NCBI GenBank assembly: GCA_023150415.1
Contig: JAKLKY010000001.1
Span: 1 to 40,541 of the forward strand
Direction: 5' to 3'
DNA length: 40,541 bases
Origin: Alphaproteobacteria bacterium
Lineage (GTDB): Bacteria; Pseudomonadota; Alphaproteobacteria; Micavibrionales; Micavibrionaceae
Positions within the stretch are counted from its first letter, which is position 1. Every line of letters begins with the position of its first letter. The notes under the pieces are model-generated. The model ran no database searches. It was not told where the DNA came from and was given only the letters and a program-made list of their open reading frames with translations. Below, piece by piece: positions 1 to 40,541 of this stretch. The translations under genes and the position numbers were made by a program.

Positions 1-58
1 ACCCAAAGGTTTGGTTCCTTAAAAAACCAGACTAAACGTAAACCTACAGGAGAGAAAA

Positions 59-358
59 ATGAAAAAAGTTTTGATTGCGTTCTTTGTATTAGGTCTTTTG
101 GTGCTTGGATCAAATGCTCAAGCTAGCAATGTGCCACCACCCAAAACTTGCACAGGAACGAGCGTGCAAAATTGTCATGCTGTTTGCATTACTCCCGCAT
201 GCAGATATTGGGGTCCTGGAACAAAGGTAACATGTACTTACCCCGATGGTCCTTATACTTATACTGTCGAACATACTTGTGGGGACCCGTTGAAAACACC
301 TAAAAAAGAACTGACGCCTATGCCTGGCGAACGTCCTCTTGATGGGGAAAAGAAATAA
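59..358 (+). CDS. small secreted cysteine-containing protein (copy 1)
   Basis: A 99-residue protein with a clear Sec signal peptide: Lys-Lys after the start, a Leu/Val/Phe-rich core, and a likely cut after Ala-Gln-Ala near residue 22. The mature part of about 77 residues has six cysteines (CTG, NCHAVC, ACRYW, VTCTY, HTCGD), suggesting disulfides in the periplasm or outside the cell. The C-terminus is hydrophilic and Pro/Lys-rich, ending MPGERPLDGEKK. A well-placed GGAGAG ribosome binding site precedes the ATG. It has a paralogue at 1774-2120 with the same C-terminal signature and the same kind of downstream terminator. The family is not recognised and no function is proposed. Confidence 0.75.
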   Translation: MKKVLIAFFVLGLLVLGSNAQASNVPPPKTCTGTSVQNCHAVCITPACRYWGPGTKVTCTYPDGPYTYTVEHTCGDPLKTPKKELTPMPGERPLDGEKK

Positions 359-378
359 TTTCAGAATTTTGTAATACA

Positions 379-409
379 GAAGGGGGAGAAATTCTCCCCC
401 TTCTTTTTT
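379..409 (+). terminator. Rho-independent terminator after the first small secreted protein
   Basis: An 11-bp perfect stem (GAAGGGGGAGA at 379-389 with its complement at 393-403), a 3-nt loop and a run of T to 409. Its sequence is nearly the same as the terminator at 2142-2175. Confidence 0.9.
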
Positions 410-453
410 ATCCTGTTTAAAAATTTGCTGCTACTATCGGCGGATGATTCCCC
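379..453 (+). repeat. first copy of a duplicated module (terminator plus start of a permease-like reading frame)
   Basis: This stretch aligns with 2142-2220. Both copies have the terminator hairpin, a T-run followed by ATC, then TGCTGCTAC-(C/T)-ATC and an ATG followed by (A/T)TTCCCC. In the second copy that ATG (2211) starts the DMT permease. In this copy the frame from ATG 444 closes after 13 codons. It looks like the left remnant of a duplication whose right copy kept the permease. The extent to the left cannot be judged because the window begins there. Confidence 0.5.
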
Positions 454-534
454 GTGCGTTACGCCTACGGGCTTCTTGCTGTTAATTTTACTTTATTAAT
501 GTAATTAAATTGGGGATTGCATGGAATAAATGTT

Positions 535-563
535 TTGACAGCATCATTTGACCTTGCTAGATT
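535..563 (+). promoter_or_regulatory. sigma-70-type promoter for the gene at 595
   Basis: TTGACA at 535-540, a 17-nt spacer and TAGATT at 558-563. Transcription would start near 570, about 25 nt before ATG 595. This argues against the upstream in-frame TTG at 517, which lies ahead of the promoter. Confidence 0.6.
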
Positions 564-594
564 GTATCATTATTTTATTTATAGGGAAACTGAC

Positions 595-1725
595 ATGAAC
601 AAACCGGATCCAACTAAGCCCCGATCTCGAGGTGGACGCACACTGAAGGTGGCTGTTGCCAGTTTGGTTGTCGCAGCAGGCGGTTTGGTGACGGCATTTT
701 CATACGCCCGCGATCCTGCAAAGGCGGACGCTGGTGATCAGAAAACCAATTACAGGCTCAGTTCGGGAAAACCTCTGATGGGGCCAGGAATTCAGGATGT
801 TCGGGTAACCATCGGTGTAGATCCCCTAACGGGGCAATCCACAGGTTTCAACGTATTTCCGGAGATGGGGGCCAATTATGTTCCGGCCATAGTTGAAATC
901 TTGGGCCCGAATGGCCCTGCCCCGCATTGTGAAATCGTACGCGTCATTTATTCACAAAATATGATTACACGGCAATACGAGATTGAAAGGGTTGAACTTA
1001 CTTCTTTTTCAACGCAACTTGATTGGCATGAACATGTTCTGGCGGCTTCCCCATTTTCCAATCCTGCCGAAGCCGTGCGGCAAGTCGTGCCAAGAGGTTA
1101 CGCAAATGATGACGCAGGACAGGCAGACTATGTGCGTCAGATGGGTTCAGCCAATGCCCAAGTTATTTTTATGGATCTTAGCCGTCCCACTTACATACAT
1201 GATCCAGACACAGGTGAAACGATTTTATCTTTCCAAATACTTACAAATAATGGACAGAAAGCCCTGAAAATTTCAGATCCGCAAATTCCAGATCTGCAAA
1301 CAGGCATGAATAAAGAAACTCCCCGATCCTATGCGGCGGATGTAATGGGCGTTGGGGGCGCTCTCATCGATAATACACAGATCACCGTGAATACGAATCT
1401 TGCGATGCAACAGCAGATTGATGATCCTGCCAAAGATTTTCTGAACGAACGCTTTGAAATAATTGGAGAGGTTTTTGCCTCTATTCCAAATGAACCCTCT
1501 TCTTGTCGGGTGGTGCCTGGAACCGCTTTTATGCCGAATATGCGCACCATCTGGCAATTACAAGATGGTTTTAAACCTACAGACGGGGTAAAACCCGTCA
1601 TGACAGTAGCGGATTGGATTATCCAAAGTGCAAGGCGTTTACATGCACAACAGGAAGAACCAGAGTTGGGGGGCAGCAAACTTCAACTTGGTGGTATTGG
1701 AATTTTAAGGGGGCCAAAACCTTAA
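595..1725 (+). CDS. unknown membrane-anchored or exported protein
   Basis: A 376-residue protein from ATG 595. This start has AGGG 8 nt upstream and lies just downstream of a good promoter; a longer reading from TTG 517 would begin before the promoter. The N-terminus is basic (PRSRGGRTLK), followed by one hydrophobic Val/Ala/Gly segment at about residues 19-37, so it is an uncleaved anchor or a signal peptide. The remaining 340 residues look soluble and periplasmic, with a mixed alpha/beta composition and only two cysteines, spread far apart. No domain is recognised. Base composition is AT-rich compared with the housekeeping genes further right, in keeping with the flanking small secreted genes and suggesting acquired DNA. 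It sits alone between two terminators. Confidence 0.7.
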   Translation: MNKPDPTKPRSRGGRTLKVAVASLVVAAGGLVTAFSYARDPAKADAGDQKTNYRLSSGKPLMGPGIQDVRVTIGVDPLTGQSTGFNVFPEMGANYVPAIVEILGPNGPAPHCEIVRVIYSQNMITRQYEIERVELTSFSTQLDWHEHVLAASPFSNPAEAVRQVVPRGYANDDAGQADYVRQMGSANAQVIFMDLSRPTYIHDPDTGETILSFQILTNNGQKALKISDPQIPDLQTGMNKETPRSYAADVMGVGGALIDNTQITVNTNLAMQQQIDDPAKDFLNERFEIIGEVFASIPNEPSSCRVVPGTAFMPNMRTIWQLQDGFKPTDGVKPVMTVADWIIQSARRLHAQQEEPELGGSKLQLGGIGILRGPKP

Positions 1726-1773
1726 AAAGGAATGAACTTAATTTCAACAAATCAACACAATAGGGAGAGAAAA

Positions 1774-2120
1774 ATGGAAAAATTGGTACGCATAATTTTT
1801 GTTTTGGGGTTGCTGCATTAGTCCCATCTGCGGCTCATGCCAAGGCTGATACAGTGTGTATCGGTGGCGGTGGCACCAGCGTTTATGGATGTCACCAATG
1901 TATCGCAAAGAGATGTGCTATTTTAGGTTCTGGGGCGGAAGTTTTATGCACATTTAAGGAAGGCAAAGTAACCGTATGGGTCAGACATTTATGCGGTGGG
2001 AAGTTAGAGAAACCAACGCTACAAGATCCACGTCCAAAAACCACACCTCCAAATGATAATAAAACTCCAATTAAAAGAGATATGCCTGGCGAACGTCCTT
2101 TTGATATTGAAAAAAAATAG
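1774..2120 (+). pseudogene. small secreted cysteine-containing protein (copy 2), frameshifted in the signal peptide
   Basis: A paralogue of the gene at 59-358. The ATG at 1774 has the same kind of ribosome binding site (AGGGAGAG) and opens MEKLVRIIFVLGLLH, then stops at 1819-1821. In another frame from about 1803 the expected rest of the signal peptide continues (VAALVPSAAHA), followed by a cysteine-containing mature domain and the shared ending MPGERPFDIEKK. The two halves join with a one-base loss (or two-base gain) in the T/G-rich run around 1796-1812. A GTG at 1854 could start a protein lacking the signal peptide, but no ribosome binding site supports it. It is either a recent pseudogene, a sequencing error in a homopolymer, or a frameshift-controlled gene; the first two are more likely. 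Confidence 0.7.
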
Positions 2121-2141
2121 TTTCACAACCTTTATAACATA

Positions 2142-2175
2142 GAAGGGGAAGAATTTTCTTCCCCTTCTTTTTTTT
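2142..2175 (+). terminator. Rho-independent terminator after the second small secreted protein
   Basis: An 11-bp stem (GAAGGGGAAGA at 2142-2152 with its complement at 2157-2167), a 4-nt loop and eight T residues at 2168-2175. Same design as 379-409. Confidence 0.9.
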
Positions 2176-2220
2176 ATCTCTTTACAATGGGGTGCTGCTA
2201 CCATCCTCCGATGTTTCCCC
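2142..2220 (+). repeat. second copy of the duplicated module
   Basis: The counterpart of 379-453: terminator, spacer with TGCTGCTACCATC, and the start of the permease gene (ATG 2211 followed by TTTCCCC). Similarity to the first copy fades after about ten bases of coding sequence. Confidence 0.5.
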
Positions 2221-3089
2221 TCTGGTCTCTTCTCGGTTTTGGTACAGCGTTGGCGTCGGCAGGCATGATGCTGTTGCAAGAACGCTGGCGCGTTGACGGC
2301 TATGCGCTGGCCTTCTGGATCAAGGCGACCTGCGTGGCTGTGACCGTGCCGTTTGTGATTCTCTACGGCCTGCCGGATGTGCTGCTGTTCTATGTGTATC
2401 TGTTCCTGACCGCGATTCTTTATGCCATCAGCGACGTGGTGTTCTACAGCGGCATCACGAAATCCGATGCCGGGGCGGTGTCGCGGCTGGTGCCCTCGGC
2501 TTCGGTGCTGAGTTTCTTGTTATGGTTCATGATTGATCCGGCCTTGCTGGATAAATATTTGCAAGCACCGGTGATTGCCGCGCTGATTTTCATCACACTG
2601 TGCCTGTTTTCGTTTTTCGCCCTGCGCCTGAAGAAATGCGTTTTTACAATGGATACGCTGCGGGCCGTATGGTTTGTGATTTTTGCGGCCACAGTGGGGC
2701 CGGTGCTGACCAAGATGATCACGCTGCAGGTGGATATGAAACAGGCGATCTACGCCACGGTGTTCTTGCAGGCGGCGATGATGATGGGGCTTTGGCTGGT
2801 GTATCTGTTCATCAAAAAGCCGGTGCCTCTGCGGGTGTTTTTCGCGCCCGGCACCGTGCGGCCGGGCATGACGATCGGGCTGGTTGCGGCCACGATGGTG
2901 ATTTTGAAATTCACCTCGTACTATTTCGTTGATAATCCGGCCTATATCCCGGCCATGATCGCGCTGGATTCCGTCATTATTTTGTTGGTGTACCGCCTGT
3001 GGGGCAAGCGGGCGGAGGGGGATATTGCTTCCGGCCTAGGGATTGTTGCCTGCGCCGTGGCGCTGATTATTCTCAAGGCCCAGGTTTAG
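2211..3089 (+). CDS. DMT-superfamily (EamA-like) permease
   Basis: 292 residues from ATG 2211, almost entirely hydrophobic, with about ten predicted membrane spans arranged as two five-helix halves, the layout of EamA/DMT exporters. A basic loop (LRLKKC, near residue 140) separates the halves. The in-frame ATG at 2187 lies 12 nt after the terminator T-run and would add MGCCYHPP before the first span; ATG 2211 gives a normal DMT start. The substrate cannot be read from the sequence. The base composition rises sharply in GC here compared with the upstream AT-rich patch, so this is probably the first core gene in the window. It is read in the same direction as tuf, which has its own promoter. 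Confidence 0.8.
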   Translation: MFPLWSLLGFGTALASAGMMLLQERWRVDGYALAFWIKATCVAVTVPFVILYGLPDVLLFYVYLFLTAILYAISDVVFYSGITKSDAGAVSRLVPSASVLSFLLWFMIDPALLDKYLQAPVIAALIFITLCLFSFFALRLKKCVFTMDTLRAVWFVIFAATVGPVLTKMITLQVDMKQAIYATVFLQAAMMMGLWLVYLFIKKPVPLRVFFAPGTVRPGMTIGLVAATMVILKFTSYYFVDNPAYIPAMIALDSVIILLVYRLWGKRAEGDIASGLGIVACAVALIILKAQV

Positions 3090-3114
3090 GCCTAAAATCC
3101 CTTTAAAATCCCTA

Positions 3115-3143
3115 TTGACAGGGCACGCGGAGTTTTCTAAATC
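3115..3143 (+). promoter_or_regulatory. sigma-70-type promoter for tuf
   Basis: TTGACA at 3115-3120, a 17-nt spacer and TAAATC at 3138-3143. This predicts a start near 3150 and a leader of about 36 nt ahead of the tuf ATG at 3186. Confidence 0.7.
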
Positions 3144-3185
3144 ACTTGCAGAATTTTGACTCTAACGCGAAAAGGGACACACCAC

Positions 3186-4367
3186 ATGTCAAAAGAGAAA
3201 TTCGAGCGGAACAAGCCGCATTGCAATATTGGAACGATTGGTCACGTTGACCACGGCAAGACGACGCTGACGGCGGCGCTGACGAAATATTTCTCGAAGG
3301 ATTTCAAGGCGTATGACCAGATTGACAAGGCGCCTGAGGAGAAGGCGCGGGGGATTACGATTTCGACCGCACACGTTGAGTATGAGACGGACAACCGTCA
3401 CTACGCACACGTGGACTGCCCGGGCCATGCGGACTACGTGAAGAACATGATTACGGGCGCGGCGCAGATGGACGGCGCGATTTTGGTGGTGAATGCTGCT
3501 GATGGTCCGATGCCGCAGACGCGCGAGCACATTCTGCTCGCCCGCCAGGTTGGCGTTCCGGCACTGGTGGTGTTCATGAACAAGGTGGACATGGTGGATG
3601 ATCCGGAATTGCTCGAACTCGTTGAGATGGAGATCCGGGACTTGCTGAACAAGTACCAGTTCCCGGGCGACACGACGCCGATCATCAAGGGCTCGGCTTT
3701 GGCGGCGCTTGAGGGCAAGAACCCTGAGATCGGGGAGAATGCCTTGAAGGAGCTGATGAAGGCGGTGGATACGTTTATCCCGCAGCCCAAGCGCGATAAG
3801 GACAAGCCGTTCTTGATGCCGGTTGAAGACGTGTTCTCGATCTCGGGCCGTGGAACGGTGGTTACGGGCCGCGTCGAGCAGGGCATTGTGAAGGTGGGCG
3901 ACGAGATTGAGATTGTGGGTCTGCGTCCGACGCAGAAGACGACGATCACGGGCGTTGAGATGTTCCGCAAGCTGTTGGATAGTGGTGAGGCGGGCGACAA
4001 TATCGGCGCGTTGCTGCGCGGCACGAAGCGTGAGGAAGTGGAGCGCGGACAGGTTCTGTGCGCGCCGGGCTCGATCACGCCGCACACGAAGTTCATTGCC
4101 GAGGCTTATATTCTCTCGAAAGAAGAGGGCGGCCGCCATACGCCGTTTTTCGCGAACTACCGCCCGCAGTTTTACTTCCGCACGACGGATGTGACGGGTG
4201 AGGTGAAGCTGCCTTCTGGCACCGAGATGGTGATGCCGGGCGATAACGTGGGCGCGCTGGAAGTGACATTGATCGCGCCGATCGCGATGAACGAGGGTCT
4301 GCGCTTTGCCATCCGCGAGGGCGGCAGAACTGTGGGCGCTGGTGTCGTCTCCAAGATTGTGGAGTAA
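3186..4367 (+). CDS. tuf: elongation factor Tu
   Basis: 393 residues, the usual EF-Tu length. EF-Tu is a GTPase that brings aminoacyl-tRNA to the ribosome. Visible motifs: G1 GHVDHGKT (residues 19-26), switch I RGITIS, G3 DCPGH, G4 NKVD, then the beta-barrel domains 2 and 3 with [17 protein letters not shown] and the C-terminal [14 protein letters not shown]. The start is ATG 3186 ([10 protein letters not shown]); an upstream ATG would add an unrelated tail and lies just after the predicted promoter. Unlike the common arrangement it is not next to fusA, rpsJ, secE or a tRNA gene. It is a one-gene transcription unit with its own promoter and a strong terminator. A second tuf elsewhere in the genome is possible. 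Confidence 0.98.
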
Positions 4368-4388
4368 GATCACCTGAATATATCAATC

Positions 4389-4422
4389 GGGGACGGAACT
4401 TCGGTTCCGTCCCCTTTTGTTT
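4389..4422 (+). terminator. Rho-independent terminator of tuf
   Basis: A perfect 11-bp stem (GGGGACGGAAC at 4389-4399, complement at 4404-4414) closed by a UUCG tetraloop and followed by TTTTGTTT. A very strong terminator. Confidence 0.95.
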
Positions 4423-4485
4423 GTCTGGCGGGCGTGATAAATTGTTTTAAGAATTTTTTCACCATTCCGACAAAGGATCATGGTT

Positions 4486-5118
4486 ATGCGTATTGCTATC
4501 TCTTTATTTTGTGCGTCGGTCATACTGTCCGCTTGCGGGGTGATTGAACCTAGCTTCATGCCTGCGGGCTATAAATATCATCAGGAAGAATTCAAGGCGC
4601 CGCCCGGTCCGGAGGCGGACGATGTTGGCTATGATTTCACGCCGGAAGCCAACGAAAAGGTGATGCAGGATTGGTATATTCTTGCCCACGATGTCTTTGA
4701 CAAGCTGGAGCCGCAGGCAGGGCTGAAACCCGGACAGACGATCTATTTGGCCTATGACCGTCCCAATGTTTTTAACGCCAGCTATGATCATGCACTGCGC
4801 CAGGTTCTGCGCGAGAAAGGTTATACATTGGCCAAAAGCCCACGATTGGCGAACACAACGATGCGGGCCGAAGCGTATTTGAAGAAAGACAAAGCGATGG
4901 GCCGGGATGTAGTGCGCTATAATGACGAGCCGCGCCCGGCTTCCGGGACAAAGCTTTATGAACCGGAAGATAGCCGCACATTCATTTTCGCTCTTGAGAC
5001 CGAGAATCAGGGCAAGCGTACGGCGCGCGTGGAATCCTTGCGTACGATTCCCGGTTACGGTTATCTGCGCGGCGAAGGACAGCGTGGCCATCCCGTTGAT
5101 CCTCCGGCACCGCGCTGA
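4486..5118 (+). CDS. lipoprotein of unknown function
   Basis: A lipoprotein of 210 residues from ATG 4486, chosen because AAAGGA at 4472-4477 is 8 nt upstream; the ATG at 4480 is too close to it. The signal peptide ends in a lipobox LSAC with Cys at residue 17. The mature protein has no further membrane span. A segment reading LAYDRPNVFNASYDHALRQVLREKGYTLA suggests the small alpha/beta fold seen in CsgG/FlgO-type and secretin-associated lipoproteins, where a wild-type pattern is an early strand, then a helix ending in Leu-X-X-X-Gly-Tyr, but the match is weak. The stop is 14 nt before the next lipoprotein gene, so the two are probably co-transcribed and may act together at the outer membrane. 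Confidence 0.75.
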   Translation: MRIAISLFCASVILSACGVIEPSFMPAGYKYHQEEFKAPPGPEADDVGYDFTPEANEKVMQDWYILAHDVFDKLEPQAGLKPGQTIYLAYDRPNVFNASYDHALRQVLREKGYTLAKSPRLANTTMRAEAYLKKDKAMGRDVVRYNDEPRPASGTKLYEPEDSRTFIFALETENQGKRTARVESLRTIPGYGYLRGEGQRGHPVDPPAPR

Positions 5119-5131
5119 GAAGGGATTATTC

Positions 5132-5716
5132 ATGTCGCGTTTCCTGCTTGTTTTATTTGCGTCGTCGGTCTTGGCAGGTTGCAGCATGATTGCTGCGAGT
5201 GGCCCCTCCTTAGGCATTTTTCAGACACAAGATGCCAATATGCTGGCGCGCAATACGGCGGCAGCGGATTACATGGTCGACCAGATGCGCAGTTTTGTTG
5301 GGATGAGTGATATAATCCGCGCTGCGCCTTTGTCTGATCCACAGGAAAAAAATCTGGCTGCGCCCATCGGCAGTGTTATACCAGAACAGGTCGGGCTGCG
5401 TCTGATCCAATTGGGTTATAAGGTAGACCTGCAAGATGTGAGCGATGCGGATAATCCTTCCGGCTTTGAGAATGCGCCCTTTCCTAAAGGCGGACATAAC
5501 TTCACACTGGGTGGCACATACGAGCACACCCGCAAAGATTTGATGGTGCATCTGCGCCTGATCGATGACCGCAGCGGACGCGTTGTAGCGGCCTTCGATT
5601 ATGGCTTGCCTTATGACCGCGAAGTAGGCAAGAAATCGTCACCAAAACCCAAGATTTATCGCACTCGTTCCGATTCCATCGATACGCCTGTCGAGACTGA
5701 AAGATTGCCACAATAA
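5132..5716 (+). CDS. FlgO-like outer-membrane lipoprotein
   Basis: 194 residues with a lipobox LAGC (Cys at residue 15). The mature part follows the pattern I know from FlgO-family proteins: an ADYMVDQM helix, then PIGSVIPEQVGLRLIQLGYKV, then GGTYEHTRKDLMVHLRLID and GRVVAAFDYGLPYD at the end. FlgO in Vibrio is an outer-membrane protein needed for motility; here there are no flagellar structural genes next to it, so the role may be different. AAGGGA about 6 nt before ATG 5132 is a good ribosome binding site. It ends at the bidirectional terminator 5716-5743. The family assignment is from memory of the pattern, not from a search. Confidence 0.65.
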   Translation: MSRFLLVLFASSVLAGCSMIAASGPSLGIFQTQDANMLARNTAAADYMVDQMRSFVGMSDIIRAAPLSDPQEKNLAAPIGSVIPEQVGLRLIQLGYKVDLQDVSDADNPSGFENAPFPKGGHNFTLGGTYEHTRKDLMVHLRLIDDRSGRVVAAFDYGLPYDREVGKKSSPKPKIYRTRSDSIDTPVETERLPQ

Positions 5717-5743
5717 AAAAGCCCTGCAGTTGCAGGGCTTTTT
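5716..5743. terminator. bidirectional terminator between the FlgO-like gene and the phasin gene
   Basis: AAAAAGCCCTGCA, a 2-nt loop and TGCAGGGCTTTTT: a stem flanked by A on one side and T on the other, so it works for both converging genes. Confidence 0.9.
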
Positions 5744-5761
5744 GTTCGAAATAAAGGGCAA

Positions 5762-6460
5762 TTAAGCGGCCATTGATTCGCTGGTGCGCTTAATAGATTT
5801 CCCCAACTGATCATTCAGGGGCTCTGTGCACTCGGTCATAATTTTGACGCTCATTTCCGAGATTTTTGTTGCGCCGTTCATGAAGTCGTCAAAGTTCGCC
5901 TGGGCGATTTTGTTTTGCACTTCAGCCCATTCGTTGATGGTTTTGCTGCTCATCGCCTGTTTCATGAATTGCGTTTGACGCTCAGCGGCGTTTTGCGCAA
6001 TCGAGAGGCTGGTGCGGAAAAGATCTTCGCAGCCTCGTGCGAATGAGTTACAGGACTTCATCACAGCATCAAACTGCTCACGCCCTAAAGCGCTCGCATC
6101 TTGTGCCATCTTGTCCATTTTTTCGGATTGTTTATCCATATGGGATCGTGATTGTGCCATGAGATTCTCCATCATCTGAGGGTTGAATGATAATTTAAAG
6201 TTGGACGGAAATGCGGCCGTCCAGGCCGTGTTCTGCGCGCTGGCCCGGGCTGTTCGTGCCTGAGATTTGCTATGATTTGCGCGGTTTTTTGCGCCGGCGG
6301 ATTTTTGCGCAGAATTCGTTTTGCGTGCCTTGCTTTGTGCAGAAGACGGTTTCTTCTGGCGCGTTTTTTGCACGGATGAATTAAGTGACGATGAGGAGCT
6401 GGACACAGTAGGATCAGCTTTGCGAACCAATTGTAATTTTGTTGCGGACTTGGCAGCCAT
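5762..6460 (-). CDS. phasin family protein
   Basis: 232 residues. Residues 1-80 are a Lys/Ser/Ala-rich, low-complexity basic region; residues 90-225 form an amphipathic helical domain typical of phasin_2 proteins (FNPQMMENLMAQSRSHMDKQ, then EQFDAVMKSCNSFARGCEDLF, and NEWAEVQNKIAQANFDDFMNGATKISEM). Phasins coat polyhydroxyalkanoate granules; a basic Ala/Lys-rich tail can also bind DNA, as in PhaM- and PhaF-type proteins, and might tether granules to the nucleoid (inference). An AAAAGGA ribosome binding site is in the right place upstream of the ATG at 6460. No PHA synthase is in the window. The two TTTTGCACTGCACAA elements 150-220 bp upstream fit PHA-responsive control. Confidence 0.8.
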   Translation of the reverse strand: MAAKSATKLQLVRKADPTVSSSSSSLNSSVQKTRQKKPSSAQSKARKTNSAQKSAGAKNRANHSKSQARTARASAQNTAWTAAFPSNFKLSFNPQMMENLMAQSRSHMDKQSEKMDKMAQDASALGREQFDAVMKSCNSFARGCEDLFRTSLSIAQNAAERQTQFMKQAMSSKTINEWAEVQNKIAQANFDDFMNGATKISEMSVKIMTECTEPLNDQLGKSIKRTSESMAA

Positions 6461-6610
6461 GATAGAATTCCTTTTTCAACACTGTTTAATTGCCAGCTTA
6501 CTTGATAAAAAGCGTAGGAAAAGTGCGCGTTTCACAAAATTTTCCCGGCTTCCTAAAATTAAAAAAACATACCGAAAAATTTTTTTATATATTGGCAGTA
6601 CTTTCGAGTT

Positions 6611-6625
6611 TTTTGCACTGCACAA
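6611..6625. promoter_or_regulatory. TGCA-C-TGCA element 1 (candidate PhaR operator)
   Basis: TTTTGCACTGCACAA, an imperfect dyad around a central C. The identical 15-mer recurs at 6666-6680, 55 bp away. PhaR regulators of PHA metabolism in alphaproteobacteria bind TGC-rich dyads of this kind, and the neighbour is a phasin gene. The operator assignment is inference. Confidence 0.55.
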
Positions 6626-6665
6626 TTTCACATTATCAAGGGGGATGTCCCTGCGTCAAGTAATA

Positions 6666-6680
6666 TTTTGCACTGCACAA
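6666..6680. promoter_or_regulatory. TGCA-C-TGCA element 2 (candidate PhaR operator)
   Basis: An exact second copy of the 15-mer at 6611-6625, 55 bp downstream on the plus strand. Two exact copies in a short non-coding stretch are unlikely by chance. Confidence 0.55.
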
Positions 6681-6845
6681 AAAAGCTTTTTTACTATATC
6701 GGAAAACTTCCTTTCGTTGACTATATTGGGGGCTGACAAGTGCTTGTGGCCTATGCTAAAGTTTGGGCAGGACATTGGTCGTCAACCCTGTTCCTGGGGC
6801 CGGTCGCGCTGCAGGATCTCCAAGCCAAGGATTTGTGATTCCGCC

Positions 6846-8261
6846 ATGCTTTTTGATATGTCTGCAAACAAGCAATTTCAATGTTTTGTTCCGTTTGTGT
6901 GCACGCTAGCGCTTTTTGTCTTTATGATATTTGCTGTGGTTGCGCCTGCCCATGCGGCTCGCGGCAAGGAAAATAATAAATACGCAGCCATGGTCATTGA
7001 TTCTGAAACAGGGCAGGTGCTGTTCGAACGTAATGGGGATAAGGCAGTATATCCCGCGTCCTTAACCAAGGTTATGACGCTGCTATTATTGTTCGAAGCG
7101 CTGGAAGCCGGCCAGGTCCGCCTGAATGATCGCATTCCAGTATCGGCCCATGCTGCGGCGGCGCCGCCTAGTAAATTGGGTCTTCGTGTCGGGAGCACCA
7201 TCAAGGTCAAGGATGCGATTTATGCCATGGTCACAAAATCGGCCAATGATGTTGCTGTCGCGGTAGGGGAGTTTCTCGGCGGGTCAGAGGCGCGCTTTGC
7301 TCAAATCATGACATCGCGGGCCAGACAACTGGGTATGCGAGGGACAACATTCCGCAATGCTTCTGGCCTTCATAACCCTGCGCAGACCACGACAGCACGC
7401 GACATGATCGTTCTCGCGCGGACCGTGATTCGGCAATACCCGGATTATTACCGTTATTTCTCAACACAAAATTTTACTTATAATGGACATTCCTATAATA
7501 ATCATAATCGGCTGATGGGGAAATATCCCGGCATGGATGGGATGAAAACCGGCTATGTGAACGCCTCGGGCTTTAATTTGGTGGCCTCGGCAGTGCGGGA
7601 TGATAAGCGTTTAATTGCTGTTGTATTTGGCGGGCGCACAGCCAATTCGCGAAATGCGGAAATGCGCAAGATACTTGATGCCTCTTTTGCGCGTATTAAC
7701 CAGACATCCTCCGGTATTCGTGTTGCATCGGCATCAGAGACCTTCGCCCCGAAACCTGTCGTGCGGGATGTGGTCGATGCCGAGGATATGCCGAATATGG
7801 CCATGGTTGAGCATTCTGCAGGGCAAAAGCAGGGCGCTTTAAACCCGATGATCGGGCAGGGTGACTTTGATCCCGGTATGGTCCGGCGGATGAATGCGGG
7901 CCTGCTGGCGATTGCTGCGCATCAGGGTATGCAAAAGCAAAATCCTGTTGTGCGGCCAGCACAGCGTCAAACACAACGGAGCCTAGTGACACCCGTTGTC
8001 AGCAGTGCATCGGCAAGGGGTTCTAAGGATTGGTCTATTCAAATTGGAGCTTTTAATAGCCGTGTTGCGAGTGAGGAATCAACTGCGCGTGCGCTTGGCA
8101 AATTGCCCGCCGTTCTGCGCCACGGACAGCCAGCCGTAGCCCCAATGAAAACCAATAAGGGGTGGCTCTACCGGGCACGCCTGAGCGGCTATACCCAGGC
8201 ACAGGCCAATGTGGCTTGTCGCTATCTGCGCGACTGTATTCCTGTTGCGCCGATTCGCTGA
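6846..8261 (+). CDS. dacA: D-alanyl-D-alanine carboxypeptidase (PBP5/6 family) with SPOR domain
   Basis: 471 residues from ATG 6846 (ATG 6858 is an alternative; neither has a strong ribosome binding site). There is a hydrophobic signal segment at residues 12-37 ending AHA. The peptidase S11 domain has all three motifs: SLTK (72-75), SAN (132-134) and KTG (234-236). It trims the terminal D-Ala of peptidoglycan pentapeptides in the periplasm. After a Pro/Gln-rich linker, residues about 392-468 form a SPOR domain (WSIQIGAFNSR, then GWLYRARLSGYTQAQANVACRYL), which binds denuded glycan at the division site. This architecture is common in alphaproteobacteria. The stop overlaps the start of the next gene in ATGA. 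Confidence 0.93.
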   Translation: MLFDMSANKQFQCFVPFVCTLALFVFMIFAVVAPAHAARGKENNKYAAMVIDSETGQVLFERNGDKAVYPASLTKVMTLLLLFEALEAGQVRLNDRIPVSAHAAAAPPSKLGLRVGSTIKVKDAIYAMVTKSANDVAVAVGEFLGGSEARFAQIMTSRARQLGMRGTTFRNASGLHNPAQTTTARDMIVLARTVIRQYPDYYRYFSTQNFTYNGHSYNNHNRLMGKYPGMDGMKTGYVNASGFNLVASAVRDDKRLIAVVFGGRTANSRNAEMRKILDASFARINQTSSGIRVASASETFAPKPVVRDVVDAEDMPNMAMVEHSAGQKQGALNPMIGQGDFDPGMVRRMNAGLLAIAAHQGMQKQNPVVRPAQRQTQRSLVTPVVSSASARGSKDWSIQIGAFNSRVASEESTARALGKLPAVLRHGQPAVAPMKTNKGWLYRARLSGYTQAQANVACRYLRDCIPVAPIR

Positions 8262-8980
8262 TGACGCAGGGCGAGCAATCGGGGAATGTCTTTTTTATTA
8301 TTCTGCTTGCTGTGGCTTTGCTTGGGCTTTTGTCAGCCGCTTTAATGCAAGGCTCTGATAGCGGAACATCTAACATTGATGATGAAACTCTTTCCATTCG
8401 CGCCTCTGAATTCCAGCGTCATGCCGGCGAATTTGAGCGGGCCGTTGCGGCTTTGCTGCAAAACGGGGTGAGTGAGAGCGATCTGCGGTTCAGTCATGCC
8501 GATGCGCCTTCGGAATACGCAGATGCGGGCGCTGCTGATTCGCAACAGGTATTCCATTCCGCGGGCGGAGCTGCAACCTACCGTGACCCGCCCGATAGCA
8601 TCAACGATGGCAGTACATGGGAATTTTATGGTGGTACGCATATTCCGGGCGTTGGCACCAGCAAGGCGGATCTCGTTGCGGTTCTACCCAATGTCACCGA
8701 CCAATTCTGTGCTAAGATCAATGCAATGAACGGGCAGGATGCACCTCAGGATACCGGCGGTTCTATCGGTTCAGGGGCAAGCCCCGGCAACTGTGTCTAT
8801 ACGGGCACGGATGGGCGCTTTGGTGCGACACACCAGTTTTTTGATCCGCCGAACACTATGTCTGAGGCCAGTTTCACACAGGATGCGAATTTAAGCGCAC
8901 CTCAGGCTGCCCTCGAAGCCTGCGTCGTTTGCGCAGCTGACAACAACAACTACGCCTACCATGTTTTATTGGCTCGTTAA
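8261..8980 (+). CDS. pilin-like single-pass membrane protein
   Basis: 239 residues starting at ATG 8261, which overlaps the dacA stop (ATGA). The N-terminus is a short polar stretch with Gly-Asn followed by about 20 hydrophobic residues (VFFIILLAVALLGLLSAAL), like type IV pilin or type II pseudopilin N-termini but without a Glu at position 5. The rest is exported, with Cys pairs (FCAKINAM, GNCVY, CVVCA) and Gly/Asp-rich loops. I recall abundant proteins of this plan in Micavibrio-like alphaproteobacteria, but no function is known to me. Coupling to a cell-wall carboxypeptidase suggests a cell envelope role (inference). Confidence 0.7.
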   Translation: MTQGEQSGNVFFIILLAVALLGLLSAALMQGSDSGTSNIDDETLSIRASEFQRHAGEFERAVAALLQNGVSESDLRFSHADAPSEYADAGAADSQQVFHSAGGAATYRDPPDSINDGSTWEFYGGTHIPGVGTSKADLVAVLPNVTDQFCAKINAMNGQDAPQDTGGSIGSGASPGNCVYTGTDGRFGATHQFFDPPNTMSEASFTQDANLSAPQAALEACVVCAADNNNYAYHVLLAR

Positions 8981-9037
8981 AAATGCTGAAATAAGAGCGA
9001 ACTCACGCGCGCGACCCGCGTTTGTGTCAGGAACAGC

Positions 9038-9148
9038 CTAAGCCGCAGTGGCCTTTGCGATATCCGTATCGAGGGAGATAACGTCCAGCATTACCCCAGG
9101 CTGGCTGGGTGCTTCGCGTGTCCATTGTTCTTTGAACTTATCACTCAT
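9038..9148 (-). CDS. small 36-residue protein
   Basis: ATG (complement of 9146-9148) opens a 36-codon frame ending in TAG at 9038-9040. The peptide starts MSDKFKEQWTREAPSQPG and ends in KATAA. An unusually strong ribosome binding site (AGGAGGAG) lies 6 nt upstream, and a promoter-like TTGGAA-N18-TATATT sits at 9172-9201 on the same strand. It has no membrane segment or cysteine. It is not recognised. It could be a cytosolic small protein or a peptide precursor, but no modification enzyme is encoded nearby. Confidence 0.6.
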   Translation of the reverse strand: MSDKFKEQWTREAPSQPGVMLDVISLDTDIAKATAA

Positions 9149-9171
9149 AAAGAGCTCCTCCTCTGCAATAT

Positions 9172-9201
9172 AATATAGCACTCTATTGGCAAAGTTTCCA
9201 A
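9172..9201 (-). promoter_or_regulatory. sigma-70-type promoter for the 36-residue gene
   Basis: On the minus strand: TTGGAA (9201-9196), an 18-nt spacer, TATATT (9177-9172). Transcription would start about 15-20 nt before the ATG, just upstream of the AGGAGGAG ribosome binding site. Confidence 0.5.
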
Positions 9202-9273
9202 TTATATTTGGTCTTTAATCGACAGCATAAAAGATCTTGATTTAAAACAACTATTTTTGTACATAAAGCCTGT

Positions 9274-10551
9274 ATGACCCCCGCCGCCCGTATCCAAGCC
9301 TGTATCGATATTATTGAAAAAATTAATAAAAGCACTATCCCCATGGATTCAACGATTGGGGATTATATGCGCGTACGGCGCTATGTCGGCGCCAAGGACA
9401 GAGCCGAAATAGCAGAACGTTGCTATGCCATGATGCGTGCCTGGGGGCGTGTTGGCTGGTGGCTGACACGCACCGGCACGGCGGATACCCCACGTAACCG
9501 GGTCATAACATTTCTAATTCTAGGCGAGGGGTGCGATGAAAAGCGCATTGGCCAACTTTTTAACGGCGCCAAGCACAGTCCACAAGAAATTACCGAAGCT
9601 GAGCAAGGTTTTATCGCACGCCTTGACGGCTCGCTTGAGCATTCCGAAATGCCAGAAGCCATACGCGTTGAATGTCCGTCAACGCATGAAGAAGTGCTGC
9701 GGCAGGTTTTTGGTGCTGATTTTGTGCCCGAAATGGTGGCAATGCTCACGCCCGCGACGCTCGATTTGCGGGTGAATGTGTTTCTTGCCACTCGGGAAAA
9801 GGTTCAGGTTTTTCTCAAGGCCGATGGTGTAGAGACAAAAGAAACCCCTGTTTCGCCCTGGGGATTGCGTTGCGCAGGTAAAGCTTATTTGTCGAAAACA
9901 AAGGCCTTTCATAAAGGCTGGATTGAGATTCAGGATGAAGGATCACAGCTTATTGCTTGGCTTTGCGACGCACAGCCGGGTATGCAGGTGCTTGATTATT
10001 GCGCTGGTGCGGGCGGCAAGACTTTGGCTTTAGCAGCATCCATGATGCGAAAGGGCAGGATTGTGGCGATGGACACCGAAACGCGCCGTCTTGAAAAGGG
10101 CCGCGAACGTTTTCGCAAAGCGCAGGTCAGCGATATCATTGAGGTCCGCCCTCTGCTCGAGGAGCGTCATAAAAAATGGCTGCGCCGACAGAAAGAGACC
10201 TTCGACCGTGTGCTGGTGGATGTGCCCTGCAGCGGTAGCGGCACCTGGCGCCGTAATCCGGATATGCGCTGGCGGCAGTATGGGCCATCGTTGGAGGAGC
10301 TAGTGGCGGTTCAAGCAGATATCTTGGACCGCGTGGCGCATACGCTGAAGCCGGGCGGTAAGCTTATTTATGCCACATGTTCTCTCTTTCCAGCAGAAAA
10401 CGAGAGCCAGGTAGAGGCTTTCTTGCAACGCCATCCGAATTATCGTCCGGAGCCCTTGCCCGAAGCGATACGCAACGGATCTTATATGCGCTTGACACCC
10501 TTGCGGCATGGAACCGATGGTTTTTTTGCTGCGGTTATGGTGAAAGTTTGA
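9274..10551 (+). CDS. RsmB/NOP-family RNA m5C methyltransferase
   Basis: 425 residues. The N-terminal 150 residues are helical and NusB-like, as in RsmB. The C-terminal Rossmann methyltransferase domain has the SAM-binding DYCAGAGGKT (241-250), the PCSG motif with Cys319, and the catalytic TC at 368-369 (YATCSLFPAENE), the two-cysteine signature of RNA m5C methyltransferases. Expected to methylate cytosine in 16S rRNA or tRNA using S-adenosylmethionine. The exact target cannot be read from the sequence, and alphaproteobacteria often have more than one paralogue. The ATG at 9274 follows an AT-rich 125-bp intergenic stretch shared with the divergent small gene. Confidence 0.9.
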   Translation: MTPAARIQACIDIIEKINKSTIPMDSTIGDYMRVRRYVGAKDRAEIAERCYAMMRAWGRVGWWLTRTGTADTPRNRVITFLILGEGCDEKRIGQLFNGAKHSPQEITEAEQGFIARLDGSLEHSEMPEAIRVECPSTHEEVLRQVFGADFVPEMVAMLTPATLDLRVNVFLATREKVQVFLKADGVETKETPVSPWGLRCAGKAYLSKTKAFHKGWIEIQDEGSQLIAWLCDAQPGMQVLDYCAGAGGKTLALAASMMRKGRIVAMDTETRRLEKGRERFRKAQVSDIIEVRPLLEERHKKWLRRQKETFDRVLVDVPCSGSGTWRRNPDMRWRQYGPSLEELVAVQADILDRVAHTLKPGGKLIYATCSLFPAENESQVEAFLQRHPNYRPEPLPEAIRNGSYMRLTPLRHGTDGFFAAVMVKV

Positions 10552-10668
10552 GAGAAGAAGGAAAATGAGGGCACAATAATTGTTGTGTGCGCTTGTCATG
10601 CCCTATTGCTTTTGCTGCGCGATAATTTCATAGTGATAGCAACTTGAATCTGCAGCAAGGATACTCGC

Positions 10669-11520
10669 ATGCACCGGTTTTTTTCTCTGATCGCGTTGCT
10701 TCCTTTTGTTTTGATTAGCACTGCCAGCGCCAGCCCGGATGTCTGGCAGCTCGGGATGCAGGCGCCTGCATCGCCCTCTGCTGAACATTTGCATGATTTT
10801 CACAATTTACTACTTTATATTATAACCGGTATTGTCTTTTTTGTTCTTGCTTTGCTGCTGTTTGTTATCATCCGCTTTAACAAGCGCGCCAATCCCGTGC
10901 CGGCGAAGTTTTCGCACAATGTTTTGGTGGAAGTCGTCTGGACTGTGATTCCGGTCATCATTTTAATTGTCATCGCCATTCCATCGTTCAAGCTCCTGTA
11001 TTTCCTTGACCGTACGGCGGAGCCGGAAATGACACTCAAACTTACAGGTTATCAATGGTATTGGGGCTATGAGTATCCGGATCATGGCGGCGTGAATTTC
11101 CAGTCCTATATGGTGCCTGCGTCAGACCTCAAACCCGGACAGGTGCGTTTGCTCTCGACGGACAATCCTGTTGTGCTTCCTGTAGACACAAATATCCAGA
11201 TCCTCTCTACGGCTTCGGATGTTATCCATGCTTGGGCTGTGCCGGCGCTGGGCGTTAAGATCGATGCTATTCCGGGACGTCTGAATGAGACATGGGTAAA
11301 TATTTCTAAACCTGGAACTTATTTCGGACAGTGTTCGGAGATCTGTGGCAAGGACCATGCGTTCATGCCCATCGAGATCAAGGCCGTGCCAAAGGAAGAA
11401 TTTAATGCCTGGGTTGTTGCTCAGGGTGGCAGTCTGAGGGCAGCCGTGGAACAGACGTCGGCGCAGCCGCCCGAGACGTCGGAGCAATCCATTGAACAGC
11501 CCGCGCAAAAAACAGAATAG
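10669..11520 (+). CDS. coxB: cytochrome c oxidase subunit II
   Basis: 283 residues: a signal peptide (cut near residue 21), two membrane spans (about 47-69 and 87-110), then the periplasmic cupredoxin domain. CuA ligands are all present: His187, Cys222, Glu224, Cys226, His230 and Met233 (QCSEICGKDHAFM). The aromatic patch YQWYWGYEYPD is typical of the electron entry region. It takes electrons from cytochrome c and passes them to haem a in subunit I. The tail from residue 250 is Gln/Pro/Glu-rich and longer than usual. The coxA start lies 27 nt downstream, so they are in one operon. Confidence 0.96.
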   Translation: MHRFFSLIALLPFVLISTASASPDVWQLGMQAPASPSAEHLHDFHNLLLYIITGIVFFVLALLLFVIIRFNKRANPVPAKFSHNVLVEVVWTVIPVIILIVIAIPSFKLLYFLDRTAEPEMTLKLTGYQWYWGYEYPDHGGVNFQSYMVPASDLKPGQVRLLSTDNPVVLPVDTNIQILSTASDVIHAWAVPALGVKIDAIPGRLNETWVNISKPGTYFGQCSEICGKDHAFMPIEIKAVPKEEFNAWVVAQGGSLRAAVEQTSAQPPETSEQSIEQPAQKTE

Positions 11521-11547
11521 AATTGGAAAAGAAATCGAGGTCTTATC

Positions 11548-13132
<1,585 letters not shown>

Positions 13133-13216
13133 GCGGCGCCAGTACGGCTATCAATACAATTCGACTTTGCTATCGTTTTGTGTTTGTCTTTGGCGCATAT
13201 TTGTTTAAATTAAGGC

Positions 13217-14104
13217 ATGAGCCAGACAGACACGGCTACAGCTTATATCGCACAGCACGAGCTTCGCCCCTATCTTATACTCCTTAAGCCCAAGGTGATG
13301 AGCCTGGTGGTCTTTACCGCTTTTGCCGGGATGGCGGTGGCGCCGGGTTTTTCATCGATGCATCCGTTTTTGGTCGCGGTGACGCTTTTATGCATCGCTG
13401 TCAATGCGGGCGCTGCCGGCGCAATCAACATGTGGTACGACCGCGATATTGACGGGCTGATGCGGCGTACCGCTGCGCGACCGATTCCGACGGGAATGAT
13501 TATGGCCGATGACGGGCTGGGGTTCGGGATTTTTCTATCGCTGCTTTCAGTGATGGTTATGGCGCTGGCGACCAATATTCTGGCCGCGGCATTGCTGGCA
13601 GCGGCGAATCTGTTTTACGTGTTTGTGTATACGATCTGGCTCAAGCGCCGTACGCCGCAGAACATCGTCATCGGCGGCGCGGCGGGTGCGTTTCCGCCGC
13701 TGATTGGCTGGGCGGCGGTGACGGGGGATATTTCTTTATATCCTTTGATCTTGTTTTCCATCATCTTCTTTTGGACGCCGCCGCATTTCTGGGCGCTGGC
13801 GCTATTTGCCTCGGACGATTACAAGCGCGCGGGTATTCCCATGATGCCACTGACGCACGGGACGCGGGCGACGAAAATTCAGATGCTGGCCTATACGCTG
13901 GTTTTGCTGCCGCTGACGTTGCTGCCATTCGTCCTGGGGTATGAGGGCATGGCGTACAGTCTGTGCGCCCTTGGCCTCAGCGGTTTTTTCATCTATACGG
14001 CTTGGCGCGTATTGCGTGCTGAAGGGCATGGCGCGGCCAAGCGTATGTTTGGCTATTCGATCTTTTATCTGTTTGCTTTATTCCTGGCCGTGGTTATATT
14101 TTAA
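13217..14104 (+). CDS. ctaB: protohaem IX farnesyltransferase (haem O synthase)
   Basis: 295 residues with about nine membrane spans of the UbiA prenyltransferase superfamily. The first Asp-rich motif NMWYDRDIDGLMRRTAARP is at residues 71-89, and the second active-site loop has SDDYKRAGIPMMP. It attaches a farnesyl group to haem b, the first step of making haem a for the oxidase encoded just upstream. AAGG lies just before ATG 13217. The 84-bp gap after coxA is AT-rich without a clear terminator, so it is probably in the cox operon. Confidence 0.95.
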   Translation: MSQTDTATAYIAQHELRPYLILLKPKVMSLVVFTAFAGMAVAPGFSSMHPFLVAVTLLCIAVNAGAAGAINMWYDRDIDGLMRRTAARPIPTGMIMADDGLGFGIFLSLLSVMVMALATNILAAALLAAANLFYVFVYTIWLKRRTPQNIVIGGAAGAFPPLIGWAAVTGDISLYPLILFSIIFFWTPPHFWALALFASDDYKRAGIPMMPLTHGTRATKIQMLAYTLVLLPLTLLPFVLGYEGMAYSLCALGLSGFFIYTAWRVLRAEGHGAAKRMFGYSIFYLFALFLAVVIF

Positions 14105-14106
14105 AT

Positions 14107-14562
14107 ATGCCGCTGGGGTCCCTTCATCGTCGCAAATTTAAAAGCAACATGATCCTGTTGGCACTGGTTATTGGGTTTGTCGCACTGGTGTTCGCGATCA
14201 CGATTGTAAAAATGGCGCGCGCGGAAGAGGATGCACAAATCCTTGAAGGTTGCCCCGCGCCGATTTCCGGTGATTTATCGACCGATGCCGTCACATCAAA
14301 CTGCGATATGTACATGCGCCAAATTGAGTATGGCGACGAACGTGCAAAATTTCGGGAAAACCTTGATAAACGCCGTGAGGACTATGCAAAGCCTCGAGCA
14401 GAAGCCTTGAAGAAATATAATAAGGCTTTGGAGGAACGAGATAAGTCAGCAACTAATGATCAGGATGAGAAGTCACCCGATCTTGAGAGTGACGGAGAAA
14501 AAGCAAAAGAACAGGAAGACAAGGTTATATCTACGGACGCGCAAGATTCTGAGATGAAATAA
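14107..14562 (+). CDS. CoxF-like small membrane protein with a charged C-terminal extension
   Basis: 151 residues beginning 2 nt after the ctaB stop. The N-terminus (HRRKFKSNM, then a single membrane span ending LVFAITIVKMAR at about residue 38) matches the pattern of CoxF proteins, which sit between ctaB and ctaG in alphaproteobacterial cox operons. CoxF is usually only the span and a few residues; here about 110 charged, Glu/Lys-rich and probably helical residues follow (KRREDYAKPRAEALKKYNKALEE). Two cysteines (Cys57, Cys71) follow the span, on the periplasmic side if the N-terminus is inside. The next genes expected in the operon, ctaG and coxC, are absent. Confidence 0.6.
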   Translation: MPLGSLHRRKFKSNMILLALVIGFVALVFAITIVKMARAEEDAQILEGCPAPISGDLSTDAVTSNCDMYMRQIEYGDERAKFRENLDKRREDYAKPRAEALKKYNKALEERDKSATNDQDEKSPDLESDGEKAKEQEDKVISTDAQDSEMK

Positions 14563-14565
14563 GTT

Positions 14566-14937
14566 TTATAATTTTAGTCTTGTTGTTCTTAACTCAACCC
14601 CCGCGCCGCACGCATTCGGATAGATGGTTTGTTTGCTGAGGCGCAGGTTGATGCTTTGCACAACAGGGAAGGTGAAGGCGAAATCCTGAAACTCCTGCAA
14701 ATAGGTTTCTAGAAGATCGACATGCGGGCGTTGCTCCCAGCTTTTTATGAATTGTGCGATGCGGTCATAATCAAGAAAGCCGCCACTTTTTAGCGCGCTA
14801 CGATACGTATCGGCATCACAGAATAATTCAGCGCTAACCTCCACAGGCTGAGGCGCTTGGCGCTCATGGGGTAAGAGGCCGATGCGGATATTCACCCGCA
14901 GACGGTCGATGAAGATGGAAATGGTGTTCTCAGGCAT
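14566..14937 (-). CDS. folB: dihydroneopterin aldolase
   Basis: 123 residues matching FolB: a strand IFIDRLRVNIRIGLLPHERQAPQPVEV at the N-terminus including the conserved His-Glu and Gln, a LDYDRIAQFI segment, LLETYLQEF, and LRLSKQTI with the catalytic Lys. It converts dihydroneopterin to hydroxymethyl-dihydropterin in folate synthesis. The gene diverges from folA, with the two start codons 11 bp apart, so regulatory signals for each must lie within the other gene. It converges on the CoxF-like gene with a 3-bp gap. No clear ribosome binding site is seen. Confidence 0.85.
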   Translation of the reverse strand: MPENTISIFIDRLRVNIRIGLLPHERQAPQPVEVSAELFCDADTYRSALKSGGFLDYDRIAQFIKSWEQRPHVDLLETYLQEFQDFAFTFPVVQSINLRLSKQTIYPNACGAGVELRTTRLKL

Positions 14938-14948
14938 GCTAGTTTCTG

Positions 14949-15449
14949 ATGATGAAGCTTTCCTCTATCGTCGCTATGACGCAAAACCGGGTAATTGGCA
15001 AGAATAATGCGATGCCCTGGCATGTGCCGGAAGACCTCAAACGGTTTAAGGCCCTGACTATGGGTAAGCCGATGATCATGGGCCGCAAATGTTTTGAATC
15101 CTTGCCAGGCATTCTCCCCGGCAGGCCGCATATTGTGGTCAGCCGAACCTCTCCCAGAAATACAACAACTAACAATAAAGTGCATTATGTAAAATCAATT
15201 AGGGAGGGAATTAATCTAGGGAAGGGTATGGCCCGAGAAAGTGGTGCGGATGAAGTTTTTATCATCGGCGGCGGGGAGATTTACGCGCAGACAATGGGTA
15301 TGATCGACAGACTTTATCTGACGCTCCTTCACGAAGAGTATGAAGGCGATACGTTCTTCCCTGCGTTCGATTGGGCAGCATGGAAAGTTTTATTGGAGCA
15401 GAAAGAAGAGCAATACAGCTTTTTCATTCTGCAAAAATCAACGCATTGA
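14949..15449 (+). CDS. folA: dihydrofolate reductase
   Basis: 166 residues. The DHFR pattern is complete: IVAMTQNRVIGKNNAMPW, PEDLKRFKALT with the catalytic acidic residue, KPMIMGRKCFESLP, the GGGEIY motif binding NADPH and FFPAFDWAAWK near the end. It reduces dihydrofolate to tetrahydrofolate. ATG 14949 is followed by a second ATG at 14952; no strong ribosome binding site is present. In many alphaproteobacteria folA stands directly before hflKC; here an unknown gene and mrp separate them. The last 12 nt overlap the converging gene at 15438. Confidence 0.93.
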   Translation: MMKLSSIVAMTQNRVIGKNNAMPWHVPEDLKRFKALTMGKPMIMGRKCFESLPGILPGRPHIVVSRTSPRNTTTNNKVHYVKSIREGINLGKGMARESGADEVFIIGGGEIYAQTMGMIDRLYLTLLHEEYEGDTFFPAFDWAAWKVLLEQKEEQYSFFILQKSTH

Positions 15450-15857
15450 TAATTGGGTATCAATGCGGTCAAGTGTTTCGGTGGAGGGAACCCATTGTAA
15501 AATCATGCCTGCTCTTGTAACCGGGGGTGTAGGGCCTTCGGTGTTGAGAAAAAGCTTAATGTCATCAATATTAAAACCAGAGATAACACCAAGCGCTAAT
15601 GTACGTTCCTGGTCCTCAGAATGAACCACAATTTTTCTCAATTGTGGATTATCAACCATAAAAATCCCAATTATGCGCTTTATTTTTTGTGGATTTGCTG
15701 ACCTTATAGTTCTTTCATCAATGCCGTCCCGAATTATATATTGCTCGGCGATACCCTTTAGGCCCGCTGCTTTTTCAAAGGCAAGCGCGGGACTTTTTGT
15801 TGCCGTTATGTGATTGTAGTAAAAGCCTCGAGCGGCTCTAAAAATTCTTGCAAGCAT
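15438..15857 (-). CDS. hypothetical protein
   Basis: 139 residues; not recognised. Basic N-terminus (MLARIFRAARGFYY) without a clear membrane segment, then an alpha/beta-looking domain with an Ile/Lys-rich strand (KIKRIIGIFMVDNP, LRKIVVHSEDQER) and a Pro-rich loop (TEGPTPPVTR). Codon use is AT-rich compared with folA and mrp, which suggests acquisition or relaxed selection. It converges on folA with a 12-nt overlap. Upstream (15858-15953) is AT-rich with no gene. Confidence 0.55.
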   Translation of the reverse strand: MLARIFRAARGFYYNHITATKSPALAFEKAAGLKGIAEQYIIRDGIDERTIRSANPQKIKRIIGIFMVDNPQLRKIVVHSEDQERTLALGVISGFNIDDIKLFLNTEGPTPPVTRAGMILQWVPSTETLDRIDTQLSMR

Positions 15858-15946
15858 TCTTTATTTTACATACAATATAAAAATTTATCAAATTTAAAAT
15901 AATATAATCAATTGTAACAAAATTTTTGTTTTGGGGCGCGAAGGAT

Positions 15947-16002
15947 AAAAAAAGCCGTTATCCCTGCGGTTTGCGGAGCAACGCGGAGCTAGCTTAAACG
16001 GC
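15947..16002 (-). terminator. Rho-independent terminator of mrp
   Basis: Read on the minus strand: GCCGTT (16002-15997), a structured loop with a TTGC/GCAA inner stem, then AACGGC (15959-15954) followed directly by seven T. It lies 25 nt after the mrp stop. The outer stem is only 6 bp. Confidence 0.65.
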
Positions 16003-16026
16003 GGGAATGGCGGTTGCTGTATATTC

Positions 16027-17034
16027 TTAGCTACAATCAATCTTTTGCACCATCTCCTGAAAATACTTCGTATCCGGCCGTCCGGCGTCGCCTTCCGCGC
16101 GTATAGTGGCATTCAGAGGAATAGCGCCCAGGAACGGCACGCCGATTTCTTTTGCTTCGGCCTGCGCGCCGCCATGGCCGAACACATCATCGCGATGGCC
16201 GCAGGCGGGGCAGTGATAGAAGGACATATTTTCTACAATTCCTAAAATCGAGACGTTTAGTTTTTGGAACATCTGCACGGCCTTGCGGGCGTCAATGAGT
16301 GCGATGTCTTGCGGCGTTGAAACAATCACAGCGCCCGTCAACGGGACTTTCTGCGCCAGGGTCAATTGCGCGTCGCCGGTGCCGGGGGGCAAGTCGATAA
16401 TCATGATGTCGCAGCCAGTCCAATCGACATCGCGCAATAATTGATAGACTGCCGTTTGCACCATCGGCCCGCGCCAGATCAGGGCCTGATCGGTATCCAT
16501 CAGAAAGCCGATGGACATCACGGCCATGCCGTGCGCCTGCAGGGGAATGATTTGGTCCTTTTGGTTACGCTCCGGCTTTTGCCCCTCCAGCCCCATCATT
16601 TTCGGAATCGAGGGACCGTAGATATCGGCATCGAGCAGCCCGACCTTGTGCCCAGCCTGTGCCAGTGCCGCGGCCAGATTGACGGAAACGGTTGATTTTC
16701 CCACGCCGCCCTTGCCCGAGGCCACAGCGATGATGTGTTTGACCGGCAGGATCAGCGGCGGGTTTTTGTTTATGCCGTGCGGATCGGGCAGTTTTCGCTC
16801 CGCGTTCAGGATTACCGTGGCTTTGCGTTGGCCAGCCAGCGCGGCAATTACGCGCTCCGCTTGCTGCCGTAGGGGCTCAAGCGCTGGCGCGCGGGCGGCA
16901 TCGACTCCCAGAATGACGATCGCTTCGCCTGGTACTGGGGTTTGAATATCGGCAATCCAGTCAACGATCGAACGGCCGGTAGCCGGGTCGATCACCGCTT
17001 GTAGGGCCGTACGAATTTTTTCGCGTTCATCCAT
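16027..17034 (-). CDS. mrp: Mrp/ApbC-type P-loop iron-sulfur carrier ATPase
   Basis: 335 residues. The N-terminal 80-90 residues match the MIP18/DUF59-like domain; the P-loop ATPase domain begins with the deviant Walker A SGKGGVGKS (residues 106-114), followed by DADIYGPSIP, IWRGPM, DLPPGTGD and the bridging cluster motif CPACG. These are the hallmarks of Mrp/ApbC/Nbp35 proteins, which bind and transfer an Fe-S cluster to apo-proteins. ATG 17034 is preferred; another ATG two codons downstream is out of frame with it. It diverges from hflK over 61 bp with a palindrome in the middle. Confidence 0.93.
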   Translation of the reverse strand: MDEREKIRTALQAVIDPATGRSIVDWIADIQTPVPGEAIVILGVDAARAPALEPLRQQAERVIAALAGQRKATVILNAERKLPDPHGINKNPPLILPVKHIIAVASGKGGVGKSTVSVNLAAALAQAGHKVGLLDADIYGPSIPKMMGLEGQKPERNQKDQIIPLQAHGMAVMSIGFLMDTDQALIWRGPMVQTAVYQLLRDVDWTGCDIMIIDLPPGTGDAQLTLAQKVPLTGAVIVSTPQDIALIDARKAVQMFQKLNVSILGIVENMSFYHCPACGHRDDVFGHGGAQAEAKEIGVPFLGAIPLNATIRAEGDAGRPDTKYFQEMVQKIDCS

Positions 17035-17057
17035 TGCTTTCTCAAGCGAAAGAGATA

Positions 17058-17075
17058 TTGTTATCCAGGTAACAA
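17058..17075. promoter_or_regulatory. palindrome in the divergent mrp/hflK promoter region
   Basis: TTGTTA-TCCAGG-TAACAA: two perfect 6-bp arms with a 6-bp spacer, placed 20 bp from the hflK start and 23 bp from the mrp start. Possibly an operator for both genes; the binding protein is unknown. Confidence 0.4.
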
Positions 17076-17095
17076 ATCAAACAGATTCATCAATC

Positions 17096-18253
17096 ATGTC
17101 TTCGCAAGACGGCGATCGCAATAAGCGCAAAAATCCCTGGGCACGGCCCGGCGATGACAATCGTGGCTCTTCCGGCCCGTCCTGGGGCGGTGGTGGTACG
17201 CCGCCGCCGGATATGGAGGAGTGGATCCGTCGCGCGCAGGATAATTTCCGCAGTGTCATCCCCGGTGGGCCGATGCGCACAGGGCAGCTCGTTTTGATCG
17301 CTGCGGTCACTGTTTTGGCCCTATGGGCCGCCAGCGGTTTTTACACCGTTGAACCGGGTGAAAACGCTGTTGTTCAACGCTTCGGCGCCTGGGCCTATAC
17401 ACGCGATCAGGAGGGTCTGGCCTATCGCTGGCCGTCGCCTATAGAATCCATCACAAAGGTAAAGGTCAACGAAATTCGCAAACTGACGATCGGATTTAAC
17501 CGTGATAGCAGCCGTGATCTTATAGCACGCCAGAATCTGCCGGAGGAGAGTTTGATGCTGACGGCAGATCGCAATATTGTTGATCTGAATTTGACTATCC
17601 AATGGAACATCAAATCCGCTGAAGACTTCCTGTTCAATATCCAGGATCAGGAAAACACAATTAAGAAAGTTGCAGAAAGTGCCATTCGCGAAGTTGTTGG
17701 CCAGACAGAAATGTTTCCTGTTATCACGAACCGTCGCAAGGAAGTGGCTGATCGCACTAAGCAAATCTTGCAAGAGAATCTTGATGAATACCGCTCTGGC
17801 GTGAACATTACCGAAGTGCTGATCGATCGTGCCGAAGTGCATCCTGAGGTGCAAAACGCATTTCAGGACGTGCAGTCGGCCAAGCAGGATGCTGAAAACT
17901 ATCAGAACGAGGCCGGTGCCTATCGTGAGAAAATCATTCCCAACGCGCGCGGACAGGCGATTAAAATTACAGAACAGGCGCAAGCCTATAAGCAAGCGAA
18001 TGTGACGCGCGCGCAAGGCGATGCCCAGCGCTTTACAGCGGTTTACGAGGCATATCAGGGTGGGCAGGATGTAACCCGGGAGCGCCTTTATATCGAAACG
18101 ATGGAAGATATTCTGGGCAACGCGCAGAAAATAATTCTCGACGGTAAAAGCGGATCTGGTGCAGTTCCATATCTACCGCTTGATGGTTTGCGTGCGCGCG
18201 GAAAACCACAAGCGCCGGAGTCTGGTAATTCTTTAACGGGGGGACAGCCATGA
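17096..18253 (+). CDS. hflK: HflK, FtsH-associated membrane protein
   Basis: 385 residues. A Gly/Pro/Asp-rich cytoplasmic N-terminus (NKRKNPWARPGDDNRG, SWGGGGTPPP) leads to one membrane span at about 63-81, then an SPFH/band 7 domain starting GFYTVEPGENAVVQRFG, with TADRNIVDLNLTIQW and NAFQDVQSAKQDAENYQNEA helices. HflK and HflC form the periplasmic cage that modulates the FtsH protease. The stop overlaps hflC in ATGA. Start chosen as the ATG giving the standard MSSQDGDRNKR N-terminus. Confidence 0.95.
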   Translation: MSSQDGDRNKRKNPWARPGDDNRGSSGPSWGGGGTPPPDMEEWIRRAQDNFRSVIPGGPMRTGQLVLIAAVTVLALWAASGFYTVEPGENAVVQRFGAWAYTRDQEGLAYRWPSPIESITKVKVNEIRKLTIGFNRDSSRDLIARQNLPEESLMLTADRNIVDLNLTIQWNIKSAEDFLFNIQDQENTIKKVAESAIREVVGQTEMFPVITNRRKEVADRTKQILQENLDEYRSGVNITEVLIDRAEVHPEVQNAFQDVQSAKQDAENYQNEAGAYREKIIPNARGQAIKITEQAQAYKQANVTRAQGDAQRFTAVYEAYQGGQDVTRERLYIETMEDILGNAQKIILDGKSGSGAVPYLPLDGLRARGKPQAPESGNSLTGGQP

Positions 18254-19218
18254 ATCCGCGTTTAGCGCCCGTGATCATCGCCTTTTTAGTTGTCGTGATT
18301 TTGCTCATGCAGGCGGTCTTTGTCGTCGATCAGCGCAGCCAGGCAATCGTCTTGCAGTTGGGTGAGCCTGTTGGGAATCTCTCACAAAAGGATAGTTTTA
18401 TCAAAGAACCTGGCCTGCATTTCAAACTGCCTTTTATTCAATCCGTGCGCTATTTTGATCGCCGGGTTCTGCCCGTTGATCCGCCCCCTGAACAAGTTGT
18501 TATTTCTGGAATGGCACGAAGCGCCAGCCCCAAGGCTTTGTCGGTTCCAGCGCCTGTCGCCCCGGTTGATATTGTTTCTGAGAATGTAGGCGGCGAGCCT
18601 ATAATCGTTGATACTTTCGCGCGCTATAAAATCACTGATCCGCTGCAATTCATGAAAACGCTGCGTACGATTACCAATGCCGATGACAGGCTGGAATCCA
18701 TTCTAAACAACGCTACGCGCAGTGTTTTGGGTCAGACGACTTTGAAAACGCTGCTCTCACCGGAACGTGGGCGCGTGATGAATGAGATTAAGACGCGCGT
18801 CAACGATACGATTGAACAAGCGCGGCTAGGCATTGAGATTGTTGATGTGCGGATTGTGCGCGCGGATTTGACGGCTGATCTGCGTACATCTACCGTGCGT
18901 CGAATGATCTCGGAATTGCAGGAGCGTGCCACGCAAACTCGGGCCATGGGTGAGGAACGTGCTTTGCAAATCCGCGCAGAGGCTGAGCGTGAGCGCGATG
19001 TTATTCTGGCCGAAGCGCGGAGCAAGGCTGAGATTTTGAAGGGTGAGGGCGACCAGGAAGCAATTACGATTTATACCAAAGCGTTCAATCGCGATCCCTC
19101 TTTTTATGCTTTCTGGCGAACAATGGAAGCCTATCGAAATACGCTGAGTGATCCGGACACACAGCTTATTCTTTCACCCGATAGTGGATTTTTGCGTTAT
19201 CTCAACCAGCAGCCGTAG
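18250..19218 (+). CDS. hflC: HflC, FtsH-associated membrane protein
   Basis: 322 residues. One N-terminal membrane span (9-28), then the SPFH domain (VDQRSQAIVLQLGEP, GLHFKLPFIQSVRYFDRR) and a long C-terminal helix (ERATQTRAMGEERALQIRAEAERERD). Between the first strands and the conserved VDTFARYKITDP there is an extra Ala/Pro/Val-rich stretch of about 30 residues (from GMARSASPK) that I do not recall in relatives. It is translationally coupled to hflK by a 4-nt overlap and followed by degP 17 nt later. Confidence 0.93.
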   Translation: MNPRLAPVIIAFLVVVILLMQAVFVVDQRSQAIVLQLGEPVGNLSQKDSFIKEPGLHFKLPFIQSVRYFDRRVLPVDPPPEQVVISGMARSASPKALSVPAPVAPVDIVSENVGGEPIIVDTFARYKITDPLQFMKTLRTITNADDRLESILNNATRSVLGQTTLKTLLSPERGRVMNEIKTRVNDTIEQARLGIEIVDVRIVRADLTADLRTSTVRRMISELQERATQTRAMGEERALQIRAEAERERDVILAEARSKAEILKGEGDQEAITIYTKAFNRDPSFYAFWRTMEAYRNTLSDPDTQLILSPDSGFLRYLNQQP

Positions 19219-19235
19219 TTTCATAAGGAACATCC

Positions 19236-20756
19236 ATGTCACAGCATGAACAAACAAATTCCAGAACTCTGCGTGTCTTCTTATATGCGATGACGCTCAG
19301 CCTGGGCGCGGCTTTTACATTCTCTGCACTCATTACGCCGCACCATGCACAGGCTGAGCCGCCGGTGGTGCAAAAGCCGCAGATCGCAGAAACAGGCTTT
19401 GCTGACATGGTTCAAAATCTGCTGCCTGCGGTGGTGAATATTTCCTCGACACAGAAAGTCCAGGAATCGGACATGCAGTTGCCGGAGATGCCTCAATTTC
19501 CGCCCGGATCTCCTTTTGAGGATTTCTTTGAAGAATTTATGGGCCGTCGCCGCGATGGCGGGCCGATGCCACCGCAAACTTCGCTGGGATCAGGTTTTGT
19601 CGTTGATGCAGCAAACGGCTATATCATCACGAATAATCATGTTGTGCAGGATGCTGAAAGTGTGCGCGTCACGTTCCATGATGATGAGACTGTCAATGCC
19701 GAAGTGATTGGCATTGATGAAAAAACAGACATTGCTGTTTTAAAGGTCAAAACAGAGAAGAAACTCACCGAAGTTCATTTCGGCGACAGCGATATTTTGC
19801 GTGTGGGCGATTGGGTCGTAGCGATCGGCAATCCGTTTGGGCTGGGCGGTACGGTGACGGCGGGGATTGTTTCTGCGCGCCAGCGCGATATTCAATCTGG
19901 GCCCTATGATGATTTCATTCAAACCGATGCCTCGATTAACCGCGGCAATTCGGGCGGGCCGATGTTTAACCTGAAGGGCGAGGTCATCGGGATTAACACG
20001 GCGATTTTTTCACCTTCTGGCGGCTCGGTGGGGATTGGCTTTGCCATTCCCTCTGCCCTTGCGAAGCCAGTTGTCGAGCAAATCATCAAGTTCGGCCGCA
20101 CGCGCCGTGGGTGGCTTGGTGTGCGTATTCAAAGCGTAACACCTGACATTGCCGAAAGTCTTAAGCTCAAGCAAGCGCAAGGGGCGATGGTCGCGGAAGT
20201 GACCAAGGGTGGCCCGGCGGAAGCGGCCGGATTGCGCGTTGGTGATATTATTCTCTCCTTTAATGGCCATCCGATTCATCAGATGCGCGAATTACCACGC
20301 CTTGTGGCGGAGACGCCTATTGGCTCTAAGGGCAAGCTTAAATACTGGCGCGAGGGCAAGGAGATGGAAACAACCCTGACCGTTGGCGAGTTGGAAAAAG
20401 CCGAAGGCGATGGGCTGATCGCGCAAAAGGATCCGAGCGGAAGCAAGGATCAGGGAACAGTTTTAGAAGGCTTTGGCATGACGGTTTCCAGCATCAATGG
20501 CGCTTTGCGTGAGGCCTTTAATATTGCTCCCAATATAAACGGCATCGTTGTCACCGCTGTTGAACCCGGCAAGGAAGCTGAGCTTAAGGGCTTGATCGAA
20601 GGCGATGTAATTGTTGAAGTCAATCAACAGCCCGTTGCCAGCGCTGCACAGTTTAAACAAATTGTGGTCGAAGCGAAGAAGGCCAATCGTGGTTCCGTGT
20701 TGTTGTTGCTCAACCATGAGGGCGAAGTTCGCTTTGTGGCGTTGAAGATTCAGTGA
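19236..20756 (+). CDS. degP: periplasmic serine protease DegP/HtrA
   Basis: 506 residues: a signal peptide ending in AQA near residue 40, a trypsin-like domain with the catalytic triad His135 (NNHVV), Asp165 (KTDIAVL) and Ser239 (GNSGGP), and two PDZ domains (about 290-380 and 415-505), the DegP/DegQ layout. It degrades or refolds damaged envelope proteins. The loop before the protease core (PEMPQFPPGSPFEDFFEEF) is the usual LA-type region. Fourth-gene position after hflKC fits a membrane quality-control operon. Confidence 0.96.
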   Translation: MSQHEQTNSRTLRVFLYAMTLSLGAAFTFSALITPHHAQAEPPVVQKPQIAETGFADMVQNLLPAVVNISSTQKVQESDMQLPEMPQFPPGSPFEDFFEEFMGRRRDGGPMPPQTSLGSGFVVDAANGYIITNNHVVQDAESVRVTFHDDETVNAEVIGIDEKTDIAVLKVKTEKKLTEVHFGDSDILRVGDWVVAIGNPFGLGGTVTAGIVSARQRDIQSGPYDDFIQTDASINRGNSGGPMFNLKGEVIGINTAIFSPSGGSVGIGFAIPSALAKPVVEQIIKFGRTRRGWLGVRIQSVTPDIAESLKLKQAQGAMVAEVTKGGPAEAAGLRVGDIILSFNGHPIHQMRELPRLVAETPIGSKGKLKYWREGKEMETTLTVGELEKAEGDGLIAQKDPSGSKDQGTVLEGFGMTVSSINGALREAFNIAPNINGIVVTAVEPGKEAELKGLIEGDVIVEVNQQPVASAAQFKQIVVEAKKANRGSVLLLLNHEGEVRFVALKIQ

Positions 20757-20789
20757 TTGGTGAATGGGTGACAGGTGGCGACTTTTAAT

Positions 20790-21662
20790 ATGGGGGAAGT
20801 TGTCACCGTCACCCTTCTTCTCGGTCCCACAGCCAGCGGAAAATCAGCGCGCGCGCTGGAACTGGCCGCGCAAAGAAACGGCGTGATTATCAATGCGGAT
20901 GCGCTGCAGCTTTATCAAGATCTTCCCATTTTAACGGCACGGCCTGCGGCTTCCGAACAGGCGCTAGCACCCCACAAACTCTATGGTTTTCTCAAAGCGC
21001 ATGAAACAAGCTCTGCTGCATTATGGCGTAGCTGGGCGATGGCGGAGATTGAGCGCGCACATGCGGCGGGCCAGCATCCGATTGTTGTCGGCGGCACGGG
21101 GTTTTATTTCAAAGCGCTGACCGAAGGTTTGTCGCCGATGCCGGATGTGCCTGATGCGATCCGCAGTGAAACCATCACTTTGCAGTCAGCACTTGGCAAT
21201 CCCGCGTTTCATAAGGCGTTGGCGCAGCGCGATGCTGTAATAGCGGCGCGGCTGGATCCGAACGACACACAGCGCCTGGTGCGCGCGTGGGAGGTTCTGG
21301 CAGCCACAGGGCAGAGCCTAGCGTATTGGCAATCCCTGCCCAAGGATGGACCACCGCCGCACTGGGAATTCAAAACCGAGATTATCATGCCGCCGCGCGA
21401 GGAACTTTATCAGCGCTGTGATGCGCGTTTTTTGCACATGCTGGAGATGGGCGCGTTAGACGAGGTAGCGCAGTTCAAGGCGCGGATTGATGCGGGGGGT
21501 GTCGCGCCAGACGCACCGCCGACGCGGGCGTTGGGTTATCACACGTTGGCCGCATATCTGGCCGGGGCGCTGTCTTTAGAGGACGCGGTCATCCAGGCAC
21601 AAACCCAGACCCGCCAATATGCCAAACGGCAAATGACGTGGATCCGGACGCAAGTCCGATAG
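20790..21662 (+). CDS. miaA: tRNA dimethylallyltransferase
   Basis: 290 residues from ATG 20790, with AGGTGG about 11 nt upstream; a GTG at 20775 would add five residues and cannot be excluded. MiaA motifs: P-loop GPTASGKS (12-19), NADALQLYQDLPILTARP and VVGGTGFYFKALTEGL, then the conserved RALGYHTLAAYL and RQYAKRQMTWIR near the end. It transfers a dimethylallyl group to A37 of tRNAs reading UNN codons. It follows degP after a short gap and is likely in the same transcript. In many alphaproteobacteria miaA is followed by ilvB; here it is not. Confidence 0.95.
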   Translation: MGEVVTVTLLLGPTASGKSARALELAAQRNGVIINADALQLYQDLPILTARPAASEQALAPHKLYGFLKAHETSSAALWRSWAMAEIERAHAAGQHPIVVGGTGFYFKALTEGLSPMPDVPDAIRSETITLQSALGNPAFHKALAQRDAVIAARLDPNDTQRLVRAWEVLAATGQSLAYWQSLPKDGPPPHWEFKTEIIMPPREELYQRCDARFLHMLEMGALDEVAQFKARIDAGGVAPDAPPTRALGYHTLAAYLAGALSLEDAVIQAQTQTRQYAKRQMTWIRTQVR

Positions 21663-21699
21663 AGATGACAACACTATTCCTGTGTGTGTAGTATGACGC

Positions 21700-22461
21700 A
21701 TGGACCCCATCTATTTTCCCGGCTCGCTTGGGCATAAGCTGGCGGCGCGGCTGGATGCGCCGCAAGGCGATGTGAAGGCCTATGCCCTGTTTGCCCATTG
21801 CTTCAGCGCCAGCAAGGATATGTTAGCGGCATCGCGCATCGCCCGCGCGTTGACCGAACGTGGCATTGCCGTACTGCGTTTTGATTTCACCGGGCTGGGC
21901 GCCAGCGAGGGGGATTTCTCCAACACCAACTTCACGACGAATGTGCAAGATCTTGTCCGCGCGGCGGATTATCTGCGCGCGCATTGGCAGGCGCCGAAAA
22001 TCCTGATTGGTCATTCCCTGGGCGGGATTGCCGTGCTGGCGGCGGCTCATGAAATTCCTGAATCGCGCGCAGTGGCCACGATCGGTGCGCCGGCGGATGC
22101 GGCCCATGTCACGCATCATTTCGCGGGCAAGGAAGATGAAATCCGCGAGAAGGGCGAGGCCGAAGTTTCGCTGGGCGGGCGGCCCTTTAAAATACGGCGT
22201 CAATTTCTGGATGATGTTACTACGCAGAATATGGAGGACCATATCCGCAATCTGAAACGTGCCTTGCTTATTCTCCACGGACCACGGGATCAAACCGTTG
22301 GAATTGAAAACGCTGAGATTATCTTTCGCCTTGCAAAGCACCCGCGCAGTTTTATCTCGCTGGATGATGCGGATCATCTGCTGACCCGCAAGGACGACGC
22401 GCAATATGTGGCGGAAGTCATCGCCGCCTGGGCCAGTCGCTATGTGGAGGATGCATTATGA
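21700..22461 (+). CDS. alpha/beta hydrolase of the type often fused to OsmC
   Basis: 253 residues. The nucleophile motif GHSLGG has Ser106, and DDADHLLT near the end supplies the His of the triad. The sequence pattern ([50 protein letters not shown]) is that of the N-terminal half of bifunctional alpha/beta hydrolase-OsmC proteins, but here the protein ends after ASRYVEDAL and no OsmC domain follows. Substrate unknown. It overlaps ilvC by 4 nt (ATGA), so the two are co-translated. Confidence 0.85.
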
Positions 22462-23462
22462 GCCCATTTTCAATGCCGCTTTACACCGACAAGGATTGCG
22501 ATCTGTCTTTGATTCAAAACGGTGTCGTAGCGTTGATCGGCTATGGGTCGCAGGGGCGTTCGCACGCGTTGAACTTGAAAGACAGCGGCGTGAATGTGGT
22601 GGTCGGCCTGCGCGCGGATTCATCGACGCGCGCGCAGGCGCAAAGCGACGGATTTAAAGTAATGGAACCCGCTATAGCGGCGGCACAGGCGGATGTGGTG
22701 ATGATGCTGACGCCCGATGAAAACCAGCCCGAAATTTACCGCGATCATTTGGCCGCGAACATAAAGCAAGGTGCGGTGCTGGGCTTCGCGCACGGGCTTG
22801 CGATCCATTATGGCTTGCTAAAGCCGCGTGCGGATCTGGATGTATTCATGGTCGCGCCGAAGGCAATCGGTCCTGCGGTGCGCGCCGAATATGTGGCCGG
22901 GCGCGGGCCGGCGGGGTTGATTGCCATCCATCAAAATGCCTCGGGGCGGGCGCGGGATCTGGCGCTGTCCTACGCGGCGGCACTTGGGTGCGGGCGCACG
23001 GGGATTTTTGAAACGAGTTTCAAGATCGAGTGTGAGGGCGATTTGTTCGGCGAGCAGGCCGTTCTGTGCGGCCCCTTGCCGCGCTTGATCACAGCGGCTT
23101 ATGAAACGCTGGTCGAGGCCGGATACCCGCCCGAGATTGCCTATTTCGAATGCGTGCATGAGGTGAAGCTGGTGGTGGATCTGATTTATGCGCGCGGGAT
23201 TGCCGGGATGCGTGACATGATTTCTAACACGGCGGAATTCGGCGCCTATCGCGCGGAGGAGCGGATCATCCCGCCTTCCGTGAAAGCTGCGATGAAAACC
23301 ATTCTGGATGAAATACAAAGCGGCGCGTTTGTGAAGGATTTTCTGGGTGGCAATAAAGAAGGGCTGGCACGTTTGCCTGATTTGCGCGTCCGCGCCGCGG
23401 CGCATCCGATGGAGGATGTGGGTGCAGCGATTAGAAAATTGGTTCTGAAAAGTGCTTCATAG
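22458..23462 (+). CDS. ilvC: ketol-acid reductoisomerase
   Basis: 334 residues, class I length. The N-terminal NADPH-binding motif GYGSQG is at 28-33. The knotted catalytic domain has [12 protein letters not shown] with the metal-binding Asp and Glu, [16 protein letters not shown] with two catalytic Glu, and SNTAEFG with the substrate-binding Ser. It makes the dihydroxy acid in valine, leucine and isoleucine synthesis. The sequence departs from the common consensus in several places (for example KIECEGD instead of [14 protein letters not shown] instead of HGFNIHFG), but all the key residues remain. ilvB and ilvN are not adjacent. Confidence 0.95.
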
Positions 23463-24363
23463 CTCTGAAAATACGCGCAAGGACAACATCCTCAAGGGCG
23501 TGGTGCATATGTGTACGGCATGTTTTTTGTTCACGTTCATGTATGGGCTGAACAAGATGCTGGCGGGGCAGCATCACGTAGTGGAGATTGCGTTTTACCG
23601 GAACATGCTGTCGATGGTATTTTTTTTGTCCTATGTTGTGTTTCGAGGCCGGTATGAATTGCTGAAGACTCAGATGCCGGGACCGATGGCGCTGCGCGTG
23701 ATCATCGGCACGACCGGCCTCTTCCTCACATTCTGGGCGACGCAGCTGCTGCCGCTCAGCAATGCGACAGTTTTGTTTTTCGCATCTACCTTGATGATTC
23801 CCCTTCTTGCGATTGTGTTTCTGAAGGAGAAGATCGGCTGGAATCGTTGGGCTGCCATTATCGTCGGCTTGGCCGGTGTGATTGTCGCGGCACAGCCCAG
23901 CGCGGAAGTCACAATACTTGGCATTCTGGTGGCTCTGGGCGCGGCCTGCGCGCATGCGGGGATTCAAATTCTATTACGCCTGATGCGCAGTGAAAATCCG
24001 CTAACCATTACCTTTTATTTCTTTCTGGGCGGGGCGGTGGTGTCCGGACTGCTGTTGCCGTGGTTCGCGCATTGGCCAACGCGAGAGAGTTTCTTGATTT
24101 TGATGGCGATCGGGCTGGTCGGTGGTGCGGGGCAATATTTCCTAACCTCTGCATTCCAGTTGGCACCAGCGTCCTTATTGGCGCCGTTCAATTATACGGG
24201 GCTTATCTGGGCGACGCTGCTGGATATCATGATGTGGGGCATTCTGCCCGGCTGGCCGGTTTATGCGGGCGCGGCCCTGATTATCAGCGCACAGCTTTAT
24301 ATCCTGCATCGTGAACGTGTGCACGGCAAGCGCACGACGCCAGATGAATTACTGGAGCTGTAA
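23452..24363 (+). CDS. DMT-superfamily (EamA) permease
   Basis: 303 residues from GTG 23452, overlapping the end of ilvC by 11 nt; ATG 23509 is an alternative but would begin inside the first span. Ten hydrophobic spans form two EamA repeats, the first containing VEIAFYRNM and the second LAPASLLAPFNYTGLIWA, typical of the RhaT/YdcZ-like drug and metabolite exporters and the S-adenosylmethionine uptake group. Substrate not readable. The last 15 nt overlap the converging gene at 24349. Confidence 0.82.
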   Translation: MLHSSENTRKDNILKGVVHMCTACFLFTFMYGLNKMLAGQHHVVEIAFYRNMLSMVFFLSYVVFRGRYELLKTQMPGPMALRVIIGTTGLFLTFWATQLLPLSNATVLFFASTLMIPLLAIVFLKEKIGWNRWAAIIVGLAGVIVAAQPSAEVTILGILVALGAACAHAGIQILLRLMRSENPLTITFYFFLGGAVVSGLLLPWFAHWPTRESFLILMAIGLVGGAGQYFLTSAFQLAPASLLAPFNYTGLIWATLLDIMMWGILPGWPVYAGAALIISAQLYILHRERVHGKRTTPDELLEL

Positions 24364-24822
24364 TCCTGTTGTGGCGGTGTAGAGGCCAATCGGCTCGTCC
24401 GTGCAATCGTCGATTACATGGAATAGACCGTCCTTGCCACTTTTTTTCGTGATGCCATAGGCGTAATCGACGAAGGCGGCGACATGGCGTTTTTCACGGC
24501 CCGAGAGGCGGCGAAAACCGGGGCCGACCTCGAGGACGGGAACACCGTCCTCGACATCCTGATCGGTAATAATTTTGGCATCGTACATCGCGTCGAGTAC
24601 CGCTTTGGCGCTGCCGCGCGCGGCGATCCAATCCTGTGGCTGCCATTTGTCCTTTTCCCATTGTTGATTATTGGGGTAAGTGGGGTGGTCGAGCAGGCGG
24701 CGCTCGAAATCCAGCTCCTCAAAATGCCACGGCCACCAGCCCAGCGGCCAGGGCTTGGGCGAGGCTTGGGCTGAAAAAGGGATAAAAGTGAACAAAAACA
24801 AGATTATAAATATGTTACGCAT
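24349..24822 (-). CDS. hypothetical exported protein
   Basis: 157 residues with a clear signal peptide (MRNIFIILFLFTFIPFSAQA). The mature part is rich in Trp and charged residues near its start (PWPLGWWPWHFEELDFERR) and has a single cysteine (DDCTDEP). It probably acts in the periplasm. The family is not recognised. It converges on and overlaps the EamA permease by 15 nt. Confidence 0.65.
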   Translation of the reverse strand: MRNIFIILFLFTFIPFSAQASPKPWPLGWWPWHFEELDFERRLLDHPTYPNNQQWEKDKWQPQDWIAARGSAKAVLDAMYDAKIITDQDVEDGVPVLEVGPGFRRLSGREKRHVAAFVDYAYGITKKSGKDGLFHVIDDCTDEPIGLYTATTGLQLQ

Positions 24823-24869
24823 CGATGGTTCCTGACTGTATTCTAAGATGATCTTAACTGTTTTTGCTG

Positions 24870-24875
24870 TATAAT
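24870..24875 (+). promoter_or_regulatory. TATAAT box just before ATG 24882 (possible leaderless start)
   Basis: A perfect TATAAT, six bases before the ATG. If it is the -10 element, transcription starts at or next to the ATG, giving a leaderless mRNA. No good -35 is seen at the right spacing, so this is tentative. Confidence 0.3.
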
Positions 24876-24881
24876 GGAATC

Positions 24882-25124
24882 ATGATTAGCGCTATGAATA
24901 CCGCTTTATCCGGCCTGTATGCCGCCACCCAGAAGGTTAATCAGGCGGCAAACCGCATTGTCCAGGTGGGAACGGATATTCCCGGCGCTGATGAAATCGA
25001 CCTGACGGCAGAGGCCGTCAACCTGAAAATCGGCGAATTGAGCTATAAGGCCAATGTCGCGACCCTACGCACCGCAGAAGAAATGAGCGACGAGCTGCTG
25101 CGGATTTTTGATAAGCGGGTTTAG
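24882..25124 (+). CDS. minimal flagellar rod/hook-like protein
   Basis: 80 residues from ATG 24882. The N-terminus (MISAMNTALSGLYAATQKVNQAANRI) resembles the N-terminal helix of rod and hook proteins with the ANNIAN-like motif, and the C-terminus (EAVNLKIGELSYKANVATLRTAEEMSDELLRI) resembles their C-terminal helix. The two are joined by a 20-residue linker, so all middle domains are missing. In FlgB/C/G/E these two helices pair in the axial structure. The gene stands alone; no flagellar genes flank it. It could be a true minimal rod component or a degenerate paralogue. It overlaps the converging gene by 4 nt. Confidence 0.65.
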   Translation: MISAMNTALSGLYAATQKVNQAANRIVQVGTDIPGADEIDLTAEAVNLKIGELSYKANVATLRTAEEMSDELLRIFDKRV

Positions 25125-25531
25125 TAGGGGACTGGCGCAGGAATATTCTGCGGTATACTCTTATTAATTTGACACATTTTTTCAATAAAGCGCCTCAAAG
25201 TTTCTTCCCGTGCGATTTTTATTTTATCGCTGATGTCGCTAATGAAGGATGTCACTATGCCAAAGTGGGGGTCGTCGGTTGCTAATATAGACCCTCCTTC
25301 ATTTTCCAGAGGATGAGAAAGAGCAATGGATCTAAATATAATTCCATCAAAACCCTCATATTGATCGCAGCGTATGATGAATATTGCATTATCCAATTCA
25401 CGGACTTCTATCCGGGCTTCCACGGCATACGGATCTTCTTCCTTGCTTGGGATATAGTCGGTCGAGAGGAGGCGTCCCCTCGTATATATAAATTGTGCAA
25501 GCTCATTAAATAATGCAGATGTGATTTCCAT
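25121..25531 (-). CDS. hypothetical protein
   Basis: 136 residues; not recognised. Soluble and acidic, with an alpha/beta pattern (EARIEVRELDNAIFIIRCDQYEGFDGIIFRSIAL) and a helical C-terminal part. AT-rich compared with its neighbours, like the gene at 15438. No signal peptide. The stop overlaps the end of the rod-like gene by 4 nt. A 76-bp AT-rich gap separates it from the formyltransferase-like gene upstream. Confidence 0.55.
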   Translation of the reverse strand: MEITSALFNELAQFIYTRGRLLSTDYIPSKEEDPYAVEARIEVRELDNAIFIIRCDQYEGFDGIIFRSIALSHPLENEGGSILATDDPHFGIVTSFISDISDKIKIAREETLRRFIEKMCQINKSIPQNIPAPVPY

Positions 25532-25607
25532 GTCCCTGTTCTTTCAATTTTATGAAGGTCTTTATACAGGACTATTATTCATTGTCAATAATTATAAAAG
25601 ATAATGC

Positions 25608-26438
25608 CTAATTTATGTGCATATCTTTGATGCAGACAAAGCCATCCGCGGCGGCAACGATAATTTCACGCGAGGGGCGCAGAGCGACGGTGCCGGGTCT
25701 GAGGTTATGCGGTTCGGCCCATGTATCCAGATGATAGATGACATATTGCACGCCCTCGACCCACGCCAGGCACCCGTAACGACCAAAGGCGCGGGCGATG
25801 GCGTCGATGCGGGCGATGGGCTGCGTCCAGTTCAGCGTGCGCAGAGCGTCATCCGGCGGGGGGAAAAGGCTGGCTTTGGTTTCGTCTTGCGCTGTGGCGT
25901 GGGTCCAGAAACTGGATAAATCGTCAAAAATTCGCGCCAGCAGAGGCGGTGACGCCAAGGTGATGCGCGCGCTATACGTCTCGACCGTTTCACGCGAATG
26001 CAACGGCAAAGACTGCTGTGCCAGAATATCGCCAGCATCGATGCGCGGCGCTAATTTATGGACCGTAAAACCCGCCGCCTCAGGGTGATTGAGCAGAATA
26101 TGCGGCACGGGCATAAGGCCCCGCCCAGCGGGCAGCAGGCTGGGGTGCAGGTTGAGGCCATAGGCGCGGCGTTCATCAATCGGCGGAATTTTAAACGGGT
26201 AGCCCGCACACAGGAAAACCTGTGCGCCCTGATCCTGCCAATTCGCGATATCGGCAGGCTGTGGCGCATGTTCAAAGACAGGGATGCTTAACTCCGCGCC
26301 CAAAGCCATAACCTCGCGGTTAAAATTAAACACATTGTCGCAAGGAAAGGTGAACAACGCGCGCAGATGATGCCCCTGCGCAATCAGATGTCGCGCATTT
26401 GCCAATGTCAGGTCATAGCCAAAAAATACGAAATCCAT
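25608..26438 (-). CDS. formyltransferase-like protein (Fmt/PurN fold)
   Basis: 276 residues. The N-terminal formyl transferase domain has the motif NLHPSLLPAGRG with Asn96 and His98, and HKLAPRIDAGDI with the Asp, so the Asn-His-Asp catalytic set is present. A C-terminal domain (from about 195) resembles the Fmt C-terminal barrel. It is shorter than typical Fmt (about 310 residues) and has no def neighbour, so it is more likely a sugar- or small-molecule formyltransferase than the methionyl-tRNA enzyme. It starts 8 nt after the thioredoxin-like gene and is the last gene in the operon beginning with dcp. Confidence 0.7.
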   Translation of the reverse strand: MDFVFFGYDLTLANARHLIAQGHHLRALFTFPCDNVFNFNREVMALGAELSIPVFEHAPQPADIANWQDQGAQVFLCAGYPFKIPPIDERRAYGLNLHPSLLPAGRGLMPVPHILLNHPEAAGFTVHKLAPRIDAGDILAQQSLPLHSRETVETYSARITLASPPLLARIFDDLSSFWTHATAQDETKASLFPPPDDALRTLNWTQPIARIDAIARAFGRYGCLAWVEGVQYVIYHLDTWAEPHNLRPGTVALRPSREIIVAAADGFVCIKDMHIN

Positions 26439-26446
26439 GAAGCATT

Positions 26447-26998
26447 CTACTGTAATTCGTTCAGCTTTTGCACCGCTTCATCATAGTCCCAATCCGCGCC
26501 GACGAATTTTCCAGCGAGGTTGTGTTGCTTGTCGATGATCCATGTTTCAGGCAATCGGTAGCTCTGGAAGAGGTCACGCGTGACTTTTTGATCCTCATCC
26601 AGCGCGACAAAAACATTTGCACGTGCGTAAATATTCTTCTGTGATCGCAAGAATTTATCAATGCTTTCAAGATCGATATCTGAAGACAGGGCAATAAGCA
26701 CAGCATCTTTTTGAAACGCATCGGCTAGTTTTATAAGTTGAGGAAATTCTTTCACGCAGGGCGCGCACCAGCTGGCCCAGAAATTCAGAATGATGATCTT
26801 GCCTTTGAAATCGCTGGCGCGGTGGGTGCGGCCATCGGGCGTCTTGAATGAAAATTCTGGCATGGGTTGGGGTGAAACAGCGTTGCCGTGTTGGGTGGTA
26901 GGCATTGTTGCTGGTAAAGGTGTGGTGAACTGCAAAGCCCATGTGATGCCATAGCCCGCGCCGATTAAAACCAGAAGAAGAAGCGTGTTACGCAGCAT
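26447..26998 (-). CDS. TlpA/ResA-like periplasmic thioredoxin
   Basis: 183 residues from the ATG whose complement is at 26996-26998; a longer reading from 27112 would overlap ccsA by 125 nt. One N-terminal membrane anchor (about 5-22), then a thioredoxin-like domain with the WCAPC active site (77-81), FNFWASW before it and the LPETWIID cis-Pro region. In System II cytochrome c maturation, ResA-type proteins reduce the apocytochrome CXXCH cysteines. The start overlaps the ccsA stop by 11 nt, which supports a common job. Confidence 0.85.
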   Translation of the reverse strand: MLRNTLLLLVLIGAGYGITWALQFTTPLPATMPTTQHGNAVSPQPMPEFSFKTPDGRTHRASDFKGKIIILNFWASWCAPCVKEFPQLIKLADAFQKDAVLIALSSDIDLESIDKFLRSQKNIYARANVFVALDEDQKVTRDLFQSYRLPETWIIDKQHNLAGKFVGADWDYDEAVQKLNELQ

Positions 26999-28787
26999 AG
27001 CCGGGTTCCTTTCTGCGCCACAGGTAAAATATGACAGCACTTTGCAAGACGCAAAAAACCGCAAGCGCGGTGGCGATGCCCGTGATGAAGCCGTAACTAT
27101 GCAATCCCACACCCAACAAATTCACACCGAACCACGCCAGCGCCACGACAACATTTAAAAAGGCTATTCCCGCACTATAGCTGCGGGCCGAGAGTTTCAA
27201 GCCCATTCGTCCGTGCTGGAGCCAGATGATCCATAAAACAATCAGCAGCGCGCCGTTTTCTTTCGGGTCCCAGCCCCAGAAGCGTCCCCAGGACTGATCG
27301 GCCCAGATGCCGCCTAAAGCTGTGCCGATTGCTGTTAACAGCAACGCTGTCAGGGACAGACGGTGCATCAATGTCTCAAGTCCGGGCTGACGCCGCCATA
27401 AAACCGCATGCGCCACCAAAGCGGCGAGAATGCACAGGCCATAGCCTGCCGTGATAACCAAAACATGCACCGTCAGCCAGAAATGCGTATTCAGCACGGC
27501 GCTCAGCGTGTCCAGGCTCTCCCCGTCTTGTACCAAGGAAGGGGCGACGAGGAGCAGGAGGGCAGCGCTGAGACTGCCGACACAGGCCGGCAGGAAACGT
27601 CGTGTGCGCCAGCTGAGAATGCCGCCGATGGCTACGCAGATGAGGGCGACAAACAGCAGAGATTCATAGAGCGTACCCACCGGCGGACGGGCAAGGATCG
27701 CAATCCGCGTTCCCAAGGCAATGACATGCAGCGCCAGCCCACCCGCGATCAGCCCGCCCACCAGCCAGCCGCGCCGTACCATGAGAGGCAGGAGCGCACC
27801 CAGTGTGTAGAAGAGAATCGTAATCGGATAAAGATTGGTGGCGCCGTAAAGACGTTCCAGATCGAAGCGCCAGCCCAGCATGCGCATGTCGGGATGCGCG
27901 CCTATCATACCACGGGCCGCGGCTGTTGCTAAATGCCATGCGGTTTCATCCTGCTGGCGCCAGGCGGCGGTCATATTAGCAAAGTTTTCAAGATAATCTG
28001 CCTGCTGCGGACCGCCATGACCTTCGCGCAGCAGCGCCCACGGGCTGAACCAATCCTGCCCTGCACGGTCCCATGCGCCCGGAATGATACGCAAAAGTTT
28101 GCTGTTCTCGCCGCCCAGCTGAATTTCCCGCAGCGCAAAGGCCGCCGTGGCGATTGTCCATTCACGGGCGTTGTAATTCTCCGGGTTTTCACCCTTGCGA
28201 CGGATGATGGATTTCAGAGATTTCTCTAACTCTGGCTGAAGTGTGATTGCGCTGCGATAGGTGATAAAATCACCTTTTGGCTTGCGAAAACCCTGCGGCC
28301 ATTCGATGTCCAGCGGCAGCAGAAGGGAAAAACTGCGCAGGATTTGCGCCAGTTCGTCGGCGTTGGCTGCCAAGCCCAGCAGGGCGTTTTCCTGGTCGCT
28401 GCGGGTCTCTTCTGGCTTTATAATGATTTCGCTGATTTTATGGCGGTTGTTAAAGAGAATATCTTCAAGCTCTTGAAATGAAAACAGCCGCTGGTCTTCA
28501 GGCAAGTTGAGTTGTAGGCGTAACGTTTTATCCCTTACACCCAGAATGGGAATTTCCATGGCCTGCGCGGGGTTGAACAATAACGCCGCCATCAGCATCA
28601 AGGGCTGGGTGTCCGGTTGCTCGCCTTGTGCCCAGCGGTCAACCATAATATCCGCGAACCGCGCCATAGGCTTGATCCGCCCTTCATGCAAGACAGGCAG
28701 CGCGCCGAAATCGCCCGTATCCTGAATAGCCGCCCGTGCGGGATGGCATAGGATGAGGAGTGCGAGCAAAAGCGCAAGAAATCTCAT
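26988..28787 (-). CDS. System II cytochrome c biogenesis protein CcsA/ResC, long form
   Basis: 599 residues. A signal peptide and a periplasmic domain with LPVLHEGRIKPMARFAD come first, as in the long CcsA subunits; about eight membrane spans follow from residue 310. The haem-binding WWD segment WADQSWGRFWGWDPKENG is at about 495-512. External and membrane His residues (THFWLTVHVLV, LHSYGF) fit axial ligands. With ResB it forms the haem channel and cytochrome c synthetase at the outer face of the cytoplasmic membrane. Alphaproteobacteria normally use the Ccm System I instead. It overlaps resB by 4 nt (ATGA) and the thioredoxin gene by 11 nt. Confidence 0.92.
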   Translation of the reverse strand: MRFLALLLALLILCHPARAAIQDTGDFGALPVLHEGRIKPMARFADIMVDRWAQGEQPDTQPLMLMAALLFNPAQAMEIPILGVRDKTLRLQLNLPEDQRLFSFQELEDILFNNRHKISEIIIKPEETRSDQENALLGLAANADELAQILRSFSLLLPLDIEWPQGFRKPKGDFITYRSAITLQPELEKSLKSIIRRKGENPENYNAREWTIATAAFALREIQLGGENSKLLRIIPGAWDRAGQDWFSPWALLREGHGGPQQADYLENFANMTAAWRQQDETAWHLATAAARGMIGAHPDMRMLGWRFDLERLYGATNLYPITILFYTLGALLPLMVRRGWLVGGLIAGGLALHVIALGTRIAILARPPVGTLYESLLFVALICVAIGGILSWRTRRFLPACVGSLSAALLLLVAPSLVQDGESLDTLSAVLNTHFWLTVHVLVITAGYGLCILAALVAHAVLWRRQPGLETLMHRLSLTALLLTAIGTALGGIWADQSWGRFWGWDPKENGALLIVLWIIWLQHGRMGLKLSARSYSAGIAFLNVVVALAWFGVNLLGVGLHSYGFITGIATALAVFCVLQSAVIFYLWRRKEPGYAA

Positions 28788-29893
28788 AACCGGACCTTGC
28801 TTCTTGGTTGCAGATAGATATGCAGCAACAGACCAACGGCCATGATCGCGGTGCCAAGATAGGGGAAAATCCGGCCCTTATTATGCACGACTGATAATAT
28901 GCTGGCGGTGCCTTGCGGGCCTTGCTCGAAAGAGGATTGATAGAATGTGTAGCCCCGGTAATGCAGCGGCGCGTTCATTGAAATGCGGGCGGGGAGTTTC
29001 AAAACGCCATCTTCCACCACCACATCCGAGCTATAGCCGCTGGCCTGATCCGTGCCGGGATAGACTTCTTTGGTGAATTTATCCAAACGTATGGAAAAAG
29101 GCAGCGCGCTTTGCTCCTTACCGAACATCAGCTTGAACGCGCGTCCTCCTGCATTCACCGCGATGGGTTTGGGCATTCCATCAAAGGCAATGTAATCTCC
29201 ATTTTGATTGCGCTTTGCAGCGTCGATGCGCAGGGTGATGCCGCTGATATTCGCTTCGGGTTCTTTTTCCGGGGGCTTGTCTTGTAGCATCATGAATTGG
29301 CCCATGGATTTAAAATTCTTGGCGTCGTCCGTCGGGCGGCGTTCAATAGCGCAGTTCATGCATCGCTTGAGGATGGTGAGCGAAAAGGGTAAATCTTCAA
29401 TTTTTTTCTTGGGCGCAAGATCTTTAAACGCAACGGTGCGGATCAAGTCATCATGCGCAAAGATGAATAGGGCGCGCTTGTGATAGTCGTAGATATAGGG
29501 GCTGGATTGTCCTTGCGCAATGACCATGAAATGTTCGCGCGCACTGAGCGCTGTCACCAGGCCGCCAATCATAAGCACCAGCGCGCCCAGATGTGCAAGA
29601 ACGATCCCGGTTTTGCCTTTTTGCCACGGGCTGGCGAAAAGGAATTTTATCAGCAACGACATGCAGAATACGCCCAGCAGCGTATAGCCACCCGGCAGCG
29701 GCACCGGTCCGATCCAGGTGATGAAGGCGCTAAAGAACATCTCTTGCGCCGCGTACAGGCCCAACCAGCGCTGCGCCAGCGTCCCGGCAATCAGGTTCAG
29801 CATCAGCAGAGGCAGGAGATAGAACACAATATCCGCACGGCCCAACCGCAGCAGAGTTTTATGAAGATAGGACCATGTAAGGAATTCGCGCAT
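28784..29893 (-). CDS. resB: System II cytochrome c biogenesis protein ResB/CcsB
   Basis: 369 residues. Membrane spans lie near residues 21-42, 50-63, 70-86 and 95-111, followed by a periplasmic domain of about 230 residues (ALFIFAHDDLIRTVAF, NAPLHYRGYTFYQSSFEQGPQG, the ResB signature near its end) and a last span before LHIYLQPRSKV. ResB pairs with CcsA to bring haem to apocytochromes. It starts 1 nt into the dcp stop (TGATG) and overlaps ccsA by 4 nt, so all are translated together. Confidence 0.9.
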   Translation of the reverse strand: MREFLTWSYLHKTLLRLGRADIVFYLLPLLMLNLIAGTLAQRWLGLYAAQEMFFSAFITWIGPVPLPGGYTLLGVFCMSLLIKFLFASPWQKGKTGIVLAHLGALVLMIGGLVTALSAREHFMVIAQGQSSPYIYDYHKRALFIFAHDDLIRTVAFKDLAPKKKIEDLPFSLTILKRCMNCAIERRPTDDAKNFKSMGQFMMLQDKPPEKEPEANISGITLRIDAAKRNQNGDYIAFDGMPKPIAVNAGGRAFKLMFGKEQSALPFSIRLDKFTKEVYPGTDQASGYSSDVVVEDGVLKLPARISMNAPLHYRGYTFYQSSFEQGPQGTASILSVVHNKGRIFPYLGTAIMAVGLLLHIYLQPRSKVRL

Positions 29894-31953
29894 CAGGCGG
29901 CCTGTTCCAGCAATCCTTCACGGCGGAGCAGAGCCTGCGGGTCGGCATCGCGGCCCCGAAAGCGGCGGTAGAGAATGGCGGGATGCTCGCTGCCGCCGCG
30001 GGCGAGGATCTCGCGTTTATAAGCCTCGGCGACACTGCTATCGTACAAGCCGCGTTCGAGGAAAAATTCGAACGTATCGGCGTCTAAAACCTCGGCCCAT
30101 TTGTACGAGTAATATCCGGCCGCGTAACCGCCCGCGAAAATATGGCTGAAGGAGGCGGAGAACGGCCCGCCCAGTCGGGGAAACAGCGCAACATCTTTCA
30201 TGATGGAATCTTCAAATGCACCGACATCCTGCTCGGCGGATTGCAGAAAGGTTTCAACGCGGCGGCTGTGCCACGCCATGTCCAGCAGCGCAAAACTGAC
30301 CTGCCGCAATCCGGCCCAGCCGCCCATGTAGTTTTTCGCTGCGCGCAGCTTGTCGATCAGATCCTGCGGAATCTTTGCGCCCGTCTGGTAATGGCCGGAG
30401 AGTTTATCGAGCGTTTCCTTCTCATAGCACCAGTTTTCCTGCACCTGTGAAGGCAGTTCGACGAAATCCCATTTCACGCTTGTGCCCGCCAGTGCGGCGT
30501 ATGTCACGTCGGAAAGCAACGCATGGGTCGCGTGGCCCATCTCATGGAACAGCGTCAGCACTTCGTCATGCGTCAGAAGGGAGGGATGCTCAGGCGTTGG
30601 CTTGGTGAAATTGCAGACGATGGACACCAAAGGGCGCTCGACCTTGCCGCGATGCAGGCCTTGATTGCGCAGGGCGCTTTTCCAGGCGCCCTCTTTCTTG
30701 CCAATGCGCGGATAAAAATCCGTGTAGAGCGTGCCGATGAAACGGCCCGATTTTTCATCGAACACTTCGAACACTTTTACATCCGGATGCCAGAGCGCGT
30801 AATTTTGCGCCGGCACGAATTTCATGGCGAACAGGGCGCTGAAATGCGCGAAGCAACCCTCTAAAACGCGCTCCAGTGGAAAATAGGGGCGCACCTCTTC
30901 GGATGAGAAATTGAACAGGGACTGGCGCAAGAGTTCAGAGTAATAGCCCACATCCCAGGGTTTGAGATCTTCCAGCCCGTCGCGCGCGCGGGCGAAATCC
31001 TTGAGGCGGGCGAGATCATGCTCGGCCGCAGGGCGGTAAGCATTTTTCAGCGTGTCGAGAAAGGCAAAGACTTCGTCTTCGCTTTTGGCCATGCGCTCCT
31101 CCAGCACATAGGCGGCCAGACTTTCATAGCCCAGCAATTGCGATTGTTCGCGCCGCAGGGCAACGATCTTGCGAATGTTTTCGCTGTTGTCATATGCATC
31201 ACCCCAGGCGCGGGTGGAGAAGGCGCGCCAGACTTTCTCGCGCAGATCTCGCCGTGCGGAGAATTGCAGGAACGGGCCGAAGCTGGGCGCGTCGAGCGTA
31301 ATCAGCCAGCCTTTATCAATATTCTTTTCCTGGGCTGCCTGGCGTGCGCTGGCGCGTGCGGTATCGGGCAGGCCGGCCAGATCGGATTCATCAGTTAAGA
31401 TCAGCTCATACGCTTCGGCTGATTTTTTCGTGTTGTTCATGAAAGATGGGCCGAGCACGGACAGCGACGCCGAGATTTCGCGCAGGCGGGCTTTTTTATC
31501 GTCGGCCAGCAACGCACCGCCGCGCACGAAGCCTTTATATGTTTCCTCCAGCAAGGTGTGTTGTTCGGTTGTCAGGGTTAGGCCGTTCTTGCGGTCATAG
31601 ACGGATTTGACGCGCGCGAAGAGTTCGGGATCGAGTGCGACATCGTTCGAGAACGCGGCGTTCAGCGGGCCGATTTCCTCCGCCAGCGCATGCAGGGCGT
31701 CGCCGCCGATGACGCTGAGCATATTGTAGAAAACCGAATTAACCTCGCCCAGCGCTTCCGAGGCGGTTTCCAGCGCAACGATAGTGTTCTCGAAATCCGC
31801 CGGTGCCGGATTGGCCTTCAGCGCGGCGATGTTAGCGCGCGCCTCGGCCAGTGCGGCGTGCAGGGCGGGCATGTAATGTTCGTCAAGTATGCTGGGGAAG
31901 TCCGGCGCGTGCTGGGGCAGAGTTGACGGGATCAATAGCGGATTGTCGGTCAT
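29893..31953 (-). CDS. M3-family zinc oligopeptidase / peptidyl-dipeptidase
   Basis: 686 residues, the usual M3A length. The zinc motif HEMGH is at residues 470-474, with the third ligand Glu in the following WDFVELPSQVQENW segment and a Tyr-rich substrate loop AGGYAAGYYSYKWAE. It is of the Dcp/oligopeptidase A group and is probably cytoplasmic, as it has no signal peptide; it would degrade short peptides, including cleaved signal peptides. It is the first gene of the operon; its stop shares one base with the resB start. No strong ribosome binding site before the ATG. It diverges from mnmD over 57 bp. Confidence 0.93.
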   Translation of the reverse strand: MTDNPLLIPSTLPQHAPDFPSILDEHYMPALHAALAEARANIAALKANPAPADFENTIVALETASEALGEVNSVFYNMLSVIGGDALHALAEEIGPLNAAFSNDVALDPELFARVKSVYDRKNGLTLTTEQHTLLEETYKGFVRGGALLADDKKARLREISASLSVLGPSFMNNTKKSAEAYELILTDESDLAGLPDTARASARQAAQEKNIDKGWLITLDAPSFGPFLQFSARRDLREKVWRAFSTRAWGDAYDNSENIRKIVALRREQSQLLGYESLAAYVLEERMAKSEDEVFAFLDTLKNAYRPAAEHDLARLKDFARARDGLEDLKPWDVGYYSELLRQSLFNFSSEEVRPYFPLERVLEGCFAHFSALFAMKFVPAQNYALWHPDVKVFEVFDEKSGRFIGTLYTDFYPRIGKKEGAWKSALRNQGLHRGKVERPLVSIVCNFTKPTPEHPSLLTHDEVLTLFHEMGHATHALLSDVTYAALAGTSVKWDFVELPSQVQENWCYEKETLDKLSGHYQTGAKIPQDLIDKLRAAKNYMGGWAGLRQVSFALLDMAWHSRRVETFLQSAEQDVGAFEDSIMKDVALFPRLGGPFSASFSHIFAGGYAAGYYSYKWAEVLDADTFEFFLERGLYDSSVAEAYKREILARGGSEHPAILYRRFRGRDADPQALLRREGLLEQAA

Positions 31954-32010
31954 GCGGGTTTCTATCTGTTATGTTTTCTTTTTTTATCAGACTCCTTTAT
32001 ATGGAGCAAA

Positions 32011-32661
32011 ATGATTGGCGCGCCAAGATCAGAGATTTTCAACGATGTATATTTTTCCGCCGAGAACGGCCTGGCGGAGGCGCAGCACGTCTTTTTGCAG
32101 GGCAACAATCTGCCGACGGCCTGGGCAGATAGGGCGCAATTTACCATAGCAGAGAGCGGGTTCGGCACGGGGCTGAATTTTCTGGCGGCGTGGGATTTGT
32201 TCGTGCGCACGACCGGGCCCGGGCAAAGCCTGCATTTTATTTCCTATGAGATGTATCCTCTGGATGCGGATCGTATGAGGGCGGCGCTTGCACCGTGGCA
32301 GGATATTTTTGCTAATCGTTTGGAAGCCTTATTAGAGGCCTATCAACCGCAGAGTTACGAACATCTGTTTGACAACATTCGCCTGACTTTGATTATCGGC
32401 GATATTAACGACACACTGCCGAATTTAAATCAGATGGTGGATTGCTGGTTCCTGGACGGGTTTAAACCCAGCGCGAACCCGCAGATGTGGACGCAGACCG
32501 TCTTTGAGAACATGGCGCGATGCAGTGCGGCGGGGGCGACATTTGCGACGTTCACAGCGGCAGGGTTTGTGCGTCGTGGCTTACAGAAGGTGGGGTTTGA
32601 TGTGCGCAAGGTGAAAGGTTTCGGCACGAAGCGGGAGATGCTATGCGGCACGCGCCTGTAA
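32011..32661 (+). CDS. mnmD: tRNA 5-methylaminomethyl-2-thiouridine methyltransferase (MnmD / MnmC N-terminal domain)
   Basis: 216 residues. PRSEIFNDVYFSAENGLAEAQHVFLQGN is the standard MnmC1 N-terminus, ESGFGTGLNFLAAW is the SAM-binding motif, and CWFLDGFKPSANPQMW is the active-site motif. It methylates the nm5s2U34 wobble base. In E. coli this is fused to an FAD oxidoreductase; here that partner is a separate gene which starts 19 nt before this stop. Confidence 0.92.
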   Translation: MIGAPRSEIFNDVYFSAENGLAEAQHVFLQGNNLPTAWADRAQFTIAESGFGTGLNFLAAWDLFVRTTGPGQSLHFISYEMYPLDADRMRAALAPWQDIFANRLEALLEAYQPQSYEHLFDNIRLTLIIGDINDTLPNLNQMVDCWFLDGFKPSANPQMWTQTVFENMARCSAAGATFATFTAAGFVRRGLQKVGFDVRKVKGFGTKREMLCGTRL

Positions 32662-33680
32662 AATCGGTGGGGATTATCGGCGGCGGGCTGGCGGGCGCAG
32701 CCTGTGCCTATGAACTGGCGCAGGCCGGGATCGAGAGCGTAATTTATGAGGCGCGTGCGGCGGTGGGCGACGGCGCGTCGGGGAATGTTCTAGGCCTGTA
32801 TAATCCGCGCCTGGCGGCAGAGTTCGGGCCGGAAAGCCAATATTATGCGGCCGCATTTGAACATGCGTTGCGTGTTTTCCCAACCCTGCCGGATATCGAC
32901 TGGAATCCCTGCGGCGCCCTGCATTTGATCACGGACGACGTGCGCGCGCAGCGCTTTGCGAAAATGCAACGGAGCTGGCAAGGGCTGCGGATGGCTCATT
33001 TATCCGCCGTTGAAGCCACCGCGCGTGCAGGCATTGATTTAAGATATGAGGCGTTGTTTCTGTCCGATTCCGGCAGTGTTTCCCCGCGTCGATTAGCGTA
33101 TGCGCTGGCACGTTCGGCCCAACAGATAGTTCAGCAGGACATTGATGATCTGGATGCGCTGGCGGCTCATGATGCGGTGATCGTGGCTTGCGGCATGGGC
33201 AGCAACCGCTTTCTTCCGCAGGCTTTACCGCTGCGCCCCGTACGTGGTCAGGTGACGATAGCCGATTCGCCGCACGCACATGATTTGAAAATCGCCTTGT
33301 GCTATGGCGGCTACGTCATTCCCTGCGCTAAACAAGGCATACTCATCGGTGCAACGTTCAAACGCGGGCAAGACCACGAAACCGTTGAGGATGCTGAGAA
33401 CACAGAAAACATAGCCAAGCTCGCAGCGATCGTTCCTTTGCTCACGAACAATTTGCAGATCTCAAGCGCGCGTGGCGGCGTCCGTGCCACATTGCCCGAT
33501 CATTTTCCCGCTGTTGGATGTATCGACGCGAATCGCCGGGTTTATGTGAGCGCGGGTCACGGTTCTCATGGGATCCTGTCGGGGTTGATGGCTGCCAAGC
33601 TTATCGTCGATATGTTGCAGCAAAAAGAGGATCAAGGGTCTCAGGCTCTTTTAAAAAAATTAAGTCCCTTTCGCTTTTAG
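32643..33680 (+). CDS. mnmC: FAD-dependent cmnm5-uridine oxidoreductase (MnmC C-terminal domain)
   Basis: 345 residues. A dinucleotide-binding motif GIIGGGLAG (10-18), the VGDGASGNVLGLYNPRLA segment typical of MnmC2, and a C-terminal GHGSHGILSG FAD contact. It converts cmnm5(s2)U34 to nm5(s2)U34, the substrate of MnmD. The start lies inside the last codons of mnmD (19-nt overlap, different frame), so reinitiation couples the two halves of the usual fused protein. Confidence 0.9.
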   Translation: MRHAPVKSVGIIGGGLAGAACAYELAQAGIESVIYEARAAVGDGASGNVLGLYNPRLAAEFGPESQYYAAAFEHALRVFPTLPDIDWNPCGALHLITDDVRAQRFAKMQRSWQGLRMAHLSAVEATARAGIDLRYEALFLSDSGSVSPRRLAYALARSAQQIVQQDIDDLDALAAHDAVIVACGMGSNRFLPQALPLRPVRGQVTIADSPHAHDLKIALCYGGYVIPCAKQGILIGATFKRGQDHETVEDAENTENIAKLAAIVPLLTNNLQISSARGGVRATLPDHFPAVGCIDANRRVYVSAGHGSHGILSGLMAAKLIVDMLQQKEDQGSQALLKKLSPFRF

Positions 33681-33699
33681 CAGATCACGCTGCAGGAGG

Positions 33700-34797
33700 A
33701 TGCAATTTTTCCCTTTCCATGTTAAAACCCAATACATGGATGTTCTTCCTTTTTTTGTTTCATTAATCGCAGCTCTGGTTCTGATACCCCAGTTTCGCAA
33801 GCTGGCCTTGCGCGCCGGACTGGTGGATCATCCTGATGCACGCAAACAGCACGAGACACCAGTGCCGCCCATAGGCGGATTGGTGATTTTTCCGGTTTTC
33901 ATCATTGTGTCACTGTTGAGTGGATTGGAGAGCGGCTCGGCTGCAGATTTATTTGTAGCTCTTCTGGTTCTGATGATTATGGGCGCAGTGGATGATCAGC
34001 GCCCGCTGAATGCGTGGGGCAAGTTTTTTATCCAATTCGCTGTGGCTGTGTTGGTGGTGGTGGCGGGCGGTGTACAATTGCACACGCTGGGCAATCTTTT
34101 TGGGCTGGGCCCTTTGGAGATGGGCTGGATGAGTGCGCCTTTCACTGTTGTTGCGCTAGTGCTGCTGATTAACGCCGTTAATTTGATGGACGGCGTAGAT
34201 GGGCTTGCCGGAGGCCAAGGATTAATAGTCCTTTTGTGGCTGGGCGGTGCGGCGCTGCTTCGTGGAACACTCCCCCTTTTAATGCCGATTTTGCCGTTGA
34301 TAGGCGCTATGGCGGGGTTTCTAGCTTATAATTTGCGTTATCCCAGCCACCCCCGGGCGAGCGTATTTTTAGGTGATGCTGGCTCGCTTTGTCTGGGTTT
34401 ATGCATGGGCTGGTTTTGCATTTCTTTGTCCCAGGTGCCAAGCGATATCATTGAACCCATTGGCGTGGCTTGGTTACTGTCTTTGCCCATTATGGACGCA
34501 TGTGCGCAATTCTATCGCCGCGTAAAAGAAGGCCGCCATCCGTTTAGTCCTGATCGGGGCCATTTCCATCATCATTTTCTGGACGCAGGCTTCTCTTCTG
34601 GCCAAACGAGCATGCTCATTCTGGCGCTTGTGGCAATTTTTGGTGCGGTCGGGGTCATAGGGCCTCTGGTCCTGCCATTGCCTGTTTTGACATTTACCTG
34701 GAGTGCTCTTTTACTGACACATATAGCCATGTCACGAGATCCCACCCTTTATGTTGGCGTATTGCGGAATATAAGGAAGCGTGTGGATAAATCGTGA
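33700..34797 (+). CDS. polyprenyl-phosphate sugar-phosphate transferase (WecA/MraY family)
   Basis: 365 residues, about ten membrane spans. Family motifs are present: DHPDARKQHETPVPPIGG, an Asp pair (GAVDDQRP), INAVNLMDGVDGLAGG, VFLGDAGSL and the final DRGHFHHHF loop. It loads a sugar phosphate onto undecaprenyl phosphate at the inner face of the membrane, most likely to start O-antigen or capsule synthesis (WecA type) rather than peptidoglycan, as there is no mur gene nearby. The ATG at 33700 directly follows an AGGAGG with no spacing, so ATG 33736 or an unusual start could be used. Confidence 0.85.
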   Translation: MQFFPFHVKTQYMDVLPFFVSLIAALVLIPQFRKLALRAGLVDHPDARKQHETPVPPIGGLVIFPVFIIVSLLSGLESGSAADLFVALLVLMIMGAVDDQRPLNAWGKFFIQFAVAVLVVVAGGVQLHTLGNLFGLGPLEMGWMSAPFTVVALVLLINAVNLMDGVDGLAGGQGLIVLLWLGGAALLRGTLPLLMPILPLIGAMAGFLAYNLRYPSHPRASVFLGDAGSLCLGLCMGWFCISLSQVPSDIIEPIGVAWLLSLPIMDACAQFYRRVKEGRHPFSPDRGHFHHHFLDAGFSSGQTSMLILALVAIFGAVGVIGPLVLPLPVLTFTWSALLLTHIAMSRDPTLYVGVLRNIRKRVDKS

Positions 34798-34850
34798 GAT
34801 TAGAGTATGTGCAGATTGACCCTGAGAGTTGTGTGATCTGAAATGCAGGG

Positions 34851-35705
34851 ATGAGGAATCCCTTAACCCTTTTTCTTTTTTGTCTTGCCGCTCTGCCCCT
34901 GTTGGCTAGCTGCGCCATGGATGAGCAGCCCGATGCCCCGCAGTCAGAATTTTTAGGTGGTTCTGAAAGCGAGAAGCTGCTGGCAGCGGAGGGATCGTGG
35001 AACATCGTTGATGAAACGCAAAGCGGTATTCCGAGCCCAGAGCAAATGCACGCCCAGGCCGCAGCCCAGGTTGATCCCAATGAACTGTCCGCGCGGCATT
35101 CTTATACAACGCCCGCTGCAGCGATGGATGTGAATACGGATATGAATACGCGTGTGCTTAAGCTGGAGCAGCAGGTGGCCAGCCTCAACCGCAATTTCAA
35201 AAAGCTGCTGCCGCCATTGTCGAAGTTGATTATCTCGGACCGGGCGCTTGATCAGGCGATTGATGATATTGAGCGCGAATATGACACACAAAATTCTCCT
35301 GCTGCAGTATCGCCTCCTCCTTCGTCTCCGCAAAAACGAGCGGACATGCAAGCAGATACTGCTCAATCTGGTACGGCGGAGATTACAGCTGTTCGTGTCG
35401 GACAACACCCAGGAAAGTCACGCATTGTAATTGATGTGGGCCAGCCGGCCTCCTTCAGCACTGATCTTGATAACAAAGAAAAGATTCTGGTTATTGAGCT
35501 TCCGAAAACCGCACTTGGCGCTGTTAAGGCCCAGCGTGTGGCCAAAAATGTGTTGATCGCTGGCTACAACACTCAGGCCGTAAACGGAAAAGGTGCGCGC
35601 TTGATTGTGGAATTAAAGAAACCCGTAAAAATTGTTTCTGCTGCGCCGCTTGCGCCGTCAAACGGCAAAGGCCACCGCATTATGCTAGATCTTGCCGCGC
35701 AGTGA
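34851..35705 (+). CDS. AMIN-domain lipoprotein
   Basis: 284 residues. A lipoprotein signal with a lipobox ending LASC (Cys near residue 21). A short coiled coil (TRVLKLEQQVASLNRNFKKL, about 97-120), then a Pro/Ser linker, and a C-terminal AMIN domain (TAVRVGQHPGKSRIVIDVGQPASFSTDL, then KILVIELPKTALG), which binds peptidoglycan in other proteins. It is probably an outer-membrane lipoprotein in cell envelope organisation. The amidase domain that usually follows AMIN is absent. It follows the WecA-like gene after 53 bp. Confidence 0.75.
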   Translation: MRNPLTLFLFCLAALPLLASCAMDEQPDAPQSEFLGGSESEKLLAAEGSWNIVDETQSGIPSPEQMHAQAAAQVDPNELSARHSYTTPAAAMDVNTDMNTRVLKLEQQVASLNRNFKKLLPPLSKLIISDRALDQAIDDIEREYDTQNSPAAVSPPPSSPQKRADMQADTAQSGTAEITAVRVGQHPGKSRIVIDVGQPASFSTDLDNKEKILVIELPKTALGAVKAQRVAKNVLIAGYNTQAVNGKGARLIVELKKPVKIVSAAPLAPSNGKGHRIMLDLAAQ

Positions 35706-35760
35706 TTTTGCACCTATCTTAAAGGCACTTCGTCTTCAATTGCCCTTGAAAGGATAGGCT

Positions 35761-36243
35761 ATGAAATCATTTTCTTTACGGACCGCTGTGGTGGTTGCTG
35801 CTTTGTTTTCTGTCCCGGTTTTGGCACAAGATGCAGCCGTGCCGCAGATGGATGCCCCTGATTCTGCGCAGGCCCAGCCTGTAAAACCCCGCCCCGGCGG
35901 TCGCTTTGATAAGACCGACAGGGATGACGACGGCTTTATTTCAAAATCCGAATTCATGAAAGAGGCGGAAGAACGCGCTGCCGAGCGTTTTGCCAAGCTG
36001 GATACCAATAGTGATGGTAAAATCGCGCCGGAAGAAATGCGTGCCGGCGCCCGCAAAATGGGGGAACGTATGAAAGAAATGCAGGAGCGGAAAAAAGAAA
36101 TGATGGAAGGCGTAGGGCGCCAGGAAGAGCCGAAAACGCCTGAGGAAAGACAAAAGCGCCGTGAAATCATGGAACACATGCGTCAGGGTGGTTCTGAGCC
36201 GATGCCAAAGGGAATTCCTGAAGCAGAAGATTCAGCAGAGTAA
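35761..36243 (+). CDS. secreted EF-hand calcium-binding protein
   Basis: 160 residues with a signal peptide (cut after VLA, near residue 22). Two EF-hand loops: DRDDDGFISKSE (53-64) and DTNSDGKIAPEE (81-92), both with the needed acidic residues. The C-terminal part is a charged Glu/Lys/Met-rich helix. It probably binds calcium in the periplasm. An AAAGGAT ribosome binding site is 8 nt ahead. It ends just before the terminator at 36255. Confidence 0.82.
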   Translation: MKSFSLRTAVVVAALFSVPVLAQDAAVPQMDAPDSAQAQPVKPRPGGRFDKTDRDDDGFISKSEFMKEAEERAAERFAKLDTNSDGKIAPEEMRAGARKMGERMKEMQERKKEMMEGVGRQEEPKTPEERQKRREIMEHMRQGGSEPMPKGIPEAEDSAE

Positions 36244-36254
36244 TACCTCTTTTC

Positions 36255-36287
36255 GGGGACACATTGGATTAATGTGTCCCCGCTTTT
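36255..36287 (+). terminator. Rho-independent terminator of the EF-hand gene
   Basis: An 11-bp stem (GGGGACACATT at 36255-36265, complement at 36271-36281) with a GGATT loop, followed by GCTTTT. The right half overlaps the last codons of the converging trhO. Confidence 0.85.
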
Positions 36288-37083
36288 GTGAATTGGCTAT
36301 GTCTTTGGCGCAGCGCATGGGCGCGCTGTTCCGTTAATGTTTTTGCGCAGTGCGCGCAGGAAACGCCTTCCTCATAATCGGCATGCGAACGATCAGCGGC
36401 AGAGAGCGGTGCGCGGCAGTTATAACATGTTGAGAATGCACCTTCTTGCAATCCGTGCCCCAGCGCCACACGCTTGTCGAATACGAAACATTCACCCTGC
36501 CAAAGCGATTGTTCGGCCGGAATCTCTTCCAAATACTGCAAAATTCCGCCTTTAAGGTGATAAACTTCAGGGAATCCTTGGCTCAGCATATACGCCGATG
36601 CCTTCTCACAGCGAATGCCGCCTGTACAGAACATGGCGATTTTCTTGTGTTTCTGAGGATTAAGATGTGCGTTTCATAGATATTGCGCGTATCAATCACA
36701 GTTACGTCGGGATTTTGAATAAGGGCATTCCACTCCTGCGGCGCAACATAAGCTCCCACGATTTTATGTGGGTCAGCCTGAGGTTGACGCAGGGTAACAA
36801 TCTCTTTTTTGAGCCGCACTTTAAAGCGGTTAAAAGGCCTTTCACGTGCCGTAGAAAATTTTAGTTCACCTTGCCGGATAGCTATCTTTTCATCAAGTAA
36901 GTCAATCAGGCGGGGCAGAGCGCTTTCTGAAGCGGCCAGTGTCGAATTGATCCCTTCTGGCGCCAACAGAATTGTGCCGCACAAACCTTCGATTTCAGGC
37001 GCTAACGCCATAATTTCCTGCCGCAATGCGGAAGGGCTGGTCACAGGCACGAAACGATAGAATGCGGCGACAGAATACGTCAT
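36269..37083 (-). pseudogene. trhO: rhodanese-type tRNA uridine hydroxylase TrhO, frameshifted with an internal deletion
   Basis: The first frame (37083 to about 36673) gives the TrhO N-terminal domain and the start of the rhodanese domain (MTYSVAAFYRFVP, then [11 protein letters not shown]). The rest, from [23 protein letters not shown] at 36670, is in another frame and holds the catalytic Cys loop and the C-terminal zinc-like CYNCRAPL and CAHCAK pairs. About 28 residues expected between them (the GTF...NP...FREFP part) are missing. The two halves total about 270 residues. As written no full protein can be made. TrhO hydroxylates U34 in certain tRNAs. It may be a true pseudogene or an assembly error like that in coxA. 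Confidence 0.85.
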
Positions 37084-37122
37084 GGCGCCTTATAACCCTT
37101 TTGCAGAAAAAAGGGAATGATT

Positions 37123-37872
37123 TTACGCGCTCATCAAATCCACGACCTGTTGCGGATAATTATCCTGAAAGGCCTGGTTGAAATCGCCGGGATGCGCCAT
37201 CAGGCGGAAGAAAATGGGTCCGCAGAGCATGTCCATCGCCATGCGCGTGTCAAGGGAAGCGCGGAATTCGCCTGTTTTCTTGCCCTGTTCGACGCTGTAT
37301 TCTATGGCATCCATCAAGGGCATGAGGAACGAATCGGCAAATATCTTGTGCGCCTTAAGATCGCCCTGAGCCTCGCTAAACAGTTGGGCAATGACCTCAC
37401 CGTTTTTGGAATGGAGCAGGCGGATCAGTTTTTCCAGCTGCATCACAATCGCCTCAGCGTTGGATTTGGGCGTAGGAATCGGACCTTGCACACCCGGCTG
37501 GCTGGCGAGTGCGTCCATCACAATAGCCGTTTTGTTCGGCCACCAGCGATAAATGGTTGTCTTGCCGACTTTGGCCCTTTTGGCAATCGCCTCAATGCTA
37601 AGTTCCTGCACCGACATATGCAGCAGCAGCGCACTCGTCGCCTTTAAAATCGCTCTGCGTGCCTTGTCGCTGCGCGGCCGTCCTTTACGGCCAGATTCAG
37701 CCTGGATCTCATCTGCGCTTTCTTCATCCGTTTCGTTAAGTTCGAATTCAGGTTGCTCGGTCTCTTCATCAAAACGCTCAGGCGCGTTTTGTTGATTGGC
37801 CGGATAGGCTGCGCGAGCAGGCAATACTGAAGACATTTGATTATCCAGATGTTTATAAGCGAGGTTGTTCAT
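37123..37872 (-). CDS. TetR-family transcriptional regulator
   Basis: 249 residues. After an acidic, disordered N-terminal extension of about 60 residues (rich in Glu, Asp, Asn), RKGRPRSDKARRAILKAT begins the TetR DNA-binding domain with its helix-turn-helix (IEAIAKRAKVGKTTIYRWWPNKTAIV, about 94-119). The C-terminal ligand domain (about 130-249) is unassigned. The acidic tail is unusual for TetR proteins. ATG 37872 has a GGAAGGG about 11 nt upstream; ATG 37836 is possible. Its target is unknown; the nearest divergent gene is not close, so it may act on itself or on a distant operon. Confidence 0.88.
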   Translation of the reverse strand: MNNLAYKHLDNQMSSVLPARAAYPANQQNAPERFDEETEQPEFELNETDEESADEIQAESGRKGRPRSDKARRAILKATSALLLHMSVQELSIEAIAKRAKVGKTTIYRWWPNKTAIVMDALASQPGVQGPIPTPKSNAEAIVMQLEKLIRLLHSKNGEVIAQLFSEAQGDLKAHKIFADSFLMPLMDAIEYSVEQGKKTGEFRASLDTRMAMDMLCGPIFFRLMAHPGDFNQAFQDNYPQQVVDLMSA

Positions 37873-38022
37873 AGCAAAAAAATCCCTTCCTTGCGCGCAA
37901 ATCGCAAAAATCTGCGCTTGTCGAAAACTGATCGTTGCGTATTGAGAAGTTGATCATGAACCAAGTCGCGTCATCACGCAAGAGTGAGAAAAAGTTATAA
38001 ACAGATTTTGCTGCAAATTTTT

Positions 38023-39297
38023 TTATTTTTGGAAGCTGCGCGGTGCAGCTTCGATCATGCGGCTACGACCACCGGAGATTTCCAGCACGGCGAGGCCCCG
38101 CTCCGCTAAAGCGTCATTGCGGAAGCGAAAGATCCCATCAATTCCTGCAAATCCATTTGCGTTAAGCAATGTTTCCCGCGTGTAGGGCGTCACATCTCCG
38201 CGTGGTGCGCTCATCTTTGCCAGCACGGCAGCGAGCGCCGTTGAATCATACGCCAATGAAGCCAGCCGTGGTGGCTTATGCCCATAAAGTTCTGCATAAC
38301 GCTTTTCAAAACGTATACGTGTTTTTGGATCCGGGGCCGCATACCAGGCACCATCCAGTCCGCTGACATTTTCGCCATCCCATAAACCTGTCCCCAGCCG
38401 GCGGACATGGGGCGCCGGAAGGCCTAACCCCGTCAGGTCGCGGCTGATCGCTGCGGCCTCGGCTGCGGCGAAGGGGATAAAAATCCCGTCATAAGGCAAA
38501 GCCGACATAGCACCGGCGTTAGCGCGGGCATCAAAACGCGCAAAGCGGCGTAGACGATCAGCACGCGAATCATTTGGGTTCAGCAGCAAAGAGTCGACAA
38601 TCTGAATCCCAAAGCGCCGTGCAAAATCGCCGAATGCGGCGCTGACAACCCGGCCATAAGCAGTGTCTGGCGCGAGGATTCCAACACGCTGTATGCCCTT
38701 TCTTGCAGCAAAAGCAGCGATGCGTTCGATCTGGTCAAAGGGCATGAAACCCAGCATGTAAGAATTATCGTTGGCCAGCGTCCAGTCTGTAGAAAAGGCA
38801 ATCATGGGCACATCGTTGCCAGTATGCACGGCTTTAACGGCGCGAACCTCATCGGCAAAAACCGGTCCAAGGAGCAACTGAGCCCCTTCCGCCAGAGCCG
38901 TGCGTGCCGCTTCTTGCGCAGCTTGCGGGGTGCCCTGGGTGTCACGCGGCAGCAGTTCGAGCGAATCGCCACCGATATCAAATAGCGCTGTTTGCGCGGC
39001 CTGGAGCATTGCCTGGCCCAGCTGCGACTGCTTTCCGCTCAACGGCAGCAGCAAAGCAACCTTTGTCTTTTGCAGTGGCTGGGCCATGCCAGGCGGAACC
39101 GTAGAAACGGCACCTTCGGGCGGTGCCATTGTCGTTGGTGCCGCTTGGGCGCTGGCCGTATCATCCAGGTCCCAAACCTTGCGCGGAAAACGCACATCAG
39201 TTTCACACGCACTAAGAACCGCCATAAAAGCCAATAGGACCAGTGCGATAAAAAACCGCTGTCCTGTCCGTCGAGTTTTGCTAAAGTCGTTCATCAT
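38023..39297 (-). CDS. LpoA-like penicillin-binding protein activator (LppC family)
   Basis: 424 residues from the ATG at 39297 (a second ATG follows directly). Lipobox LSAC with Cys near residue 31, then a Pro/Ala-rich linker and a periplasmic-binding-protein-like fold (KVALLLPLSGKQSQLGQAMLQAA, LLGPVFADEVRAV, PMIAFSTDWTLA, RVGILAPDTAYGR). Such lipoproteins in alphaproteobacteria belong to the LppC/LpoA group, which stimulates PBP1A in E. coli. The divergent arrangement with rsmI-yraN is conserved in many relatives. The start codon overlaps the rsmI start codon on the other strand. Confidence 0.88.
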   Translation of the reverse strand: MMNDFSKTRRTGQRFFIALVLLAFMAVLSACETDVRFPRKVWDLDDTASAQAAPTTMAPPEGAVSTVPPGMAQPLQKTKVALLLPLSGKQSQLGQAMLQAAQTALFDIGGDSLELLPRDTQGTPQAAQEAARTALAEGAQLLLGPVFADEVRAVKAVHTGNDVPMIAFSTDWTLANDNSYMLGFMPFDQIERIAAFAARKGIQRVGILAPDTAYGRVVSAAFGDFARRFGIQIVDSLLLNPNDSRADRLRRFARFDARANAGAMSALPYDGIFIPFAAAEAAAISRDLTGLGLPAPHVRRLGTGLWDGENVSGLDGAWYAAPDPKTRIRFEKRYAELYGHKPPRLASLAYDSTALAAVLAKMSAPRGDVTPYTRETLLNANGFAGIDGIFRFRNDALAERGLAVLEISGGRSRMIEAAPRSFQK

Positions 39298-40198
39298 GTC
39301 CGCACAGGGTAAAGAAAAAACACAGCGCTGGCTACTGCCTGAGCCGAAGGGCACCAATTTTTCCCCCGGCTTGTATCTGGTTTCCACCCCGATTGGAAAT
39401 CTGGGCGATATCACCCTGCGCGCGCTGGATACGCTCGCGGCGTGTGAGGGCGTCATCTGCGAAGACAGCCGCGTCACAGGACGTTTGCTCGATCATTTTG
39501 GGCTGCGCCAATCCTTGATTGTATATAACGATCACAGCGCGCCCAAAGTTCGACCCGGAATAATCCAGAAGCTGAAAAATGGCGCCCTGCTGGCATTGGT
39601 GAGCGATGCGGGCACACCGCTTCTCTCTGATCCGGGGTATCGCTTGGTGCAGGCTTGCCACGAGGCTGGAATCGCGGTTATTCCCGTCCCCGGCGCAAAT
39701 GCTGTGTTGCCCGCGCTGCAGGTCTCCGGTTTACCCATGGATCGTTTTGTGTTTATCGGCTTCCTGCCGGCAAAAGCAGGTGAGCGCCGCGCCGTCTTGA
39801 GCGCGTGGAAAAATGCCAGCGCATCGCTGGTGGCTTATGAAACTGCGCCGCGCTTGCTGAAGGGGCTGGCTGATATTCAAGCCGTGCTGGGACCGCGCCG
39901 GGTGGCTGTCGTGCGCGAGATCACTAAAAAATTTGAAGAAGCGCGCATGCAGCCGGTGGCAGCTCTCATCGCTCATTATTCGCAAGAAGGTCCCCCGCGC
40001 GGCGAGATCGTGCTGGTGATTGAAGGCGCTGGTCCGCAGGAAGGCGTTGATCTTGAAACACTCGATGCGGCGCTTAAAGCATCGTTGCGCTCAAATTCCC
40101 TCAGGGCCGCGGCGGATGTGGTGGCTGCGCAATTCAATCTTTCGCGTAAGACTGTCTATGCACGCGCGCTGTCTCTTAAGCAGGAGGATCAGGAATGA
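39296..40198 (+). CDS. rsmI: 16S rRNA 2'-O-methyltransferase (C1402)
   Basis: 300 residues from ATG 39296. The RsmI pattern is complete: GLYLVSTPIGNLGDITLRAL, ICEDSRVT, LVSDAGTPLLSDPGYRLV, VIPVPGANAVLPALQVSGLP, FIGFLP, VREITKKFEEAR and PRGEIVLVIEG. It methylates the 2'-hydroxyl of C1402 in 16S rRNA using S-adenosylmethionine. The ATG overlaps the start codon of the divergent LpoA-like gene (CATG). The stop overlaps yraN in ATGA. Confidence 0.95.
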   Translation: MSAQGKEKTQRWLLPEPKGTNFSPGLYLVSTPIGNLGDITLRALDTLAACEGVICEDSRVTGRLLDHFGLRQSLIVYNDHSAPKVRPGIIQKLKNGALLALVSDAGTPLLSDPGYRLVQACHEAGIAVIPVPGANAVLPALQVSGLPMDRFVFIGFLPAKAGERRAVLSAWKNASASLVAYETAPRLLKGLADIQAVLGPRRVAVVREITKKFEEARMQPVAALIAHYSQEGPPRGEIVLVIEGAGPQEGVDLETLDAALKASLRSNSLRAAADVVAAQFNLSRKTVYARALSLKQEDQE

Positions 40199-40541
40199 GC
40201 GCACGCCCCTTGCTCAGCCACCGTCAGCGCGCCTATGTCCATGGCCTGTGGATGGAGCGGGCTGCGGCAGCTTATCTGCGTCTTAAAGGTTATAAAATTC
40301 TAGCGGTTCGTTATAAAACGCCCGTGGGCGAAATCGACATTATCGCGCGAAAGGGTCGAACGCTTGTAGCGGTGGAAGTGAAGCACCGGCAAAATATTAT
40401 GAATGCCCTGAATGCCGTCAGCCGTACCAATCAAATGCGGATTGAACGCGCATTGCGTCATTTTATCACACGCTATCCGCGTTACAGCCGCGATACGATC
40501 CGTTTCGATGTCATCGCGGCCTCGAGCCTTATTCGTTTTCG
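40195..40541 (+). CDS. yraN: YraN-family (UPF0102) nuclease-like protein, partial
   Basis: 115 residues visible before the window ends. The start ATG 40195 overlaps the rsmI stop (ATGA) and has AGGA just upstream. The pattern is clear: RAYVHGLWMERAAAAYLRLKGYKILAVRYKTPVGEIDIIARKG, then LVAVEVKHRQN and RFDVIA, that is the E-x-E/D-V-K core of the restriction-endonuclease-like fold. Function is not firmly known. It usually follows rsmI, as here. The C-terminus lies outside the window. Confidence 0.9.
   Translation, partial: MSARPLLSHRQRAYVHGLWMERAAAAYLRLKGYKILAVRYKTPVGEIDIIARKGRTLVAVEVKHRQNIMNALNAVSRTNQMRIERALRHFITRYPRYSRDTIRFDVIAASSLIRF

Follow-up and report, generated by a model that had tools for sequence, protein, structure and literature searches.

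Locus features

The window (the whole stretch of 40,541 nucleotides that was analysed) contains a short open reading frame of 36 residues at positions 9038-9148, which runs on the minus strand from an ATG start to a TAG stop. The frame had been reported in a preliminary description of this DNA, from which the strand was missing. Its product reads MSDKFKEQWTREAPSQPGVMLDVISLDTDIAKATAA and includes the tryptic peptide EAPSQPGVMLDVISLDTDIAK. A single copy of the gene is present in the window's own genome. The features of the locus are as follows.

9038..9148, minus strand: small protein gene, 36 amino acids, stop codon included (homologues and coding test)
9149..9273, no strand: AT-rich region of 125 bp separating the small gene from rsmB, the two being divergent (sequence)
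9155..9162, minus strand: Shine-Dalgarno site AGGAGGAG, 6 nt before the ATG (sequence, Markov test)
9172..9201, minus strand: TTGGAA-N18-TATATT resembling a promoter, the second hexamer preceded by TG (match at the level of chance)
9274..10551, plus strand: rsmB, 16S rRNA (cytosine-C5) methyltransferase; adjacent, divergently oriented gene that anchors the synteny

On the other side of the small gene, an open reading frame at 8261-8980 (plus strand) follows a D-Ala-D-Ala carboxypeptidase gene; its probable start codon, the ATG at 8261, overlaps with the carboxypeptidase stop. The start of this frame is prepilin-like (a short head, then a hydrophobic stretch), and the whole frame 8162-8980 yielded no match in Pfam or NCBIfam.

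Ribosome binding site and upstream region

The window contains 12 AGGAGG sites, six per strand, and the AGGAGGAG site alone among them is followed, at a distance of 3-12 nt, by a start codon with an open frame of 30 amino acids or more. Chance expectations were determined from 200 Markov sequences of the same composition, which gave a mean of 2.2 cases for AGGAGG with any start codon, 0.42 for AGGAGG standing 5-9 nt ahead of an ATG, and 0.05 for open reading frames preceded by AGGAGGAG. The 8-base site is therefore unusual, whereas a 6-base site would not be, and the strong ribosome binding site on which the preliminary description had relied is borne out. With its start, stop and ribosome binding site, the short frame has the make-up of a small-ORF protein gene. 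The strength of the site is uneven among the genomes that carry the gene (listed below), being strong in the window genome and in G033 and, by eye, weak in G036 and G088.

The promoter invoked in the same description fared less well: the hexamers TTGGAA-N18-TATATT are present, with 9 of 12 matches to the consensus, but 117 of 200 shuffles of the AT-rich 125 bp matched as well, so the promoter argument carries no weight. Upstream of the five homologues no promoter beyond the shuffle range was found (best scores reached by 39 to 200 of 200 shuffles), nor was a common promoter element found in the upstream regions of the carriers.

Homologues and their occurrence

A search of 58 relatives with the single sequence gave convincing matches in G036, G001 and G033 (E-values of 4.7e-5, 8.8e-5 and 0.004, respectively); weaker matches at E 0.09-0.94, in six genomes, sit within frames of 174-891 amino acids. 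A profile built from four sequences brought in G088 and G117. Regarding the alphaproteobacterial family to which the window genome belongs, the profile identified six carriers among 104 genomes at E 3e-11 or better (the window genome, G001, G033, G036, G088 and G117), and no small gene in the other 98. In total, ten family genomes matched at E up to 0.1; the four at E 0.026-0.095 were not counted, one of them (G018) being a stretch within another gene with one TGA in frame and the other three covering 9 to 14 profile positions. The five homologues sit in genera other than that of the window genome, and their identity to the window copy is 36-43%.

Searches beyond the family added no members. 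The profile search of the order (142 genomes) returned the identical six carriers, that of the phylum (398 genomes) the window's own genome alone, and that of the class (385 genomes) likewise, besides an artefact in G169 (E 0.0014), which has an in-frame stop and continues no small gene. A degenerate DNA pattern, which would overlook members whose motif residues have changed, was found in nine stretches among 84,980 species genomes, corresponding to the five known relatives (recorded as metagenome-assembled genomes of Alphaproteobacteria) and four unrelated chance frames. Phage records yielded two matches with E-values of merely 5 and 8, plasmids and viral contigs none. As far as searched, the small-protein family is restricted to one family of uncultured Alphaproteobacteria.

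Absence is frequent even among close relatives, with no match in the congeners of G088 (six other genomes), G117 (three) and G001 (one). The small gene is dispensable, given its absence from 98 of the 104 genomes of the family, congeners of three carriers among them.

Gene neighbourhood

The small gene adjoins the 3' end of guaB in four of the five relatives, with stop-to-stop distances of 7 nt (G001), 76 nt (G033), 3 nt (G036) and 3 nt (G117), and has rsmB as its immediate divergent neighbour in the window and in three of the five (G001, G036, G088). All five relatives show at least one of these two arrangements. Small gene and rsmB are separated by a 97-amino-acid frame in G033 and by a gene that we take to be AhpD-like in G117. 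In the window genome guaB sits on a contig other than that of the window, and in G088 the neighbour on the guaB side of the small gene is not guaB.

A total of 98 genomes contain rsmB. Upstream regions were examined in 60 non-carriers, the remaining 38 genomes being the six carriers and 32 others. Since guaB occurs within 2.5 kb upstream of rsmB in 37 of these 60, this arrangement of guaB and rsmB is probably ancestral, with the small gene as its occupant; the present contents of the gap vary by genome among the genomes listed. In at least six relatives (L055, L058, L059, L060, L068, L109) the gap holds a small secreted-looking protein with repeats of EHTLADGTK and of motifs resembling ADGTKSPAPDGEH; it seems to be a separate lineage-specific family. 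One rsmB match (G073, contig C13, positions 22101-23282) has two TGA and three TAA codons in frame and represents a decayed gene, frameshifts or assembly errors.

The scattered occurrence at a constant place could also result, instead of from vertical descent, from exchange of the small gene among species through recombination where guaB and rsmB meet, the flanking genes providing the homology arms. An RsmB tree covering 70 of these 98 genomes (28 were left out) requires 6 changes for the six carriers, a number as low as this being obtained in 500 of 500 label shuffles, so that they cluster no more than randomly labelled genomes would; sister species lack the gene, and the regions upstream of rsmB in the 60 non-carriers hold no relic detectable by the profile, their motif scores equalling those of shuffled sequence. 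The tree was, however, built quickly and its backbone is weak, and recent transfer would not give a window copy just 36-43% identical to the others. Transfer is accordingly regarded as unlikely. Old origin with repeated loss is the simplest reading of the distribution, given the constant place and that same low identity.

Protein product

The six members share the motif W-x-R-E-x(3)-Q-P-G-x-x-L, and residues M1, W9, R11, E12, Q16, P17, G18 and L21 are invariant. Beyond residue 24 or so conservation ceases, each of the six having its own final 12-14 residues. In G033 the start was set at the codon following AGGAGG, which gives 51 residues; a longer frame of 86 residues is open. The structure model contains a helix at residues 3-15 and a short helix of low confidence at residues 30-35 (mean pLDDT 74, pTM 0.31). 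The peptide is charged, and a membrane segment is absent by eye.

Searches of Pfam, PHROGs and PADLOC with all six members, and of NCBIfam with five of the six, yielded chance matches alone (E 0.11 and 0.14), and a sequence search of the PDB with the small protein gave no match. A literature search on guaB, rsmB and a small protein together found no papers. A duplicate or mimic of the C-terminus of IMP dehydrogenase (the guaB product), suggested by the shared letters TREA-N, was rejected as chance, because the alignment score was reached by 10 to 56% of shuffled peptides (four genomes).

A conserved front part followed by a tail that is different in every member is also what a RiPP precursor with a conserved leader and a variable C-terminal core would look like. 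No RiPP modification enzyme was recognised, however, among the neighbours read at the six loci, and a PqqD-type recognition domain was found in none of ten genomes including the six carriers, with a control search positive in 3 of 14 named genomes. Such a domain is not required by all RiPPs. Taken as a whole, a precursor peptide of this kind is very improbable.

Evidence for protein coding

The coding test was performed on the ungapped 22-codon core of the six members (15 pairs). Pairwise differences at codon positions 1, 2 and 3 amounted to 35%, 17% and 62%, respectively, and 97 of 184 comparisons of identical residues within the core involved different codons. When alignment columns were shuffled, the protein similarity in frame 1 corresponded to a z of 6.85 (0 of 3000 shuffles as high), and 85 of 132 single-base codon differences were synonymous. 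On the antisense strand, frame -2 is likewise open throughout the six cores and gave a z of 3.1 (0 of 3000 shuffles as high), with 85 of 153 single-base codon differences synonymous; all other frames remained at a z of 1.4 or less.

Frames 1 and -2 share their third positions, so the period alone cannot pick the frame. Frame 1 was chosen because of its higher score, its aligned starts (ATG in all members except G117, which has GTG) and, in the stronger members, the ribosome binding sites; given the common third positions, the signal in frame -2 is taken, by argument, as a mirror of that in frame 1. The core block was picked by protein similarity, and the test therefore leans towards coding. 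The shared gene neighbourhood is independent of that choice.

The comparison with related genomes that the preliminary description had proposed as a check was run, and it returned five homologues that occupy the same junction and show substitutions of the protein type, that is, conservation at the protein level in other species, as in small-ORF proteins. On these sequence grounds the frame at 9038-9148 is a real gene with predicted translation, as had been supposed. That the gene is real and conserved and that its product acts as a protein is given a probability of about 0.75.

A regulatory RNA in which the frame is incidental is the least credible of the alternatives: in three carriers 3-7 nt separate the stop of guaB from the 3' end of the frame, so that an RNA read from the frame could run antisense to the guaB 3' end, but Rfam gave no gathering-score match in the window and none at E up to 1 within 8950-9300, the differences are for the most part synonymous and concentrated in third codon positions, and guaB is neither on the same contig in the window genome nor the next gene in G088.

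Proposed origin and mode of action

The best reading is a stand-alone protein-coding gene belonging to an old, often lost, lineage-restricted family of small proteins. Its ancestral position would have been in the guaB-rsmB gap, convergent with guaB (3' ends adjoining) and divergent from rsmB (5' ends adjoining), and it would have been lost from there many times under vertical descent. The product, of 36-51 residues, is presumably soluble. The predicted N-terminal helix would bear the conserved W-x-R-E and lead into a QPG turn. After the turn would come a brief hydrophobic segment, also conserved (x-x-L-[DE]-[VI]), and then the variable, free tail.

As the most likely mode of action, the N-terminal two thirds of the protein, which are conserved, would attach to a single partner protein in the cell and modulate that partner's activity. 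This suggestion is made by analogy with short bacterial regulators such as the small DUF1127 members, and partner binding by itself is put forward tentatively, at somewhat less than even odds. The lasting place between guaB and rsmB hints at a possible link to guanine nucleotide synthesis or 16S rRNA methylation; that the family represents a new small regulatory protein binding one conserved partner, possibly tied to either process, is a long shot.

Significance and comparison with known small proteins

The gene was picked from raw sequence by its ribosome binding site, and adds one well-supported family to the many small-protein families that are easily missed. The family raises no large question on its own; its patchy yet place-conserved occurrence constitutes a small natural experiment on the loss of dispensable genes.

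Small DUF1127 proteins, which according to PMC12501420 bind the sensor kinase PhoR, are often shorter than 50 residues, occur in Alphaproteobacteria and provide a worked example of small proteins acting via protein-protein contact. Unlike these, none of the six members matches Pfam DUF1127, the sole match being sub-threshold and to another family (E 0.11). In Sinorhizobium meliloti, ribosome profiling revealed small-ORF proteins that are short and often unannotated (PMC10117765). These are backed by translation data, whereas the family in the window is known here from its sequences. Like them, it is short, of a kind often left unannotated, and alphaproteobacterial, and it is a new, unnamed family of an ordinary kind, the bacterial small proteins.
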